64,000 bases of DNA from Planctomycetaceae bacterium (lineage in GTDB: Bacteria; Planctomycetota; Phycisphaerae; Phycisphaerales; SM1A02), in assembly GCA_027490145.1 (NCBI GenBank), contig JAIXYQ010000015.1:62001-126000 (forward strand). The letters are read 5' to 3'. Every line of letters starts with the position of its first letter. The first letter of the stretch is position 1. This document shows, piece by piece, positions 1 to 64,000 of the stretch. The notes beneath the pieces were generated by a model that saw only the letters and a list, made by a program, of their open reading frames with translations, did not search any database and was not told the origin of the DNA. The translations under genes were made by a program, and so were the position numbers.

Positions 1-738
1 GCGTACCCGAGCAAGCTCGGCGTGATGGCCGGCGGACTGCTGAACGACAGCAGCCTGGTGGTGGTGACGAAGGATCCCGCCGCGGTCCAGACGATCTTCA
101 AGGATCGCCTGATGCAGATGGGTGGCGTGTCGGGTGGCCTGAAGCTGTCGCCGGCGTGGGACGATGCCCGCACGCTGAAGGACGGCTCCACGGCGGCGGC
201 GTTCGAGCTCAAGCCGGAACCCGTCGCCGACGACGCGCAGGCGCGCGAGGCCGCGGCGGGGGCCATGCAGATGCTGGCGACGCAGGCGATCTTCGGCAAT
301 CGCGGCATGCATGGTTTCGCCCGAGCCGGCAGCGGTGGGCTCATCGTGACCTACAGCCAGCGACCCGACGTGCTGACGCGGGCGACCGATGCCCAGGCAG
401 GGCGCGGCGCGACCCTCGCCGACGACGCCGTCGTCAAGTCGATGATGCAGTGGATGGTGGCCAAGCCCGACGTCGTCGGGTTCCTCGGTGTCGGACAGCT
501 GTTCAAGGCCGTGCGGCAGATCGCCGGTTCCTTCGGTGGCGGTGCCGACATGCTGCCGCCGGTGCCCAGTCGTGCAGAGCCGATCGGTGTGGCGCTCGAT
601 GTCCGAGGCGGTCGCATCGAGGGTGCCGTGGTCGTGCCGACGGCCGTGCTCGCCGCCATGGCCGAGTACGCCGCGGATCAAGGCTCGGCCGACGGCGCGG
701 ATGCGCCGGCCCCGGCCGATGGTGAGCCGGCACCGTGA
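1..738 (+). CDS. hypothetical protein, 3' part (5' end outside window)
   Basis: The reading frame is open from the first base, so the gene starts left of the window; an internal ATG lies at 22. The visible 245 residues are rich in Ala and Gly, with no catalytic motif or membrane segment that I recognise, and end in a Pro/Ala/Asp-rich tail. The stop overlaps the GTG start of folP (GTGA), so the two are probably co-transcribed and translationally coupled. It could be the C-terminal part of a large exported or periplasmic planctomycete protein, but that is a guess. Confidence 0.6.
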   Translation, partial: AYPSKLGVMAGGLLNDSSLVVVTKDPAAVQTIFKDRLMQMGGVSGGLKLSPAWDDARTLKDGSTAAAFELKPEPVADDAQAREAAAGAMQMLATQAIFGNRGMHGFARAGSGGLIVTYSQRPDVLTRATDAQAGRGATLADDAVVKSMMQWMVAKPDVVGFLGVGQLFKAVRQIAGSFGGGADMLPPVPSRAEPIGVALDVRGGRIEGAVVVPTAVLAAMAEYAADQGSADGADAPAPADGEPAP

Positions 739-1652
739 AGCGATCGACGGTCCAGGTGGATCCGCCGCGCGCCGCTGCATCGTCGTGGCGGGTGCGTGGC
801 GGTGAGCTGCGGCTCGAACCGAGGCCGCTGCTGATGGCCGTGCTCAACTGCACGCCCGATTCCTTCAGCGATGGCGGCCTGTGGAGCGGTGATGACGCGG
901 TCGAGCATGCCAGGGCGTGCGTCCGGGCCGGCGCCACGATCATCGACGTCGGTGGCGAGAGCACGCGCCCCGGTGCAGCGCGCATCGATGCGCACGAGCA
1001 GGTCCGCCGGACGCAGGGCGTGATCCGCGCGCTCGCGGGGTGGCTGCGCGCCGAGGGTCGTCACGACGTGGCGATCTCGATCGACACGACGCTCGCGGCC
1101 GTGGCACGGGCGGCGATCGACGCAGGGGCCTCGATCATCAATGACGTGAGCGCGTGCTCGGAGGATGCGGAACTCGCGCCGCTCGCCGCTGCGGAGGGTG
1201 CCGGCCTGGTGCTCATGCACCGGGTGCTCGATCCGACCCACGATCGATGGAGTCACGAGCATCGTGCATCGTTGGTGTCGGGGGACGTCGTCGAGGCCGT
1301 GGCCGCCGCACTGGCGGCCCGCGTGGCCGAGGTGTCGGCGCGCGGCGTGCCTGTGCAGTCGATCGCCATCGATCCCGGGCTCGGGTTCGGCAAGACCGTG
1401 CAGGAGAACCTGGCGCTCGTGGCCGGGACCGCGGCGTTCGTGGCGACGGGCCACCCCGTGCTCGTGGGCGCGAGCCGCAAGAGCTTCATCGGTGCCATCA
1501 CCGGCGAGCCGGATCCCGCCCGGCGCGTGGCTGGTTCGGTGGCCCTGCATCTGGAGGCGGCCACGCGCGGCGCGCACCTGCTGCGGGTGCATGACGTCGC
1601 CGAGCACGTGCAGGCGCTGGCGACCTGGCGCGCCGTCCGCGCGCTCGCGTGA
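735..1652 (+). CDS. folP: dihydropteroate synthase
   Basis: It condenses 6-hydroxymethyl-dihydropterin pyrophosphate with p-aminobenzoate to give dihydropteroate in cytoplasmic folate synthesis. The TIM-barrel family motifs occur in order: NCTPDSFSDGG near residue 38, IIDVGGESTRPGA near 75, SIDTT near 117, IINDVSA, the GLGFGKT loop, and VGASRKSFIG near 250. The length (305 aa) fits the family, with a slightly long N-terminus. The GTG start overlaps the upstream stop by 4 bp. No other folate gene lies nearby; trxA follows after about 100 bp with its own likely promoter. Confidence 0.95.
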   Translation: MKRSTVQVDPPRAAASSWRVRGGELRLEPRPLLMAVLNCTPDSFSDGGLWSGDDAVEHARACVRAGATIIDVGGESTRPGAARIDAHEQVRRTQGVIRALAGWLRAEGRHDVAISIDTTLAAVARAAIDAGASIINDVSACSEDAELAPLAAAEGAGLVLMHRVLDPTHDRWSHEHRASLVSGDVVEAVAAALAARVAEVSARGVPVQSIAIDPGLGFGKTVQENLALVAGTAAFVATGHPVLVGASRKSFIGAITGEPDPARRVAGSVALHLEAATRGAHLLRVHDVAEHVQALATWRAVRALA

Positions 1653-1748
1653 ATCCGCCGGGATTGCCGAGGGATCCAAGCGCTCAGGCAGGACTACACT
1701 TTCGCCTCCCCGAACGCACCCAACGACCCAGCACGGAGCACACCCACC

Positions 1749-2078
1749 ATGGCCGGACAGAACACGATGACCTTCACCGACGCGAACTTCCAGACGGAGG
1801 TCCTCGACAGCGACAAGCCCGTGCTCGTCGACTTCTGGGCCGAGTGGTGCGGTCCGTGCCGCATGCTCGGGCCGACCATCGATGAAGTGGCCAACGACTA
1901 CGCGGGCAAGGCCAAGGTCGGCAAGCTCGACGTCGACTCGAGCCGCGACTGGGCGATGAAGCTCGACATCCAGAGCATCCCGACGGTCATGATCTTCAAG
2001 GGCGGCAAGCTCGCCAAGAAGTTCGTGGGCATCGTGCGCAAGAGCGATCTCGCCGCTGCACTCGACAGCGCGATGTGA
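1749..2078 (+). CDS. trxA: thioredoxin
   Basis: Small dithiol oxidoreductase (109 aa) that reduces cytoplasmic protein disulfides. The active site WCGPC is near residue 36 after VLVDFWAEW. The cis-proline loop SIPTVMIF and the C-terminal GxxxKxxL helix are present, so this is a complete canonical Trx. The thioredoxin-coupled ArsC domain at 18.6-19.4 kb could be one of its clients, which is inference. A possible -10 (TACACT) at 1695-1700 would give a leader of about 40 nt, unlike the leaderless genes elsewhere here. A GC-rich hairpin follows the gene. Confidence 0.95.
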   Translation: MAGQNTMTFTDANFQTEVLDSDKPVLVDFWAEWCGPCRMLGPTIDEVANDYAGKAKVGKLDVDSSRDWAMKLDIQSIPTVMIFKGGKLAKKFVGIVRKSDLAAALDSAM

Positions 2079-2157
2079 CCGACGCCGCCGGCGCCCCGGC
2101 GTGCCGTGGGCGCGCCTGCATGCGTCGCCATCGACGCATCCTCAACACGATCCAAGG

Positions 2158-2185
2158 CCGCCGCATCCGGAACCGGGTGCGGCGG
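2158..2185 (+). terminator. hairpin downstream of trxA
   Basis: An 11-bp stem with one G-T pair (CCGCCGCATCC / GGGTGCGGCGG) and a 6-nt loop is followed by TTCAGTT. The T tract is weak, but position and stem strength suggest a trxA terminator. Confidence 0.5.
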
Positions 2186-2300
2186 TTCAGTTATGAGCGC
2201 CTCTTCCCGATGCGCGGGCGACATTGCGCCGCCGCTTGCCGCACCTCGGGCGAAGTGCTACCTTCCCCGGCCCGGCGCAATGCGCCGGTGTGTGCATCCT

Positions 2301-2373
2301 GGGCCCGTAGCTCATTTGGTAGAGCGCTTCCATGGCATGGAAGAGGTGGTCGGTTCGAGCCCGATCGGGTCCA
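2301..2373 (+). tRNA. tRNA-Ala (GGC)
   Basis: A full cloverleaf of 73 nt. The acceptor stem GGGCCCG pairs with CGGGTCC. The anticodon stem CTTCC/GGAAG carries loop ATGGCAT with anticodon GGC. The T arm GTCGG-TTCGAGC-CCGAT follows, then discriminator A. CCA is only partly present in the DNA (ACC then T). Confidence 0.96.
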
Positions 2374-2386
2374 CCTGACGTCGCAT

Positions 2387-2410
2387 GAAGGCCGGCAATC
2401 GCCGGCCTTC
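2387..2410 (+). terminator. perfect hairpin after tRNA-Ala
   Basis: GAAGGCCGGC-AATC-GCCGGCCTTC is a perfect 10-bp stem with a 4-nt loop, 14 nt after the tRNA. The following T-rich stretch is short (TGTCGT). It probably ends the tRNA transcript and may also serve the converging GYF_2 gene. Confidence 0.65.
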
Positions 2411-2507
2411 TGTCGTGGATGGCTTCGTGGGCTGTCGAACGCGAACTCGCATCCGCGATCGCGGCGCACGGCTTGACCCGGCTGCCAGAGACGGGAGGCC
2501 CTTGCGA

Positions 2508-3419
2508 TCAGCCGCCGAGCCCCTTCTGCCTCAGGGCGGCGCTGAGTTGGGCGTACAGAAACATCGAGCCCACGATAAAGCCCGACATGGAGAGGATGGC
2601 CGCGATGATCAGGTTCCTCACGCCACGTCGTGAACGAATGGCCATGTAGCTCGGGTATCCGATCAGGAACAGCAGGGCCACGAAGATCCCCCAGTGCGCC
2701 GGTCCGTTGGCTCGCCGTTGACCCTTGGCGTTGAGATCGTCCGGGCCGCCGATCCCGATCTTCGCCGCATCGAGTCCCACGAGCACGCCGCACACGATGA
2801 TGGTAAGGGCCTCGACCAGGAGGAACGCCTGTTGAGGATTGGACTGCAGTACATCGATCACCCTCAGGTTCGAGATCCACATCCACAGTCCACCGATCGA
2901 GATGACCGGTACGGCGAGGGCGACGATCGCCCAGATGTCGTCCGACGCACCTCGCGGGTTGCCCGCCGAGGCGCCGTTGCCGGTCCTTCCCGGATGCTCG
3001 GCACGTGGAGCGGCGAACGCGGCAGGACCCGACGGCGGCAGGGGTGGAGGACCGTCCCCAAGATTGAAGGCGCCGGCCAGGGTGGACACATCGGCGGCTG
3101 GTGTCCACGCGGCCATCCCCTTCGACCACACCAGATCGGTGGGCGCGAGTTCGCCCGACTCAGCCATGGCCAGCACCCTTGGCTCGCTCAGTGGGCCCTG
3201 TCGCTCACCGCGGATCGCGACATGCCACTGCACGGTTGGATGCTCGACCTTGGGCTGCCGGTCATGGGATTCGATGGGTTCCCACGGTCCATGTTCGGAC
3301 TCGGCCAAGGCCGAGCCCGGTGGCACCTGTCCGGAGATAACCGCTCGCTTGACCTTCTCGAGGGGAAAGGGGCCCTTGATCTTCCCGTTGGGAAGTCGCA
3401 GGAACCGGTGGTTGTTCAT
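2508..3419 (-). CDS. GYF_2 (DUF4339) domain membrane protein
   Basis: The 303-aa protein begins with two tandem GYF_2-type modules: one ending in the WEPIE region at residues 1-50, the second around residues 65-115 with GPLSEPRVLAMAESGELAPTD and AAWTPAAD. A Pro/Ala/Gly linker follows, then about four hydrophobic segments (roughly 160-185, 200-220, 245-265, 272-295). GYF_2 modules are thought to bind peptides; the function here is unknown. An AAAGGA Shine-Dalgarno lies about 9 nt before the ATG. It is divergent from the RCC1-dockerin gene at 3502. Confidence 0.8.
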   Translation of the reverse strand: MNNHRFLRLPNGKIKGPFPLEKVKRAVISGQVPPGSALAESEHGPWEPIESHDRQPKVEHPTVQWHVAIRGERQGPLSEPRVLAMAESGELAPTDLVWSKGMAAWTPAADVSTLAGAFNLGDGPPPLPPSGPAAFAAPRAEHPGRTGNGASAGNPRGASDDIWAIVALAVPVISIGGLWMWISNLRVIDVLQSNPQQAFLLVEALTIIVCGVLVGLDAAKIGIGGPDDLNAKGQRRANGPAHWGIFVALLFLIGYPSYMAIRSRRGVRNLIIAAILSMSGFIVGSMFLYAQLSAALRQKGLGG

Positions 3420-3501
3420 GGATCAAGTCCTTTCGGCGTAGACAGGGACGATCACCGACGTCATGGTAGGTTCCGGTGAAGGAAAGTGGAGAAGGTCAGG
3501 A

Positions 3502-4860
3502 ATGGCTTGGAAATCAACCATCATCATTCGAGCGATCCTCGAAGCTCTTCGGTTCGGATGCATCTCGATGCTGGTTTCGTCCAGTGCCGCGCAGTGTCCC
3601 GGCGACGTCGTTCCGACCGGTGCGGTGAATGGAACTGACCTTGCCGAACTCCTCGCGACCTGGGGGCCATGCCCCAACTGTGCGGCCGACCTTGACGGAA
3701 GTGGCTCAGTCGATGGCAATGACCTTGCGGTGCTGCTTGGGGCATGGGGTTCATGCGCTCCAGTGATCACCACAATCTTGCCCAACGTCGGACCGCTCGG
3801 CGGCGGAACCGCGATCACGATTACCGGAAACTACTTCATCGGTAGTGCTTCCGTGATGATGGGTGGCGTTCCTGCCGTGGCGGTGCAGCTCGTGAACCCC
3901 ATGACCATCACGGCCGTAACCCCAGCCGGCGCCGAAGGATTCGTGGATGTCGTGGTGACTTCGGGAGGTCAAACGGTAACCCGTCTGGGCGGGTTCACCT
4001 ACCGCCCTGCGACGCCCGGGACACTCCGAGCGTGGGGCCAGAACGTCCAGGGACAATGCAATGTTCCCGCAAACGTCGGACCTTGTCTTGGTGTTGAGGC
4101 GGGTGTGGCGTACTCCGCTGCATTGCGGGTCGACGGGAGCGTCAGGGCGTGGGGCCAGAACTCTTGGGGGGCGTGCAGTGTCCCGAGCGACTTGGGCGCT
4201 TGTGATGTGGTAGCGGCGGGTTGGCAACACACGCTTGCCCGTCGAACCGATGGATCACTTCGCCTTTGGGGGGTCGGCACGACGAACACTGGGTACTTCC
4301 CCTTTTACGGCCAGTGCATTCCTCCGGCCGACTTGACGTCATGTTCGTCGGTCGCGGCAGGGATGTATCACTCCATGGCTCTGCTCCCGAACGGTACGGT
4401 TCGGGCTTGGGGACTCAACGAACAGGGACAATGCAATGTGCCGCCGGATCTGGGGGCGTGTACGGCCATCTCGGGCGGCGTATATCACAGTCTTGCACTC
4501 GTGCATGATGGACAGGTGAGGGCGTGGGGCGCCAACAACAAGGGGCAATGCAATATTCCAGGCGATCTGGGACTCTGCTCCTCGATTGATGCGGGTTCCT
4601 TCCACTCGATTGCGCTGCGCGCCGATGGTCTTGTTCGAGCGTGGGGCTGCAACTTGGCCGGCGCTTGCAACGTCCCTGCGAGTCTTGGGGCATGTTCCGC
4701 GGTGGCAGCAGGCAATGGCTTCTCGGTCGCGCTGCAGGTGGATGGATCCGTGCAGGCGTGGGGCGCAAACGACTACGGACAGTGCAGTGTGCCCAATGAT
4801 CTTGGCCCCTGCACCTCGGTGTCAGCTGGCGACTATCACACGCTGGCCATCGAGAGGTAG
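3502..4860 (+). CDS. exported protein: dockerin-like module, IPT/TIG domain, seven RCC1-like repeats
   Basis: An N-terminal signal sequence (MAWKSTIIIRAILEAL... to SSAAQ) is followed directly by two dockerin-like loops (VNGTDLAELLATWGPC and SGSVDGNDLAVLLGAWGSC). Next comes an IPT/TIG Ig-like domain (about residues 92-170, LPNVGPLGGGTAITITG). Seven repeats of about 39 residues complete the protein, with consensus RAWGxNxxGQCNVPxDLGxCxxVxAGxxHSxALxxDGxV, resembling RCC1/BLIP-II blades. I preferred the ATG at 3502 because the signal peptide starts there; an in-frame ATG at 3463 would add 13 charged residues. GC content looks lower than in neighbouring genes. Ligand unknown; probably a cell-surface or secreted binding protein. 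Confidence 0.85.
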   Translation: MAWKSTIIIRAILEALRFGCISMLVSSSAAQCPGDVVPTGAVNGTDLAELLATWGPCPNCAADLDGSGSVDGNDLAVLLGAWGSCAPVITTILPNVGPLGGGTAITITGNYFIGSASVMMGGVPAVAVQLVNPMTITAVTPAGAEGFVDVVVTSGGQTVTRLGGFTYRPATPGTLRAWGQNVQGQCNVPANVGPCLGVEAGVAYSAALRVDGSVRAWGQNSWGACSVPSDLGACDVVAAGWQHTLARRTDGSLRLWGVGTTNTGYFPFYGQCIPPADLTSCSSVAAGMYHSMALLPNGTVRAWGLNEQGQCNVPPDLGACTAISGGVYHSLALVHDGQVRAWGANNKGQCNIPGDLGLCSSIDAGSFHSIALRADGLVRAWGCNLAGACNVPASLGACSAVAAGNGFSVALQVDGSVQAWGANDYGQCSVPNDLGPCTSVSAGDYHTLAIER

Positions 4861-5021
4861 GGCAGCCGGGCCCCGGGAACCCACGTTCCACCGTTCGTCC
4901 GGCGTGGTTGCTCAGCAGAAGAGCCGGCACTCACTCCAGCGAACGTGTGACGGAAGCAGGATGGCCCTTCGATCTGACCATGCGGAGCACGGTGCTCCGT
5001 CGGGAAAGTCACCGACCGCAG

Positions 5022-5027
5022 TACCAT
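5022..5027 (+). promoter_or_regulatory. TACCAT -10-like hexamer, 6 nt before GTG 5034
   Basis: This fits the recurrent TANNNT-(6-10 nt)-start pattern of the window and decides the start of the following membrane-protein gene. Confidence 0.5.
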
Positions 5028-5033
5028 GATGCG

Positions 5034-6341
5034 GTGCGTCGCGGATCCAACACGAGCAGGTCGTGGACCCTGGCCGGGGGAGGCCTGCTCGCGATCTTCG
5101 TCCTTGCCGCATGCTGCCTTGCCATCCTGCTCGGCCCCGCCGGTGATGTCACCAGCGAGGCCTACGACCAGAACCAGCATCACCTGCTGGTGATCGAGTC
5201 GTTCGCGCAGCAGTGGCCCACGCCGGACCTGCGGGACTATCAGAGCGCGACGGCGCCGCTGTGGCACTTGGTCCAGTCGGTGCCGGCCGCGCTCGGCGTG
5301 CCGTTGGCGGGCCTTCGCCTCCTGGCCGCGATCGCCGGTGCCGCGCTCGTGCTGCTCGCGGCCCGGGTGGCCGTCAGGCTCGGAGGCGATGCGCGATTGG
5401 CATGGCTGGCCGCTCCCTTGGCCGTGAGTCCGTACCTGCTCTCGGGGTCGATCTGGATCACCACCGATGTTCCGGCAACGCTCGCGCTCACCGCTGCACT
5501 CGCTGCGGCCATGGGTGGCCGTCCAGGCGGCGGATGGTTGCTCGGGCTGGGGACCGCCATCCGCCAGACCGGACTGTGGATGGCGCCACCGATGGCCGTC
5601 ATGCGATGGTTCGGTGCGCCGCAGGGAACACCGACGATGGAGCGTGTCCGTGGGGCGATCGCGGTCACGTTGCCCGCGATCACGGTCGTTGGCCTGCTCG
5701 TGTGGATGTGGGGTGGCCTCACGCCTCCGGGCTACCGCGACCAACATGACCGCGGCGTGAACCTCGCCGTGCCCGCCTTCACGCTGGGTCTGATCGCACT
5801 CATCGGGGTACCGCTCGTGACGATGCGCGGCGCTCGCGAACTGCTCGCCATGCCACGCATCGTGCCGTGCTGCGTGGCTGGGCTTGGTCTGCTGGCGGCC
5901 GCCGCGGTCCCCACCGACTACGACATCGAGGCTGGCCGCTGGGGTGGTCCGTTGTGGACCGTCATCCGTCAGTCACCCGTGGTCGCTGATCGATCCTTGG
6001 CACTGCTGGTGCTCGCGCCGATCGGTGCGCTCGCGCTGTTGGTGCTCGTGAAGCGCGCGCATGAAGCGACCCGCCATGGAAGCGGCCTGGCACTCGGCAC
6101 GGCGGTGCTCTGCCTGATGGCCGTGAACACCGCCAACAGCCAGTGCTGGGAGCGGTACGCCGACCTGCCGCTGCTGGTGCTCCTGCCATGGATGGCCGCC
6201 ATCGGCGTACGCGGGCACGATGAGCGGGAGCGCCGCGGGGTGGTTGCCGGTGGAGTGGTTCTTGGACTCGTCCAGGCCGGCCTCAGCGTGCCCATGGTGC
6301 TGCTGCCGCTGGTCGGATCCGGCCAGGCCGTCGCGCCCTGA
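5034..6341 (+). CDS. polytopic membrane protein, ALG10/GT-C-like
   Basis: The 435-aa protein has about ten hydrophobic segments starting at LAGGGLLAIFVLAACCLAIL. After the first is an acidic loop (SEAYDQNQHHLLVIESF...DYQSATAPLWHLV) reminiscent of the first loop of ALG10-type and other GT-C glycosyltransferases that use polyprenyl-phosphate sugars; this is family resemblance by eye only. A TRQxG-like segment (GTAIRQTGLWM) also fits ALG10-like proteins. The GTG at 5034 is chosen because TACCAT lies 6 nt upstream; in-frame ATGs at 4908 and 4980 would add non-hydrophobic N-terminal residues. Confidence 0.65.
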   Translation: MRRGSNTSRSWTLAGGGLLAIFVLAACCLAILLGPAGDVTSEAYDQNQHHLLVIESFAQQWPTPDLRDYQSATAPLWHLVQSVPAALGVPLAGLRLLAAIAGAALVLLAARVAVRLGGDARLAWLAAPLAVSPYLLSGSIWITTDVPATLALTAALAAAMGGRPGGGWLLGLGTAIRQTGLWMAPPMAVMRWFGAPQGTPTMERVRGAIAVTLPAITVVGLLVWMWGGLTPPGYRDQHDRGVNLAVPAFTLGLIALIGVPLVTMRGARELLAMPRIVPCCVAGLGLLAAAAVPTDYDIEAGRWGGPLWTVIRQSPVVADRSLALLVLAPIGALALLVLVKRAHEATRHGSGLALGTAVLCLMAVNTANSQCWERYADLPLLVLLPWMAAIGVRGHDERERRGVVAGGVVLGLVQAGLSVPMVLLPLVGSGQAVAP

Positions 6342-6374
6342 ACAGTTCGTGTTGGAGACCTTCGGAACTCGTGC

Positions 6375-6380
6375 TACCGT
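6375..6380 (+). promoter_or_regulatory. TACCGT -10-like hexamer, 6 nt before ATG 6387
   Basis: Leaderless-type promoter element of the dockerin-like gene at 6387. Confidence 0.5.
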
Positions 6381-6386
6381 GTTTGG

Positions 6387-7421
6387 ATGAACCGGGCTTC
6401 CATCGTCGCCACGATCCTCTGCGCCACCAACGCAACCCTTGCCGCGGAGCGCGCGTTCGACTGCGCCTTCGATGCATCGAGCTCCATCAGCGCCAACGCG
6501 GGGATCAGCCTTCCGCTGGCAGGCAGTTGGATCGGTGACTTCGATGCCGCCACGAACCCCACCGGCACGCAGACGCGCCCCGGTCTCTTCGGAGGCAGCG
6601 GCAACATCGCCATCCCGTTCTCGGCGGTGGTCAATCCTGCGGTGGTCGCCGACGGCGCGATCCCGACCGGTGGATTCGGTCTTCGCTACGACGACGCCAC
6701 CGGGGTCATGACGGTCGAGGGTTTCTCGCTCGACCTCTTCGGCAAGGATGCCGCCGACCTGGTCACGAACCTCACGCTGACCTACTCGAGTTTCCGCACC
6801 TTCAGCCCAAACTCGCTCTACGTGGGCGTCAACGGACTGACGATCCCGCTCCCGGTGGGTGAACTGTCGAAGATCGCCGCCGCGCAGACCGGTCCGGCCG
6901 GCGGCATCGCCGTTCCGCAGGGCGATGGTTCGAGCACCTTCTCCATCGTGGTGCCCTGCGAGTTCACGCTGCAGGCCTCGGCCGTCGGGCAGTCGTTCGA
7001 CCAGGTGATTCCTGCGGCGTTCGTGCTCGCGGGTCGCATCGAAGCCAAGGGCAGCGGCGTGCTGCTCACCACGACGGTGGCTTTCGAGCAGACGAGCGAG
7101 ATCCCGGAAGGACTTCCCGCGCTTGAGTCCCAACCGTTTCCCCTGCCCACCATCCTGCCGCCGGGCGCCACCGCCAACCTGTTGGTCACCGGTGAGTTCG
7201 GGGCAGGCACCGCGTCGGTCGCGTTCGACGGCACGCTGGTGGCGACCGGCACGCCGGATGCCGTGCCCGGCGACATGAACGCCGACGGCATCGTCGATGG
7301 TTCCGACATCGGGGCGTTGCTGCGCGTGTGGGGTCAGGCACATCCTGTGGCCGACTTCACCGGTGACGGCACGGTCGACGGTCGCGACCTGGCGTACATG
7401 CTGGCGCATTGGACGCGTTGA
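6387..7421 (+). CDS. exported protein with C-terminal dockerin-like module
   Basis: A signal peptide (MNRASIVATILCATNATLAA) is followed by a roughly 260-residue beta-rich region without a known catalytic motif. The C-terminus carries two calcium-loop repeats (GDMNADGIVDGSDIGALLRVWG and GDGTVDGRDLAYMLAHW). The architecture is that of the many planctomycete proteins that carry a dockerin-like tail. No cohesin partner is seen in the window. The role is unknown, and a structural or adhesive exported protein is possible. Confidence 0.8.
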   Translation: MNRASIVATILCATNATLAAERAFDCAFDASSSISANAGISLPLAGSWIGDFDAATNPTGTQTRPGLFGGSGNIAIPFSAVVNPAVVADGAIPTGGFGLRYDDATGVMTVEGFSLDLFGKDAADLVTNLTLTYSSFRTFSPNSLYVGVNGLTIPLPVGELSKIAAAQTGPAGGIAVPQGDGSSTFSIVVPCEFTLQASAVGQSFDQVIPAAFVLAGRIEAKGSGVLLTTTVAFEQTSEIPEGLPALESQPFPLPTILPPGATANLLVTGEFGAGTASVAFDGTLVATGTPDAVPGDMNADGIVDGSDIGALLRVWGQAHPVADFTGDGTVDGRDLAYMLAHWTR

Positions 7422-7500
7422 GTCGCCGACGGCGACGTCGAGCGTGCCGTCGGATCGGTCATCGTTCCATCGCGTGCGTGTCATGGTGTTGGTGCGGGCG

Positions 7501-7506
7501 TAGAGT
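7501..7506 (+). promoter_or_regulatory. TAGAGT -10-like hexamer, 6 nt before GTG 7513
   Basis: Leaderless-type element for the DUF4230-like gene. Confidence 0.5.
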
Positions 7507-7512
7507 GCCCGT

Positions 7513-8256
7513 GTGCAGACTGCATCACCAGGTCCGGGACCGCACCAGTCACGCGGATCCAGTTGCGTCGGTGTGATCCTGGCCGTCACCGGCGTGCTGA
7601 CCATCGGTGCGCTGGCCATGACCTGGATCTTCGCGGGGGCGATCGGCTCGGCCACCCAGTCGGCCGTCGATGCAGCCGGGCGATTGGCCGACGCGTTCAA
7701 GCCTCAGGTCAACATCCAGACGACCGTGCGTGCCGCGGTGGGCAACCTCGATCCCCAGTTGCGGCTCAAGGTCGCCGAGCGCGAACTCGAGGTGACGGTC
7801 GAGGACCTGCAGGAAACCCGATGGCTCGGCGTTCCGCTTGGCTCCACCGTCACGCAACTTCGCAGTTCGGGCAACCTCGTGCAGTACGTCGTGCCGTTGG
7901 ATGGCCTGACGCCGGAGCGCATGGAGTTCATCGGCAGCGACGGTCGCGGCGCATTGCTCGTGCACCTGCCGGCACCACGCGTCGACGAACGCATGGTCTA
8001 TGTCCAGGTCGACCCGCGCTACGTGGAGGTGGAGGTCGACGACCAGTGGCTGAACAACGTGAATCCGTTCGTGGGTGACGGCGCGGAGCGCGCACGCGCG
8101 GCGGTGCGTGCTGCCGCGGTGGAGCTGGCCTCACAGCCGGTCTACCTCAGGGAGATCGAGGCCGAGTGCGGACCCCGCATCGAGGTGCTGTTGCAGTCCT
8201 TGCTCGCACCCGTGCTTGCCGACGGCGTCGAGGTGCGCGTCGTGTGGGACCGCTGA
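7513..8256 (+). CDS. DUF4230-like membrane-anchored protein
   Basis: The 247-aa protein has a short cytoplasmic start, one transmembrane segment (CVGVILAVTGVLTIGALAMTWIFAGAI) and a mixed extracytoplasmic domain. The stretch with LLVHLPAPRVDERMVYVQVDP resembles the core of DUF4230 proteins, followed by a helix with alternating Glu/Ala/Arg. No enzymatic motif is visible and the function is unknown. It lies 33 bp upstream of the next gene, but that gene has its own -10-like element. Confidence 0.6.
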   Translation: MQTASPGPGPHQSRGSSCVGVILAVTGVLTIGALAMTWIFAGAIGSATQSAVDAAGRLADAFKPQVNIQTTVRAAVGNLDPQLRLKVAERELEVTVEDLQETRWLGVPLGSTVTQLRSSGNLVQYVVPLDGLTPERMEFIGSDGRGALLVHLPAPRVDERMVYVQVDPRYVEVEVDDQWLNNVNPFVGDGAERARAAVRAAAVELASQPVYLREIEAECGPRIEVLLQSLLAPVLADGVEVRVVWDR

Positions 8257-8276
8257 CGCCCGGCGCCGTGCGTCGC

Positions 8277-8282
8277 TAGCAT
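8277..8282 (+). promoter_or_regulatory. TAGCAT -10-like hexamer, 7 nt before GTG 8290
   Basis: Leaderless-type element that supports the GTG start. Confidence 0.5.
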
Positions 8283-8289
8283 CGGTCGC

Positions 8290-8883
8290 GTGTTCATCTG
8301 GCGCAAGGGCATCTTTTGCCTCGAGGCCGAATGGTTCGGGCTGCGCTCCTCGGTGTCGGTGCGGCCGGCGCTGGAATTCCTGCGCGCCGGTGATTTCCGC
8401 GTGCCCTTCATCCACCGCGACGTGGCCACGCGCGCCGAGCTCGAGCATTACCTGCGCAAGTGGCTGCAGCAGGCGCACAGCGACTTCCCCGTGCTGTGGC
8501 TCTCGATCCACACGCGTCGCGGCCTGCTCCTCCCCGGTGACGTGCGTCGGCGCGACGAGAAGATGGACTTCGATGACCTCGAGCAGCGGCTGGCCGGCCA
8601 GTGCAGCGGCCGCATGATCCACTTCGGCGGCTGTCGCACGATCGACCTGCCGCGCGAAAGGATCCAGCGTTTCCTGCGCACGACCCGTGCGGTGGCCGTG
8701 AGCGGATTCCTGGAGGAGGTCGACTGGAGCGAGAGCACGCTCTTCGAGATGGCGCTGCTGCTCGAACTGCAGCGCCAGCCACTGAAGCCTGCGGGACTCG
8801 CCGCGATTCAGCGCCGACTCGCGCGCCACCACGGCGCGATGGCCAAGCGACTGGGCTTCAGGTTGCACCGGCGCGCGCGCTGA
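8290..8883 (+). CDS. conserved hypothetical protein (DUF6642-like; possible caspase/CHAT-like fold)
   Basis: The 197-aa cytoplasmic protein starts MFIWRKGIFCLEAEW, which resembles the DUF6642 signature as I remember it. A strand-His segment (VLWLSIHTRRG, His74 and Gly78) and a later strand-Cys segment (MIHFGGCRT, Cys115) are arranged like the His/Cys dyad of CHAT/caspase-like proteases. They are followed by AVSGFLEEVDWSES, which also fits that fold. Peptidase activity is inference only. Neighbours give no functional clue; it converges on the oxidoreductase at 8903. Confidence 0.6.
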   Translation: MFIWRKGIFCLEAEWFGLRSSVSVRPALEFLRAGDFRVPFIHRDVATRAELEHYLRKWLQQAHSDFPVLWLSIHTRRGLLLPGDVRRRDEKMDFDDLEQRLAGQCSGRMIHFGGCRTIDLPRERIQRFLRTTRAVAVSGFLEEVDWSESTLFEMALLLELQRQPLKPAGLAAIQRRLARHHGAMAKRLGFRLHRRAR

Positions 8884-8902
8884 GCGCACCGCCGGGCAGC
8901 GA

Positions 8903-10177
8903 TCAGGCCAGGTCGTACTCGCCGGGGATGCGCACGAACGGCTTGGCCACCACGCCCTTCGCGATGTCGTGGGGGAACAGGTCGAGCTTGGCGCCGGTGA
9001 TCTCGTCCCAGCCGACGGTGCGGCCGGTGTAGGCGGCCTCGCGGCCCATGACGGCCATCAGGCTGCTCTCGGCGGTCTGGCGCAGCTCGACGATCGGCTT
9101 GCCGGCGACGATCGACTCCACCAGGTCCTTGTGTTCCTGGCGGTACGCAGCACCGATGTCGCCCTTCATGCGCCAGAGCTCCTTGCCGTTGCGGTCGGTG
9201 ATGATGCTGCCGTTGCTGAAGGCCTTGATCTGGGCGATGCCCTCGCTGCCGTAGACCACGTTGTCGAAGTCGCCGGTGGCCTTGGGCCAGTGCCGGCCCG
9301 TGAACGAGCAGAGCCGCCCGCCGTCGAACTGGTAGTCGACCTTGAAGCTGTCCCACATCTCGCTGTCGGCGGGGCGGTGCCAGCGGCTGCCGACCGCGAA
9401 GGCCGAGCGCGGCGTGCCGAACATCCAGTGCACCACGTCGATGTTGTGGACGGCCTGCTCGACGATCTGGTCGCCGCTGGCCCAGATGAAGTGCATCCAG
9501 TTCATGATCTGGTAGTCGGCATCCGACTGGCCGGGCAGGCGGTCGCGGTACCAGATCTCGCCGGCGCAATAGCGCGCGGTCATCGAGACGGGCTCGCCGA
9601 TCATGCCCTTCTCCTTGATGTTCCTGATCGCCTCCATGAAGCTCGGCTGGCGGCGGTACTGGGTACCGGTCACGATCGCGGTCCCTTGCTTGAGCGCCAG
9701 GTCGTGCGCCTCGCAGCAGGTGCGGTAGCCGGCGCTGTCGGTGCACACGGGCTTCTCCGCGAACACGTGCTTCTTGGCCTCGACGGCAGCCTTGATGTGG
9801 CCGGGACGGAAGCCCGGGCTCGTGGTCAGGATGACCAGGTCGATCGTCGGGTCATTGATGACCTTCATGAAGCCTTCGAGTCCGCCGTAGATGCGCGCAT
9901 CGTCCACCGACACGCGGTCGCCGTGGGCCTTCTTCAAGCCATCGCGTGCCGCCTTGGCCTTGGCCAGGTCCACGTCGGCCATCGCGACCAGTCGCACGTT
10001 GGGGTTCGCGGTCAGGCTGTCGTTGGCGGCGCCGGAGCCGCGGCCACCCGAGCCAACCAGGCCGATGTTGAGCATCTTCGACGGCTGGTTCGGGCTGCCG
10101 ATCGCAAAGGGCGATGCATAGCCTGCGGCTCCGAGGGCTGCGGAAGTGACGATGAAGTCGCGGCGGCTGATCGACAT
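8903..10177 (-). CDS. Gfo/Idh/MocA family NAD(P)-dependent oxidoreductase, Tat-exported
   Basis: The N-terminus MSISRRDFIVTSAALGAAGYA is a twin-arginine signal. A Rossmann domain with LNIGLVGSGGRGSGAA follows, then the EKPV motif (HVFAEKPVCTD), an NMxHxxW-type region (IMNWMHFIW) and HNIDVVHWMFG with the usual Asp/His. The family oxidises or reduces sugars and related polyols; planctomycetes have many exported members. An upstream extension is possible, but AAGGAG sits 7 nt before the ATG at 10177, which decides the start. 424 aa. Substrate cannot be predicted. Confidence 0.9.
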   Translation of the reverse strand: MSISRRDFIVTSAALGAAGYASPFAIGSPNQPSKMLNIGLVGSGGRGSGAANDSLTANPNVRLVAMADVDLAKAKAARDGLKKAHGDRVSVDDARIYGGLEGFMKVINDPTIDLVILTTSPGFRPGHIKAAVEAKKHVFAEKPVCTDSAGYRTCCEAHDLALKQGTAIVTGTQYRRQPSFMEAIRNIKEKGMIGEPVSMTARYCAGEIWYRDRLPGQSDADYQIMNWMHFIWASGDQIVEQAVHNIDVVHWMFGTPRSAFAVGSRWHRPADSEMWDSFKVDYQFDGGRLCSFTGRHWPKATGDFDNVVYGSEGIAQIKAFSNGSIITDRNGKELWRMKGDIGAAYRQEHKDLVESIVAGKPIVELRQTAESSLMAVMGREAAYTGRTVGWDEITGAKLDLFPHDIAKGVVAKPFVRIPGEYDLA

Positions 10178-10311
10178 GCGGGCTCCTTGGTTGGGGTGCG
10201 ACCACGATACCGGGGCGTGGTCTCCGATGCGACGATCGGGCACGGATCGGGGGCATCGACCTCGGCCCGCGGCGTGGTTCTTCGCATGATCGTGATGCGC
10301 ACGCCGGTCCC

Positions 10312-10317
10312 TAGAAT
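10312..10317 (+). promoter_or_regulatory. TAGAAT -10-like hexamer, 10 nt before ATG 10328
   Basis: One of the closest matches to TATAAT in the window; leaderless or nearly leaderless start of coaC. Confidence 0.5.
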
Positions 10318-10327
10318 CGGAGCACGC

Positions 10328-10867
10328 ATGAAGGTCCTCCTAGGCATCACCGGCAGCGTGGCCACGATCAAGGCGCCCGAACTCGTGGCGGCGCTGCGAG
10401 CCGACGGACATGAGCTGCAGGTCGTGGCGACGCCGCATGCCTGGAACTTCACGCAGGTGAACCAGCTCGGCGTGAAGGCGTGGGAGGATGACGATGAGTG
10501 GCCTTCGATGTGGCAGCGCGGCGATGCCGTGCCGCATATCGACCTGGCCGACTGGGCCGACGCGCTCGTCATCGCGCCGCTCTCGGCGAACCTGCTCGCG
10601 GACATTGCGCTCGGTCGCTGCGACAGCATGCTGACCTGCATCGTGCGGGCCTGGCATCGCGACCGCCCCATCGTGATCGCGCCTGCGATGAACACCCGCA
10701 TGTGGGAGCACCCCGCGACCTCGCGGCACCTTGCACAGCTGCAGGCTGACCAACCACGGTTGTGCGTGGTCGACCCGGTCGAGAAGACCCTGGCCTGCGG
10801 CACGTATGGCATGGGCGGCATGGCGGATCCGGCAGCGATCGCGGCGGCGGTGCGCTCGACTCGGTGA
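10328..10867 (+). CDS. coaC: phosphopantothenoylcysteine decarboxylase (stand-alone CoaC-type flavoprotein)
   Basis: This FMN-dependent enzyme of coenzyme A synthesis decarboxylates 4'-phosphopantothenoyl-cysteine. The 179-aa flavoprotein shows GITGSVATIKAPEL at the N-terminus, APLSANLLADIALGRCD in the centre and the diagnostic PAMNTRMWEHPAT loop, then CGTYGMGGMAD. The wording around the PAMNTxMWEHP loop is closer to eukaryotic PPCDC/HAL3 than to the bacterial CoaBC fusion as I remember them. The synthetase half (CoaB) is a separate gene at 12064, with an FMN oxidase gene between them. Confidence 0.88.
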   Translation: MKVLLGITGSVATIKAPELVAALRADGHELQVVATPHAWNFTQVNQLGVKAWEDDDEWPSMWQRGDAVPHIDLADWADALVIAPLSANLLADIALGRCDSMLTCIVRAWHRDRPIVIAPAMNTRMWEHPATSRHLAQLQADQPRLCVVDPVEKTLACGTYGMGGMADPAAIAAAVRSTR

Positions 10868-10932
10868 TGGGTGTGCACGGGTGCCCGGTCGCCCTCGACC
10901 GCCGTGCAGGCGGTGTGGCCGTGCGGGCGGCG

Positions 10933-10938
10933 TAGACT
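10933..10938 (+). promoter_or_regulatory. TAGACT -10-like hexamer, 7 nt before GTG 10946
   Basis: Supports the GTG at 10946 over an upstream in-frame ATG at 10871. Confidence 0.5.
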
Positions 10939-10945
10939 CGCGCGC

Positions 10946-12067
10946 GTGCAGCAGGACCACCACGATCGGCTCGACGCGGCATCCGCCCCGCAGGACATGG
11001 TGTCGATCGGTGACTACGAGCGCGCGGCACCCGCTGCGCTCGAACGCCTGGCCCATGACTATTACCGATCCGGTTCCGGCGACGAGCGCACGCTTGCCGC
11101 CAACCGGGACGCCTGGGCGCGGTGGCTCGTGCACTACCGCGTGCTGGTCGACGTGGCGAAGCGCGACCTGACGACGACGATCCTGGGTTCGCGCTGGACG
11201 ATGCCGACGATGGTCGCGCCCGCAGCGCTGCAGCGCATGGCCCACCCCGACGGCGAGCTCGCGACCGCCCGCGCCGCGAAGGCTGCCGGCGTGCCGATGG
11301 GGATCAGCAGCCTGGCGACCACCACGGTCGAGGAGATCTGCGCCGCCGGCGGCGAGTGTTGGCTGCAGCTCTACGTGGGGCAGGATCGGGGCTTCGTCCG
11401 TGAGTTCGTGCAGCGTTCGGTGCAGGCCGGCTGCCGCGCCATCGCGCTGACCGTGGATGCCCCGGTCTGGGGCACCCGCGAGCGCGACGTGCGCAATCAC
11501 TTCCACGTACCCGAGCACCTGTCGGTCGTGAATCTCGTGCGGCCGGGCGGGCCCACGGGCCACTCGGGTCGCGGCCTGGGCGAGGCCCTCTCGTGGCTGA
11601 TCGATCCTGCACTCTGCTGGAAGGACCTCGAGTGGCTGCGTGCGCAGACCGACCTGCCGATCCTGCTCAAGGGCATCGTTCGACCCGATGACTGCGTTCG
11701 CGCCATGCGCTCCGGCATGCAGGGCGTGATCGTGAGCAACCACGGTGGACGCCAGCTCGATGGCGCCCCGGCGACGGCCGATGTGCTCGAGCGTTGCGTG
11801 CACGCGACCAAGGCTGAGCGCGCCGATGGCGTGGTGCTCGTCGACGGGGGCATCCGGCGTGGCGTTGATGTGCTGCGTGCGCTCGCGCTGGGTGCCGATG
11901 GCACGCTGATCGGAAGGCCGATGCTCTGGGGCCTTGCGGTCCATGGCGAGGCAGGCGTGCGGCGCGTCCTCGAGATCATGCACGCCGAGACGAGCCAGGC
12001 CATGGCGCTGGCCGGTTGCCCCGACCTCCGCTCGATCACGCGTGACCTGCTGGAGCGGGCCTCGTGA
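10946..12067 (+). CDS. FMN-dependent alpha-hydroxy-acid oxidase/dehydrogenase
   Basis: TIM-barrel flavoenzyme of the lactate/glycolate/mandelate oxidase family, oxidising an L-2-hydroxy acid. Visible family features are TMVAPAALQRMAHPDGE, LQLYV, LTVDAPVWGTRERD, the active-site loop VSNHGGRQLDG (His and Arg) and the phosphate-binding VLVDGGIRRGVDVLRALALGA. 373 aa from the GTG at 10946. The stop overlaps the GTG of coaB (GTGA), so the pair is co-transcribed. It sits between the two halves of CoA synthesis, where such an enzyme is not expected. Substrate unknown. Confidence 0.88.
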   Translation: MQQDHHDRLDAASAPQDMVSIGDYERAAPAALERLAHDYYRSGSGDERTLAANRDAWARWLVHYRVLVDVAKRDLTTTILGSRWTMPTMVAPAALQRMAHPDGELATARAAKAAGVPMGISSLATTTVEEICAAGGECWLQLYVGQDRGFVREFVQRSVQAGCRAIALTVDAPVWGTRERDVRNHFHVPEHLSVVNLVRPGGPTGHSGRGLGEALSWLIDPALCWKDLEWLRAQTDLPILLKGIVRPDDCVRAMRSGMQGVIVSNHGGRQLDGAPATADVLERCVHATKAERADGVVLVDGGIRRGVDVLRALALGADGTLIGRPMLWGLAVHGEAGVRRVLEIMHAETSQAMALAGCPDLRSITRDLLERAS

Positions 12068-12741
12068 GCCTGCGCGTGCTGGTGACCGCGGGCTCCACGC
12101 AGGTCCCGATCGACCGGGTCCGCGCCATCACCAACGTCTTCACGGGGCGCACGGGAACGCAGGTCGCCGCGGCGATCGCAGCGTTGCCGGGAACCAGCGT
12201 GCGGCTCCTGACGAGCGCGCCGCACCGTGTACGCGAGTGGGGGCTTCCCGACGGCGTCGAGGTCAGTGGTTTCACCACGTTCGACGAGTTGCGCGGCCTG
12301 ATGCAGTCCACCATCGAAGCGGAGCGCTGGCCCGACGCCATCGTCCACAGCGCGGCCGTGAGCGACTACCTCGTGGAGGGCGTCGCGGATGCTTCAGGCC
12401 GTGCGCTCGATGCCGGAAGCAAGATCGCGAGCGAACACGAACGGCTGGTCATCAGGCTCGTGAAGGCACCCAAGCTCGTCGACCTGATCAGGGCGCGGTG
12501 GGGCTTTGCGGGCACGCTGGTCAAGTTCAAGCTGACCGTGGACCGGACCGATGCCGAGCTCGAGGCGATTGCCCGCGCGAGCATGCACCATTCGAGGGCG
12601 GATGCGATCGTGGCGAACGACCTGGCGTGGGCGCACGAGCGGGCGATGGTGCTGCACGGCGACCGACCGGTCGAGTCGGTGCGGCGCCAAGCACTGGCTG
12701 CGCGCATTGCCGAACTGGTGCGGGCCATGGCGACGACCTGA
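12064..12741 (+). CDS. coaB: phosphopantothenate-cysteine ligase domain protein (stand-alone CoaB)
   Basis: It joins 4'-phosphopantothenate and cysteine, the step before CoaC. The 225-aa protein has VTAGSTQVPIDRVRAITN at the N-terminus (VTxGxTxxxIDxVRxItN), HSAAVSDYLV in the middle, a KIAS...LVIRLVKAPKLVD segment and VKFKLTVD. These match the CoaB domain without the CoaC flavodoxin fused. Translationally coupled to the preceding oxidase gene. It converges on the FHA-cyclase gene 20 bp away. Confidence 0.85.
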   Translation: MSLRVLVTAGSTQVPIDRVRAITNVFTGRTGTQVAAAIAALPGTSVRLLTSAPHRVREWGLPDGVEVSGFTTFDELRGLMQSTIEAERWPDAIVHSAAVSDYLVEGVADASGRALDAGSKIASEHERLVIRLVKAPKLVDLIRARWGFAGTLVKFKLTVDRTDAELEAIARASMHHSRADAIVANDLAWAHERAMVLHGDRPVESVRRQALAARIAELVRAMATT

Positions 12742-12761
12742 TCGGGTGCGGCGTCGGGTCC

Positions 12762-14441
12762 TCACTTCGCGGGCCGATGCAGGCCGTCCCAGGCACCCGG
12801 GTTCTGCAGCATCGTCGTGGCCGTGCGGGCGAGCCAGGCGAACCGTCGATGCACGCCCGCCAACTGCTGCGCCGAGTGCGCCACGGCGAGCAGCGCCATG
12901 GTGTCGCGCGCCTCCTCGAGCTGCATCGAGAGTGCGGCGAGCGCGTTGGCCTTGTCATCGGGCAGCGTGCCGCGGGGCACCGCCTCGAAGACCTCGACCG
13001 CATCCTGCAGCCCCTTCGGCACGACCATGCCTACGCGCAGGAACTGCGCCGCCTCCTGCGCACCGGCGTTCGCGGCGATCGCCCGCGTGCAGAGGATGCC
13101 GGCTTCCATGCGCTCGGGCCGGGCGAGCTGCTCGAGCCGGCTCGCACGGTTCACGACGGTGCCGAACAGGCCGAGTTTGGCGTGCAGGCGCGCACCCATC
13201 GGGCCGAAGAGGCACGCGCCGCTGTCCAGGCCCAGGCGCGAGTCCGGGACGATGCGCTTGGCGACGAGCGCCGCCCGGATCGAGGCCGCGATGTGGTCAT
13301 CGTGTGCGGTCGGTACGCCGAAGGCGGCGAACACCCCGTCACCGGTGAACTCGACCACCATGCCCTGTTCATCGAAGATCGCCTTGGTGAGCTCATCCAT
13401 GTAGCCGCGCATGCGCTGGTGCACCGACGCGAGCTGGTCGTTGGAGACGTCCACCAGGGAACTGAAGCCCTGCATGTCGAGGAAGAGGCACGAGGCCTGG
13501 TGCCACTGGGGAACCTGTTCCAGCGTGTCGGTGCCCTCACGGGCGAGGAGTGCGGCGATGCTGGGCGACACGTAGCGGCTGAAGCGTGAGCGCCGCAGCT
13601 GCAGCACCGCCTGCGAGGCGAGCTGGGCGACGATCCCGACGAAGTGCGCGAAGTGCGTTCGCGCGGAGCCGAGCGAGTGGCGGCCCTCGGCGTAGAGCAT
13701 GTTCGTACCCGCGTCGCTGGCGAGCGTCGTGGCGTGGCAGGCGACGAACTCCGAGTCGCTCATCAGCGTGGCACCCGCACCACCCTCGGCCGAGCGCTCG
13801 AAGATCGCGGTCTCGTCCGGCGTTCGCAGGGCCTGCTCGATCGCGCGCCGGCTGAAGGTGGCATCACGCTGGCCGTGGTGGGCAAGCACCGTGACCTTGG
13901 CGGCGTCCTCGGCCTGGATCGCGGCGGCCGTCGCGATGCCCAGGCCGCGTGCCTCATTGAGTGCACGCGCTGCGTTGAGCCAGATGTCGCGCTCCGTCGC
14001 GGCCTGACCGATGGCGCGTGAGGCCTTCAGCACGTGCTCGAGGAGTTCGGCCGGATTCGCGGCGGAGATCTGCGCGGGGCTCTCGCCGCTGTCGTCGAGC
14101 GTGCGCAGCATCGTGGCGCCCATGGGTGCGGTGTGTTCGATGACCGCCATCACTCCAGGTCCGAGCGAAAGTTGGTCGCCGTCGTGGAGCGCCACCGCGG
14201 CGTTGGACGGCAGGGGCAGCCCCTGGCGGCGGGTCCCCGCACGGCTGCCGAGATCGGTGACGACCCACTCGGTCCCGACGAATTCGAGTTTCACGTGATG
14301 CCGCGACACGGTCGCCACGGGCACGCAGATCGTGCACCCCGTGTCGCGCCCGATGATCGCGGATTGGCCCGGCGTCAGCAGGACCGATCGCGAGCGATCG
14401 CTCCATGCCACATGGACCCGGATGGTTGGCGCCGCCGGCAC
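12762..14441 (-). CDS. FHA-GAF-class III nucleotide cyclase-like protein
   Basis: The 559-aa protein has an N-terminal FHA domain (SAIIGRDTGCTICVP, VSRHHVKLEF, DLGSRAGT; residues 20-105), a GAF-like region (about 130-290) and a class III cyclase catalytic domain (about 310-490). Both metal-binding aspartates are present (LFLDMQGFSSLV and FTGDGVFAAFG), as are the NRASR Asn/Arg. The base-selecting positions read Glu in VVEFTGD and Lys in HAKLGLFG, where adenylyl cyclases have Lys and Asp, so product specificity is uncertain. It starts at GTG with TAGCCT 6 nt upstream. A phosphothreonine-controlled second-messenger enzyme is likely. Confidence 0.85.
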   Translation of the reverse strand: MPAAPTIRVHVAWSDRSRSVLLTPGQSAIIGRDTGCTICVPVATVSRHHVKLEFVGTEWVVTDLGSRAGTRRQGLPLPSNAAVALHDGDQLSLGPGVMAVIEHTAPMGATMLRTLDDSGESPAQISAANPAELLEHVLKASRAIGQAATERDIWLNAARALNEARGLGIATAAAIQAEDAAKVTVLAHHGQRDATFSRRAIEQALRTPDETAIFERSAEGGAGATLMSDSEFVACHATTLASDAGTNMLYAEGRHSLGSARTHFAHFVGIVAQLASQAVLQLRRSRFSRYVSPSIAALLAREGTDTLEQVPQWHQASCLFLDMQGFSSLVDVSNDQLASVHQRMRGYMDELTKAIFDEQGMVVEFTGDGVFAAFGVPTAHDDHIAASIRAALVAKRIVPDSRLGLDSGACLFGPMGARLHAKLGLFGTVVNRASRLEQLARPERMEAGILCTRAIAANAGAQEAAQFLRVGMVVPKGLQDAVEVFEAVPRGTLPDDKANALAALSMQLEEARDTMALLAVAHSAQQLAGVHRRFAWLARTATTMLQNPGAWDGLHRPAK

Positions 14442-14447
14442 GGCTGC

Positions 14448-14453
14448 AGGCTA
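14448..14453 (-). promoter_or_regulatory. TAGCCT -10-like hexamer, 6 nt before GTG 14441
   Basis: Minus-strand leaderless-type element for the FHA-cyclase gene. Confidence 0.45.
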
Positions 14454-14465
14454 CACCTGCCGCAG

Positions 14466-15041
14466 TCAGTCGTTGAGGTGCTTCTCGGGCCAGAACTTGC
14501 GGACGCCGACGGCGGCCTGCAGCAGGACGCCATCCTTGGTGATCTCGTAGTACTTCCAGACACCGCTGGTGTTGGCGGCGTTGCCCGCCTCGCCACCGCC
14601 ATCACCCTTCGCCGCGGCATCGGCGCGCGCGTTGAAGCTCCAGCCCTTCTCGGTGAAGTTGCGGTAGTCGAGATCGTTGTTGAAGAGGCAGACGATGGAG
14701 AAGCCCTTCGCACCGATGCCGACGCCGGCGCTGGCCTCGCTCATCGACATGTAGGTCTTCTTGCCGGCCTTGTCGACCGCCACGCCCTTGGCGCCGGAGC
14801 CGCCGCCGAAGATGACGAAGACGTTCGTGCCCGAGAAAACGGCGGAGCCGTAGGCCTCCTCCATCTGCTTCTTCGCATCAGGGTAGATCGCGTAGAGCTT
14901 CTTGAGCACCTCATCACGCTCGGCGTCGATCTTCGAGCGGTCGGCGTTGCGTTCCTCAGTCGTGGGTGCCGACTGGCACGCCGGAAGGACGCAGGCAAGG
15001 AACGAGGCGATGCAGAGGAGAAGCGCGCGGTGGATCGTCAT
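14466..15041 (-). CDS. SYLF (Ysc84-like) domain lipoprotein
   Basis: The 191-aa protein has a lipoprotein signal with lipobox LPAC at about residues 19-22. A short charged helix with YPDAKKQMEEAYGSAVF follows, then the SYLF/Ysc84-like core: FGGGSGAKGVAV, KKTYMSMSEASAGVGIGAKGFSIVCLFNN and GWSFNARADAAA. SYLF domains bind lipids in eukaryotes, while the bacterial role is unknown. It is probably anchored to a periplasmic membrane face. No obvious Shine-Dalgarno or TANNNT precedes the ATG. Confidence 0.8.
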   Translation of the reverse strand: MTIHRALLLCIASFLACVLPACQSAPTTEERNADRSKIDAERDEVLKKLYAIYPDAKKQMEEAYGSAVFSGTNVFVIFGGGSGAKGVAVDKAGKKTYMSMSEASAGVGIGAKGFSIVCLFNNDLDYRNFTEKGWSFNARADAAAKGDGGGEAGNAANTSGVWKYYEITKDGVLLQAAVGVRKFWPEKHLND

Positions 15042-15089
15042 GCGCGGATGTTCGCGATGTTCACGCGATCGCGCAAGCGGGTCGCGGCG

Positions 15090-15950
15090 TCAGGGCGTGG
15101 AGCCCGACGATCCGCCCTTGGTGGAGCCGGAACCGCGGGACGATCCACCCGAGGTCGAGCCCTTGGAGGAGTTCTTCGACGACGTCTGGTCGCTCGAGGA
15201 GTCTGAGCTGCTCGATGAGTCGCTGGAGGAATCGCTGGAGGAATCGCTGGAGGAGTCGCTGGAGGAGTCCTTCTTCGAGTCCTGGTCGGAGTCCGAGCTG
15301 CTCGAGGAGTCCTTCGAAGCGTCGCTGTCCGAGTCACTGGCCGAATCGCTCGAGCCGTCCGAGTCCTTGCCCGACGACTTCGCCGACTTGGGAAGCTTGC
15401 TTCCCTTGGCGACCTTGGCGACTTCGGCGTCGAACGCCTTGTCGTGGGGGTTGCCGATCCAGCTGATCATGCCCTTGGTGTCGACGATGAAGGCGCAGGG
15501 GATGCCGTTCTGGCCGGCGGCCTGCAGCCACGCCGAGGCCATCGAGCGGTCGGCGTCATAGGCGACGGTGTAGGCCATCTTCGAGCCCTGCTTCTTCACG
15601 AAGGCCTCGAGCGGATCCTTGCCGCTGCGCTCGGAACCGGCCACGCCCATCACCACGATGTTCTTGTGCTTCTTCTGCAGCTTGGTCAGGTGCGGGATGC
15701 TCGCGACGCACGGTGGGCACCAGGTCGCCCAGAACTCGACCACGTAGGCGGTGCCTTCATTGAGGCCTTCGACAGGCTTGCCCTTGATGATCTCGTCCAT
15801 GCTGAGCGCCGGCGCCTTGCTGCCCACCGAGAGCCGACCATTGCCTTGATCGCCGGCGGGGGTGCCCGGGCTGCCTTCGGATTGCGCCATCGACGGCGCG
15901 CAGGCAAGGGTGAGGGCGAGGATCGATGCAAGGGTGGTGCTGGTGCGCAT
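15090..15950 (-). CDS. exported thioredoxin-fold (TlpA-like) protein with Ser/Asp-rich tail
   Basis: A signal peptide (MRTSTTLASILALTLACAPSMAQ) precedes a TlpA/ResA-like redoxin domain. The active site is WATWCPPCVASIPHL near residue 77, with a GIPCAFIVD cis-Pro region. After about residue 185 the protein becomes a tail of roughly 95 residues made almost only of Ser, Asp, Lys and Gly, with repeated DSSS, ending in Gly/Ser. The redox domain probably acts on periplasmic disulfides; the tail could be a flexible, acidic wall-spanning or calcium-binding linker (inference). An AGGA site sits before the ATG at 15950. Confidence 0.88.
   Translation of the reverse strand: MRTSTTLASILALTLACAPSMAQSEGSPGTPAGDQGNGRLSVGSKAPALSMDEIIKGKPVEGLNEGTAYVVEFWATWCPPCVASIPHLTKLQKKHKNIVVMGVAGSERSGKDPLEAFVKKQGSKMAYTVAYDADRSMASAWLQAAGQNGIPCAFIVDTKGMISWIGNPHDKAFDAEVAKVAKGSKLPKSAKSSGKDSDGSSDSASDSDSDASKDSSSSSDSDQDSKKDSSSDSSSDSSSDSSSDSSSSSDSSSDQTSSKNSSKGSTSGGSSRGSGSTKGGSSGSTP
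15217..15264. repeat. four tandem 12-bp units in the Ser/Asp tail
   Basis: Units of GAGTCGCTGGAG (with GAATCGCTGGAG variants) repeat four times and encode DSSS on the minus strand. Unit loss or gain keeps the frame. Confidence 0.85.
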
Positions 15951-15998
15951 GGTGGGTCCTTGGGTTGGTCGGCGGATGCTATGCGCAGCGACCGCGGC

Positions 15999-16030
15999 AA
16001 AAAAGCGAACGGCCGGGCGGGAGCCCGGCC
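15999..16030 (-). terminator. intrinsic terminator of the small membrane protein gene
   Basis: On the minus strand GGCCGGGC-TCCC-GCCCGGCC forms a perfect 8-bp stem, followed after 6 nt by a run of six T (15999-16004). Confidence 0.8.
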
Positions 16031-16066
16031 GAGTCGCCAGTGATTCGAAGGAGAAAGGACCGGAAC

Positions 16067-16303
16067 TCAGGTCGTCGAGCGCTTGCTGAACACGGCCAGG
16101 ATGACCATCAGCGCGATCAGGCCGACCAGACCGTTGTTGCCGAAGCCGGAGATGAAGCTCATGAGGTTGTCGGTGATGCCACCGAAGAACCAGGTGTTCG
16201 TCTTGCCGAAGATGATCTGGGCGAGCACGCCGACGGCGATGAACAGCATGGCGATGTCGATGAATTCGCTGGTCCAGCTCTTGAGGGTGTCGAAAGCCTT
16301 CAT
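16067..16303 (-). CDS. small membrane protein, 78 aa
   Basis: The start is fixed by AGGAGG nine nt before the ATG at 16303. The protein has an amphipathic start (MKAFDTLKSWTSEFIDIAML) and two hydrophobic segments separated by a loop with FGKTNTWFFGGITDNLMSFISGFGNN, ending in FSKRSTT. No known family is recognised. The strong Shine-Dalgarno and its own intrinsic terminator indicate a well-expressed single-gene unit. Confidence 0.75.
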   Translation of the reverse strand: MKAFDTLKSWTSEFIDIAMLFIAVGVLAQIIFGKTNTWFFGGITDNLMSFISGFGNNGLVGLIALMVILAVFSKRSTT

Positions 16304-16404
16304 GGTGACTGCCTCCTGTGCAGTGTGGTGAGAATGCAGCCCGCGCACGTTGCGCTTTCCTTGGCTGCACGCGTTGCATCGGTGCAGATCGGACCCAACC
16401 GATA

Positions 16405-16450
16405 AAAATCGCGTCAAAAACCGCCGTTCACTTCGTGAAGACGCGATTTT
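16405..16450 (-). terminator. nested-stem terminator after the VOC gene
   Basis: The perfect 11-bp arms AAAATCGCGTC (16405-16415) and GACGCGATTTT (16440-16450) enclose a smaller 5-bp hairpin (TTCAC/GTGAA, 16427-16439) and an unpaired A-rich strand. On the minus strand the 3' arm runs into TTTTT, as in an intrinsic terminator. The spacing suits the end of the VOC gene at 16530. Confidence 0.6.
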
Positions 16451-16529
16451 GTGCTGGAATCAGTGGTTCGTGAAGAAAAGCACAAGCCCGGACCGCAAGA
16501 ATGCCAGTGATTTCAGCGCGAAGTGAAAA

Positions 16530-17369
16530 CTACGAGGTCTTCGGGGCCTGTTGGCACGGCTCGAGCAGGGCTGTTTCGCACCCGGTGGGGTCGTAGGTGG
16601 GTTGCCATCGCCCCACGCCCGGAATCGGCATGACGTCGCACGGCAGCGTCGCACCGAGTGCCTTGGCCTGGGCGGCCGCGGAGTCCATCTCGATGACCTG
16701 GACGTAGGGGTACCAGCGTGCGCGCTTCCATGGGTGGGCATCGTCGGCACACTGCTTCCACAGGCTCGCGACCGGATGGCCACCGGCGCTCGCGATGGTC
16801 ACGGTGAAGTCGCCCATGTCCTGCTCGGTCGAGGTCCAGCCCAACACGTGGGCGAGGAACGCGGCACTCGCCTTCGGATCGGGCGTGACCAGTTCGCACC
16901 AGCACATGAAGCCGTGACCGTGCGGGTTCACACCGTCGGTCGCTCCAGGCGCCGCAGTGAACAGTCCGAGCGCCGCACCGTGCGGATCCACGATGACCGC
17001 GCCGCGGCCCATGCCGTTGTCGTTGGGCGCCGTGACGCCGGTGGCGCCATGGGAAAGCGCGCGCGCGTACGCAGCGTCGGTGTCGTCCACCGCGACGAAC
17101 GGGAGCCAATGCGGCCCGCGCTCGATGAGCGGTGCGGGGCATCCTGCCAAGGCGCGCAGCGACCAACGATGGTGCGGACCGGCGTTCATCATGTGCATCG
17201 TGCCGCCACACGGCAGGGGCACCGCGGCGTGCTCGCCGCCGACCAGCGCGGTCCAGAACGCGACCGCACGCTCCGGCGAATCGCTGTGGTGCTCGAACCA
17301 GCAGAACATGCCGTGATGGACGGGGACGGTCATGACTCCTGTTGCATCCGGTGCTGGAGATGTGCTCAT
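16530..17369 (-). CDS. VOC (glyoxalase/dioxygenase-fold) family protein, two modules
   Basis: The 279-aa protein has two vicinal-oxygen-chelate modules: residues about 15-140 (HGMFCWFEHHSDSPERAVAFWTALVG, ending VIVDPHGAALGLF) and about 150-270 (GFMCWCELVTPDPKASAAFLAHVLGW, ending YDPTGCETALLEP). The layout matches the bacterial CFP32/glyoxalase-like group that acts on unknown small molecules. The start is followed by a second ATG in the same frame after 12 residues. It is transcribed alone and probably ends at the nested hairpin. Confidence 0.85.
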   Translation of the reverse strand: MSTSPAPDATGVMTVPVHHGMFCWFEHHSDSPERAVAFWTALVGGEHAAVPLPCGGTMHMMNAGPHHRWSLRALAGCPAPLIERGPHWLPFVAVDDTDAAYARALSHGATGVTAPNDNGMGRGAVIVDPHGAALGLFTAAPGATDGVNPHGHGFMCWCELVTPDPKASAAFLAHVLGWTSTEQDMGDFTVTIASAGGHPVASLWKQCADDAHPWKRARWYPYVQVIEMDSAAAQAKALGATLPCDVMPIPGVGRWQPTYDPTGCETALLEPCQQAPKTS

Positions 17370-17417
17370 GGGGGCTCCGTACTGGGCGAGCGGGGGAACG
17401 CGACTTCACCAGTGATA

Positions 17418-18503
17418 TCAGGGTTTCACAGCTGGCAGCGCAGCAGGGGGTTGAACCTTGGCCGCGCGCTGCGGTGCATGCGGCGATCGTCGCCAGGGAC
17501 CACCATCGGGCAGTCCGCAGACGTACGCGCTGCCCAGATCGCTGCACGGCACGGGCGCATCGGTGCTGACCACGTTGGCGCCGCTGGTCAGGGCAGCGTC
17601 CCGACGGGTCGGATCGTTCGCGCGCACCTCGCGCAGGTCGGCATCCGCGCGCGTGCGCACCATGTATCCGCGACGCATCAGGTCCTTGATCCGATCACGC
17701 TGGCCGATCGGGTCGTTCACCACCAGGTAGGCCGATCCCGGCGTTCCCTCGGGCGCGTTGACGAAGCACGCGCGTCCCTGCCCACTCGGTCGACCGTCGA
17801 GATACGTCGCGCGTGCCCGTGCGCCGCACTCGAGGATGAACATCACGCGCCCGGCGACCTGGTTGAGTTCGGGCCAACCCAGGGTGCCGATGGCCTCGTT
17901 CAGGGTGGAGGCATCGCCACGCACCAGATCCGGGGTGATGAGCCGATCCGAACCGATCCGATCGCGGATCAGCGCATCGAGGGCATCGAGTGCCTTGGCA
18001 TCGAACGGTGGTGGCGGATCGATCCGGTAGCCGGCAGGTCCGTCGTAGCCCGACTCCTTGAGCTCGAGCTGGACCAGGATGGGCACATGGCCTGCATGAC
18101 CGCTGCTCCAGCCGGCGATCTGCGACAGGGCATCCTGCAAGAGCACGCACCGTGTGCCTTGATCGACCGAGGGAACATGGAAGACCTTGAATCCCGGCTG
18201 CCTGAGCAACGACGATGATCCGTGGCCGAAGAGCGGATGCCGGTACAGGCCACCGTCGGGATCGTGATGGACATCGAGCTCGAGGGCGCGGATGTTCTGG
18301 TCGTCCAGCTGGGTGCGCAGCGGGGCATGCGTGTACTGCCAGGCGCGCGCCCGCTCGGCGAAGATCGTGTAGAGCCCCGCCGGAGGCGCCACGTGATAGG
18401 AGTTGTGGGTGCCGATGACCTGGATGTCGTTCAGGCGAAGCCCGGCAGGGAAGGGGCCATCGCCCATGGCGAGCGCGGCAAGCAGCATGGCAACGGCCTG
18501 CAT
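17418..18503 (-). CDS. calcium-dependent PI-specific phospholipase C family protein
   Basis: A signal peptide (MQAVAMLLAALAMG) precedes a PLC-like TIM barrel. The first catalytic His is in DIQVIGTHNSYHV near residue 32, and the metal/His segment is RALELDVHHDPDGGLYRHPLFG. The motif ILVQLELKES fits the third strand. This matches the bacterial Ca2+-dependent phosphoinositide-type PLC family (361 aa). The substrate is likely a phosphodiester lipid or glycan in the periplasm or outside. The C-terminus ends in a Pro/Ala/Arg tail. TACCGT lies 8 nt before the ATG. Confidence 0.82.
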   Translation of the reverse strand: MQAVAMLLAALAMGDGPFPAGLRLNDIQVIGTHNSYHVAPPAGLYTIFAERARAWQYTHAPLRTQLDDQNIRALELDVHHDPDGGLYRHPLFGHGSSSLLRQPGFKVFHVPSVDQGTRCVLLQDALSQIAGWSSGHAGHVPILVQLELKESGYDGPAGYRIDPPPPFDAKALDALDALIRDRIGSDRLITPDLVRGDASTLNEAIGTLGWPELNQVAGRVMFILECGARARATYLDGRPSGQGRACFVNAPEGTPGSAYLVVNDPIGQRDRIKDLMRRGYMVRTRADADLREVRANDPTRRDAALTSGANVVSTDAPVPCSDLGSAYVCGLPDGGPWRRSPHAPQRAAKVQPPAALPAVKP

Positions 18504-18511
18504 GGGGCACT

Positions 18512-18517
18512 ACGGTA
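18512..18517 (-). promoter_or_regulatory. TACCGT -10-like hexamer, 8 nt before ATG 18503
   Basis: Minus-strand leaderless-type element for the PI-PLC gene. The divergent fusion gene at 18553 instead has a Shine-Dalgarno. Confidence 0.45.
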
Positions 18518-18552
18518 CCGAACGACCGGCCCCGGCCGGCAAGGAGCGCACG

Positions 18553-19434
18553 ATGACGATCGACCGGACCATGGCCATGCGATGGATGGATGCTGCGATC
18601 GAGCAGGCCGAGAAGGGATGGAGCGAGGGGGGAATCCCCATCGGCAGCGTGCTGGCTCGCGCCGACGGCACGATCGTGGCCCGTGGACACAACCAGCGTG
18701 TGCAGTCCGGCGACCCGATCCTGCATGCCGAGATGGACTGCATCCGCAACGCCGGTCGCCGCACCGACTGGTCCGAGCTCACGCTGGTGAGCACGCTGAG
18801 CCCGTGTCCGATGTGCACGGGCACCGCGGTGCTCTACAAGGTGCCGCGCGTGGTCATCGGCGAGAACAGGACCTTCATGGGTGCCGAGCGCTGGCTTGCG
18901 GAGGCCGGCGCGGAGGTGCTCGTGCTGGACGATCCGCGCTGCATCGAACTCATGCACCGACTGCAGCGTGAGAAGCCCGGTCTGTGGGCCGAGGACATCG
19001 GCGAGCACTATCGCCACAAGGTGGCCTTCGTCTGCACCGCCAATTCGTGCCGGAGCCAGATGGCCGAGGGTTGGGCGCGCGCGCTGCACGGCGACCGGCT
19101 CGATGCCTTCAGCGCCGGCGTGCGCGCCAGCACGCTGAATCCGCTGGCGGTCCGCGCCATGGCGGAAGCAGGCGTCGACATCAGCGCCCACGCGAGCAAG
19201 ACCGTGGGCGATCTGCCGACGCACCTGGATGTGGCGATCACGGTCTGCTCCGGTGCGGACCAGGCGTGCCCCGCCATGCCCGGTGCCGTGCGGCGCATCC
19301 ACGCTCCGTTCGACGATCCGCCGCATCTGGCGCAGGGAGCCCGCACCGACGACGAAGCCATGCCGCACTACCGCCGCGTGCGCGACGAGATCCGCGCCTG
19401 GGTCGAGCGGGAACTGCCCAAGCACTTGCATTGA
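18553..19434 (+). CDS. fusion: yeast-type cytosine deaminase + thioredoxin-coupled arsenate reductase
   Basis: Residues 1-151 align by eye with the whole of fungal cytosine deaminase (FCY1 type): zinc ligands His58, Cys85 and Cys88 with catalytic Glu60 in LHAEMD and TLSPCPMC, ending in the typical WAEDIGE. Residues 155-293 are a complete ArsC of the Bacillus type: P-loop CTANSCRSQMAEGW (Cys161, Arg167), the relay cysteines Cys232 and Cys239, the FDDP loop and RVRDEI. No stop or linker separates them (EDIGEHYRHKVAFVC). AAGGAG lies 6 nt before the ATG. All catalytic residues of both halves are present, so both may be active. Such a fusion is not known to me. Confidence 0.9.
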   Translation: MTIDRTMAMRWMDAAIEQAEKGWSEGGIPIGSVLARADGTIVARGHNQRVQSGDPILHAEMDCIRNAGRRTDWSELTLVSTLSPCPMCTGTAVLYKVPRVVIGENRTFMGAERWLAEAGAEVLVLDDPRCIELMHRLQREKPGLWAEDIGEHYRHKVAFVCTANSCRSQMAEGWARALHGDRLDAFSAGVRASTLNPLAVRAMAEAGVDISAHASKTVGDLPTHLDVAITVCSGADQACPAMPGAVRRIHAPFDDPPHLAQGARTDDEAMPHYRRVRDEIRAWVERELPKHLH

Positions 19435-19516
19435 TGCCAGGTGCAGCCGCGGCCGAGCCGGCGGGTTCACGGGGCAAGGCGGCAACGCTCGGTCGTGCGA
19501 CTACGCTCTGCGGGTC

Positions 19517-19602
19517 GGGCCCTTGGCGGAATTGGCAGACGCAGGGGACTTAAAATCCCTCGCCGCTCACACGGCATCCCGGTTCGAGTCCGGGAGGGCC
19601 CA
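19517..19602 (+). tRNA. tRNA-Leu (TAA)
   Basis: A class II tRNA of 86 nt. GGGCCCT pairs with AGGGCCC. The anticodon stem GGGGA/TCCCT encloses loop CTTAAAA with anticodon TAA. A long variable arm and T arm CCCGG-TTCGAGT-CCGGG are present; discriminator A, CCA not encoded. Confidence 0.96.
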
Positions 19603-19622
19603 TTGCGGGACGGTGTGACCCC

Positions 19623-20738
19623 TCACCCCAGCCCCATCGCCGCGAGCGTCTCGCGCGCCACGGTGCGGGCATCGAACGACAGCTCGGCGCGCGCGCGGGC
19701 AGCGCGCCCCATCGCATCGGTCCGCGCCGGGTCCTGCATCAGTGACTGCATCGCGTGCGCCAGTGCGGCCACGTTGCCGCGTTCGACGAGAACTCCCGTC
19801 ACCCCGTCCTCCACGCACTGACGGCAACCGGGCACGTCGTTCGTGACGACGGCGCGGCCGATGGCCATCGCCTCGAGCACGCTGTGCGGCGTGCCTTCGC
19901 GCCAACTCGGCAGCACGAACACGCGACACCAGGCCAGGTCGGGTCGGATGTCGTGACGGCGCCCCACCGACTCCCACACACCGCGCTGCGCTCCCTCGGC
20001 CACGCGGCGCTCGAACGCAGCGCCCTCCTTGCCATCACCGAATCCCGCGATGCGGATCGGGATCGACGGGTCCGCGCGGTGGACGCGCTCGGCGGCCTGC
20101 AGGAACTCGTCGAAGCCCTTGTCGGTCATGAATCGGCTCGCGAACAGGAGTCCACCCGCGGGGTTCGGTGTCTGCGCCGCGTGGTGCACGAGATCGACGC
20201 CGCTGCCGGCGGTGACCGTCACCGGCACGCCGGGCGCCAGCAGGCCCCAGCGCGCGAAGTCGGCACGATCATCGGGGTTGTGGAAGATGACGTGCGTGGC
20301 CTGCACCAGGGCGCGTCGGTACAGCGCGCTCGCGGCCTGGCGCGCGATCCACCAACGCAGGCCACCGCGCACGAAGACGCTGCCGACGCCCGTGATCATG
20401 GCCACACGGATGGGCACGCCCGCCGCCGCCGCCGCCGGCATGCCGTGGCACACGGCCTTGATCGTGCCGGCCAGCACATGGGTCGGGCGTTCGTCGCGCA
20501 TGAAGCGGTCGAACTCCCGCCGCACGCCGCGTTCCGCCAGCGGATTCATGCCGCGCCGCGCGTAGTCGAGCTCCACCACCTCGGCTCCCGCGTCCTGCAT
20601 GCGCTCGCGCACCCAGGGCTCGATCGCCGGAGCGGCGACCACGACCTCGTGGCCGGCTGCACGCAGCAGGCCCACCAACGGTGCACGGAAGAGCGGCAAC
20701 GTCGGGGCGAAGCCGGTCAGGATCGCGACTCGGGCCAT
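19623..20738 (-). CDS. glycosyltransferase family 4 (GT-B)
   Basis: The 371-aa enzyme has an N-terminal acceptor domain (FAPTLPLFRAPLVGLLRAAGHEVVVAAP) and a C-terminal donor-binding domain with GGLLFASRFMTDKGFDEFL. The GT4 ExxxxxxxE-type motif is visible as EGTPHSVLEAMAIGRAVVTNDVPGC. The length and WxxxHGxP-like region resemble transferases that extend undecaprenyl-linked sugars (AviX12/PglA/PssF-like). It starts an envelope-glycan region and is divergent from a flippase gene. The -10-like TACGAT is 6 nt before the ATG. Confidence 0.88.
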   Translation of the reverse strand: MARVAILTGFAPTLPLFRAPLVGLLRAAGHEVVVAAPAIEPWVRERMQDAGAEVVELDYARRGMNPLAERGVRREFDRFMRDERPTHVLAGTIKAVCHGMPAAAAAGVPIRVAMITGVGSVFVRGGLRWWIARQAASALYRRALVQATHVIFHNPDDRADFARWGLLAPGVPVTVTAGSGVDLVHHAAQTPNPAGGLLFASRFMTDKGFDEFLQAAERVHRADPSIPIRIAGFGDGKEGAAFERRVAEGAQRGVWESVGRRHDIRPDLAWCRVFVLPSWREGTPHSVLEAMAIGRAVVTNDVPGCRQCVEDGVTGVLVERGNVAALAHAMQSLMQDPARTDAMGRAARARAELSFDARTVARETLAAMGLG

Positions 20739-20744
20739 GATCGG

Positions 20745-20785
20745 ATCGTATGGGCGAGCGCCTCACGCGCCATCGACCCTACGAT
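20745..20785. promoter_or_regulatory. back-to-back leaderless promoters for GT4 and flippase
   Basis: TACGAT occurs on the minus strand (20745-20750, 6 nt before ATG 20738) and on the plus strand (20780-20785, 6 nt before ATG 20792). The whole intergenic space is 53 bp. Confidence 0.55.
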
Positions 20786-20791
20786 GGCCCG

Positions 20792-22078
20792 ATGCGTGCG
20801 CCCGTCGAGGTCGCCATCGTGTGGTCCGCCTCGCTCGCGAGCGCGCTGCTCGCGTTCGGGTTCTCGATCGCGCTCGCGCGCACGCTCGATGCGGCGGCCT
20901 TCGGCACGTTCATGACGGTCTTCGCCGTGAGCCGGCTCGCAGCGCCGCTCGCGCAGGGCGGCGTGAGCGAGATGTGGCTGCAGGCCTTCGGTCGTCATGG
21001 TCGCGCCGCGTCGGCGTGGATCGTGCCGGGCTTGGGGGCGATGGCCAGCACCGCCGGTCTGGCCGTGCTCGGCATGGCGACCTGGGGCATGGCGCTCGCG
21101 CCGTCGGGCGAGGCTGGGGAGCTGGCGATCGTGATGGCGGTGGCGGTCGCGCTCGGCGCGCCGGCCGACAACGCGATCGCCGAGCCGATGCTGCGTGGAC
21201 GATTCGTCCGCGTGGCACTCTGGCAGCTCGCACCGTACGTGGTGCGCATGGCGGCGGTCGGGGTCGCGGCGCTGGTGCTGTGGGGCAGCGACGGCACGCG
21301 CGCCGTGGGTGGACCACTGGTGATCGTGCTGGTCGCGGGCACGGCGTTGACGAGCGTGATCGGCATGCGGTGGATCCTCAGGCTTCGGCGCGATCCACCG
21401 ATCGACGATGCGCCGACCCACGAACCGATGCCGCACGCACCGGCCGCGGGAGCGGCGCTCGTGCGGTCGCTCCCTTTCGCCGTGCAGGGACTGGCGTACC
21501 TGGCGGTCCTGCAGGTGGGCACGATCGCGCTGGGTTCGGCGCAGCTGGTCGAGGATGCGGGGTCCTTCTCCGTGGCGATGAACATCGTGACGGCGATGCA
21601 CCTCCTGCCGAGCGCCGTCTTCGCCCGGGTCTTCGCACCGCGCTACTTCCTCTGGGGCAACAGCGATCCGGCGCGGCTCGCCCGCACCGCGCCGCGCGTG
21701 CTCGCGTGGGTCATGGTGGTGTCGATCCTGGCCTCGATCGCGGCCTGGTTCGTGCTGCCCTGGGCGATCCCGCTCGTGTTCGGCCAGGCGCAACAGGCTG
21801 CGGTCGGACCGGCGCGCACGCTGGCGCTGGCCTTTCCCGTGTGGTGCCTGGCTGCCGGACTGACGGCGCACCACACGACGCCGACCGAAGTGCGTTGGCG
21901 CACCCTGTGCTGGGTCGGCCTGGCCGCCATCACGATCGGGGGCTGCATCCTGCAGGCTCCAACCGCGGGCATGGAGGGCGTGGTGACGGCCGTGATCGCC
22001 GGGCAGGTGGCGTTCGCCATCCTCGCGCTGATCGGCCAACTCGTCTTCGTGGGCCCACGGTGGCGTGCCGCTTCATGA
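20792..22078 (+). CDS. polysaccharide flippase-like membrane protein (MOP superfamily)
   Basis: The 428-aa protein has about 12 hydrophobic segments. Its start (VAIVWSASLASALLAFGFSIALARTLDAAAFGTFMTVFAVSRLAAPLAQGG) is the typical first helix pair of Wzx/RfbX-type flippases, including the LDxxxFGxxxxVFAxxxL stretch. It probably moves lipid-linked glycan units across the inner membrane. It pairs with the divergent GT4 and the nearby WecA-like initiating transferase. The ATG at 20792 is preferred over 20750 because TACGAT lies 6 nt upstream and the first helix begins there. Confidence 0.78.
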   Translation: MRAPVEVAIVWSASLASALLAFGFSIALARTLDAAAFGTFMTVFAVSRLAAPLAQGGVSEMWLQAFGRHGRAASAWIVPGLGAMASTAGLAVLGMATWGMALAPSGEAGELAIVMAVAVALGAPADNAIAEPMLRGRFVRVALWQLAPYVVRMAAVGVAALVLWGSDGTRAVGGPLVIVLVAGTALTSVIGMRWILRLRRDPPIDDAPTHEPMPHAPAAGAALVRSLPFAVQGLAYLAVLQVGTIALGSAQLVEDAGSFSVAMNIVTAMHLLPSAVFARVFAPRYFLWGNSDPARLARTAPRVLAWVMVVSILASIAAWFVLPWAIPLVFGQAQQAAVGPARTLALAFPVWCLAAGLTAHHTTPTEVRWRTLCWVGLAAITIGGCILQAPTAGMEGVVTAVIAGQVAFAILALIGQLVFVGPRWRAAS

Positions 22079-22107
22079 AGCCTTCACCACGCCGTGCGGT
22101 CCGCTCC

Positions 22108-22113
22108 TAGGAT
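22108..22113 (+). promoter_or_regulatory. TAGGAT -10-like hexamer, 7 nt before ATG 22121
   Basis: Supports ATG 22121 over an in-frame ATG at 22094. Confidence 0.5.
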
Positions 22114-22120
22114 CAGCCGG

Positions 22121-23326
22121 ATGCAGGCGCAGCCACAACGGGTCTCGGGTCGTGCCGTCGGCGCGGTGATGTTCATCGCCGCGCTCGCCGTGACCATCGC
22201 GTGGATCGTGATCCGTGTGTTCTTCACGGTGCAACCCGCCGAGGGCGAGCCGTCCGGCGCCACCATGACCGCGTCGTCGAACGCGGTGGGTTCCGTGGCC
22301 GAGCGCGCTGCACCTCGTGCGATCACGAAGCCCTTCGACCACGTGATCGTGCTGAGCATCGATGGCCTCCGGGCCGATGCGGTCGAGGATGCGGTGCGGC
22401 GCGGCCGCCCTGGGTTTGCTGCACTCCTGGAAGGACCCCACACGCTCGAGGCGCGGACCGATCCGGACATCACCGTCACGCTGCCCAACCACACCGGCAT
22501 GGTGACTGGCCGTCTCTTCAAGGGACCGCAGGGCCACAACTGGCTGCCCAATGACCTGCCGCCGACGATCGTCGAGGGCGGCACGCTGCATGCCGCACAC
22601 GGCTCGTACGTGCCGAGCATGTGGGACGTGGCGCATGATCATGGCCTGCTCACCGGCATGATCGCGAGCAAGGAGAAGTTCATCCTGTACGACAACACCT
22701 ACCGCGAGGAGCAAGGTGCTCCCGACGCCGTCGCCCCGGATCACGGTCGGGCCAAGCTCGACGTCGTGGAGCTCGCGTTCCGCGGCGAAGGCGTCGAACG
22801 CAAGGCCGAGGCAGCCCTCGACCGTGCAGCGGCGGATGGGCGTCGATCCCTGTGGTTCCTGCATTTCGCCGACACCGACTTCACCGGTCACGGGAAGACA
22901 TGGGACATGACGCCGGGCTCGGACTACCTGGCGTGCGTGGACCGCATGGATGCACTCGTCGACCGGCTCGTGGGGCATGTGGGGTCGAACCCGTCGTTGA
23001 AGGGACGCACCGCGATCATCATGACCGCCGACCATGGTGGCGGCGCACCGCCGCTCTCCCACACGGTCCACGATTCACCGCTGAACTTCCGGATCCCGTT
23101 CGTGGTGTGGACCGGCGACGGTGCTGCAGGGGATCTCTATGCCCTCAGCCCCACGCGCTCGCGACCGTCCGCGAGCGAGCGCATGACGGCCACCGGGGGT
23201 GCACCGATCCGCAATGCGGATGCCGGCAACTGTGCGCTCTGGCTGCTTGGATTGCCGTCGATCCCGACGAGCACGGTGGGTGCCGAGCAGGACCTGCTTG
23301 CCGGCTGGTCGCGTACGGATCGGTGA
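22121..23326 (+). CDS. membrane-anchored alkaline phosphatase-superfamily protein (phosphodiesterase/NPP-like)
   Basis: A short cytoplasmic start and one transmembrane segment (VMFIAALAVTIAWIVIRVFF) lead to a periplasmic catalytic domain. Metal-site motifs are VLSIDGLRADAVED, the nucleophile region VTLPNHTGMVTG, LHFADTDFTGHG and MTADHGGG. The order matches type I phosphodiesterase/nucleotide pyrophosphatase and related phosphoglycan-transfer enzymes. 401 aa. In this setting it might transfer or remove phospho-groups on an envelope glycan; that is inference. Confidence 0.82.
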   Translation: MQAQPQRVSGRAVGAVMFIAALAVTIAWIVIRVFFTVQPAEGEPSGATMTASSNAVGSVAERAAPRAITKPFDHVIVLSIDGLRADAVEDAVRRGRPGFAALLEGPHTLEARTDPDITVTLPNHTGMVTGRLFKGPQGHNWLPNDLPPTIVEGGTLHAAHGSYVPSMWDVAHDHGLLTGMIASKEKFILYDNTYREEQGAPDAVAPDHGRAKLDVVELAFRGEGVERKAEAALDRAAADGRRSLWFLHFADTDFTGHGKTWDMTPGSDYLACVDRMDALVDRLVGHVGSNPSLKGRTAIIMTADHGGGAPPLSHTVHDSPLNFRIPFVVWTGDGAAGDLYALSPTRSRPSASERMTATGGAPIRNADAGNCALWLLGLPSIPTSTVGAEQDLLAGWSRTDR

Positions 23327-23330
23327 GCGC

Positions 23331-24353
23331 TCAGCGCTTGACGCGGTAGTACTCGCAGTACCAATCGATGAAGCGCTTGACGCCGACCTCGACGGGCGTG
23401 CCGGGTCGATAGCCGGTGGCTTGCGTCAGGCTGGTCGTGTCGGCCCAGGTGTCGGGCACGTCGCCCGGCTGCAGCGGCAGCAGTTCGCGCGTGGCCTTGC
23501 GGCCCAGGTTCTCCTCGATGAGCTCGATGTAGCGCGAGAGTTCGACCGGCGTGCCGTTGCCGATGTTGAACAGCCGCCAGGGGACGTTGCTCGTGGCCGG
23601 ATCCGGATGCGCACCGCTCCACGACGGGTTGGGCGTGGCGACGTGGTCGAGCGAGGCCACGACCCCGCCGGCGATGTCGTCGACGTACGTGAAGTCGCGC
23701 TTGTGGTGACCGTGGTTGAAGACCTTGATCGGCTCGCCGGCCAGGATCGCCTTCGTGAAGAGGAAGAGCGCCATGTCCGGTCGCCCCCAGGGACCGTAGA
23801 CCGTGAAGAAGCGGAGCCCCGTGCACGGCAACCCGAACATCGCCGCGTAGGTGTGGGCCATGAGCTCGTTGGCCTTCTTCGTGGCGGCGTAGAAGGAGAG
23901 CGGGTGATCGCAGGACTGCCCGACGCGGAAGGGCATGTCGGTGTTCGAGCCGTAGACGCTGCTGGTGCTCGCGTAGACCAGGTGCCGCACGCCGCCGTGC
24001 CGGCAACGCTCGAGGATGTTGGTGAAGCCGGTGAGGTTGGCTTCGACGTAGGCCATCGGATTGACCATCGAGTAGCGCACGCCCGCCTGCGCGGCCAGGT
24101 GCACCACGCGGTCGATCGGGTGGTCCTTGAAGACGCGCGCGAGCGCCCCGGCATCGGCGACGTCGACGCGCTCGAAGGAGAAGCCGGCACGGGGGGCAAG
24201 GCGCGCGAGCCGGGCTTCCTTCAGCGTGGGGTCGTAGTAGTCGTTCAGGTTGTCCAGGCCGACCACGCGGTCGCCACGGTCCAGAAGGAGGTGGGCCACG
24301 TGGCTCCCGATGAAGCCCGCGGCCCCGGTCACGAGGATCGTTCCAGCGCTCAT
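23331..24353 (-). CDS. UDP-glucuronate 4-epimerase-like NAD-dependent epimerase
   Basis: Extended SDR of 340 aa that interconverts nucleotide-sugar epimers. It has the NAD motif GAAGFIGSH at residue 10, the characteristic [36 protein letters not shown], the Ser-Tyr-Lys catalytic set ([16 protein letters not shown]) and [24 protein letters not shown]. The wording is that of UDP-glucuronate epimerases, which supply UDP-galacturonate for surface polysaccharide. The ATG overlaps the stop of asnB by 4 bp, so it is the second gene of that operon. Confidence 0.9.
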
Positions 24354-26326
24354 GTGCGGAGCGTATCGGTCTGCGTCCGGACGAGCCTGCGCGAGTGGAT
24401 CGCCCAGGAGTGCGCGGACGCGATCGTCCAGGCGATGTTCGCCACGTCGGGTTCGCGTGTGTCCAGCCGCGCGGCGATGGATCGCACCGCACGCGCGTCG
24501 AACAACCCGCAGCGCGAGGTGGTGGCGTCGCTCAGCATGTCGCCGGCCCAGTGGCGCAGGGGCCCCGACATCCAGCCAGCCAGCGGTACGGCGAAACCAC
24601 GCTTGGGCGCGCGGAGCACGGGTTCGGGAAGCAGGTTCCGCGCGAGCCTCCGCAGCACGAGCTTCGTGCCTCCCCGACCAAGCCGCTCATGCGGCGGCAT
24701 GCGCATGCTCAGGGCCACCACATCACGATCGAGCATCGGGCAGCGGGCCTCGAGACCCACGCTCATGCAGGCGCGATCGACCTTCACGAGGAGGTCGTCC
24801 GGCAGGTAGGTCATGAGGTCGGCGAGCATGAAGCGCGCCTCGAAGGTGTCGAGCTTCGGCACGGCATCGAAGTGATCGAGCAGCGTCGGCGCTTCGTCGA
24901 CGCCGGGGACCAGTGCGGGACCATCTTCCGACACGCTCATGACGCTGCGGGGCAGTGCATCCGCGCTGTGGGCCGCGAGCGCCTGGCGACCACGCCGGAC
25001 TGCGCGTGCGGGGTGTGCGCCGAGCGTGCGGTCGGGCAGGATCGCCCCGACGAGCCGCCAGAACTCGGCCGGTGGTGCGCCGAGAGCCGCCACGAGGGCC
25101 CTTCGCACGGGTCCGGGCAGCGATTGTGCCCTGCGCCAGAGGCGGTACGCGTGTTGGTAACGCTGGTAGCCGCCGAAGAGCTCATCGCCGCCATCGCCGG
25201 TCAGCACGACGGAGACCTCAGACCGCACGGCGCGCGCGAGCAGCAGGCTCGGGATCGCGCTCGAATCGGCGAAGGGCTCGTCCCAGACCGCGCCGATGTC
25301 CATGGCGGCATCGAGTGCGTCGTTGGGACCGACGAGCCAGTCGGAGTGTTCGGTGCCCAGGTGGTCCGCGACCAGGCGCGCGAGCGGCCGCTCGTCGTAC
25401 TCCGACTGGGCGAACCCGATGGAGAACGTGCGCACGCGGGACGTGGCCACCCGGCTCATGAGGGCGGTGACCACGCCGCTGTCGATGCCACCCGAGAGGA
25501 ATGCACCGACCGGCACGTCGCTCAGCAGCCGGCTCGACACGGCGGACCGGAGTGCCGACTCGAGAATCGCCGTGAGTTCGTCGCCGGTGCCCGACAGCCG
25601 GTGCCGTTCACCCTCGACGGCGACGTGGCGCGGATCCCAGAAGACGCTCGCCGACGGCAGCGTGCCGATCCGTGCCGCGTCATCCGGTCCGATGCGCACG
25701 AGCGAGCCCGGTGCCACCTTGACGAAGCCTTGGTGGATCGTGCGCGGTGAGGGCACGCACTGGTAGCGCACGTAGGCCGCGAGCGCCTGCCGGTCGATCG
25801 GCGGTGGCCATGATGGCAGCGCAGCCAGGGCATGCAGTTCGCTGGCGAACGCGAGCACGCCGCCGTGCCAGCCCATGCTCAGGGGCTTCTTTCCCAGTGG
25901 GTCCCGCGCCAGCCAGAGCACGCGTGGCCCGCGCTCCCATGCGGCGATCGCGAACATCCCGCGCAGCTTGGGCAGGGTGGCCGCGACGCCCCAGCGCTCA
26001 AAGCAGGCAAGAATGGTTTCCGTGTCCGACGTGCCGCGCCAGGCGATGCCGTCGCCGAGCTCGCGTCGCAGCTCAAGGTGGTTGTAGATCTCGCCGTTGT
26101 AGGCGATCACGAAGCGCTTCTGCGGCGACTCCATCGGCTGCGCGCCGGTCGGCGAGCGATCCAGGATCGCCAGCCGCGCATGGGCGAGTCCAAGACCGTC
26201 ACCCTCCCAGTGGAGCCCGAAGGCATCAGGTCCGCGATGGCGCGAGAGTGCGGCCATGCGCGCGAGCGTCGAGCGGGGATCGGAGATCGTCCCGCGCGGA
26301 TCGAGGAATCCCGCCACGCCGCACAT
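24350..26326 (-). CDS. asnB: glutamine-hydrolysing asparagine synthase (AsnB type)
   Basis: The 658-aa enzyme has an N-terminal Ntn amidotransferase domain, catalytic Cys2 after Met (MCGVAGF), with RGPDAFG and [12 protein letters not shown]. The synthetase domain has the PPi-loop [23 protein letters not shown] and PLLDRD-type [11 protein letters not shown]. AsnB homologues in polysaccharide clusters are thought to amidate uronic acids; placed next to a UDP-glucuronate epimerase, this one may do so (inference). The ATG at 26326 is right because Cys must follow Met; TACACT lies 6 nt upstream. Confidence 0.93.
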
Positions 26327-26332
26327 GCGGTG

Positions 26333-26375
26333 AGTGTACGGCCACGCGGCCCCGTGGCCGGGTGCGGCATAGCAT
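26333..26375. promoter_or_regulatory. divergent leaderless promoters of asnB and the WecA-like gene
   Basis: TACACT on the minus strand (26333-26338) is 6 nt from ATG 26326; TAGCAT on the plus strand (26370-26375) is 7 nt from ATG 26383. The gap between the genes is 56 bp. Confidence 0.55.
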
Positions 26376-26382
26376 CGATCCC

Positions 26383-27348
26383 ATGGAGGCGACCACCGAT
26401 CCATCGTCGGTCAACGTGACCGGCTTCATGCTCGTGCACGCTGCGTGCGCACTCATCGCAGGCGTGCCGGCGGTGGCGATCGTCCGTCGCGTGGCGCTGT
26501 CCAAGGGCTGGATGGCCAAGCCGCGCGAGGATCGGTGGCACCGCGAACCCGTGGCGCTGCACGGCGGCGTGGGTGTCCTCGCTGCACTGCTTCTGGCGTG
26601 TGTCCTGGTGCCCTCGACGCCGAGCGCCCTCGACCTGTCCTTCGTCGGTGCGGTCCTGCCCGGGGTCCTCGTGCTGGCGGTGACCGGACTCGTCGATGAC
26701 CTGCGGCACCTCAAGCCTTGGACGAAGCTCCTCTGGCAAGTCCTGGGTGCCGCGGCGATGGGGTGGGCGATCGCCGGTGCCCGCGGGCTCCCCGCGTCCG
26801 ATGCCGTGGTGATCGCCGCATGGAGCCTGGTCTTCTGCAACAGCGTCAACATGCTCGACAACATGGATGGCGCGTGCGCCACGGCGGCGATCCCTGGCTT
26901 CGTGGGGATCGCGCTCGTCACGGGCGATCCGCGCGTGGCCTCCATCGCCGGTGCGGGAGCCGGTGCGATGGCGGCGTTCTGGATCTGGAACCGGCCGCGT
27001 GCGCGGATCTTCCTGGGCGATGCCGGCGCGCTGCCGATCGGGCTCCTGCTCGGGGCGCTGTCGGCGCTGGTGGCCATCGAACTCGACCGAGGCCAGTGCC
27101 AGCAGGTGCGCCCGTGGCTGCCATGGGTGCTTCCGGCCATGCTCGGCCTTCCGTTCATGCTCGACACGGCCTTCGTGTGCGTGACGCGCGCGGCCCGCGG
27201 CCAAAATCCGATGATCGGCGGGACCGATCACCTGACGCATCGCGCGTTGCGAAGGGGCTGGTCGCCGTGGGCCGTGCTCGCGGTGATTGCCGTACTCGGC
27301 GCCGGCGGCGTGCTCATGGTGGGCATGGCGGTCCTCGGGTGGGACTGA
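26383..27348 (+). CDS. WecA/TagO-like polyprenyl-phosphate HexNAc-1-phosphate transferase
   Basis: Integral membrane enzyme that starts a glycan chain by moving HexNAc-1-phosphate from a UDP-sugar to undecaprenyl phosphate. The GT4/MraY-family motifs are all visible: KPREDRWHREPVALHGGVGV, GLVDDLRHLKPWTKL (DDxxxxxPxxK), NSVNMLDNMDG (Mg-binding), RARIFLGDAGALPIG and GGTDHLTHRAL. 321 aa with about nine membrane segments. It is divergent from asnB/epimerase. This is the likely initiating enzyme of the 19.6-28.4 kb cluster. Confidence 0.88.
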   Translation: MEATTDPSSVNVTGFMLVHAACALIAGVPAVAIVRRVALSKGWMAKPREDRWHREPVALHGGVGVLAALLLACVLVPSTPSALDLSFVGAVLPGVLVLAVTGLVDDLRHLKPWTKLLWQVLGAAAMGWAIAGARGLPASDAVVIAAWSLVFCNSVNMLDNMDGACATAAIPGFVGIALVTGDPRVASIAGAGAGAMAAFWIWNRPRARIFLGDAGALPIGLLLGALSALVAIELDRGQCQQVRPWLPWVLPAMLGLPFMLDTAFVCVTRAARGQNPMIGGTDHLTHRALRRGWSPWAVLAVIAVLGAGGVLMVGMAVLGWD

Positions 27349-27419
27349 TCACCGCCCGCGCACGGGTGCCCGGATCATGCGCTTGGGTCCTCCTGCGCGA
27401 CAGCCCGGGCGCGGCTCAC

Positions 27420-27425
27420 TACGCT
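27420..27425 (+). promoter_or_regulatory. TACGCT -10-like hexamer, 7 nt before ATG 27433
   Basis: Leaderless-type element of the second epimerase gene. Confidence 0.45.
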
Positions 27426-27432
27426 TCGCTGC

Positions 27433-28413
27433 ATGCATCATCTGATCACGGGCGGCGCCGGATTCATCGGCAGCCATCTGGCCGAGGCGCTCGTCGCCGC
27501 GGGCCATTCGGTCACGCTGCTCGATGACTTCTCGACCGGCCGTCGCGCCAACCTGTCGGCCCTCGAAGGGCGAGCCGGCGTGACGGTGATCGAAGGCAGC
27601 GTGCAGGATCCGGTCGTCGTCGCGCGCGCCTCGGACGGCGCCGAGGTCATCGTGCACCTGGCCGCCACCGTGGGCGTCAAGCTCGTGATCGACCGGCCAG
27701 TCGAGACGCTGGTCAACAACGTGCGCGGGACGGAAGTGGTGCTCGAGGCCGCCTCGCGACTCGGTGCTCGCACGCTGGTCGCCAGCACGAGCGAGGTCTA
27801 CGGCAAGCTCATGTCGGGGGCGTCGAGCCAGCAGTCGCTCCGCGAGGACGACGACATCCTGATCGGCCGCACGAGCGTGCGGCGCTGGGGCTACGCCTGC
27901 AGCAAGGCGCTCGATGAGTTCCTCGCGCTCGCCCACGCGACCGAGCACGGGCTGCCGGTCACCGTCATCCGCTTCTTCAACACGGTCGGCCCGAGGCAGC
28001 TCGGCGAGTACGGCATGGTGCTGCCGCGCTTCGTCGAGGCGGCCCTCGCGGGCGCTCCCATCCGCGTGCACGGCGACGGCACGCAGTCGCGCTGCTTCCA
28101 CCACGTGGCCGACAGCGTGCAGAGCCTGGTCACGATCCTGGCCTCGCCGGCCACGCACGGGCAGGTGCTCAACCTCGGCAGCGACCTTGAGATCACCATG
28201 CTCGAGTTGGCCACGATGGTGCGGGAGGAGACCCGCAGCACGAGTGCGATCGAACTCGAACCCTACGAGCAGGCCTTCGGCTCGGGCTTCGAGGACATGC
28301 GTCGTCGGGTGCCCGACCTGGCGAAGCTGCGTGCGCTGCTCGGCCCCCAGCCGGTGCGTGACGTGCGCTCGATCGTGCGTGACGTGGTGGCCTGGCAGCG
28401 ATCACGGACCTGA
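27433..28413 (+). CDS. NAD-dependent epimerase/dehydratase (UDP-sugar, extended SDR)
   Basis: A 326-aa SDR with GGAGFIGSH near residue 8, DDFSTGRRANL, a long VHLAATVGVKLVIDRPVETLVNNVRGTEVVLE stretch, ASTSEVYGK, the catalytic YACSKALDE and FFNTVGPRQ. The DDFSTGxxxNL and GVxxVxxxPxxTLxxNVxGT parts resemble UDP-glucuronate decarboxylases and UDP-glucose 4-epimerases; the exact reaction cannot be read from sequence. It probably makes another sugar nucleotide for the same glycan. Confidence 0.85.
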   Translation: MHHLITGGAGFIGSHLAEALVAAGHSVTLLDDFSTGRRANLSALEGRAGVTVIEGSVQDPVVVARASDGAEVIVHLAATVGVKLVIDRPVETLVNNVRGTEVVLEAASRLGARTLVASTSEVYGKLMSGASSQQSLREDDDILIGRTSVRRWGYACSKALDEFLALAHATEHGLPVTVIRFFNTVGPRQLGEYGMVLPRFVEAALAGAPIRVHGDGTQSRCFHHVADSVQSLVTILASPATHGQVLNLGSDLEITMLELATMVREETRSTSAIELEPYEQAFGSGFEDMRRRVPDLAKLRALLGPQPVRDVRSIVRDVVAWQRSRT

Positions 28414-28492
28414 TCGTCGCGGTCCGGTCCATGACGACGAGTGCGGTGGCCTGCATGGCGGTGCGGTCGTCGACGCCGTCCTCACGCGGAGG

Positions 28493-29302
28493 TCATCGTC
28501 CCGCGGCCTTGGCCGCCTGCCACACCGCCATGGCCTCGGGCATGAGCTCGTTCAGCCGCTGGATGCGCGTGTTCTCGCTCGGGTGCGTGCTGAGGAACTC
28601 GGGCGGGCTCGCGCCGCCGGCAGCGGCCATGTTCTGCCAGAGCGGGATGGCCTCGCGCGGATCGAAGCCGGCGTCGGCGGCGATGAGCAGGCCGAGGTGG
28701 TCGGCTTCGCTCTCCTGGTTGCGGCTGAAGGCCAGCGTGCCCAGGCCGAGCGCGTTCAGCACCGCCTGCTGCGTCCCCGGGTCGGCCTCGGAGAGCTGGA
28801 AGCCGGCCGACACCAGGACATTCAGGGCCGCCTGCTGGGACATGCGTTCCCCGCCGTGGCGCGCGATGGCGTGTGCAGCCTCGTGCCCGATCACGACGGC
28901 GAGCTGCGCATCGTTCGCGGTGACCGGCAGCAGCCCGGTGAAGACCGCACTCTTGCCGCCGGGCAGGGCCCACGCATTCACCGTCTTGGGGTCGTCGATG
29001 ACCGTCATCTCCCAGTTGAACCGTCGCGCGATCTCCGGGTGCATCCGATTCGCGGCATCGAAGATCCGACGGCTCACCTGCATCACGCGGTCGTGCTCGG
29101 GACCGGTCGTGAGCAGCCGGTGACCGGCCTTCTTCGCCGTGTCGAGTTCCTCGACATACGCCTGCTGGCCGAGGTCGAGCTCATCATCGACCGAGAGGAT
29201 GTTGAACTGGCTCCGACCGGTGCCGCTGACCTCGGTGCAGGCCGACTGGAGGATCGCGGCGATGAGTGCGAGTGATAGGGCGAACGTGCGGAGCGCGTGC
29301 AT
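28493..29302 (-). CDS. M48-family zinc metalloprotease lipoprotein
   Basis: A lipoprotein signal (MHALRTFALSLALIAAILQSAC) is followed by a catalytic domain with VIGHEAAHAIARHGGERMS (HExxH near residue 140) and the third ligand Glu in SRNQESEADHLGLLIAADAGFDP. The SxGTGRSQFNILS-like start and the ordering match the LoiP/YggG and BepA-like group of periplasmic quality-control proteases. 269 aa without a TPR tail. The -10-like TACCTT is 6 nt before the ATG. It lies 20 bp after chrA in the same direction. Confidence 0.9.
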   Translation of the reverse strand: MHALRTFALSLALIAAILQSACTEVSGTGRSQFNILSVDDELDLGQQAYVEELDTAKKAGHRLLTTGPEHDRVMQVSRRIFDAANRMHPEIARRFNWEMTVIDDPKTVNAWALPGGKSAVFTGLLPVTANDAQLAVVIGHEAAHAIARHGGERMSQQAALNVLVSAGFQLSEADPGTQQAVLNALGLGTLAFSRNQESEADHLGLLIAADAGFDPREAIPLWQNMAAAGGASPPEFLSTHPSENTRIQRLNELMPEAMAVWQAAKAAGR

Positions 29303-29308
29303 GCACGC

Positions 29309-29314
29309 AAGGTA
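29309..29314 (-). promoter_or_regulatory. TACCTT -10-like hexamer, 6 nt before ATG 29302
   Basis: Minus-strand leaderless-type element for the M48 protease, overlapping the gap after chrA. Confidence 0.45.
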
Positions 29315-29322
29315 GGTGCGCG

Positions 29323-30564
29323 TCAGGGGCCGAGCAACCAACCCATGCCGGCGCAGAGCGCGATGACGATGGGCATGGGAACGCGAAGCCGCGACAGCAC
29401 CACGACCACCAGGATGCAGGGCACCGTCGTGCGACCGCCCCAGTCGAGCGAACTCGCGATCGGATCGATCCATGCTGCGGCGAGCAGCCCGGTCACCGCC
29501 GCCGCCACGCCGGCGAGCATGCGTCCGGCACCGCTCCAGGCAGCCAGTCCATGCCAGCCCCGCATCGTCACGAGCAGGATCAGCATGCCTGGAAGCATCA
29601 GCGCGGTGGTGCACGCGGCGCTCCAGGCGAACAGTGCGACGTGCCCACCCGGAAGTCCGTGCGTGGCGCCGAGGAACGACGCGATCGAGAAGAGCGGACC
29701 GGGCACGGCCTGTGAGAGTGCGTACCCACCTGCGAAGAGCGACTGATCGAGCAGTCCTGCATCGACGACGCTGCGCTCGAGGAGCGGCAGCACCACATGG
29801 CCGCCACCGATCACGAGCGAGCCCGCCTGGATGAGGGCCGCGAGCAGCCGTGCGCCACGGTCCGGCATGGTCGAGAGCACCAAGGAGCCGGCCACCAGCG
29901 CCACGAGCAGCATGGCCGCCGCCGCCGTCGTCGCGCGGGACGGCAGTCGCAGCGGGGGTGGGGCCTCGTGCGGGCGCGCATCGGGCGAGAGCAGCAGGCC
30001 CAGGCATGCCGCTGCGGCGATCGTCGCGATCGGCAGCCAAGGCGCATGGCAGGTGAGTGCGACGATGGTGGCCAGGACGGCCACCGACGCCCGTCCCGGC
30101 CCGACCAGATGCGAGCGCGCCATCGCGATGATCGCGAGCATCACCACGCCGGCGGCTGCGGCGTGCAGGCCGAGCATCCAACCGGCTGCGCGCGCATCGG
30201 CGGCATGGGAGAGCCCGAGGACCGCGCAGGTCATCAGCACCAGGCTCGGGATCGTGAAGCCCACCGTGGCGGCCAGGCCACCAAGGAGCCCTGCGCGCTG
30301 GTAGCCCAGCGCGAATCCCAGTTGGCTGCTGCTGGGCCCGGGGATCGCGATCGAGAGCGCGAGCAGGCTGGCGAAGCCGTGTGGATCGATCCATCGCCGA
30401 CGCACGACGAGCTCTCGTTCGAAGAGCGCGACGTGCGCCGTCGGTCCACCGAAGCCGACGCAGCCGAGCACGAGGAAGCGCCCGAGCACGCCGAGGGCGC
30501 TCATGGCATCACGGCGCGCGGTGGCCGCATCGACGCGTGAGGTTCCGGGTTCGATCGGCGCCAT
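29323..30564 (-). CDS. chrA: chromate transporter, two-domain ChrA type
   Basis: The 413-aa membrane protein has two CHR domains. The first has GRFLVLGCVGFGGPTAHVALFERELVVRRRW and SLLALSIAIPGPSSSQLGFALGY. The second has LIQAGSLVIGGGHVVLPLLE and ALSQAVPGPLFSIASFLGA. Long-chain ChrA proteins export chromate with sulfate as related substrate; other functions exist. It follows the GT28-like gene by 8 bp, so read-through is likely, but a TAGGCT (30575-30580) 10 nt before the ATG could give its own transcript. Confidence 0.9.
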   Translation of the reverse strand: MAPIEPGTSRVDAATARRDAMSALGVLGRFLVLGCVGFGGPTAHVALFERELVVRRRWIDPHGFASLLALSIAIPGPSSSQLGFALGYQRAGLLGGLAATVGFTIPSLVLMTCAVLGLSHAADARAAGWMLGLHAAAAGVVMLAIIAMARSHLVGPGRASVAVLATIVALTCHAPWLPIATIAAAACLGLLLSPDARPHEAPPPLRLPSRATTAAAAMLLVALVAGSLVLSTMPDRGARLLAALIQAGSLVIGGGHVVLPLLERSVVDAGLLDQSLFAGGYALSQAVPGPLFSIASFLGATHGLPGGHVALFAWSAACTTALMLPGMLILLVTMRGWHGLAAWSGAGRMLAGVAAAVTGLLAAAWIDPIASSLDWGGRTTVPCILVVVVLSRLRVPMPIVIALCAGMGWLLGP

Positions 30565-30572
30565 CCGGCGCG

Positions 30573-31772
30573 TCAGCCTACGCGTCGCGTGGCGGCCGCA
30601 TGCTCCCGGGCACGGATCGACGGAAGCGCGCGGGCCACCTGGGCACCGGCCATCGGCGTGGCCGATCGTCGCGCACGCGCGCCCATGTCCTTGAGCGTGG
30701 TCGGGTCCGCCAGCAACCGATCGATGCGCCAGGCGAGCGTGCCGGGGGTGTTGCAGCGGATCGCGCAGCCCCACTCCAGCAGGTGTGCGGCGTTGCGCTC
30801 TTCCTGCCCCGGCACCGGCGCGACGATGACCAGCGGAAGCCCCATCGCGCGGGCCTCGCTGCTCGACAGGCCGCCGGGCTTGCCGACCAGCAGGTCGGCC
30901 GCGGCCATGAGTTCGTGCATCCGATCGGTGAATCCCAGCACGCTGAACGTGAGTGGGCCCCGATGCTCCGCGGCGATCGCCTCGAGGGCGGTGCGGGCGG
31001 ACTCGTTGCGTCCCGCGATCGCCACGATGTGCGCCGGCGTCTGCATGCGCAGCAGCTCGCGGAAGAGGTCGCGTACCGGTCCGGTGCCTGCACCGCCCCA
31101 CGCGAAGAGGATCACCGGGCGGTCCTGCGGCAGGCCGTGGGCCGCCCGGCACGCCGCGCGATCCAGGGGCCGCGAGAAGACCGGATCGATCGGGATGCCG
31201 GTCACCGTGATCCGTGAGGGATCGATTCCCCCGAGTTCAAGCATGCGGGCACTCTCGTCGGCGGCGACGAAGAAGTGATCGCACGGGTCGCAGAACCACA
31301 TGCCGTGCACATCGATGTCGGTGACGACCGTGACCAGGCGGCCGTTCCACTCGCCGCGCGTGCGGAGCTGGGCCAGGTATTCCGACGCCAGGAAGTGGGT
31401 GCACAGGACGGTGTCCGGCTGCTCGCGCGCGAGCAGGTCGCGCAGCGGCGCCAGGCAGGGGTGATTGACCCGGAAGCGTGCATCGCGACCGTGCCATGGG
31501 CGATCGAGCTTGTCGTACATCCAGCCCAAGAGCGTGGGCATGCGCTGGATCATGCCCAGGTAGCCGCCGCGGTAGATCGATCGGAAGAGCGGATGCGCAT
31601 GCGCCAGCACATCCTCGACCCGGATCGAGTCGAGGCTCATCGAGCCCTCCCGTGCGAGGTCCTGGGCCCAGGCTGCAACGGCCTGGGCTGCGCGCGTGTG
31701 GCCGCTGCCGACGCTGGCCGTCAGGCACAGCACCCGGCCGGCACCCATCTGTTCGGACGATGCGCTCGGCAT
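30573..31772 (-). CDS. MGDG-synthase/MurG-like glycosyltransferase (GT28)
   Basis: The 399-aa GT-B enzyme has the diacylglycerol glycosyltransferase N-terminal signature (LCLTASVGSGHTRAAQAVAAW), CTHFLASEYL, VVTDIDVHGMWFCDPCDHFFVA and a C-terminal UDP-sugar site (LLVGKPGGLSSSEARAMGLPLVIVAPVPGQEERNAAHL). Family members add galactose or glucose to diacylglycerol at the membrane. The start overlaps the stop of the preceding GT4 gene by ATGA. With that GT4 and the LpxH-like hydrolase it forms a likely glycolipid operon. Confidence 0.87.
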   Translation of the reverse strand: MPSASSEQMGAGRVLCLTASVGSGHTRAAQAVAAWAQDLAREGSMSLDSIRVEDVLAHAHPLFRSIYRGGYLGMIQRMPTLLGWMYDKLDRPWHGRDARFRVNHPCLAPLRDLLAREQPDTVLCTHFLASEYLAQLRTRGEWNGRLVTVVTDIDVHGMWFCDPCDHFFVAADESARMLELGGIDPSRITVTGIPIDPVFSRPLDRAACRAAHGLPQDRPVILFAWGGAGTGPVRDLFRELLRMQTPAHIVAIAGRNESARTALEAIAAEHRGPLTFSVLGFTDRMHELMAAADLLVGKPGGLSSSEARAMGLPLVIVAPVPGQEERNAAHLLEWGCAIRCNTPGTLAWRIDRLLADPTTLKDMGARARRSATPMAGAQVARALPSIRAREHAAATRRVG

Positions 31773-32836
31773 CAACGGAGCGCCCCGTCGAGGCTCGTCA
31801 CGATCGGGCACATCATCGGCCGCACGGGAGCAACGTGATCGAGCACGACCTGCGCGCAGTGCCGCCAGTCGAGCGAGCGTGCGTGCTCGATGCACGACGC
31901 CCGCGGGACGGTGAGCGCCTGCATCGCGGCCTTCGCGAGGTCCACATCGAGCGCACCGTTGATGCCCGGCTTGACGACGTCGATCGGACCGGTCACCGGA
32001 TGGGCGGCGATCGGCAACCCGCACGCGTTGGCTTCGAGCATGACGATCCCGAAGGTGTCCGTGCGGCTGGGGAAGACAAAGGCGTCGGCGCTGGAGTAGT
32101 GCGCGGCGAGATCGTCGCCGAAGCGGTAGCCGGCCCAGTGCACGCCCGGGTAGCGGCGGGTGAGCCGCGTGCGCTCGGGACCATCGCCGACCACGACCTT
32201 GGTCCCCGGCAGGTCGCAGCGGAGGAACGCCTCGATGTTCTTCTCGACCGCGACGCGACCTGCGTAGAGGAAGACCGGCTTCGGCAGGTCCGGCAGCGCC
32301 GGAGGCAGCGGCCTGAACTGCATGGTGTCGACGCCCCGGCACCACTCCTGTGCACGCGCGATGCCGTGGCTGCGCAGTTCACGCATCACCCCGGGCGTCG
32401 GGGCCAGCGTGGCCTCGGCCGCGCCATGGAACCACTTCATGAGCCGGTAGGTGATCGCGGGTGGGATGCCGAAGTACTGCTTCAGGTAGAGCGGGAACTG
32501 CGTGTGGTAGCTCGTCGTGAAGCTGAGGCCCCGTGCCAGGCACCAGTGGCGCGCACACAGGCCCAGCGGGCCTTCCGTCGCGATGTGCACGAAGTCCGGG
32601 TCGAACGCCTCGATGCGGCGGCCGACCGCGCGCGGCGTGCAGAGCGCCAGGCGGATCTCGGGATACTTGGGGGCCGCGACCGTGCGGAAGAGCGATGGAT
32701 GCACCACCTCGGTCGCGATGCCGAGCGCGTCGAGTTCGCGGAGCACGTGGCCCCACGTGCGCACCACGCCGTTCACCTGCGGCTGCCAGGCATCGGTGAC
32801 CAGCAGGAACCGGCGCGTGTTCGAGGCCATCATCAC
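31772..32836 (-). CDS. glycosyltransferase family 4, lipid-glycosylating type
   Basis: A 354-aa GT-B enzyme starting FLLVTDAWQPQVNGVVRTWGHVLREL, as in SQD2/MgtA-like and other glycolipid or mannolipid transferases. It continues with TSYHTQFPLYL, WCRGVDTMQFRP, YAGRVAVEKNIEAFL and SRTDTFGIVMLEANACGLPIAAHPVTGPIDVV. The start is one of GTG 32836, ATG 32833 or ATG 32830; the first overlaps the preceding stop as GTGA. The acceptor is probably a lipid; the sugar is unknown. Confidence 0.87.
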   Translation of the reverse strand: MMMASNTRRFLLVTDAWQPQVNGVVRTWGHVLRELDALGIATEVVHPSLFRTVAAPKYPEIRLALCTPRAVGRRIEAFDPDFVHIATEGPLGLCARHWCLARGLSFTTSYHTQFPLYLKQYFGIPPAITYRLMKWFHGAAEATLAPTPGVMRELRSHGIARAQEWCRGVDTMQFRPLPPALPDLPKPVFLYAGRVAVEKNIEAFLRCDLPGTKVVVGDGPERTRLTRRYPGVHWAGYRFGDDLAAHYSSADAFVFPSRTDTFGIVMLEANACGLPIAAHPVTGPIDVVKPGINGALDVDLAKAAMQALTVPRASCIEHARSLDWRHCAQVVLDHVAPVRPMMCPIVTSLDGALR

Positions 32837-33735
32837 GCCACGCCCTCGAGCCGCGTTGCAGCCGGGCGGGTGGGCACCTCGGGCAGCGGGAACGGCATCG
32901 CGGGCGGCGTCCAGTCGTCGTCGGATTCGTGGGCGGCGGCGTCGGCGGCCCCGGCACTGCGGACCTTCGCGTTGAACGCCAGGCCGTCGATCACCTCGAT
33001 GCGGCCGTCATCGTGCTCGACCAGTGCCGTGCAGCTCTCGACCCAGTCACCGCAGTTGTAGTAGGCGATGCCCGCTCCGCCCACGTCGGCTTCGCAGGCG
33101 CTCTTGTGGATGTGGCCGCACACCACGCCGTGGAAGCCGCCACGCCGAGCCTCGGCCACCAGCTCCTGCTCGAAGTTGCTCACGAACTGGCAGACCTTCT
33201 TCACCGACTGCTTGATGTCGGCGCTCAGCGAGTAGTACGGCTGCCCGCGGAACGCGCGCCACCGGTTCCACCAGCGGTTCACGACCAGCAGCAGGTCGTA
33301 GGCGACGGCGCCGGCCTTGCTCAGCAGCCGGTGATGCTGCACGACGAGGTCATACTGGTCCCCGTGGCAGACCAGGAGGTGCCGGCCATCGACGGTCGTG
33401 TGCGTGGCGTTCAGCGCGATCTCGATCCCGCCGAACTCGTGTCCGGCGAACTGCCGTGCACCGTCGTCGTGGTTGCCCGGGATGAACACCACGCGTGTGC
33501 CCCGGCCTGCCATCTTCATGATGCGGCGCACGACGGTGTTGTGGGCGGCCGGCCACCACCAGCGCTGCTTCAGCCGCCACATGTCGATGATGTCACCCAC
33601 CAGGAAGAGCTCGTCGCAGGTGATGTTCTTCAGGAAGAACGCCAACTCATCGGCCTGCGCGCCCACCGCCCCGAGGTGCGTGTCGCTGATCCAGACCGTC
33701 CGGTATCTGCAGCGGGGTGGTCCGGATCTGGGCAT
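32833..33735 (-). CDS. LpxH-like metallophosphoesterase (UDP-2,3-diacylglucosamine diphosphatase family)
   Basis: The 300-aa calcineurin-fold enzyme shows all metal motifs: WISDTHLG, LVGDIIDMW, FIPGNHDD, LVCHGDQYD and VVCGHIHKS. The GDIIDMW...WWWP stretch and the length match the LpxH-related group found in Gram-negative envelopes. Classic LpxH cleaves UDP-diacylglucosamine to lipid X; this longer relative may act on another nucleotide-linked lipid. It is the first gene of a tightly overlapped minus-strand run with two glycosyltransferases. Confidence 0.85.
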   Translation of the reverse strand: MPRSGPPRCRYRTVWISDTHLGAVGAQADELAFFLKNITCDELFLVGDIIDMWRLKQRWWWPAAHNTVVRRIMKMAGRGTRVVFIPGNHDDGARQFAGHEFGGIEIALNATHTTVDGRHLLVCHGDQYDLVVQHHRLLSKAGAVAYDLLLVVNRWWNRWRAFRGQPYYSLSADIKQSVKKVCQFVSNFEQELVAEARRGGFHGVVCGHIHKSACEADVGGAGIAYYNCGDWVESCTALVEHDDGRIEVIDGLAFNAKVRSAGAADAAAHESDDDWTPPAMPFPLPEVPTRPAATRLEGVA

Positions 33736-33824
33736 GTCGTTTTGTCGGCATCCGGCGTCAAGGGCATGTCAGGCCTTCGTGCAGGTTGCGCAAAGTGTGG
33801 GTTCGCATCGTGCGATCCGTGGTC

Positions 33825-33830
33825 TACCCT
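33825..33830 (+). promoter_or_regulatory. TACCCT -10-like hexamer, 6 nt before ATG 33837
   Basis: Fixes the start of the GH57-like gene at its signal peptide rather than an upstream in-frame ATG at 33717. Confidence 0.5.
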
Positions 33831-33836
33831 CCGGTC

Positions 33837-36800
33837 ATGCCAGGCCGATCGACCACCGTGCTCTGCACCGTCGCGCTCTCCGGGGCTTCGCTCATCAGCT
33901 CCGCGGTGATGGCCGAGGGCGTGCACTTCACCTACCTGTGGCACCTTGAGCAGCCGATCTACTGGCCCGACCAGCAGGCGGGCGGAGCGGACCGTTACGA
34001 GCGTGCCTGGCAGTCGATCCTGCGCCGCGACGGCGGCGCGGCGAACCCCGCAAATGACCTGCGTTCGATCTTCGGCCTCGATGACCGCGTGGCGGCCTAC
34101 CAGTACCGCCCGCGCGACACCGTGAACGCGATCGCCTGGACCGCCGAGGGCGGCGCGCAAGTCAGCTTCAGCGGTGGGCTGATCGCCAACATCCAGTCGT
34201 TCGCCGAGGCCGGTGGCCAGCTGGGGTACAGCCCGTTCTGGGTCGACCCCTGGCGACAGGCCCGCAGCACCCTCACCAACGCCGGCGCACCCGCGCGGCC
34301 GCGCATGGACATCGTGCAGTTCTCGTACCACCATGCGCTCCTGCCGCTCTGCGATGACGATGCGGTGCGCATGGACATCCGTCTGTACAAGGAGGCCTAC
34401 GCGGGCGTGTGGGGCGCGAACCCCGGCATCAGCAAGGGCTTCTTTCCCAGCGAGATGGCCTTCAGCGAGCGCCTGATCCCGATCCTGCAGCAGGAGGGGA
34501 TCGAGTGGTCGCTCGTGAGCGGTGAGAAGATCTCGCGCGCCTACGCCAACTTCCCCGTGCAGTTCGGATCGGGCGGGGTGAACTGCGATCCACCCAACAA
34601 GGCCGACCAGGTCAACGGCGCGGCGCCGGCCTTCAACCGCATCTCGATCAGCCGTGGCTGCGGCCCGGCCGAGGCGCTGCCCGGTTCCTACATCCCGCAC
34701 CGCGCGCAGTGGGTGAACCCCGACACCGGCGCGGTGAGTTCGATCATCGTCGTGCCGTGCAGCCAGAGCCTGGGCTGGGAGGACGGCTACGCGCCGCTGA
34801 GCGTGCAGCGCCTGCAGCAGCTCGCGCCCTCGAGCGATCCATCGCGCCCGATGCTCGTGGTGCTCGCCCATGACGGCGACAACGCCTGGGGCGGCGGATA
34901 CTCCTACTACAACGAGGCCGTGCCGAACTTCGTGGGGCAGGCCGTCGGCGCGGGCTTCGTGCCCAGCGTGGTCCAGAAGTACCTCGATGCGCACCCCGTG
35001 CCGTCCACGGATCTCGTGCACGTGGAGGACGGCGCATGGGTCAACGCCGAGGGCGACTTCGGTGCGCCGCAGTTCCTCAACTGGAACTGGCCGCCGGTCA
35101 ACGCGCAGGGCCAGGTCGACATCGTCAACGGTTGGGCGGAAGACGTCCGCAACTGGGCCGTCATCACCGCGGCACAGAACTGGGTCAGCACGGCCGATGA
35201 CCTGAGCACCGCCGCGGGCAGCCCGGTACGCACCGCGCAGGTCCTCAATCCCGGCAGCGCGACCACGCCGGCCGAGCGCGCATGGCACTTCTTCCTCGGC
35301 GCGCTGAACTCCGGCTACATGTACTACGGCACCGCGCTCGACATGGAAGTCAAGCCGACGGTCGCCTGCAACGAGGCCCTGCAGCACGCGTCCGCCGTCG
35401 TGGGCACCGGAGCCACCGAGACGACGCCGCCCACCATCTGGTACCCGCAGCGCTGGCCGTGGAATCCCGGCAGCGTGAACTACGGCGGTCCGTACGGCTA
35501 CACGCAGAACACCGATGACGGCGACTTCACGGTGTGGAGCCTCGTGCACGACGTCAGTGGCCTGCAGTCGGTCACGCTGAAGTGGCGCCAGGACGTGGAT
35601 GGCGCCAACCCGCTCGCGAGCACGCAGAACGAGACCTTCGCGGGCGGGCCCGAGGTCGGTGCGTGGACCTCGGTACCGATGGCGACGGCGCCCTTCCCGG
35701 CGGAGAACATCTACAACTTCGGTGGCATCGACTTCTTCGAGATGCCGCAACGGATCGCGCACCGCGTGCACGCGAACATCACGGGCATTCGCAGCGCGCT
35801 CCTGGACTACTACATCGAGGCGGTCGATTCGCGTGGCAACGTCGCGCGAAGCCCGATCATGCACGTCTGGGTCGGTGAAGGCACGACCGGCGGCGGTGGT
35901 GGCGGCGGTGGTGGCGGCGGTGGTGGCGGCGGTGGTGGCGAGGTGGTCACGGTGAGTCCGAGCCCGATCCAGGCCGGCCAGAGCGTGACCGTCTCCTACA
36001 ACCCGGCGGGCCGTCCGCTGCAGGGCGCCAGCAGCGTCAATCTGCACTACGGCATCAACCAGTGGCAGACCGTGCTGCCCGACGTGCCGATGCAGTGGAT
36101 CGCGGCCGACGGCGTGTGGCGCGTGTCGGTGCCCGTTGCGCAGAACGCGCAGCAGTTCGATGCCGTGTTCAACAACGGCACGGGCACCTGGGACAACAAC
36201 AACGGCGGTGACTGGCACTTCCCCGTGCAGGGCGGCACCACGCAGAGCGACTGGGTGATCGATGGCCAGCTGGATGCCGACGCCACGCTCGTGGCGCAGC
36301 ACGGCAACCAGCGGCTGTGGGCCGGCATCAAGCTCGGCCGTCTCTACGTGGCCACGCAGGACGCCGGTGGTGGCGAGGATGCGTTCGTCACGGTGGCGGC
36401 GGAGGCGCCGGGTTCCCTGCGCGCGGCCATGTGGGGCAAGAGCGGCCTCGTCGCCGGATGGAATGCGTTCCTCGGCGCCGAGAACGACAACCAGTTCAGC
36501 GGGTGGTTCGACACCGCCAGCGTGCTGCGCACCGGTGCGGCCTGGCGCAGCGCGCGTGGTGGCTCCAACGGTGTGCTCGAAGGATCCGTCGACATCGTGA
36601 CGGCCTTCGGCAGCAACCCTGAGCGCATCGCACTGGCTGGCCTGCGCTACGCCAACGCGAACGCGGGTGCGTTGCGCGCGGTGCTGCAGGTGCCGGCGAG
36701 CCTCGATGCTGACGGCGATGCCGAAGCCGGCGAGTGGCAGGTCGCCCAGGCCTGCGCGATCACCGTCGGTGCGTCGTGCTGCCCGGGCGACCTCGACGGC

Positions 36801-36938
36801 AACGGCACGGTCGACGGGGCGGACCTGGGCTTCGTGCTGGGTGCGTGGGGCACCTCGTCCGGCGACCTCACCGGTGATGGGCAGACCGACGGCGCGGATC
36901 TTGGTGCGCTCCTGGGTGGTTGGGGCGATTGCCCCTGA
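33837..36938 (+). CDS. exported GH57-like glycosidase with CBM25-like and dockerin-like modules
   Basis: The 1033-aa protein has a signal peptide (MPGRSTTVLCTVALSGASLISSAVMA). Its GH57-like catalytic barrel is suggested by VHFTYLWHLEQPIYWPD, GISKGFFPSEMAFSERLIPILQQEGI and MLVVLAHDGDNAWGG. An Ig-like region follows, then a polyglycine linker of about 18 residues (from 35886), a CBM25-like starch-binding domain (SVNLHYGINQWQTVLPD, FNNGTGTWDNNNGGDWHF), a further beta domain and two dockerin-like loops ending in WGDCP. It probably hydrolyses or binds alpha-glucans outside the cell. The GH57 call is by motif only. Confidence 0.82.
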   Translation: MPGRSTTVLCTVALSGASLISSAVMAEGVHFTYLWHLEQPIYWPDQQAGGADRYERAWQSILRRDGGAANPANDLRSIFGLDDRVAAYQYRPRDTVNAIAWTAEGGAQVSFSGGLIANIQSFAEAGGQLGYSPFWVDPWRQARSTLTNAGAPARPRMDIVQFSYHHALLPLCDDDAVRMDIRLYKEAYAGVWGANPGISKGFFPSEMAFSERLIPILQQEGIEWSLVSGEKISRAYANFPVQFGSGGVNCDPPNKADQVNGAAPAFNRISISRGCGPAEALPGSYIPHRAQWVNPDTGAVSSIIVVPCSQSLGWEDGYAPLSVQRLQQLAPSSDPSRPMLVVLAHDGDNAWGGGYSYYNEAVPNFVGQAVGAGFVPSVVQKYLDAHPVPSTDLVHVEDGAWVNAEGDFGAPQFLNWNWPPVNAQGQVDIVNGWAEDVRNWAVITAAQNWVSTADDLSTAAGSPVRTAQVLNPGSATTPAERAWHFFLGALNSGYMYYGTALDMEVKPTVACNEALQHASAVVGTGATETTPPTIWYPQRWPWNPGSVNYGGPYGYTQNTDDGDFTVWSLVHDVSGLQSVTLKWRQDVDGANPLASTQNETFAGGPEVGAWTSVPMATAPFPAENIYNFGGIDFFEMPQRIAHRVHANITGIRSALLDYYIEAVDSRGNVARSPIMHVWVGEGTTGGGGGGGGGGGGGGGGGEVVTVSPSPIQAGQSVTVSYNPAGRPLQGASSVNLHYGINQWQTVLPDVPMQWIAADGVWRVSVPVAQNAQQFDAVFNNGTGTWDNNNGGDWHFPVQGGTTQSDWVIDGQLDADATLVAQHGNQRLWAGIKLGRLYVATQDAGGGEDAFVTVAAEAPGSLRAAMWGKSGLVAGWNAFLGAENDNQFSGWFDTASVLRTGAAWRSARGGSNGVLEGSVDIVTAFGSNPERIALAGLRYANANAGALRAVLQVPASLDADGDAEAGEWQVAQACAITVGASCCPGDLDGNGTVDGADLGFVLGAWGTSSGDLTGDGQTDGADLGALLGGWGDCP
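35889..35936 (+). repeat. four perfect 12-bp units encoding polyglycine
   Basis: GGCGGCGGTGGT repeats four times without change in the linker of the GH57-like protein. Copy-number change would alter linker length by 4 Gly steps without frameshift. Confidence 0.9.
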
Positions 36939-36944
36939 GCGTGA

Positions 36945-38504
36945 TCACTTGGCCGGGCCAACGGCCCACACCGTCGTCGTGCCGCTGACTTCGTTGCAGG
37001 TCACGAGGAGCGGTCGCTTCGTCGGGTTGCGATCGGCCGGGATGAACAGCACGCCCTCGGGCGCCAGATCGCCGGCGGTCCTCAGGATCGATGCATCCGC
37101 GGCGGCCTTCTTCAGGTCGACCGACGGGTCACAGCGCAGGGCGTGATCGACCACGCGCGGCGCAGCCGGGTCGGTCAGGTCGATCACCACGATCCCGTGC
37201 GACCGCTCGAGCCCAACGAATCCAAGGCGTTTTCCATCGACCATGCCGATGGAGAGGCCTTCGGGTTCGGGCCCCTTGGCATCGCTGCGGCCATCGGCCC
37301 ACGGCGTGGCATCGAGGTCGGCATTGAAGGCCGCCGGGTGCCGCTCGGCGACCAGGCGCTCGAAGGCGTCGCCGCTGTCCCAAGCGAGCTCGAGCCGTGG
37401 GGCTGCTCCGTCGACGGCGGGCACGAATCGCCAGAGCGACGCGCTGCGACCGCCGAAGCAGACCGGCGCATCGAGCAGGCCGTCGCCGTCAGGATCGGAG
37501 GCCACGCGTGACACGACCAGGCGATCGAGTCCGGCCGGGCGCGGAGCCGTCGGCGCGCGTGTGGCATCGCCCCATCGCACGCCTTCCTTGAACTGGCCCT
37601 GTTCGCGCTCCTCACCCTCGTTGGCCGTGACGAGCCAGAGCGAGCCGCCGTGCTCGAAGCAGGCGATCGCATCGGGCTGCAGCAGCCCTCGCACGGGATG
37701 CGGCGCGATCCGTGCGGCGCCGTCGCGGTCATCCGGGTCGAGTCCGGCACCCGGCATCGAAAAGTCCTTGGTTCCAAGCGGAATGATCGCGACGACCTGC
37801 GGCTGTGCCAGATCAAGCACGGCCACGGCGTTCAGTTCCTGCAGCCCCACGAACGCCGTCGCACCGTCGGGTGAACACGCGATGTACTCGGGCTCCGCCT
37901 GCACGGAGAGCGGAGCGTGCCGAAGGGCCAGGTGCACGCCTGCCTTGGTGAGCGCATCGACCTCGGGATCGAACGCATGGAAGCCAACCGTTTCCACCGT
38001 GGCCACGCCGGCACCGCCAGCCAGCGTGATGATGGAGACGGATCCGGGGGCATCGATGAGTCCGTTGGCCGATGGCTCGCCCTCGTTCGCGACCAGGATC
38101 CGGCTGCCATCCGGCGTGAAGGTCACCATGTCGGGCCCGACACCGACCGGGATGGTGGCGAGCGTGGCCAGCGACGGATCGAGCAGGTGCACCACGCCCG
38201 AATCGCCCGGACCGGGACCCGCGCACGCCACGGCCACGAGATCGCCGTGGACCGCCACGCTGTTGGCCCGCGGCATCGAGACGATCGCCCGCTGCGACAG
38301 CGTGCCGTCGGTCGCCATCGCGAGTTCGATCAGGCCGCGGGCCGCATCGATCACCAGGAGGGCATCGCCCTTGGGGGAGCGGGCGGCGATCTCGCTCGCG
38401 GACTGCATGAAGCGGCCGCTGTCGTGGGTCGCCAGGTGCGTCATGAGGGGTGGTGGGGACTGGATGAGCACGCAGGGGAGGGCAGCCCACAGGATCGAGA
38501 CCAT
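36945..38504 (-). CDS. exported beta-propeller protein (choice-of-anchor I/phytase-like)
   Basis: The 519-aa protein has an N-terminal hydrophobic signal (MVSILWAALPCVLIQ) and repeated propeller strands such as VHLLDPSLATLATIPVGVGPDMVTFTPDGSRILVANEGEP and IACSPDGATAFVGLQELNAVAVLDL. It also has GPEPEGLSIGMVDGKRLGFVGLERSHGIVVIDL and RPLLVTCNEVSGTTTVW. The NEGEP and EPEG motifs are typical of the choice-of-anchor I family near alkaline phosphatases and phytases. The ligand is unknown. TAGCCT is 6 nt before the ATG. Confidence 0.8.
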   Translation of the reverse strand: MVSILWAALPCVLIQSPPPLMTHLATHDSGRFMQSASEIAARSPKGDALLVIDAARGLIELAMATDGTLSQRAIVSMPRANSVAVHGDLVAVACAGPGPGDSGVVHLLDPSLATLATIPVGVGPDMVTFTPDGSRILVANEGEPSANGLIDAPGSVSIITLAGGAGVATVETVGFHAFDPEVDALTKAGVHLALRHAPLSVQAEPEYIACSPDGATAFVGLQELNAVAVLDLAQPQVVAIIPLGTKDFSMPGAGLDPDDRDGAARIAPHPVRGLLQPDAIACFEHGGSLWLVTANEGEEREQGQFKEGVRWGDATRAPTAPRPAGLDRLVVSRVASDPDGDGLLDAPVCFGGRSASLWRFVPAVDGAAPRLELAWDSGDAFERLVAERHPAAFNADLDATPWADGRSDAKGPEPEGLSIGMVDGKRLGFVGLERSHGIVVIDLTDPAAPRVVDHALRCDPSVDLKKAAADASILRTAGDLAPEGVLFIPADRNPTKRPLLVTCNEVSGTTTVWAVGPAK

Positions 38505-38510
38505 GCCTCG

Positions 38511-38516
38511 AGGCTA
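38511..38516 (-). promoter_or_regulatory. TAGCCT -10-like hexamer, 6 nt before ATG 38504
   Basis: Minus-strand leaderless-type element for the beta-propeller gene. Confidence 0.45.
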
Positions 38517-38649
38517 GCGGTCGGGCGCCTCGGTGGAGGAATCCCGCGGTTCCAGCCGGTCCTGAACGAGAACTGAACAAAGTCATGGTGCAGTTTCAGG
38601 CGATCCGGCGACGCGCCGTCCGCCGAACCGCGATCAAGGAGCCACCACG

Positions 38650-40425
38650 ATGCACCGCACCGTCCTCACCACGATCGTTGCCCTGACCGTCTCGTCGGCC
38701 GCCTCGGCACAGGCCGTGCGGATCCACCTGAACGAATACAACGCGGTCGGCAGCACCAAGTGGCTGAACAACCCCGATGCCGCGACCGCGACCTGCCCGA
38801 GCCCCGAGGGTCCCGGCGGCTTCGCGTGCGCCGAGGACGAAGACCAGTACTTCGGTCGTGCGCTCGGCAACGGCGGCGACTGGCTCGAGTTCGTGATCGT
38901 GCAGGATCACGCCGACATCCGTGGTTTCAAGGTGCAGTGGGCCGAGGTCGGCGCGACCGATGCCGATGGCCAGAACGACTACTGGTACGGCAGCGCGAGC
39001 GTGCCGCAGGGTCAGATCACCTTTCGTGACGTGGCGTTGCTGGCCGACCTCCGTGCAGGAACCATCCTGACGATCAGCGAGAACCCGGCGAGCGCCGGTG
39101 GCCGTGACACCGACCTGACCTTCGATCCCTGCAACGGCGACTGGTGGATCAACATCTGCCTGAACGACGCCGCGGGCCTTGCGCTGGTCGAAGCGCTCGC
39201 CAACGTCGTCGATCCCACCAACCCCGGTTACGACGATCCGCTCGATGTAGGCAACGACAACTGGCGGTGCCGGATCATGACGCCAGCCGATGCCATCCAC
39301 CAGCCGCTCATCGGCGAGAACGTGGCCGGCGGCTGGGGCGGCAGCGGCGTGAACAGCAAGGAAGCCTGCCGTTACGAAGGCCAGCCCACCGGCACCTTCA
39401 GTGCGTTCAACTTCAACGATGCCAACAGCAGCTCGTTCGGCCAGCCCAACGCATGGACCAACGACCTGACGGCCTGCAAGGAACGGCAGGATTTCACGGC
39501 GATCCGCTCGTCGATCCTGACGGAACTCTGCGCGTCCTGCAGCGCCCTCGTGCTCAACGAGTACAACGCGGTCGACGCCCTGGGTTACCTCGGTGGCGGC
39601 ACCGCCACGGGTGATGCCACCGGCGCCTTCTCCAGCGATGCCTTCTTCGGCCGCGTGGCCGGCAATGGTGGCGACTGGATGGAGTTCGTCGTCGTGACGG
39701 ACCACGTCGACATGCGGGGCTGGCGCCTCGACTGGGAAGAGGTCGCCGACGCCCAGTTCGGCACGGTCACGCTCAGCCAGGCTCCCTTCTGGGCCGATGT
39801 GCGTGCCGGCACGATCCTGACCTTCACCGAGTTCACCACGGCGCAGGGCGGCCTCGACACGGACCTGTCGTTCAACGGCACGACCGATCGCTGGGTCAAC
39901 ATCAACACCTTCGACACGGCCGTCGTTGCCGGGACCACCAGCAACAAGCCGGGCCACGTGAGCGGCGATTTCGACACCAGCAACGACGACTGGCGCGTGT
40001 CGGTGCGGGACGCATCGGGTGCGACGGTCCTGTTCCCCTCGGGCGAAGGCAGCATCTACTACTTCCGTGGCGCCGTCGGCAGCACCGACGTCTGCCGGCT
40101 GCGATCCAACGTGAGCCGGACCACCTCGGCCAACGCCGAGTTCGACGACGGCATCACCAGCACGTTCGGCCGGGCCAACAGCTGGGATGACTGCGCGACC
40201 GGCAGCGTCGCCTCGCAGGACCTGTCCAACCTGCCGATCGACGGCTGCGTGGCCGAAGCCCCCTCGATCCCCGGCGACACCAATGGCGACGGTGCGGTGA
40301 ACGGCAAGGACCTCGGTCTGCTGCTGGCGGTCTTCGGGACGGCCGAACCCGCCGCGGACTTCGACGGCAACGGCATCGTCGACGGTGGTGACCTCGGCGT
40401 GCTCCTGGCCAACTGGACCGGCTGA
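38650..40425 (+). CDS. exported protein with two lamin-tail-like domains and dockerin-like end
   Basis: After a signal peptide ([22 protein letters not shown]) come two homologous domains. One is from about residue 25 ([15 protein letters not shown]... [21 protein letters not shown]) and one from about 300 ([15 protein letters not shown]... [21 protein letters not shown]). Each has DWxEFVxVxDHxDxRG, [13 protein letters not shown] and DxxDWRxRV-type segments, as in lamin-tail-like beta-sandwiches. The C-terminus has two dockerin-like loops ([35 protein letters not shown]). AAGGAG is 9 nt before the ATG. Likely a secreted structural or anchoring protein. Confidence 0.82.
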
Positions 40426-40443
40426 ACCGAGCGATCGATCAGG

Positions 40444-40449
40444 TAGAGT
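40444..40449 (+). promoter_or_regulatory. TAGAGT -10-like hexamer, 9 nt before ATG 40459
   Basis: Leaderless-type element ahead of the pseudopilin-FHA operon. Confidence 0.45.
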
Positions 40450-40458
40450 GCGGGGAGC

Positions 40459-41361
40459 ATGCTGGCACGCTCCCGACCCGGCCGGACCGCCTTCACCTTG
40501 ATCGAGGTGCTGGTGGTCATCGGCATCATCGTGATCCTGATCGGCCTCATCCTCCCGGCGATCGGATCGGTCCGCGCGACCGCCCGCGCCGGCGCGAGCC
40601 AGAGCAACATGAAGCAGTGGGGCGTGGGCACCATCGCCTACACGAGCCTGAACAAGGATCGCCTTCCATGGGAGGGACTCAAGGACCTGAACCAGTTCGG
40701 GGTGAATCTCCGGACCAAGCAGTTCTGGGCGAACGCCGTGCCGCCCTTGGTCGACGGCCCGTCGTACCGCGAGGTGGTCAACGCCGCCAACACCAACCAG
40801 ACCGGCGTGCCGACGCTTGAGAACAGCATCTTCGTCGATCCGGCCGCGACCCCACAGGACGGTGCGCCCTGGCCGTTCCCCGATCCCACGGCACCCAACG
40901 GCGGCCAGTTCTCGGCGTTCTACTTCAACTACGTCCCGAACTCGCAGCTGAACAACACGTTCCTCGGCCGTGACTTCAACGACGTGGAGTACGTCCAGGG
41001 CATCTCCGATCCGATCCGGATCGGCGAGGAGCTCTCGAAGAAGAGCGTCAGGCTCTCGCAGATCAAGGACTCCTCGCGCACCGTCCTCATGCTCGAGATG
41101 CGCGCGAACCAGGATGAGTTGCCGGTCAACGACATCTACTACGACAAGGACCTCGCCCGTCATCGCTGTGACTGGAAGCGGTTCGCCGCGCGCCATTTCC
41201 AGGGGGGCCACATGCTCTTCGGCGACGGCCACGTGGGCCTGGTCGAGAATGCCAAGGCCACGACCAACGCCCAGGACTCGCGTGACCCCAACACCCCCAA
41301 CGGCGACTGGAACACGGCGGATCTCATCTGGGACCCGATGGGCCCCGCCACGGATGAGTGA
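40459..41361 (+). CDS. type II secretion/type IV pilus-like pseudopilin (H-X9-DG family)
   Basis: The 300-aa protein begins with a prepilin signal (RTAFTLIEVLVVIGIIVILIGLILPAI), including Phe and Glu5 after the cleavage site. The C-terminal domain is a globular head that ends in the planctomycete H-X9-DG signature (ARHFQGGHMLFGDGHVGLV). Such proteins are abundant in planctomycetes and their role is unclear. It is 6 bp from the next gene, an FHA-HD-GYP protein, so both are probably co-transcribed. Confidence 0.88.
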   Translation: MLARSRPGRTAFTLIEVLVVIGIIVILIGLILPAIGSVRATARAGASQSNMKQWGVGTIAYTSLNKDRLPWEGLKDLNQFGVNLRTKQFWANAVPPLVDGPSYREVVNAANTNQTGVPTLENSIFVDPAATPQDGAPWPFPDPTAPNGGQFSAFYFNYVPNSQLNNTFLGRDFNDVEYVQGISDPIRIGEELSKKSVRLSQIKDSSRTVLMLEMRANQDELPVNDIYYDKDLARHRCDWKRFAARHFQGGHMLFGDGHVGLVENAKATTNAQDSRDPNTPNGDWNTADLIWDPMGPATDE

Positions 41362-41367
41362 CCGACG

Positions 41368-42924
41368 ATGCCCTCATGGACCCTCACGATCGTTGAAGGC
41401 CCGGCCGAGCCGTCGCGCACCTTCCAACTCGACCTGACGCGATCGCTCGTCATCGGCCGTGCAGCGGAGGCCGACCTGCGGCTGTCGTCGAACAACGTGA
41501 GCCGGCGCCACGCGGCGCTCACCTGGGCACCGGCCGGCGATGGCCACTCGGGCCACTGGCGCTTGCGTGACCTCGGCAGCACGGCGGGCACGATCGTGAA
41601 CGGCGCGCTGCTGCAGCCGCACTCCGAGGTGCGCATCGAGCCGGAGGACCGCCTTGAGATCAAGCCGTACGTGCTCCAGGTCGTGAGCGACCAGGAGACG
41701 CGCCTGGGCGAGCACGCCGCGCGCGTCTCCGAGGATGACGCCGACGGCCGCGTGCAGGCGGCGACCGTCGCCAAGCCCGAAGCGCTCGCGCAGACCTTCC
41801 TGCTGCAGCTGCTCGCTGCAGGCGAGCGCATGACTGCCGCGCATACCGACGAGCAGGTCGCCAGGTCCGCCGTGAGCGCGCTGGTGCATGCGACCGGATT
41901 CACCAACGTCGGCTTCCTGCGTCCGGGTGCGCGCGAAGGCTTCATCGATGTCCTGGCGAGCGAAGGCGAGATCCGTGATGCGAAGGGCAACCTGCTTGTG
42001 AGCCGCAGCTTGCTGCGCCGTTCGCGCGAGCACGTGTGCGTGTTCAGCGGCGAGGCCAACACCGCAGCCACGCTGAACGCCAGCCTGCAGTACCTCGACG
42101 TGCAGCAGGCGGTCTCGGTGCCGGTGCTCCACTCAGGCGTCTTCTATGGCTGGATGTACCTCGACTGCCGCGGCCAGCGCGGTGCCACGCACATGGACGA
42201 GGCCGTCAGCTTCGCCAGCGCGCTCGGGCACTTCGCGGCCCTCGCCCTGGCGAACCTGGCCCGCATGCGCATGCAGCTGCGCATGGACCTCGAGCAGCGC
42301 GAGATGTTCGGCGGCACCATGCGTGCGCTCATCGCCGCGATCGATGCCAAGGACCCGTACACCCGCGGCCACTCCGACCGCGTGAGCGCCTTCAGCGCGC
42401 TGCTCGCCCGCAAGGCCGGCCTGGGCGATCATTTCATCGAGATGGCGCGCACCTGCGGGCTCGTGCACGACATCGGCAAGATCGGCGTGCCCGAGGCCGT
42501 GCTACGCAAGCCTTCGCGGCTCGATGAGGACGAATTCGCGTTCATCAAGCAGCATCCGGACATCGGCCACGCGATCCTCATGGACATCCCGCAGCTGCGC
42601 GAGGTGCTGCCGGGCGTGCGCCAGCACCACGAGCGCTGGGACGGCAAGGGCTACCCCTTCGCGCTCGGCGGCGACCAGATCAGCATCCTCGGTCGAGTGG
42701 TCGGCATCGCCGATGCCTTCGATGCGATGACGAGCGCGCGCTTCTACCGGCCCGCGCGGCAGGTGCAGGAGGTGCTCGACGAGGTCGCTCGCTGCGCCGG
42801 CACGCACTTCGATCCGGAGCTCGCGAAGGTCTTCGCCGGGATCCCGGTGGCAGAGCTCGCGCCGCTCGTGGCGCCGCCGGTGTCGCCCACCGATCCGGCG
42901 GCCGCGCTCAAGCGGACGGCGTAG
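41368..42924 (+). CDS. FHA-GAF-HD-GYP phosphodiesterase
   Basis: The 518-aa protein has an N-terminal FHA domain (SLVIGRAAEADLRLSSNNVSRRHAAL, DLGSTAGTIVNG), a GAF domain (about 145-300, AVSVPVLHSGVFYGWMYLD) and a C-terminal HD-GYP domain. The metal site is LVHDIGKIGVP and the HHERWDGKGYPFALGG segment holds the GYP motif. HD-GYP enzymes hydrolyse cyclic di-GMP. The FHA-GAF front end matches that of the cyclase at 12762, so two second-messenger outputs share one input plan. The 3' end overlaps the converging desaturase gene by 17 bp. Confidence 0.92.
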   Translation: MPSWTLTIVEGPAEPSRTFQLDLTRSLVIGRAAEADLRLSSNNVSRRHAALTWAPAGDGHSGHWRLRDLGSTAGTIVNGALLQPHSEVRIEPEDRLEIKPYVLQVVSDQETRLGEHAARVSEDDADGRVQAATVAKPEALAQTFLLQLLAAGERMTAAHTDEQVARSAVSALVHATGFTNVGFLRPGAREGFIDVLASEGEIRDAKGNLLVSRSLLRRSREHVCVFSGEANTAATLNASLQYLDVQQAVSVPVLHSGVFYGWMYLDCRGQRGATHMDEAVSFASALGHFAALALANLARMRMQLRMDLEQREMFGGTMRALIAAIDAKDPYTRGHSDRVSAFSALLARKAGLGDHFIEMARTCGLVHDIGKIGVPEAVLRKPSRLDEDEFAFIKQHPDIGHAILMDIPQLREVLPGVRQHHERWDGKGYPFALGGDQISILGRVVGIADAFDAMTSARFYRPARQVQEVLDEVARCAGTHFDPELAKVFAGIPVAELAPLVAPPVSPTDPAAALKRTA

Positions 42925-43825
42925 CGCGCGGCCTGCGGGCGGCGCGCTCGCTGCGACTGGGCACGATGTCCCAGGCAAGGCCGATCAGCCTGAGCGCACG
43001 CACCTCGAGGTAGGTGATGTCGAGTTCCCACCAGCGATGGCGCACCGAGCAGCACGCCGGGTCGGCGTGGTGGTTGTTGTGCCAGCCCTCGCCGCAGGCG
43101 AACAGGGCGACCAGCCAGTTGTTCCTGCTGTTCTCGTCGGTGGCGTGGTTGCGGTAGCCGAAGATGTGCGTCAGGCTGTTCACGCTCCAGGTGATGTGCC
43201 ACACGATCACGGTGCGCAGGAAGACGCCCCAGGCGACCACGCCCGCGGCGAAGGTCGCGGCCCCCGCGGCGTCGGTCCACGTCAGGGCGACGGCGAACGA
43301 CACCGCAGCGAAGATCACGACCTGTGCGGCGTAGAACCACAGTGGGCTCCAGGGCCGCTTCTCGATCCACATGTAGAACGGGTCGCGCAGCACGTCGCGG
43401 GCGTAGCGCTCGTAGTTGGCTCGGTGGTGCAGCTCGCGGTTGCGGATGAGCAGCCACCACAGATGCCCCCACAGGAAGGTCACCATCGGCGTGTGGGGAT
43501 CGTCCTGCTCGTCGCTGTGCGCGTGGTGCATGCGGTGGGTCGCGATCCATCGGGCCGGCGAATCCTCCAGGCAGCAGAGCGCTCCGATGACGAGCGTGTG
43601 CTCGAACCACCGCGGCGTGCTGAAGCTGCGGTGCGTGAGCAGCCGGTGGTAGCCCAGCGTGATCGTCTGTCCGAACACGTGCACGCCCACGAGGCAGGTG
43701 ATCACCGCGGTCCACGAGAACAGCGCTGGAACGAGGGCGGCAAGGCACAGGAGGTGCACCGCGACGATGGGGACGGCGTAGCGCAGGAGCACCTGCCGCG
43801 GCTCAGTGGCCTCGGGGCGCTTCAT
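42908..43825 (-). CDS. delta-9-type acyl-CoA/acyl-lipid fatty acid desaturase
   Basis: The 305-aa membrane di-iron enzyme has the three histidine boxes HRLLTHRSF, HRMHHAHSDEQDDPH and GEGWHNNHHADP, as in stearoyl-CoA-desaturase-type enzymes. Four hydrophobic segments flank them. It introduces a double bond into acyl chains and so controls membrane fluidity. The start is ATG 43825; a TTG at 43846 would add 7 residues. A TAGAGT on the minus strand (43912-43917) is a possible -10 with a leader of about 80 nt. Confidence 0.93.
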   Translation of the reverse strand: MKRPEATEPRQVLLRYAVPIVAVHLLCLAALVPALFSWTAVITCLVGVHVFGQTITLGYHRLLTHRSFSTPRWFEHTLVIGALCCLEDSPARWIATHRMHHAHSDEQDDPHTPMVTFLWGHLWWLLIRNRELHHRANYERYARDVLRDPFYMWIEKRPWSPLWFYAAQVVIFAAVSFAVALTWTDAAGAATFAAGVVAWGVFLRTVIVWHITWSVNSLTHIFGYRNHATDENSRNNWLVALFACGEGWHNNHHADPACCSVRHRWWELDITYLEVRALRLIGLAWDIVPSRSERAARRPRATPSA

Positions 43826-44023
43826 CAAGGGGCGTGCTTGGGTCAAGGGTGTGCCCTATGAGGAGGGGGGCGCCGTCGCCGGGTTCCGGTACGCGCCGTT
43901 CCGGGAATCGGACTCTACCAGTCCCGTTCGGCGACATGGGTCATGGCATCGGTGTTCCGGAGATTCCCAACGCATGGTGTGCCGTTGGCGATCATGTCCG
44001 CGGGACGCGGTCGCGTGGTCGCT

Positions 44024-45199
44024 TCATCTGGTGCCGACCATCGGCACCGTCGCGAACGCCCGCCGCGCGTTGCCGTGCCGGAGCATGAAGACGGTCCAGG
44101 GCGTGGCGCCGCGCCCGCGCCAGGCGCGCGCGAGCGCATCAGGATCGACGGCCTTGCCGCGCGTCTTCACGGTGACCTCGCCCGCATCGTGTTCGCGAAG
44201 CCACGCCGCGGCGGCATCGGTACGCCAGGGGATCTCCGCCTCGATGCGGTACCAGCGCCACCACCAGGCGTCCTCGTGCGAGGGAGCGGGCCCATGCGCG
44301 ATGCCGAGCCCCACGGCTGCCTCGGCCAGCCCGAGTCGCGCCGCACATGCACCGGCCAGGCCGCTGCGCTCGAGCGCCGGGTCGGGCACGGCGATGACCG
44401 CTCCGTAATCACCGTCGCGCACGGGCATTGGTTCCGGTGCTCCATGCAGCGATCGGACCTCGTCGCCGCGGAGTGCCGTCGCCGTGCGCTGTCCGGCGTG
44501 GCGCACGCAGTCGCCCCACCAGAGCACCGCCTGCACGAGCGTGCGGTCCTCGCTGATGAACTCGAGCTCGCTGCCATCCGGCGCGCCCTCGATCGGCAGA
44601 TCGATGCCCGGACCGAGTTTCGCACCCCCGCCCGGCGAATCCGACCAGATCCGTTGCAGCACCTCGAGCCCGGGTTCGTAGCCATCGAGCCCGTGGTGGC
44701 GCGCGCCGCGCTCATCGCGCCGTGCGGGATCGATGTGCACGAGCCGTCCCCGCACATCGACATCGCGCACATCGCCCACCTGGACCGGCACGCCCGCGTT
44801 GCGCGCGGCCATCCAGGCGCGCACCGGGTCACGATCGACGCCGGTCACCGTCGTGGCGCGCGCGATCGCCATCAGGTCGCCGCCGATCCCGGTGCAGAGG
44901 TCGATGGTCTCGCGACCCAGGAACCGCCGGGACTTCCACGCCGCCACGCGCCCGCTGCTGGCTTGCTCGATGCCGTGGCCATCGCACCACAGTCCGGCCG
45001 CATCGGGGAACTTGGCCGTCGCGCGCTGCCGTGCCTGGGCGAGTTCGAGCGCCGCGCGCACCGCGTCGGCACTGCCGAGCCTGCGCAGGGCCGCGACCGC
45101 CGCGGGCGTGGTGGCTCCGACTGATGCCGCCGCATCGCGCAGCGCGCGACCCTCATCGCTCGCCAGCCACTGCCAGGCCTCGAGCGGTGCGCCGCTCAT
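44024..45199 (-). CDS. SAM-dependent methyltransferase with THUMP-like C-terminus
   Basis: The 391-aa protein has a central class I methyltransferase fold: IDLCTGIGGDLMAIARATTVTGVDRDP (motif I and acidic loop), VQVGDVRDVDV and LVHIDPARRDERG (DPAR at the motif IV position). The C-terminal domain (about 290-391) resembles the THUMP-like module found with this family. Members are thought to modify RNA or belong to the guanine-N2 methyltransferase group; the substrate is unknown. The start overlaps the RNase H gene's stop by 4 bp. Confidence 0.8.
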   Translation of the reverse strand: MSGAPLEAWQWLASDEGRALRDAAASVGATTPAAVAALRRLGSADAVRAALELAQARQRATAKFPDAAGLWCDGHGIEQASSGRVAAWKSRRFLGRETIDLCTGIGGDLMAIARATTVTGVDRDPVRAWMAARNAGVPVQVGDVRDVDVRGRLVHIDPARRDERGARHHGLDGYEPGLEVLQRIWSDSPGGGAKLGPGIDLPIEGAPDGSELEFISEDRTLVQAVLWWGDCVRHAGQRTATALRGDEVRSLHGAPEPMPVRDGDYGAVIAVPDPALERSGLAGACAARLGLAEAAVGLGIAHGPAPSHEDAWWWRWYRIEAEIPWRTDAAAAWLREHDAGEVTVKTRGKAVDPDALARAWRGRGATPWTVFMLRHGNARRAFATVPMVGTR

Positions 45200-46119
45200 T
45201 TGCGCCCGAAGTCCGCCGGGTTCTCACCGACCACCGGCGTATCCCACAGCCGGACGATGCGCCGCAGCCGCGCGCATGCCGGCGTGGTGATCCAGACCCG
45301 CGCCTCGCGGACGAGTGCGGCGAAGCCTGGATCGCAATCGCCGTCGACATCCAGCGTGGTCTTGACGATGCCCTTCGTCACCCAGCTGATCGCGGTGCGC
45401 GAGTCGCTGAAGAGTTCGCTGGCCGCCAAGGTGCCGGACTCGATCCTGCGCAACGCCTCGATGATCGCCAGGAACTCGCCGAGGTTGTTGTGCCCTCGAG
45501 CGTGACGGGCACTGCGGAAGACCTCCGTCCAACCACCCGCGGCGTTGCGCTGCATCCCGCGCCATTCGGTCGGTCCGATGAGCCGCGCACCGAACTTGCT
45601 GCAATCGACGACCAGCGATGCGCCCGCGACGGCTGGTCCCGCGGGCCCCGTCGTCGTCGATGGACCGCCGTCCGGACGCCGCGAGCCGTCGTCGGCAGCG
45701 CGCGCGGGCGTCGACGCGGAGCGCGGTCCGTCGTTCGCCGCCGATCGAGGACCGCCCGACGATGGGCCCACGGTGGCGCCGCCTGCTTCGCGCGCCGCAC
45801 GCGTGAGTGGCAGCGCACGCATCGTGGGCGCGGGTGATCCGCCGGAGGGCGGTGCGGCGTCGGTCGATCCGCCCTCCAGGATCACGCGCATGGCGGTCGC
45901 GGCGGGTCCCTGCGGCACCACGCTCGTGCGCCCCTTCCCATTGACGTGCACCTGCAACTTGCTGGCGCGTCCGTCCGGTGGATCGATGGCGATGTCGTAG
46001 CGCCCCCAGGTGCCCTCGTCGAGCAGGCGCGGCGTGCCGAACAGGAACCCTCGCGGCTCCAGCAGGGCACGCGCACGCGCGAGGGCGTCATCGAGCAGGC
46101 TGATCGTGCGCGCATCCAT
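45196..46119 (-). CDS. RNase HI-like protein with N-terminal extra domain
   Basis: Residues 1-80 form a small alpha/beta domain of unknown family. Residues 80-165 are a Pro/Ala/Gly/Ser-rich linker. Residues 165-307 are a ribonuclease H domain: ASLVVDCSKFGARLIG (first Asp), NNLGEFLAIIEALRRIE (Glu), SELFSDSRTAISWVTKG (Asp) and a terminal NPADFGRK (last Asp). All four catalytic acids are in place, so RNA-DNA hybrid cleavage is likely. It is the middle gene of a three-gene run with the DUF1080 protein and the methyltransferase. Confidence 0.82.
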   Translation of the reverse strand: MDARTISLLDDALARARALLEPRGFLFGTPRLLDEGTWGRYDIAIDPPDGRASKLQVHVNGKGRTSVVPQGPAATAMRVILEGGSTDAAPPSGGSPAPTMRALPLTRAAREAGGATVGPSSGGPRSAANDGPRSASTPARAADDGSRRPDGGPSTTTGPAGPAVAGASLVVDCSKFGARLIGPTEWRGMQRNAAGGWTEVFRSARHARGHNNLGEFLAIIEALRRIESGTLAASELFSDSRTAISWVTKGIVKTTLDVDGDCDPGFAALVREARVWITTPACARLRRIVRLWDTPVVGENPADFGRK

Positions 46120-46131
46120 GCGCCGTGGCCC

Positions 46132-46827
46132 TCACTTGAGTTCCTTGATCTCGATCGCACGGAACCAGACCGGATCGCCGTGGCCGCAGAAGTGGATGTG
46201 GCCGCTCGCACGCTTCAGCCCCGGATGATCACGACCGTCAGCCGTTCCGCCGCGCGACGCCTCGGCCACGTCGGCATCCACCACCACGTGTCCGTTGAGC
46301 TTGACGGTGATGTGCGAACCCTTGGCGATGATCTCTTCCTCGTTCCACTCGCCGACGGGCTTCAGGTGGCCGCGGCGCGCGGGCACCACGCCGTACACGC
46401 TGCAGCAGAACTGCCAGTCCTTCAGGTCCTTCCACTTGGCGGCGGTGTCGTCGAGGACCTGGATCTCCATCCCCTCGAAGGCCGCATCGCCATCCTTGGG
46501 GGCGCGGATCCCGATGCCGTTGTTGCTGCCGGGCGCGAGCTTGAACTGCAGCTTCAGGTGGAAGTCGCCGTACTCGCCCACCGAATGGAGGTTGCGCCCG
46601 GCGGGCGTGCACTTGATCGCGCCGTCCTCGACCACGTAGCCCTGGGTGTCGCCTCCCCAGCCGGCCAGCGTGCGGCCGTCGAACAGGCTGGTGAAGCCAT
46701 CGGTGGCTGCCGTACCGGCTGGTGCAGTCGGCGCCTTCGGTGCTGTCGGCGCGGGGGCTTGGCTCATGGCGCACATGCCGAATGCGGCGGACGAGGCAAC
46801 GACGAGGCACGCGATGCATCGGATCAT
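46132..46827 (-). CDS. exported DUF1080 (3-keto-disaccharide hydrolase-like) protein
   Basis: A signal peptide (MIRCIACLVVASSAAFGMCAMS) and an Ala/Pro linker precede a concanavalin-like beta-sandwich with the family's DGFTSLFDGRTLAGWGG, YGDFHLKLQFKLAPGSNNGIGIRAPKDGDAAFEGMEIQVLDD and the final GHIHFCGHGDPVWFRAIEIKEL. Family members bind or hydrolyse sugars; planctomycetes have large sets of them. 231 aa. It is divergent from a sorbosone dehydrogenase-like gene with only 32 bp between the starts. Confidence 0.9.
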   Translation of the reverse strand: MIRCIACLVVASSAAFGMCAMSQAPAPTAPKAPTAPAGTAATDGFTSLFDGRTLAGWGGDTQGYVVEDGAIKCTPAGRNLHSVGEYGDFHLKLQFKLAPGSNNGIGIRAPKDGDAAFEGMEIQVLDDTAAKWKDLKDWQFCCSVYGVVPARRGHLKPVGEWNEEEIIAKGSHITVKLNGHVVVDADVAEASRGGTADGRDHPGLKRASGHIHFCGHGDPVWFRAIEIKELK

Positions 46828-46833
46828 GCAAGA

Positions 46834-46850
46834 AGCCTACCGCCTATCCT
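46834..46850. promoter_or_regulatory. divergent leaderless promoters 5 bp apart
   Basis: TAGGCT on the minus strand (46834-46839) lies 6 nt from ATG 46827; TATCCT on the plus strand (46845-46850) lies 9 nt from ATG 46860. Both -10 boxes fit in a 32-bp gap. Confidence 0.55.
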
Positions 46851-46859
46851 TCGCCCATC

Positions 46860-48077
46860 ATGCTGTCTTCACTGCTGATCGTCGTTGGCCTCGCCATGAT
46901 GCCCCAGGATCCCGCCGCCGCACCGGCCGCCGCACCCTCGACCGCGAGCGCCGCGACGTCGGACATCCCGAAAATCGGTGCAACGCGCATCTGGAAGGAC
47001 GCCAAACTCCGTCGGCCGATCCAGCTCGTGCAGCGGCCGGACAACAACGATCTCGTCTACATCGCCGAGCAGTCGGGGCGAGTCGTCGAACTCGATCGCA
47101 GCAAGGATCCCATCACGACGACGACCTGGCTGGACTACCGCGACCCGGTGAATGACCAGTTCAACGAGCAAGGCCTGCTGTCGATGGCCTTCCACCCCAA
47201 GTTCGCCACGGATCGCCGGGTGTTCCTGTACTACTCGGCCGATGCGCCCATGCGCGAGGTGCTCGCCAGCATGAAGGTGGGAGACGATGGCAAGCCCGAT
47301 CCCACGACCGCCACGATCATCCTCGAGCAGCCGAGCTTCGAGTGGAACCACAACGGCGGCACCGTCCTCTTCGGTCCAGACGGCATGCTGTACCTGTCGT
47401 TCGGGGACGGCGGCAGCGGCAACGACCCGTGGGGCCACGGCCAGGACATGAGCACCTGGCTGGCCAAGGTCATCCGCATCGACGTCGATCGCGTCGAGCC
47501 CGGACGGACCTACGCCGTGCCGACCGACAATCCGTTCGTCGGCCAGGCCGGCATCAAGCCAGAGATCTGGGCCAGCGGCCTGCGCAACGTGTGGCGCATG
47601 AGCTTCGATCGCTCCACGGGCGACCTGTGGGGAGGCGACGTCGGCCAGAACAAGTGGGAAGAGATCGACCTGATCCGGAAGGGGAAGAACTACGGATGGC
47701 GGCCGCGTGAGGGGCGGCACGCCACGCGGGGCGTGAAGGATGCGAGCGACGATGCCTCGCGTTTCGCGGAGCCCGTTGCCGAGTACGACCACAGCGAGGG
47801 GATCAGCGTGACCGGCGGATTCGTCTACCGTGGCACGAAGTACCCGTCGATGCAGGGCATCTACCTGTATGGCGACTACCAGTTCGGCACCGTCTGGGGG
47901 CTTCGCTACGACACGAAGGCCGACACGCTGACCGCCGGTCCAGAGCGGCTCTTCCGCAAGCGGTTCTGCATCGCGAGTTTCGCCGAACTCAACGACGGCA
48001 CGCTCCTGATGTGCTGCACCGAAGGCGGTGCCGACGGCCCAGGCTCGATCTACCAGATCGCCCCGGTCGATGACTGA
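46860..48077 (+). CDS. glucose/sorbosone dehydrogenase-like (GSDH) exported protein
   Basis: The 405-aa protein starts with a short signal (MLSSLLIVVGLAMM) and an Ala/Pro linker. It then shows the PQQ-type six-bladed propeller of the GSDH family: RPIQLVQRPDNNDLVYIAEQSGRV, NEQGLLSMAFHPKF, HNGGTVLFGPDGMLYLSFGDGG, LRNVWRMSFDRSTGDLWGGDVGQNKWEEIDLI and NYGWRPREG. The substrate may be a sugar or polyol; PQQ use is family knowledge. It may share control with the divergent sugar-binding DUF1080 gene. Confidence 0.9.
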   Translation: MLSSLLIVVGLAMMPQDPAAAPAAAPSTASAATSDIPKIGATRIWKDAKLRRPIQLVQRPDNNDLVYIAEQSGRVVELDRSKDPITTTTWLDYRDPVNDQFNEQGLLSMAFHPKFATDRRVFLYYSADAPMREVLASMKVGDDGKPDPTTATIILEQPSFEWNHNGGTVLFGPDGMLYLSFGDGGSGNDPWGHGQDMSTWLAKVIRIDVDRVEPGRTYAVPTDNPFVGQAGIKPEIWASGLRNVWRMSFDRSTGDLWGGDVGQNKWEEIDLIRKGKNYGWRPREGRHATRGVKDASDDASRFAEPVAEYDHSEGISVTGGFVYRGTKYPSMQGIYLYGDYQFGTVWGLRYDTKADTLTAGPERLFRKRFCIASFAELNDGTLLMCCTEGGADGPGSIYQIAPVDD

Positions 48078-48305
48078 TATAAGCCCATTGATGGCAAGTA
48101 CTTAAGTCAATCTTGGTCCTCTTCGGCTGCCCCCTGGCAGCGAAACGTGGCGGAACCGAGGTGGCTGTCCCGCATCGGCCGGGAGCATCTGGGCGAACAA
48201 AGTCGGTCTTTCCGCCTGCTCCTGTTCCGTACCAGCCTGCTTCGAGGCAATTCCCTGTGCCCAGGCCCATTCGGAGTCCGGGCGTGTCCACCTAGGATCC
48301 AGACC
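48078..48305. other. intergenic gap between GSDH gene and EF-hand protein
   Basis: This 228-bp stretch has a short AT-rich start and no convincing gene. Its right end holds the TAGGAT of the next gene. Confidence 0.4.
48293..48298 (+). promoter_or_regulatory. TAGGAT -10-like hexamer, 7 nt before ATG 48306
   Basis: Fixes the start over an upstream in-frame extension. Confidence 0.5.
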
Positions 48306-50153
48306 ATGACCAGCTCGACCATCGTCCGACTCTGCGCCCTTGCGCTCACCGCGTCCATCACGCTCCTGAACGATGTCGTCATCGCCATTCCGCAGGATGC
48401 GCCGGGTGGCCAGCAGGGCGGCGGGCAAGGCGACGGGCAGGGCGGCGGGCAGCGTCGGCGTCGCGACCAGCAGGCAGGCCAAGGCCAGCAGGACGGCGGT
48501 CAGGTCGCGCCGGGCCAGGGCGAAGGCCAACGCGGTGGTGGCGGCGGCGGCGGTCGTGGTGGCTTCGGTGGCGGCGGCATGGGGCGCATGGGTGGCATGG
48601 GCGGCCTGATGCGCCAGTTCACCAGCCGCATGGAGCCCGACTTCATGAAGCGCGACGTGCCGGTGATCCAGGAGCAGCTCAAGCTCGACGATGGCCAGGT
48701 CACCGTGGTCGAGACCTTCATCACCGACTACACCGATGCCTTCGAGCCGCTCGCCGAGGAAACCCGCGCCGTCATGCAGGACTCGATGCGCTCGATCATG
48801 CAGTCCTTCATGGGCGGCGGCATGCAGGAGCGCATGCGCGACCTGTTCGAGGGCGTGCAGAAGGACATGGAGGCGCTGCAGCAGGAGAATGGCGGCGCCG
48901 AGATCGACCCCGAGGTGCGCCGCAAGCTCTTCCAGGAGCGCATGGACAAGCTGCAGCAGGACGTGACCGCTGAGCGCGCCGCCAACGGCCAGGACGCCGA
49001 GCAGCGCCGCATCATGAAGGAGATCGTCGACGCCAGCAATTCGTTCCTCTCGAAGAAGGTCGAGCTGCGCAAGGAACTCGTCGACGGCGTGAAGGGCGTG
49101 CTCCGCCCCGAGCAGCTGGCGAACTGGGAGGCGTTCGAGCGCTTCCTGCGCCGTGAGCGCGCCATGGGCAACGGCATCCTGAGCGCCGAAAGCACCAACC
49201 TGATCTTCGTGCTCGATGACGCCGAGCTCACGCAGGCCGGCATCGATGCGACCAAGCCGATCCTCGACAACTACGAACTCCAGCTCGATGGCGCCCTGAA
49301 GGCCCGCGACGAGTTCCTCGAGTCGAGCGAGCCGCGACTGTTGAAGGCGATGCTCGATGCCAACACGGCCGAGTCGACCCGCATCGTCGACCAGCAGATC
49401 TCCATGCGCAAGGCCGTGCGCGACGTGAACGAACGATTCCGCACCGAGATCACCCAGGCGCTGCCCGCCGAGGACGGCGCAAAGTTCAACCTCGCCGCGC
49501 TCAAGGCTGGGTACCAGCGGACCTACAACACCACGGCCACCCAGAAGATGTTCGAGGAGGCAGGCAAGATCGAGGGCCTCTCGGCCGAGACGCTCGCCGC
49601 GATCACCGACCTCGGCTCGCAGTACGAGCGTGAGCTGATGGCGGTCAACGACCGCATCGTGTCGGCCACCAAGAAGCAGGAAGTCGACCGCACCAAGGAA
49701 GACATGGAACGCGGCCTGTCGATGATGAACGGCACGGGGTCCTGGTCGAACATGATGGGTCGCGGCCGCGGCGGGGACCAGGGCCAGCCTGATCCGGTGC
49801 GTGATGCCTTCGACGACCGCGCCAAGCTCGCCGAGAGCTACCAGTCGCGCCTCAAGGCGCTGCTCACGCCCGAGCAGTTCGAGGCCCTGCCAAAGGGCAA
49901 CGAGCGCGGCGGCCGTGGCGGCATGGGCGGCGGGCCGGGTGGCATGGGCGGAAACTTCGGCAGCGGCAAGATCAGCGAGATGCCGGAACAGTTCCAGGAG
50001 CGCGCCAAGGAGTTCGATGCGAACAAGGACGGCACGCTCGACGAGGCCGAGCGCACCAAGATGTTCGAGGACTTCCGCAACCGCTTCCGCGGCGGTCAGG
50101 GCGGCGGTCAGGGTGGCGGCCAGGGCGGCCGAGCCGGCGACAACGGCGCCTGA
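48306..50153 (+). CDS. exported Gly/Gln-rich protein with EF-hand loop
   Basis: The 615-aa protein has a signal peptide (MTSSTIVRLCALALTASITL), a Gly/Gln/Arg low-complexity region to about residue 105, a long helical middle part rich in Glu, Arg and Met with repeated LxPEQ-type turns (VLRPEQLANWEAFE, LLTPEQFEALP), and one EF-hand-type loop (DANKDGTLDEAE) near 585. It ends in GGGQ repeats. The helical LTPEQ repeats resemble the CpxP/Spy-like LTxxQ class, so an exported chaperone or metal-sensing role is possible but unproven. Confidence 0.75.
   Translation: MTSSTIVRLCALALTASITLLNDVVIAIPQDAPGGQQGGGQGDGQGGGQRRRRDQQAGQGQQDGGQVAPGQGEGQRGGGGGGGRGGFGGGGMGRMGGMGGLMRQFTSRMEPDFMKRDVPVIQEQLKLDDGQVTVVETFITDYTDAFEPLAEETRAVMQDSMRSIMQSFMGGGMQERMRDLFEGVQKDMEALQQENGGAEIDPEVRRKLFQERMDKLQQDVTAERAANGQDAEQRRIMKEIVDASNSFLSKKVELRKELVDGVKGVLRPEQLANWEAFERFLRRERAMGNGILSAESTNLIFVLDDAELTQAGIDATKPILDNYELQLDGALKARDEFLESSEPRLLKAMLDANTAESTRIVDQQISMRKAVRDVNERFRTEITQALPAEDGAKFNLAALKAGYQRTYNTTATQKMFEEAGKIEGLSAETLAAITDLGSQYERELMAVNDRIVSATKKQEVDRTKEDMERGLSMMNGTGSWSNMMGRGRGGDQGQPDPVRDAFDDRAKLAESYQSRLKALLTPEQFEALPKGNERGGRGGMGGGPGGMGGNFGSGKISEMPEQFQERAKEFDANKDGTLDEAERTKMFEDFRNRFRGGQGGGQGGGQGGRAGDNGA
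50091..50126 (+). repeat. three imperfect 12-bp units encoding GGGQ
   Basis: GGCGGTCAGGGC-type units repeat at the 3' end of the EF-hand protein gene and keep the frame. Confidence 0.75.
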
Positions 50154-50192
50154 CCGCAGCACGCCGTCGCACGATCAGCGATACTCCCGTGC

Positions 50193-51017
50193 ATGGACGT
50201 GCACGGACGCTCGTTTCCGGAACGCCTCGCCATCGAGGAAGTGCTGCGTTGGATGCGCGGTGCGTTCCTCAACGACCACCATGGCTTCGGGCATTCCCCG
50301 GATGACTGCTTCCAGCGCGCCTGCGACATCCTGCGCTCGCAGGCCGAGTCGGCGCTGACGCACTGTGCGCTGCGCGGCGGGGGAACCCTCGATCGCGCCG
50401 CCGCCCTCGCCCGCACCAAGGAACTCCTCTCCGAACTCAACCGCGCACGGCCGGCCATCGCGGCGCTGATCATCAGCGATGTGCAGGCGGCCTTCGATCG
50501 CGATCCGGCGGCGAACTGTCCTGACGAGATCCCGATCTGCTACCCGGGCGTGCGGGCCCTGGTGACCCACCGCATCGCGCACGTGCTCTGGCGGCTCGAC
50601 CTGCCCGTGATCCCACGGCTCATGGGTGAGATCGCGCATGCCGAGACCGGCATCGACGTGCATCCGGGCGCCACGATCGGCCCCGGGTGCTTCATCGATC
50701 ACGGCACCGGTGTCGTGATCGGCGAGACCACCGTGATCGGCGGCCAGTGCACGATCTATCAGGGCGTCACGCTCGGCGCGTTGCGCTTTCCGACGGATGA
50801 CGCGGGTCGCGTGGTCAAGGGCCAGCGCCGGCACCCGACGCTCGAGGACGGCGTGACCGTCTACGCCAACGCCACCATCCTCGGTGGTGCAACGGTGATC
50901 GGAGCCGGCAGCACGATCGCCGGCGGCGTCTTCGTGACCGAGAGCGTGCCGGCCGGCAGCGTGGTGCATGCCGCGAAGCTCGATGTGACGGTGAAGCCTC
51001 GGCGGTCCGCGCCGTGA
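50193..51017 (+). CDS. cysE: serine O-acetyltransferase
   Basis: It acetylates L-serine to O-acetyl-serine, the first step of cysteine synthesis. The 274-aa enzyme has an N-terminal helical domain and a left-handed beta-helix of hexapeptide repeats with ETGIDVHPGATIGPGCFIDHGTGVVIGE (catalytic His in DHGTG) and GQCTIYQGVTLGA, as in CysE/EpsC. The C-terminus ends in the usual flexible tail. A GATACT lies 7 nt before the ATG. The AmpG-like gene overlaps its end as GTGA. Confidence 0.92.
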   Translation: MDVHGRSFPERLAIEEVLRWMRGAFLNDHHGFGHSPDDCFQRACDILRSQAESALTHCALRGGGTLDRAAALARTKELLSELNRARPAIAALIISDVQAAFDRDPAANCPDEIPICYPGVRALVTHRIAHVLWRLDLPVIPRLMGEIAHAETGIDVHPGATIGPGCFIDHGTGVVIGETTVIGGQCTIYQGVTLGALRFPTDDAGRVVKGQRRHPTLEDGVTVYANATILGGATVIGAGSTIAGGVFVTESVPAGSVVHAAKLDVTVKPRRSAP

Positions 51018-52426
51018 GCGACGGAGCGCACCCGCCGCGCGTCGCCGCAGGGGATGAGCCTGCTCCCGGCAGCGACGAGCGGCAGGCCTCGACCGCGCCG
51101 GCACCGTGGGCAGCCATCGCCAGCAGCGCGTTCATGTCGGGCCTCGCCTACACGGTGGTCAACGACGGCGTGTCGGCGTGGTTGGCTGCCCGACAGGTCA
51201 CACCGGTCGTGATCGGGCTCTTTGCACTGTGCTCCCTGCCCTATGGACTCAAGTGGATCTGGGCCCCGTTGCTCGATCGCTTCCATGCACCGCTGATCGG
51301 TCGCGGCCGTCGTCGGGTGGGGTGGCTCATGCTGCTCGGCGCCCTCAGTGCCGCGCTGCTCGTGGCGGCCGGCATCGCGGGCCCTCATGGGCCGATCGTG
51401 CCCGCCGACGCCGCCGTCGCATCGGATGCCGGATGGCTGGAACGGCAAGCGGCAGCGCTGAGGGAACTCTCGCGTGGGGGGCTCTGGGGCTTCGCGCTCA
51501 TCGTGTTCGCACTCAGTCTTGCGTCGGCGAGCCTCGATGTCGTGGTCGATGCGTTCCGCACCGATTCGGTCTCGCGCGCGCAACTGGGCCGGGCAGCGAG
51601 CGTGTTCGTGGCGTGCTTCCGCATCGCGAGCCTCGTGGGGGGCGCGGGAGCGCTGTTGGTGGCTGCGCGCCTCGGCTGGCAGGCCGCCTTCATCCTCGCA
51701 GCGGTCGTCATGGGTGTGGCCACGATCTCCGTCGCCTTCGCACCCGAACCGCACGGCGGCGAGCCCGCCTCCTTCCTCGATGCGGTGCTCGGCCCGCTCC
51801 GGACCTTCGCGCGGCAGTGGGGCATCACCGCCATCGCCCTCGCCGCCTTCGTCCTCATGTTCCGTCTGCCGGACCTGGTGGGCAACCGCATGGTCGGCCC
51901 CTTCCTGATCCAGGAGCTCGGGTTCACGCTCGACGAGATCGCCTGGATCCGCCAGTTCCTGGGCTTCGGCTTCACGATCGTGGGCGCCGCGCTGGGCGGC
52001 GTGGTGATCTCGAGGCTCGGGATCGCCCGCAGCATGCTGCTCTTCGGCGTGCTGCAGGCGGCGAGCAACCTCGGGTGGGTCTGGCTCGATCACGCCGGCA
52101 AGGACCGCGTCGTGCTGCTCGCCGCGGTGGCCGTCGAGAATGCATGCAACGGCATGGTCGGCACGGTCTTCGTGGCGTTCCTGATGAGCCTGTGTGACCA
52201 TCGATACAGCGCCGCGCAGTACGCGATCCTGACTGGCCTGATGTTCCTGGCGTCGAGCCTGGTCGGTGCGTTCAGTGGATCGCTGCTGGCCGAGTGCCAG
52301 CGGCTGCCGGGCATGCTCGGCGGTTACTCCGGCTTCTTCATCGCCACGATCGCCATGGGCGTACCGGGCATCGCGATGGTGCCGTGGATCACTCGGAAGG
52401 CGGCGGCGCGTCCAGGCGCGGCGTGA
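51014..52426 (+). CDS. AmpG-like MFS permease
   Basis: The 470-aa protein has 12 or so hydrophobic segments. The first motif stretch LAYTVVNDGVSAWLAARQVTPVVIGLFALCSLPYGLKWIWAPLLDRF is the signature of the AmpG/PAT group that imports muropeptides or acetyl-CoA. It also has SLASASLDVVVDAFRTDSV. The substrate is unknown; a cell-wall recycling role fits but no other recycling gene is near. Translationally coupled to cysE. The 3' end overlaps the converging SWIM gene by 38 bp. Confidence 0.82.
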   Translation: MSDGAHPPRVAAGDEPAPGSDERQASTAPAPWAAIASSAFMSGLAYTVVNDGVSAWLAARQVTPVVIGLFALCSLPYGLKWIWAPLLDRFHAPLIGRGRRRVGWLMLLGALSAALLVAAGIAGPHGPIVPADAAVASDAGWLERQAAALRELSRGGLWGFALIVFALSLASASLDVVVDAFRTDSVSRAQLGRAASVFVACFRIASLVGGAGALLVAARLGWQAAFILAAVVMGVATISVAFAPEPHGGEPASFLDAVLGPLRTFARQWGITAIALAAFVLMFRLPDLVGNRMVGPFLIQELGFTLDEIAWIRQFLGFGFTIVGAALGGVVISRLGIARSMLLFGVLQAASNLGWVWLDHAGKDRVVLLAAVAVENACNGMVGTVFVAFLMSLCDHRYSAAQYAILTGLMFLASSLVGAFSGSLLAECQRLPGMLGGYSGFFIATIAMGVPGIAMVPWITRKAAARPGAA

Positions 52427-53516
52427 GCCCGCGCTGGCGGATCGTGTCGTAGGCGCTCGCGAGCAAGCCCACCAGCCTGAATCGTCCACCGAGGCTGCTC
52501 GGTCCCAGTCGACGCAGGAGCGCGTGCGGGATGTGCTGCGGAGCAGCGGCTTCGTCGAGCTCCGCAAGCGCACGACCGGGTCGCCAGAAGTCATGCACCA
52601 GTTCGGTGATCGGCGGCAGTTCGGGCGGATGCTGCGCCACCGGCGGGGGATTGTGCGCACTCTGCACGCCTCGGCTCGTCAGCGCGCGATGCTCCTGGAT
52701 CCGCTCGAGCAGGCGTTCGCCCGTCAGCCCGCGCAGCGTGAAGAGCACCAGGGGATCCACCTCGATGCGCTCGGCCAGCACGCACGCCGCGGCATGCACG
52801 TGCTTGCAGGGCTTCGGTTCCTTGCAGGCGCACTCCACGATCGGGTCCGCGGCCTTGAGCCCGGCCGGGAAGAGCCGGAGCCCGAGGCCCGACACGAGCC
52901 GCTCGGCGCCCTGCGGCAGTTCGCCCGTGAGCAGGCGCGCAGAGTGGATCGCTTCCTGCGACATCGCCGCCACCACGGCGGTCCACTGCTCGCTGGTCCA
53001 CGGGTGGAACGTCATCGAGCATTCGTAGGGTCGCGTCGCGCGCCCCTGCACCTTCATGCGGGCCGTTCCCGTGACGATCTCCATCGTCACGACCTGGCCG
53101 CTCTGGGCGTACTGCAATCCTTCGGCGCGCACGGCTTCGCTGAAGCCGGCCTCCATACCCTTGAACCAGGCCTGCGCCCACCAGGGGAATCCCTCCATGC
53201 CGGCCTTGCGCCGCAATCGGATCCCGTGATGCACGCGCCGGGGGTGCTCGGCGCGCCGTGGCTGGAAGCCCTGGTCCGGGCGGGTTCGGGCGGCATCGGC
53301 CCGATCGGCCTGCGCCGGCACCTCGACCTGGGGCGACTCGGCTGCATCGCTCCACGCCTCGTCCTGCTGCACGGGTTGCACCGGAGGCTCGATGACCTTG
53401 GGCGTGATGCGTCGCGGTTCGATCGCCTTGGGGGCGGGCTTGGCCGAGCGCTTGGCTGCGGGCTTCGCGGCCGGCTTGCTCGCGGGCTTCCCGTCCTTGC
53501 GTGGGGGGCGCGTCAT
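52389..53516 (-). CDS. SWIM zinc-finger protein
   Basis: The 375-aa protein has a Lys/Ala/Pro-rich basic N-terminus (residues 1-40), then a domain with WAQAWFKGMEAGFSEAVRAEGLQYAQSGQV. The SWIM zinc site CACKEPKPCKHVHA lies near residue 240, followed by an all-helical part. SWIM proteins pair with SNF2 helicases in bacteria, and here the gene overlaps the SNF2 gene by 4 bp in the same direction. It may guide the helicase to DNA or protein; the exact role is unknown. Confidence 0.88.
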   Translation of the reverse strand: MTRPPRKDGKPASKPAAKPAAKRSAKPAPKAIEPRRITPKVIEPPVQPVQQDEAWSDAAESPQVEVPAQADRADAARTRPDQGFQPRRAEHPRRVHHGIRLRRKAGMEGFPWWAQAWFKGMEAGFSEAVRAEGLQYAQSGQVVTMEIVTGTARMKVQGRATRPYECSMTFHPWTSEQWTAVVAAMSQEAIHSARLLTGELPQGAERLVSGLGLRLFPAGLKAADPIVECACKEPKPCKHVHAAACVLAERIEVDPLVLFTLRGLTGERLLERIQEHRALTSRGVQSAHNPPPVAQHPPELPPITELVHDFWRPGRALAELDEAAAPQHIPHALLRRLGPSSLGGRFRLVGLLASAYDTIRQRGLTPRLDAPPPSE

Positions 53517-56500
53517 GATGCCTCCGCCTCGATGAGGCTCGAGCGACGCAGCGTCAGGATGTCACGCAGCTGCGAGGTGCTCATCTCGGTCAGCCACTGG
53601 TCGCCCGCGCTGATGATCTGCGTGGCCAGCTCGGTCTTCTGCTCGATCATCTGGTCGATCCGTTCCTCGAGGGTGCCCTCGCAGACGAACTTGTGCACGT
53701 TCACGGTGCGGCTCTGCCCGATGCGGAACGCGCGGTCGGTCGCTTGGTTCTCGACGGCCGGGTTCCACCAGCGGTCGAAGTGGAAGACGTAGTTCGCAGC
53801 CGTCAGGTTGAGGCCGACGCCACCGGCCTTCAGGCTGAGGACGAACACCGGGCACGATGGATCCTCGCTCTGGAACCGCTCCACGAGCTTGTCGCGCTTG
53901 GCCTGTGGCGTACCGCCGTGCAGGAAGAGCGCCTCGGTGTCGAGTTCCTTGCGCAGCATCGCCACGAGCAGGTGGCCCATCTGGCGGTACTGCGTGAAGA
54001 CCAGCGCGCGGTGTCCGCTGGCCACGACTTCCTCGAGCAGCTGCACCAGGCGGTGCGCCTTGCCGCTGCGCGCGGCCACGAGCGCACTCTCGGCGAGCAT
54101 GCCGCGGTCGCCGCCGTCGATGGCGCCCTCGGTGGCTTCCTCCTCGGCATCGACGCCGTCCTTCGAGAAGCCCTCGCGCAGGAAGTGCGCCGGGTGGTTG
54201 CAGATCTGCTTGAGCTTGACCAGCGCGCTCAGCACGAGTCCGCGCCGCTGGATGCCCTCGGCGCGGTCGACCTTCGCCAGCATCTCGTTCACGACCGAGT
54301 CGTAGAGCCGCGCCTGCTCTTCCGACAGCGGCACGAGCGCCTTCGTCTCGACCAGGGGCGGCAGGTCGGTGATGACCTTCGGGTCGGTCTTGAGCCGGCG
54401 AAGCACGAACGGCCGCACCAGCGAGCGGAGCCGCTCGGTCTGCGTGCGGTCGCGGTGGCGCTCGACCGGCAGCGCGAAGCGCTTGCGGAACTCGCCCTGC
54501 GTGCCCAGGTAGCCGGGGCAGCAGAACTCCATGATGCTCCAGAGTTCGGTGAGCCGGTTCTCGACGGGCGTACCCGTCAGCGCCACGCGGTGATCGGCCT
54601 CGAGCGATCGGATGGCCGCGGTCTGCTTGGTCGGGGGGTTCTTGATGTGCTGGGCTTCGTCGAGCACCACGCGGCGCCAGGGGATGCGCTGCATGAGCTC
54701 CTTGTCACGCACGACGATCGCGTAGGTCGTGATGACCACGTCGGCGCCTCGGGCAGCCTGCTCGAAGCGCTCGCCCATGGGCCGCTCGAGGCCGTGCTGC
54801 ACGTGCATGCGCAGGTTGGGCGCGAAGCGCGAGAGTTCGCGCTGCCAGTTGCCGAGCACGCTCATGGGTGCCACGAGGAGCGTGGGGCCGACCGGCGCCG
54901 GCGCCGCGACCTGCCGTTCATGCAGCAGCAGCGCGATGAGCTGGATCGTCTTGCCAAGGCCCATGTCATCCGCGAGCACGGCACCGAGCCGGTACTTGTC
55001 GAGGAACGCCAGCCAGCTCACGCCGGCCAGCTGGTAGGGGCGCAGCGATCCCTGGAATCCAGTGGGCTGCTCCAGCATCTGCAGCGATTCAGCGCCCGCC
55101 CTAGCGCCGAAGATCTCGGCCACCCAACCGGTCGCATCCATGCCAAGGATGGGCATGCCGACGGGTCCATCGATGCCGTGGGCCATGCGGAGCGCATCCA
55201 CGAGCGTCATGCTGCCGCCTGGATGTTCGCGCAGGAACTGCACCGCGCCCTGGAAGTCCTCGGGCCGGATCTCGACCCACTGGCCGTTCACGCGCACGAG
55301 CGGTGAGCCCTGCTTGGCCAGGGCCTCGAACGCCTCGAGCGAGATCGGTGCGTCGCCGACGGCGATCTGCCAGCGGTAGTCGACGAGCGATTGCAGGCCG
55401 AGTGCACCGCTGCTCGCGCCCGCTCCGCTGCTGCCCGATGGATCCGTCTCGCCACTGTGGATCATCAGGCGCGCACCGAGTCGGCTCGCTGGTTGGCCCC
55501 ACCACTCGGGGACGATCACGTCGAAGCCGGCCTCGAGCAGCACCGGCCGGATCTCGGCGAGCAGCGCGTACGCCTGCTTCGTCGTCAGGTCCATGCCGCA
55601 CGGATCGCTCTCCTCGAGCGACTCCTCGAGCGCCGTCCAGATGCGGCTCGCGCGCGACAGTTCAGCCAGCAGCAGCGCGCCCATCTCCTCGGCGCGCGCG
55701 GCGTTCTTCGCCTGCTTGCTGCCGCTGGCCTTGGCCCAGATCTGCTCGGCGTCCACGGTGGTGGCACCGGCCGGGTCAGCCAGGTGGAATGAGCAGTGCC
55801 AGAGCGCGTCGGCCGCGGTCTCGTCACCCGGCGGAGGCTCGTGCAGTTCGAACCGCAGTCGCCACGCCGAACTCTCGTTGATGTCCTCGAGATTGCCGAT
55901 CCAGCCGCGCACCAGCTTGAGCAGGCTCTGGTCGACGGTCTTGGGCTGCACCACCGAGTCGCCCCGATCGAGCAGCCCGGCGAGCCAGGCCACGTGCGGG
56001 TCGGCGGCCTGGTCCGCGCCTTCGATCGCCTCGATGTAGGTCTCGGCGGACAGGGCTTCACGCACCTGCGCATCGACCATGCGGCCCAGGCAGTCCTCGA
56101 GCATGGCCCAGGCGCCGGCGCCGCCGGTGGCGTAGCCCTCATCGCCCACGGCGCGCGCGCTCGCAGGGACGCTGGCGATCAGTCGCTCCAGGCGGGCGTT
56201 CCACTCGCCGTCGTGCATCCATGGTTGCCAGGCCGCGTGCAGGGCGCCGGTGCGTTCCTGCCGGAGCGACGGCACCACGCGCTGGTCCGCGATCAAGTCG
56301 ACCGCGAGCCGGCCGACGGCGTTCCACCATTTGGTCTCGTGGCCGAGTTCGATCGAGTGCCGCTCGCCGTCCGCCTGCTGGAGGGCCAGCAGCACGCCAA
56401 GGGCGTCGCGCGGAGCGATCGCGATCGAGGGCACGCGGGCGCTCGCCAGCTGGAGATCCTCGTCTCCGTCGATCGAGATGCCCAGGAGCGCCGCCAGGCG

Positions 56501-56752
56501 GCTCGAGGGCAGGGGCGATGCACCGTCGGCCGAGGGCCGGTGAGGCAACAGCAGGGCCAGTTCCGTCGGTGCGGCGTGGGTGCCCGAGTGCAGGATCCCG
56601 GCCTCGCGAACGGCATGCTCCAGTTCGGCGTGGCTGGCGATGAACGGATGGCGTCCCGCATCGACGGTGGTCGGTGTCGACCGGGCACGGTTGAGGTCCT
56701 CCGCCCAGAGATGAAGGGCGTGGCCAGACCAATTGCAGTGGAGAACAAGCAT
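53513..56752 (-). CDS. SNF2-family DEAD-like helicase/ATPase
   Basis: The 1079-aa protein has a long N-terminal helicase-associated region and the SNF2 ATPase core. Motifs are VLADDMGLGKTIQLIALLLHE (Walker A), VVLDEAQHIKN (DEAQ), ALTGTPVENRLTELWSIMEF, FVLRRLKTDPKVI, ALVFTQYRQMGHLL and GGVGLNLTAANYVFHFDRWWNPAVENQATDRAFRIGQ. This is the bacterial Snf2/HepA-like class that acts with a SWIM partner. It translocates on DNA, perhaps in repair or transcription recycling. A tRNA-Lys gene lies just upstream on the same strand. Confidence 0.94.
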   Translation of the reverse strand: MLVLHCNWSGHALHLWAEDLNRARSTPTTVDAGRHPFIASHAELEHAVREAGILHSGTHAAPTELALLLPHRPSADGASPLPSSRLAALLGISIDGDEDLQLASARVPSIAIAPRDALGVLLALQQADGERHSIELGHETKWWNAVGRLAVDLIADQRVVPSLRQERTGALHAAWQPWMHDGEWNARLERLIASVPASARAVGDEGYATGGAGAWAMLEDCLGRMVDAQVREALSAETYIEAIEGADQAADPHVAWLAGLLDRGDSVVQPKTVDQSLLKLVRGWIGNLEDINESSAWRLRFELHEPPPGDETAADALWHCSFHLADPAGATTVDAEQIWAKASGSKQAKNAARAEEMGALLLAELSRASRIWTALEESLEESDPCGMDLTTKQAYALLAEIRPVLLEAGFDVIVPEWWGQPASRLGARLMIHSGETDPSGSSGAGASSGALGLQSLVDYRWQIAVGDAPISLEAFEALAKQGSPLVRVNGQWVEIRPEDFQGAVQFLREHPGGSMTLVDALRMAHGIDGPVGMPILGMDATGWVAEIFGARAGAESLQMLEQPTGFQGSLRPYQLAGVSWLAFLDKYRLGAVLADDMGLGKTIQLIALLLHERQVAAPAPVGPTLLVAPMSVLGNWQRELSRFAPNLRMHVQHGLERPMGERFEQAARGADVVITTYAIVVRDKELMQRIPWRRVVLDEAQHIKNPPTKQTAAIRSLEADHRVALTGTPVENRLTELWSIMEFCCPGYLGTQGEFRKRFALPVERHRDRTQTERLRSLVRPFVLRRLKTDPKVITDLPPLVETKALVPLSEEQARLYDSVVNEMLAKVDRAEGIQRRGLVLSALVKLKQICNHPAHFLREGFSKDGVDAEEEATEGAIDGGDRGMLAESALVAARSGKAHRLVQLLEEVVASGHRALVFTQYRQMGHLLVAMLRKELDTEALFLHGGTPQAKRDKLVERFQSEDPSCPVFVLSLKAGGVGLNLTAANYVFHFDRWWNPAVENQATDRAFRIGQSRTVNVHKFVCEGTLEERIDQMIEQKTELATQIISAGDQWLTEMSTSQLRDILTLRRSSLIEAEAS

Positions 56753-56771
56753 CGTGGGGGAGTGATCCGAG

Positions 56772-56844
56772 TGATCGCGCTGGGGATCGAACCCAGGACC
56801 TAGTGATTAAAAGTCACTTGCTCTACCGGCTGAGCTACGCGATC
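56772..56844 (-). tRNA. tRNA-Lys (TTT)
   Basis: A minus-strand cloverleaf of 73 nt. Acceptor GATCGCG pairs with CGCGATC. The anticodon stem AGTGA/TCACT has loop CTTTTAA with anticodon TTT. The T arm contains GGTTCGATCCC. Discriminator A; CCA not encoded. Confidence 0.96.
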
Positions 56845-57103
56845 CGAAGGGGGAACGATGGTAGCCGGGACGGAGGTGGGGGACGGCAAGGGAGTTGCAA
56901 AGGGGCGCTTTATCGACCAGATTCCCGTGAGGCATGAAGTTCCGGAGGCTCCGGGCGGGCATATTCGCGCAAGTGTGTCCGGGGTCTTGACTCGGGCAAG
57001 GTGAAATAACACATTTGCGGTGCATAAGGCGGGTTCTTTGAACCTTGGGGACTCGCCGTCCGATCAATGGGTGTCCGATTCTCGGTCACGACCAGGTAAC
57101 ACC

Positions 57104-58081
57104 ATGCACGACAGCAACCCACTCATCGGCCAGTTCCTCACCTACCTCATCGACGAGCGGCACTTCAGCCCGTACACGAGTCGGTGCTATGGCCTCGACC
57201 TGCGTCAGTTCGCCGAGTACCTGACCGCCGAGCATTCGATCCCCGGGAACCAGGCTGCTGAAGAGTCGAGCCTGAAGACCCGCAACCCCTCGGCCAAGAA
57301 GACGGTCACCGACTGGCTGCTCCTGGGCGACGTCGAGGTGATCCGCGCCTACCTGACCAAGATGGCCGAGCAGAACTATTCGCCCGCCACCACGGCGCGG
57401 AAGATCGCCACGCTGCGCAGCTTCCACAAGTGGATGGAGAAGCGCGGCTACATCAGCTCGAACCCCATGACCCTGATCCGCACCCCCAAGCAGCCGCGCC
57501 GGCTGCCGAAGGCGATCAGCGTCGACCAGATCGAGAAGCTCCTGGCTGCGCCGAGTGATGGCGAGGTCCTGGGCGCACGGGACCGAGCGATCCTCGAGAC
57601 GCTCTACTCGACGGGCATCCGCGTGAGCGAAGTCGTCGGCATCAACCGTGCCGACGTCGACATCGAGCGTCAGCAGATCATCATCCGCGGCAAGGGTCGC
57701 CGCGAGCGCGTCGTGCCGCTGGGCGTGCATGCGCTGGGCTCGATCGGCAAGTACCTGACCATGATCGAGTCCGAGCGCGGCCCGCTCGCGCCCACCAGCC
57801 CGCTCTTCGTGAACAAGCACGGCACCCGGCTCTCGAGCCGTTCGGTCCGCCGCAAGGTCGCGAAGTACCTCGAGCAGGCGGGCCTGGACCCCGACATCAG
57901 CCCGCACACCATCCGCCACTCGTTCGCGACCCACCTGCTCGACAACGGTGCGGACCTGCGCGCGGTGCAGGAACTCCTCGGGCACCAGAGCCTGAGCTCC
58001 ACGCAGATCTACACCCACCTCACCACGCAGAAGATGCGCGACGCGTACGACCGCGCGCATCCCCGCGCCGAGGCGGGCTGA
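57104..58081 (+). CDS. XerC/XerD-type tyrosine recombinase
   Basis: The 325-aa protein has a SAM-like core-binding domain (about 5-120, FLTYLIDERHFSPYTSRCYGLDLRQF) and the catalytic domain with Arg173 (TGIRVSEV), Lys197 (RGKGRRERVVP), His268/Arg271 (HTIRHSFATHLL), His294 (LLGHQSLSST) and Tyr303 (IYTH). All catalytic residues are present. The close match to Xer and the tidy housekeeping setting suggest dimer resolution rather than a mobile integrase. A 259-bp gap with lower GC lies upstream. Confidence 0.93.
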   Translation: MHDSNPLIGQFLTYLIDERHFSPYTSRCYGLDLRQFAEYLTAEHSIPGNQAAEESSLKTRNPSAKKTVTDWLLLGDVEVIRAYLTKMAEQNYSPATTARKIATLRSFHKWMEKRGYISSNPMTLIRTPKQPRRLPKAISVDQIEKLLAAPSDGEVLGARDRAILETLYSTGIRVSEVVGINRADVDIERQQIIIRGKGRRERVVPLGVHALGSIGKYLTMIESERGPLAPTSPLFVNKHGTRLSSRSVRRKVAKYLEQAGLDPDISPHTIRHSFATHLLDNGADLRAVQELLGHQSLSSTQIYTHLTTQKMRDAYDRAHPRAEAG

Positions 58082-58087
58082 TCCGGC

Positions 58088-58891
58088 ATGGCTGCGGCGG
58101 CGCGCACCCCACGAGCGCGCCGGCGCACGGCCGGGGTTGGTGCACGGACCGGCTCCGGATGCGGCGACGCCACGGTCCGCGTGCTGCACGGTGATTGCCT
58201 CGATGTCCTGCCGCGGCTCGAACCGCGGCAGTTTCATTTCTGCTGCATCGATCCACCGTTCAACACTGGGTCGGCCAAGCGCAGCGTGCGCAGCGGGGCA
58301 GCACTCGCCTATAGCGATTCCTTCGGCGGGCTCGATGCGTACATCGAGTGGCTGCGGCCGCGTTTGCAGGCGATCCACCGTGTGCTCCGTGACGACGGCA
58401 CCGTGCTGGTCCACTGCGATTGGCGGGCGAGCCACAGGATCCGCGTGCTGCTCGACGAGGTCTTCGGCGAGCGCCGGTTCCTGAACCACCTGGTCTGGCG
58501 CTACGGGCTTGGTGGATCGAGCCCCCGCATGTTCGCGCGCAAGCACGATGACCTGCTGTGGTACGCCAAGGGCGATGCCTGGTGGTTCGATGCGCCCCGC
58601 GTGCCGGCGACCAGCCAGCGCCTGAAGGGTCAGACGAAGAAGGCCACCGACGTGCTCGAGGTGCCATCGATCAACAACATGGCCAAGGAGCGCGTGGGCT
58701 GGCCGACGCAGAAGCCGCTGGCGCTGCTCGAGCTACTGGTGGGCGCGTGCTGCCCACCGGGCGGTACGGTGCTGGATTGCTTCTGCGGCAGCGGCACCGC
58801 GCTGGTGGCCGCGGCGCGGCTTGGCCGCATGGCGGTCGGGGTGGACCAGGATGCACGCGCCGTCGCGCTCACGCGGCGTCGGGTGCGGTGA
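58088..58891 (+). CDS. solitary beta-class DNA adenine/cytosine-N4 methyltransferase
   Basis: The 267-aa protein has the catalytic motif first (FCCIDPPFNTGS, DPPF at 55-58), then YIEWLRPRLQAIHRVLRDDGTVLVHCDWRA and LDEVFGERRFLNHLVW. The SAM-binding motif is near the end (VLDCFCGSGTALVAAARLGR, about 237). This order is that of the beta class. DPPF points to N6-adenine or N4-cytosine; a target sequence cannot be read. No restriction gene is next to it. Six bp separate it from the Xer gene, so both are likely one transcript. Confidence 0.85.
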   Translation: MAAAARTPRARRRTAGVGARTGSGCGDATVRVLHGDCLDVLPRLEPRQFHFCCIDPPFNTGSAKRSVRSGAALAYSDSFGGLDAYIEWLRPRLQAIHRVLRDDGTVLVHCDWRASHRIRVLLDEVFGERRFLNHLVWRYGLGGSSPRMFARKHDDLLWYAKGDAWWFDAPRVPATSQRLKGQTKKATDVLEVPSINNMAKERVGWPTQKPLALLELLVGACCPPGGTVLDCFCGSGTALVAAARLGRMAVGVDQDARAVALTRRRVR

Positions 58892-59348
58892 TTCGCTCGT
58901 TGTGGACAACTCACGGATTGGAAATCATTCCAAAAAAGTTTCGTGTTCGCACGGTCCGTGGGGAATCAACCCAACATCGTCGGGAATGGTCGCGTGGCTA
59001 CGTGCGTCGGCGGTTTGAGGGGCCAATTCGTGCGCCTGCGCTGCGCGTCATGCCCATGCAGCCATCAACCCAACATCGTCCGCAATGGCGAGCTTTCATT
59101 AAGTCAAAAAACAACTCAAACACAAAGTGGATCAGATTCTGCAAAGCCGCTCATTGACGAATGCGGGCGCAGCCCTATGTTGGCGTTGTTGGATTCGGTA
59201 CTCGCATTCGTCCATGTCGGACGAGTGACGCAGGTGCGTATGGGTCCCGTCGCTGGGTAGCAATCGCTTCCATCGCCGGGCCCACCCTACGGCCAATCAA
59301 TTGGCCTGTACCCGGGGTTGTGCATCCTAGTTTCCGAAAGGCACTTCC
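58892..59348. other. 457-bp gap with direct repeats and lower GC
   Basis: No convincing gene is seen. The stretch holds a DnaA-box-like TGTGGACAA (58901-58909), two 25-bp direct repeats, an AT-rich stretch around 59095-59140 and a 6-bp-stem hairpin GGCCAATCAATTGGCC (59291-59306). It probably includes the promoter of the exported protein at 59349. Confidence 0.5.
58965..59088 (+). repeat. two near-identical 25-bp direct repeats, 99 bp apart
   Basis: ATCAACCCAACATCGTC followed by GGGAATGG at 58965-58989 and by CGCAATGG at 59064-59088; two mismatches in 25. Confidence 0.8.
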
Positions 59349-60005
59349 ATGTCGAAGTTGTCCATTGCCGTGCGCGCTTGCGCGCTTCCTGTCTCCGTGC
59401 TTTCACTGGCCGTGACGGCGCCATCGAGCGCCGACATCGTCACCATGGAGAGCAATACCGCCCTGAGCACCGAGGGGCTGGCCGCATTCACCGGTTCCAT
59501 GGAGTACGTGTACCTGGGTGCAAACCTGGGCACGCTGACGGTGTCGCTGACCAATACCACCGATGCCTCCATCGGTGGGTACCTGACCGCCTTCATGTTC
59601 CGTGCGCCGGGTGAGTACGGCAGCCTGACGTCAGTCCTCACGTCGAGCACGTATGCGGGCATGACGAACATTCCGGCTGGTTCGAACGGATCCCCGTTCC
59701 CAGGCTCTTGGATCGGAGGTGCCGGCATCGGTGGCACGTGGCTGGGAGGCGGCAGCCCGAATCCGGGGGTGGCCGTCGGTGACACCGGCCAATGGGTCTT
59801 CTCGATCACGGGTGCGATGGCCTCGTCGCTCTCGGCGGCGGCGTTCGTCCACGGCGGTCTCACCGATGACCCGTACGCGTTCATCGTGCGCTTCCGCGGC
59901 TTGGCCGACGACTGCTCCGACAAGGTGCCTGCCACCACGCCGGCGCCGGGCGCCATCATGCTCGGCCTGATGGGCATGGCCATCGGGCGCAGCCGCCGAC
60001 GGTGA
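59349..60005 (+). CDS. exported protein with PEP-CTERM-like sorting tail
   Basis: A signal peptide (MSKLSIAVRACALPVSVLSLAVTAPSSA) leads into a beta-rich domain of about 160 residues. The tail is TPAPGAIMLGLMGMAIGRSRRR: a PAPGA motif, a hydrophobic helix and a basic end, as in PEP-CTERM-type sorting signals. It is probably cleaved and delivered to the surface by an exosortase-like enzyme, which is not in this window. GAAAGG precedes the ATG. The neighbouring gene at 60160 is a paralogue without either signal. Confidence 0.8.
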   Translation: MSKLSIAVRACALPVSVLSLAVTAPSSADIVTMESNTALSTEGLAAFTGSMEYVYLGANLGTLTVSLTNTTDASIGGYLTAFMFRAPGEYGSLTSVLTSSTYAGMTNIPAGSNGSPFPGSWIGGAGIGGTWLGGGSPNPGVAVGDTGQWVFSITGAMASSLSAAAFVHGGLTDDPYAFIVRFRGLADDCSDKVPATTPAPGAIMLGLMGMAIGRSRRR

Positions 60006-60159
60006 TCAGTCGGGTTGCGCGGCATCCGACGCGGTCTTCCGGCCGCGTTGGATGCGCGCCGCCCGGTGCAACGGCCTTGGATCCCGCGCACGCCATGCCG
60101 CGTCGGCAGGGTTGCCCCGCACGGGATCACGGATCAGCGAACTCTAAGGAGCACACGCC

Positions 60160-60834
60160 ATGAACGACCAGACAGCCACCGATGCGGCTTGCGAGCCCAC
60201 CGTTGAACCCAAGCTTCTGCCGGTACTCAGCACCAACCTGCTGCGGGTCAGCCAGGATGCCCATGCATCCCTCGCGCTGCTCGACGGCAATCCGATCCTC
60301 AGCACCGAAGCGCGATGCACCATGTCCGGTGTGATCATGTGCAACGCCGTCGCCGTGAACACCATGCAGGTGATGATCACGCTTGAAAACCTGTCCGATC
60401 CGAGGCAGCCCGGCTACCTCACGGCCTTCATGTTCCGCCTCCCGCGTGAACTGGGCCAGTTGCAAGTGTCTTTGGTGTACTCGAGCCGGCCAGGCATGTC
60501 GGCGATCAGGGCCGGTGCGAGCGGCGCGCCGTTCCTTGGTCAGTGGCATGGAGGTGCCGGCACCGGGGGTGAGTGGCAGGCCGGCGGTACCCCGACGGCA
60601 GGGATCGCGCCGGGTGCCACCGGGGAGTGGGTCTTCCTCGTGTCGGGGCCCAGGGCCACTGAACTCACGGCCGAGGAGGTGATGTCCGGCGGCCGAATAC
60701 CCGATCCCTTCGCCTTCATCGTGCGCTTCCGCGGCATCGGGAGCGGACACTCCGACAAGGTGCCTGTGCTGATGCCGCCGTCCCAGATCGCGAGAATGGC
60801 CGCGGTGGAGGAAGAGGTCGAGAGTCGGCGGTGA
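60160..60834 (+). CDS. non-secreted paralogue of the 59349 protein
   Basis: The 224-aa protein shares the core of its neighbour, with matching segments GYLTAFMFR, a GMxxIxAGxxGxPFxGxW pattern, GEWVF versus GQWVF, and DPFAFIVRFRGIGSGHSDKVP versus DPYAFIVRFRGLADDCSDKVP. It lacks a signal peptide (it starts MNDQTATDAACEP) and the sorting tail, ending in a charged EEEVESRR. AAGGAG precedes the ATG. The function is unknown; it could be a cytoplasmic form or a decayed copy. Confidence 0.75.
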   Translation: MNDQTATDAACEPTVEPKLLPVLSTNLLRVSQDAHASLALLDGNPILSTEARCTMSGVIMCNAVAVNTMQVMITLENLSDPRQPGYLTAFMFRLPRELGQLQVSLVYSSRPGMSAIRAGASGAPFLGQWHGGAGTGGEWQAGGTPTAGIAPGATGEWVFLVSGPRATELTAEEVMSGGRIPDPFAFIVRFRGIGSGHSDKVPVLMPPSQIARMAAVEEEVESRR

Positions 60835-60896
60835 GGTGGCGAAGGGGTGTCGCCGCGACGCCATCCCGTGATGGCGATCGCTGATGCGGCTCCCCG

Positions 60897-60921
60897 CCCT
60901 CACCCCACCACGGTGGTGGCC
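60897..60921 (-). repeat. possible third copy of the purK 3' end
   Basis: CCCTCACCCCACCACGGTGG continues into TGGCC and resembles the purK end with one 2-nt gap and a few mismatches. It is short and nearly palindromic, so it could be coincidence. Confidence 0.3.
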
Positions 60922-60937
60922 GCGTGACCCGCCGGAC

Positions 60938-61345
60938 TCATCCGGCCTCGTTCGGCCGTGACGACACGGCTGCGTGGAGCGCGGCGAATGCCGCGTGGAA
61001 GTCAGGCAGTTCGATGAGCAGCGCACGAGCCATGGATGCGCGATACAGATGGACGGCATCGTTGCGCTGCCGCAGGATCCGCTCAAAGGTGGCCTCGTCG
61101 GTGATCAGTCCCACCTGGAGGCCATGCCGGAAAGCCGCACGCGGAGTGGGGGCCGGCACACCGGCGCGGGCTGCGTGAAGCTTGAGCAGCTTCCACGAGA
61201 CCTCGAACGCCAGGTTGAAGTGCAGGAGCGCCGAGTCGGCTGCGAATTCCTGATCGGCGCGCTGCAGCGCACACTCGAGCCGGTGGACCACACGCTGCAG
61301 GTCGGCAAGCAGGAGTTCGAAGCGCTCGGGCTCGGCGTGGCTCAT
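60938..61345 (-). CDS. HEPN-domain toxin-like protein (HI0074 family)
   Basis: The 135-aa all-helical protein is of the nucleotidyltransferase-partner class (ALLHFNLAFEVSWKLLKLHA) with the HEPN R-N-x3-H motif at RNDAVH (Arg94, His99). HEPN domains of this type are RNA-cleaving toxins kept in check by an MNT partner. The start overlaps the MNT stop by ATGA, the usual arrangement of these pairs. Activity here is inferred, not shown. Confidence 0.85.
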   Translation of the reverse strand: MSHAEPERFELLLADLQRVVHRLECALQRADQEFAADSALLHFNLAFEVSWKLLKLHAARAGVPAPTPRAAFRHGLQVGLITDEATFERILRQRNDAVHLYRASMARALLIELPDFHAAFAALHAAVSSRPNEAG

Positions 61346-61692
61346 GGCAGGTGGATCACGTGCCGGGAGGCGATGCGGACGAAGTCGGGGTCGGCGCGGT
61401 CGAAGTCCACGAGATCGACCGCGCGGATCGTGGGCAGCGCATCGATTGCGGTGCGCAGCTCGTGCTCGATGGCGCGGTCCGCGCCGGGCTGCAGCCGGAA
61501 CCCCAGGTCCAAATCCGAGGCCTGGTGCTGGTCGCCGCTGGCAAATGACCCGAACACGAACAAGTGCACACCGCGCGGGGCAAAGCGGGCTGCGATCCCG
61601 CAGAGGGCCTCCCACACGGCAGGGTGCAGTCGATCAGGGCAGGGCGCAGCGTGCGTCACGCCCGCATCGTAAAGCGCCCGACGTGAATCCAA
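61342..61692 (-). CDS. MNT-type nucleotidyltransferase antitoxin-like protein
   Basis: The 116-aa minimal nucleotidyltransferase has VFGSFASGDQHQASDLDLGF: Gly48-Ser49 and the Asp60/Asp62 pair (GSx10DxD), then a third Asp candidate in AVDLVDFDRAD. MNT proteins AMPylate their HEPN partner. It is upstream of and overlaps the HEPN gene. A purK-like repeat lies about 40 bp upstream of its start, separating it from the FG-GAP gene. Confidence 0.87.
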   Translation of the reverse strand: MDSRRALYDAGVTHAAPCPDRLHPAVWEALCGIAARFAPRGVHLFVFGSFASGDQHQASDLDLGFRLQPGADRAIEHELRTAIDALPTIRAVDLVDFDRADPDFVRIASRHVIHLP

Positions 61693-61731
61693 CCATGACC
61701 GCCGGAAGTTCGGTGGTGGATCGAGTTGAAA

Positions 61732-61781
61732 CCCTCACCCCACGACGGTGACGTGCCCGAGCTTGCGGCCGGGGCGGGGGC
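61732..61781. repeat. 50-bp direct repeat, left copy (purK end)
   Basis: 46 of 50 bases match 63874-63923. Outside these limits the two flanks show no similarity. Confidence 0.85.
61735..61781 (-). pseudogene. remnant of a purK 3' end
   Basis: On the minus strand this short stretch encodes PRPGRKLGHVTVVG and a stop, matching the end of purK at the right edge of the window (PRAGRKLGHITVVG). Two of the four base differences are synonymous. It lies just 3' of the FG-GAP gene. Confidence 0.75.
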
Positions 61782-61796
61782 ATGGTGTTGAGCGCA

Positions 61797-63704
61797 TCAC
61801 GGATCGGAGGCGCAAGTTCCCCAAGTGGACAGAAGCAACGCGAGATCGCGTCCGTCAACGACGCCGTCTTGGTCCAGATCGGCATCAAACTCACCCGAGC
61901 CGCCACCGCCCCAGGCAGAGATCAGGATCGCGAGATCGATGCCGTCCACGAGCTGATTGCCCGTGACGTCACCGTAGCACTGGCACGAGTCCGGGATGCC
62001 ATCCGCGTTGAGGTCTGCGGCACCAGAATCGATTTCACAAGTATCACCGCTGCCATCGCCGTCACAATCTGACTGTGATGGATTGGGCGTGGTGGGGCAG
62101 TTGTCGTAAACGTCTGGGACTCCATCGGAGTCGGCATCCGAAGCCGTTCGGCTACAGCTCGGCCAACCACCGGTTCCCGGCGAGTGGGGGCACGGAGGCA
62201 CGCCTGCGGCGATCTGCTTGTCGGTTGGGTAGTCCGGGCCCGGCACGGAGGTGCTGAAGTCGAGCACGAAGATGCGCGGCGCCAGCGTGGGATACTCGCT
62301 GCCGAGCGCGGCACGGATGATGACCTCGGCACCGATGAAGCGGCGGTGGGCCACGCTGCGGCCGAGTGAACTGCCGGCGGCCGATGACGGGACCCAGAGG
62401 TCACTGTCGGTCAGCGCATACGACCCGCCGCTGCCCACGACGTTGAACCCGACGCCCGAGCCGACGGCACCACCCTCGTAGCCCGGGCTGCCCACCAAGA
62501 GGCTCGGCTGGTTGAAGGAGCCCGTCGCCGCGACGGAGAAGCCGAACGCGTTGTTGGGGTTCGACTCGCGGGCGAAGGCGCGGTTGGCGAGCGACCAGGT
62601 CGTTCCGGAGCCCGTGCAGACGTATGCGGCTCCGTTGCCACTGAACGTGTCGCCGGCCTGGTCCCTGTCGTAGCCCGGGGCACCGATGGCGATCAGCGTG
62701 CCGCCTCCATCCTTGATCAGGTCGACGCTCGCCCCGAAGCCATCGTTGGGGCTCGCGTCCGACGCGCGGATCGTGGATGTCGGCACGGTCGCACCGGCCC
62801 AGCCGCCGCCCGGCCGCTCGAACACGAAGACCGTGCCGCTGTTGGTGCTGCCGGTGGGCCCGTCGTGCTTGGGGCACCCCACGACGACCGTGCCCTCGCG
62901 GACGGCGATCTGCTCACCGAAGTTGTCGTTGGCCGCGGCGCTGTCGCCCGCGGTCAGCTTGGCGACCTGGGTCCAAGCCGCGCCTGATCCCTCGAAGACG
63001 TAGGCCGAACCGGCGTTGCTCTGTTCCGCCGGGCCCTCGCCGAGCTGCTTTCCCACGACGATCGTACCGTTGGCGCCCTCGAAGTCGATGGCGACCTCGT
63101 AGCCGAAGACATCAAGCGCAGCGCGGTCATCGGGACGGAGCGTGAAGGTCGGCAGCGTGTAGGACTGCCCATCCGGGTTGTCGGCATCGACCGTGCCGAA
63201 AGTGCCGGCCACACGTGAGTACACGAACGCGCGGCCACTGAAGGTGGTCGTTTCGCCCTGCGCGGTCCAACCCCACGACCCCACGACGAGCGTGTCGTTC
63301 TCGAGCGCGACCGAGCAGCCGAACTGCGCGAAGCCGACCACGGCGTACGGCCCTTCGGGATCGCCGGTCTCAAAGGGCGGGGCCGTGATGGTCTGCGCCA
63401 GGGTCCACGAGACGACGCTGGAGCCATCGACCTCGCGCTCGTAGATGTAGACCTTGCCGACGCCGCTGGCGCCGAGTGCGCGCGCGTTGGGCGCGCCGAC
63501 CGCGAGCAGCGATGCATCCTCGTTGAACGCGATGCTGTAGCCCCAGCTCTCGCCGGTGACGCCGGCCGGGGGTTCGATGGACTGCGCCGCGACCTGCCAG
63601 CCGATCGGTGCCTGCGCGTGTGAGCGTGTCTCCGCCAAAGCGCAGCTTCCAGCCCACAGTGCCAAGGCAGATTGCAGATAACAGAGTTTTGAGGGCATTG
63701 CCAC
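61797..63704 (-). CDS. exported FG-GAP-like beta-propeller with thrombospondin-3 and dockerin-like modules
   Basis: The 635-aa protein has a signal region to about residue 30 (ending SHAQA). Repeated FG-GAP-type blades follow, such as WGYSIAFNEDASLLAVGAP, FGCSVALENDTLVVGSWGW and FGEQIAVREGTVVVGCPKHDG. Then come a thrombospondin type 3-like calcium repeat (DADSDGVPDVYDNCPTTPNP) and two dockerin-like loops (GDVTGNQLVDGIDLAILI, QDGVVDGRDLALLLSTWG). The start is GTG 63704 with TAGGGT 6 nt upstream; an ATG lies two codons later. It lies inside the segment bounded by the purK-end repeats. Likely a surface protein. Confidence 0.88.
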   Translation of the reverse strand: MAMPSKLCYLQSALALWAGSCALAETRSHAQAPIGWQVAAQSIEPPAGVTGESWGYSIAFNEDASLLAVGAPNARALGASGVGKVYIYEREVDGSSVVSWTLAQTITAPPFETGDPEGPYAVVGFAQFGCSVALENDTLVVGSWGWTAQGETTTFSGRAFVYSRVAGTFGTVDADNPDGQSYTLPTFTLRPDDRAALDVFGYEVAIDFEGANGTIVVGKQLGEGPAEQSNAGSAYVFEGSGAAWTQVAKLTAGDSAAANDNFGEQIAVREGTVVVGCPKHDGPTGSTNSGTVFVFERPGGGWAGATVPTSTIRASDASPNDGFGASVDLIKDGGGTLIAIGAPGYDRDQAGDTFSGNGAAYVCTGSGTTWSLANRAFARESNPNNAFGFSVAATGSFNQPSLLVGSPGYEGGAVGSGVGFNVVGSGGSYALTDSDLWVPSSAAGSSLGRSVAHRRFIGAEVIIRAALGSEYPTLAPRIFVLDFSTSVPGPDYPTDKQIAAGVPPCPHSPGTGGWPSCSRTASDADSDGVPDVYDNCPTTPNPSQSDCDGDGSGDTCEIDSGAADLNADGIPDSCQCYGDVTGNQLVDGIDLAILISAWGGGGSGEFDADLDQDGVVDGRDLALLLSTWGTCASDP

Positions 63705-63710
63705 TCCAAC

Positions 63711-63716
63711 ACCCTA
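63711..63716 (-). promoter_or_regulatory. TAGGGT -10-like hexamer, 6 nt before GTG 63704
   Basis: Minus-strand leaderless-type element, inside the repeat-bounded segment, so the FG-GAP gene brings its own promoter. Confidence 0.45.
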
Positions 63717-63873
63717 GCACAGCATGACCGAGTGCCAATGCGACTCCCATTGGAATGTTGGCCTGACGGCGCCTGGACGAAGTCTAGATATACGTCGCCT
63801 ACGGAAAGTAAGCTGGCTGCCCCGTGGAGTTCACCCCTCCTCGCAGACGCTCAACAAGCCGTCCGGCTCCTCC

Positions 63874-63923
63874 CCCTCACCCCACGACGGTGATGTGGCC
63901 GAGCTTTCGGCCGGCGCGGGGGC
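63874..63923. repeat. 50-bp direct repeat, right copy (intact purK end)
   Basis: Matches 61732-61781 at 46 of 50 positions and includes the purK stop codon at 63877-63879. Confidence 0.85.
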
Positions 63924-64000
63924 TCTTGCCGTACAGGTGAAGGTGGGCGTTGGGCTGCGCCAGCACCGTGGCGGTGGTGGGCAGGGTGCCGACGATGTTG
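63877..64000 (-). CDS. purK: 5-(carboxyamino)imidazole ribonucleotide synthase, C-terminal end (partial)
   Basis: Only the last 40 or so codons are in the window. They read NIVGTLPTTATVLAQPNAHL, then HLYGKSPRAGRKLGHITVVG and a stop; HxYGKxxRxGRKxGH is the diagnostic PurK C-terminus. The enzyme carboxylates AIR with ATP in purine synthesis. The gene continues beyond the right edge. Its last 45 bases are duplicated at 61735-61781. Confidence 0.88.
   Translation of the reverse strand, partial: NIVGTLPTTATVLAQPNAHLHLYGKSPRAGRKLGHITVVG

Follow-up and report, generated by a model that had tools for sequence, protein, structure and literature searches.

Within a window of 64,000 nucleotides (the whole stretch of DNA analysed), which derives from a genome of 2.66 Mb that is 94% complete, one gene raises the question of whether a yeast-like cytosine deaminase (FCY1 type) and a thioredoxin-type arsenate reductase (ArsC) are truly made as one protein and, if so, whether the two enzymes have anything to do with each other. 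The uninterrupted frame described in a previous, sequence-only reading was found again, being open from ATG to TGA at 18553-19434 on the forward strand, and AAGGAG is seen by eye just 5' of the ATG. The gene, its parts and the adjoining tRNA gene are located in the window as follows.

18553..19434, forward strand: whole fused gene, 293 aa, open frame from ATG to TGA, with orthologues read in frame in seven further genomes of the genus
18553..19005, forward strand: FCY1-type cytosine deaminase domain, residues 1-151, assigned via phmmer and Foldseek to yeast cytosine deaminase (yeast CD)
18976..19005, forward strand: C-terminal lid helix of the deaminase, residues 142-151 (PGLWAEDIGE), which is the fusion point; aligned to yeast CD 149-158
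19006..19017, forward strand: linker HYRH, residues 152-155; in standalone deaminase genes of the family, the stop codon falls here or immediately adjacent
19018..19431, forward strand: thioredoxin-type arsenate reductase domain, residues 156-293 (ArsC matches cover approximately 155-286), assigned via TIGR02691, phmmer and Foldseek
19517..19602, forward strand: tRNA-Leu (TAA), directly downstream of the fusion gene, in the conserved synteny block

Pfam analysis of the fusion protein revealed dCMP_cyt_deam_1 at residues 9-103 (E 2e-21) and LMWPc at residues 157-244 (E 9e-14); together with NCBIfam and phmmer, this conforms with the identity previously given for both domains. The deaminase half matched yeast CD with a phmmer E value of 4e-37 and shares with yeast FCY1 (1uaq, 1p6o) the fold (TM 0.93 over the target), approximately 43% identity, the zinc site and the catalytic Glu. 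His58, Glu60, Cys85, Cys88, Asn47, Trp145 and Asp148 align with what we take to be His62, Glu64, Cys91, Cys94, Asn51, Trp152 and Asp155 of the yeast enzyme. The zinc site HAE ... PCxxC, with the ligands His58, Cys85 and Cys88 and the catalytic Glu60, is invariant in the seven full-length copies of the genus, so that the deaminase active site is indeed intact, as had been proposed. Also common to both proteins is a lid helix ending in WxEDIGE; Trp145 and Asp148 of this helix are present in the fused half according to the alignment to yeast CD, and in the AlphaFold2 model the helix spans residues 142-148. The C-terminal helix of yeast CD acts as a lid (PMC10095239). FCY1 stops at this helix, whereas in the fusion ArsC follows approximately four residues later. 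A direct join of the two domains, as initially assumed, is therefore to be amended to a linker of about four residues (HYRH, 152-155), given that a standalone deaminase of this family terminates at residue 151 or no more than one residue away.

The ArsC half was recognised by TIGR02691, the NCBIfam model for thioredoxin-type arsenate reductase, over residues 158-285 (E 3e-36 to 4e-37) with 124.5-127 bits, which is under the curated cut-off of 174.3. Six standalone ArsCs of the family, four of them adjoining ACR3, also fall short of it with 114-146 bits, which implies that the cut-off is unfit for this lineage; because it is missed, the fused half is, by its sequence, ArsC-like in type and not a proven equivalog. 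The match to B. subtilis ArsC gave phmmer E values of 2e-30 to 3e-31, and the half has in common with the B. subtilis and pI258 enzymes (1jl3, 1ljl) the fold (TM 0.81, Foldseek, 1jl3), the CX5R loop, the pair of relay cysteines and the FDDP motif, differing from them in its position behind a deaminase. Cys161, Cys166, Arg167, Cys232 and Cys239 align with their counterparts in pI258 ArsC, presumably Cys10, Cys15, Arg16, Cys82 and Cys89. None of the seven full-length copies deviates in Cys161 or Arg167 of the C-X5-R loop, in the relay cysteines Cys232 and Cys239 or in Cys166; the active site with nucleophile Cys161, Arg167 and both relay cysteines was thus correctly read from the single sequence.

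In eight of the nine genomes of the genus, which consists of uncultured Planctomycetota, the fusion was found within one and the same synteny block, with seven copies of full length (including that of the window) and one starting from residue 69 owing to a contig end. All eight sequences align without any indel, the junction reading WAEDIGE-[HTSR]-YRH-[KQT]-VAFVCTANSCRS throughout, and the order of genes around the fusion is kept across the genus as far as the contigs reach. The fusion thus recurs in seven further genomes, each read in frame across the junction, where a stop or frameshift between the domains would have contradicted the initial proposal. The ninth genome (G007) is without the entire block from phospholipase to flippase, tRNA-Leu included, for which reason it was rejected as a true absence; the missing fusion is most likely a gap in the assembly. 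A separate ArsC produced from an internal start was considered and rejected: the sole candidate examined near the junction, a GTG at codon 157, is GTC in G005 and hence not conserved. Among the seven full-length copies, dN/dS averaged 0.056 in the deaminase half and 0.108 in the ArsC half, which places both under purifying selection; both are retained as enzymes. In a tree, the eight fused ArsC copies group together (100/90), the nearest relative of the ArsC half being left unplaced. One record titled Bacteroidia bacterium (L033) carries the Planctomycetota fusion at 94% identity, which points to a probable error in how it was titled or binned.

Beyond the genus, neither 400 genomes of the order nor 392 of the phylum yielded a fusion. 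A pattern scan of 84,980 species genomes gave no other full-length match among the best 80 loci, none of 72,556 plasmid records covered 80% of the query, and no relative was found in the viral contigs searched. The other genera of the family encode the deaminase as a gene of its own, in surroundings that differ from those of the fusion, and all standalone copies examined (21/21) end at or within one residue of 151. Apparent matches running beyond the standalone stop were discarded as alignment overrun, since those proteins, too, stop at 151 or one residue from it. In the neighbourhoods examined, a deaminase adjoining ArsC was found in no relative outside the genus, and an origin of the fusion by loss of a stop between already neighbouring genes was rejected on this account. 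The near-universal standalone deaminase in the family suggests an ordinary salvage role. Within the genus, no second FCY1-type deaminase or ArsC was detected, with the reservation that missing genome parts could hide a copy. The other matches in the window's own genome were TadA (scoring above the NCBIfam cut-off) and a protein resembling low-molecular-weight phosphatases, and in the other genomes of the genus no match besides the fusion was better than approximately 5e-15.

Among the six annotated genes around the fusion there is no ars gene (ArsR, ACR3, ArsB), and ACR3, ArsB and ArsP were found in none of the nine genomes of the genus. Intact ArsM is encoded in G002, G004, G006, G007 and G008, unlinked to the fusion, leaving four of the nine genomes without it. 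The window's own genome carries a remnant of 50 C-terminal ArsM residues (L163:7762-7911, on the 455-kb contig C16), which shares 84% identity with the intact copy in G004; ArsM thus seems to have decayed in this species while being intact in five relatives. Each of the nine genomes encodes one channel of the aquaglyceroporin type, which bears the NPARD motif and is likewise unlinked to the fusion. In S. meliloti, ArsC operates with an aquaglyceroporin, the channel replacing ArsB as the exit for arsenite (PMC6205960; PMC4435449).

In the family outside the genus, several genomes have a separate ArsC gene adjoining ACR3; next to some of the family ArsCs, genes resembling ArsR and ArsM were recognised by eye from the sequence, ArsM being confirmed by NCBIfam in a genus copy. 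Two genomes of the same family encode ArsC followed by an ArsM-like methyltransferase in a single frame, namely G052 (L134:5333-6775, reverse strand, 480 aa) and G026 (L136:6237-7760, forward strand, 507 aa), where the frame adjoins an ArsR-like gene and ACR3. These resemble the deaminase fusion in that ArsC is in one long frame with another enzyme and differ from it in having an arsenite methyltransferase as partner and ArsC on the N-terminal side. Three ArsC-type genes in tandem were observed in G085 of the same order (L152:5979-7317, forward strand). As for the neighbours in the window, the gene at 15090-16379 (reverse strand), which is kept near the fusion in the genus, encodes a protein with a likely signal peptide, a C-terminal TlpA/thioredoxin-like part (WCPPC) and a long Ser/Asp-rich tail; it is apparently exported, so that it is no obvious partner of ArsC. 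The gene at 17418-18503 (reverse strand), divergent to the fusion gene, matched Ca2+-dependent phosphoinositide phospholipase C over its full length (PF16670, E 1e-99).

The AlphaFold2 model of the whole chain showed both domains at high confidence (mean pLDDT 90.1). With a pTM of 0.62, the orientation between them is undefined and there is no sign of a fixed interface, a low pTM being no evidence that the domains do not touch.

We consider it probable, at roughly 0.7, that the gene encodes a bifunctional enzyme which arose from one gene fusion in the ancestor of the genus and whose deaminase and ArsC activities are independent. That the halves would act without coupling is suggested by the two genes being unlinked everywhere outside the genus. 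The N-terminal half would convert cytosine to uracil, from which UMP would be formed by uracil phosphoribosyltransferase (Upp); upp was found in all nine genomes of the genus, so that uracil from cytosine would be usable. The C-terminal half would reduce arsenate to arsenite via Cys161, Cys232 and Cys239 with electrons from thioredoxin, and the arsenite may leave through the aquaglyceroporin or, in species keeping ArsM, may be methylated. The benefit of the join, if any, would be shared expression of two halves that we infer to be independent. Against this explanation, no ars gene is located next to the fusion, and with ACR3, ArsB and ArsP missing, and intact ArsM missing in four of nine genomes, arsenite would stay inside the cell unless the unlinked aquaglyceroporin carries it.

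An error of assembly or base calling that joined two genes would be conceivable in so far as all sources are metagenome-assembled genomes; an in-frame fusion free of indels in eight separate genomes, at 86-94% protein identity and a mean dS of approximately 0.6-0.8, makes its probability negligible, and the recurrence rules it out. Among functional alternatives, an allosteric coupling, in which the deaminase lid would be opened or closed by the redox state of ArsC or by its binding of arsenate, with an effect on product release, has the join exactly at the end of this helix in its favour, and the conformation of ArsC differs between the reduced and oxidised forms. In yeast CD, lengthening the helix via a five-residue linker accelerated product release up to ~8-fold and increased kcat up to ~2-fold (PMC10095239), implying that mass attached at the lid helix can affect the rate. 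However, a neutral tail also raises the activity of yeast CD, so that position alone is no argument for regulation, and given the undefined interface in the model and the unlinked deaminase and ArsC genes outside the genus, we regard the coupling, whose redox-switch form had been suggested by the sequence-only reading, as unlikely. Slightly less likely still is its extension to physiology, according to which the ArsC half would be an arsenate or redox sensor gating the deaminase via the lid helix and tying pyrimidine salvage to arsenic or oxidative stress.

About as doubtful as such a sensor is an ArsC half which no longer serves arsenic resistance and would act as a phosphatase or another thiol enzyme. 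The genus-wide absence of ACR3, ArsB and ArsP, the decayed ArsM of the window's own genome and the fold common to ArsC and low-molecular-weight phosphatases would fit this idea. Its phosphatase version, raised by the sequence-only reading, is disfavoured by the retention of all four redox cysteines in every full-length copy, since the invariant relay cysteines 232 and 239 are not needed by phosphatases; moreover, the TIGR02691 score of 127 bits equals that of the ACR3-linked ArsCs of the family (standalone range, 114-146 bits), and an aquaglyceroporin is present. A further alternative, akin to the arsenylated or modified nucleobase considered in the same reading, is that the deaminase and ArsC work one after the other on a single nucleobase or nucleoside containing arsenic. 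For it, the two active sites in one chain could be taken to speak, as could a PDB entry titled as cacodylate bound to yeast CD (8vlj), which indicates that an arsenical can be accommodated by a deaminase with this fold; yet cacodylate is a common crystallisation buffer. We know of no arsenic-containing nucleobase or nucleoside substrate of such kind, no paper joining both enzymes was found in the searched literature, and nowhere else are the genes for the two enzymes linked, an argument against a joint pathway of ancient origin that makes this proposal highly improbable.

The independent bifunctional enzyme, then, was compared with what is known of ArsC fusions. These include ArsR-ArsC, ACR3-ArsC (M. 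tuberculosis), AqpS-ArsC (Salinispora) and ArsN-ArsC (PMC6205960), and according to a view cited in the same paper the small size of ArsC makes it predestined for fusions. The gene described here is like them in that a small ArsC shares a chain with a partner; their partners act in arsenic sensing, transport or resistance, whereas here the partner is an enzyme of pyrimidine salvage. In the literature searched, no paper treats a deaminase-ArsC fusion as such, the one publication retrieved for both enzyme names dealing with oxidative stress, in agreement with the earlier statement that no protein of this architecture had been described, and no published fusion of ArsC to a non-arsenic partner was found. 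Both enzymes and ArsC fusions as such are already known; it is the pairing that is new within what was searched.

By the searched literature, the gene adds to the ArsC fusions a partner that is unrelated to arsenic. Because the fusion falls on the deaminase lid, it also parallels, in a natural protein, the extensions engineered at the C-terminus of yeast cytosine deaminase, which is used in prodrug therapy. As no FCY1-type deaminase or ArsC other than the fused protein was detected in the genus, these bacteria offer a clean natural case in which to ask whether a fusion must have a functional link between its halves to persist.
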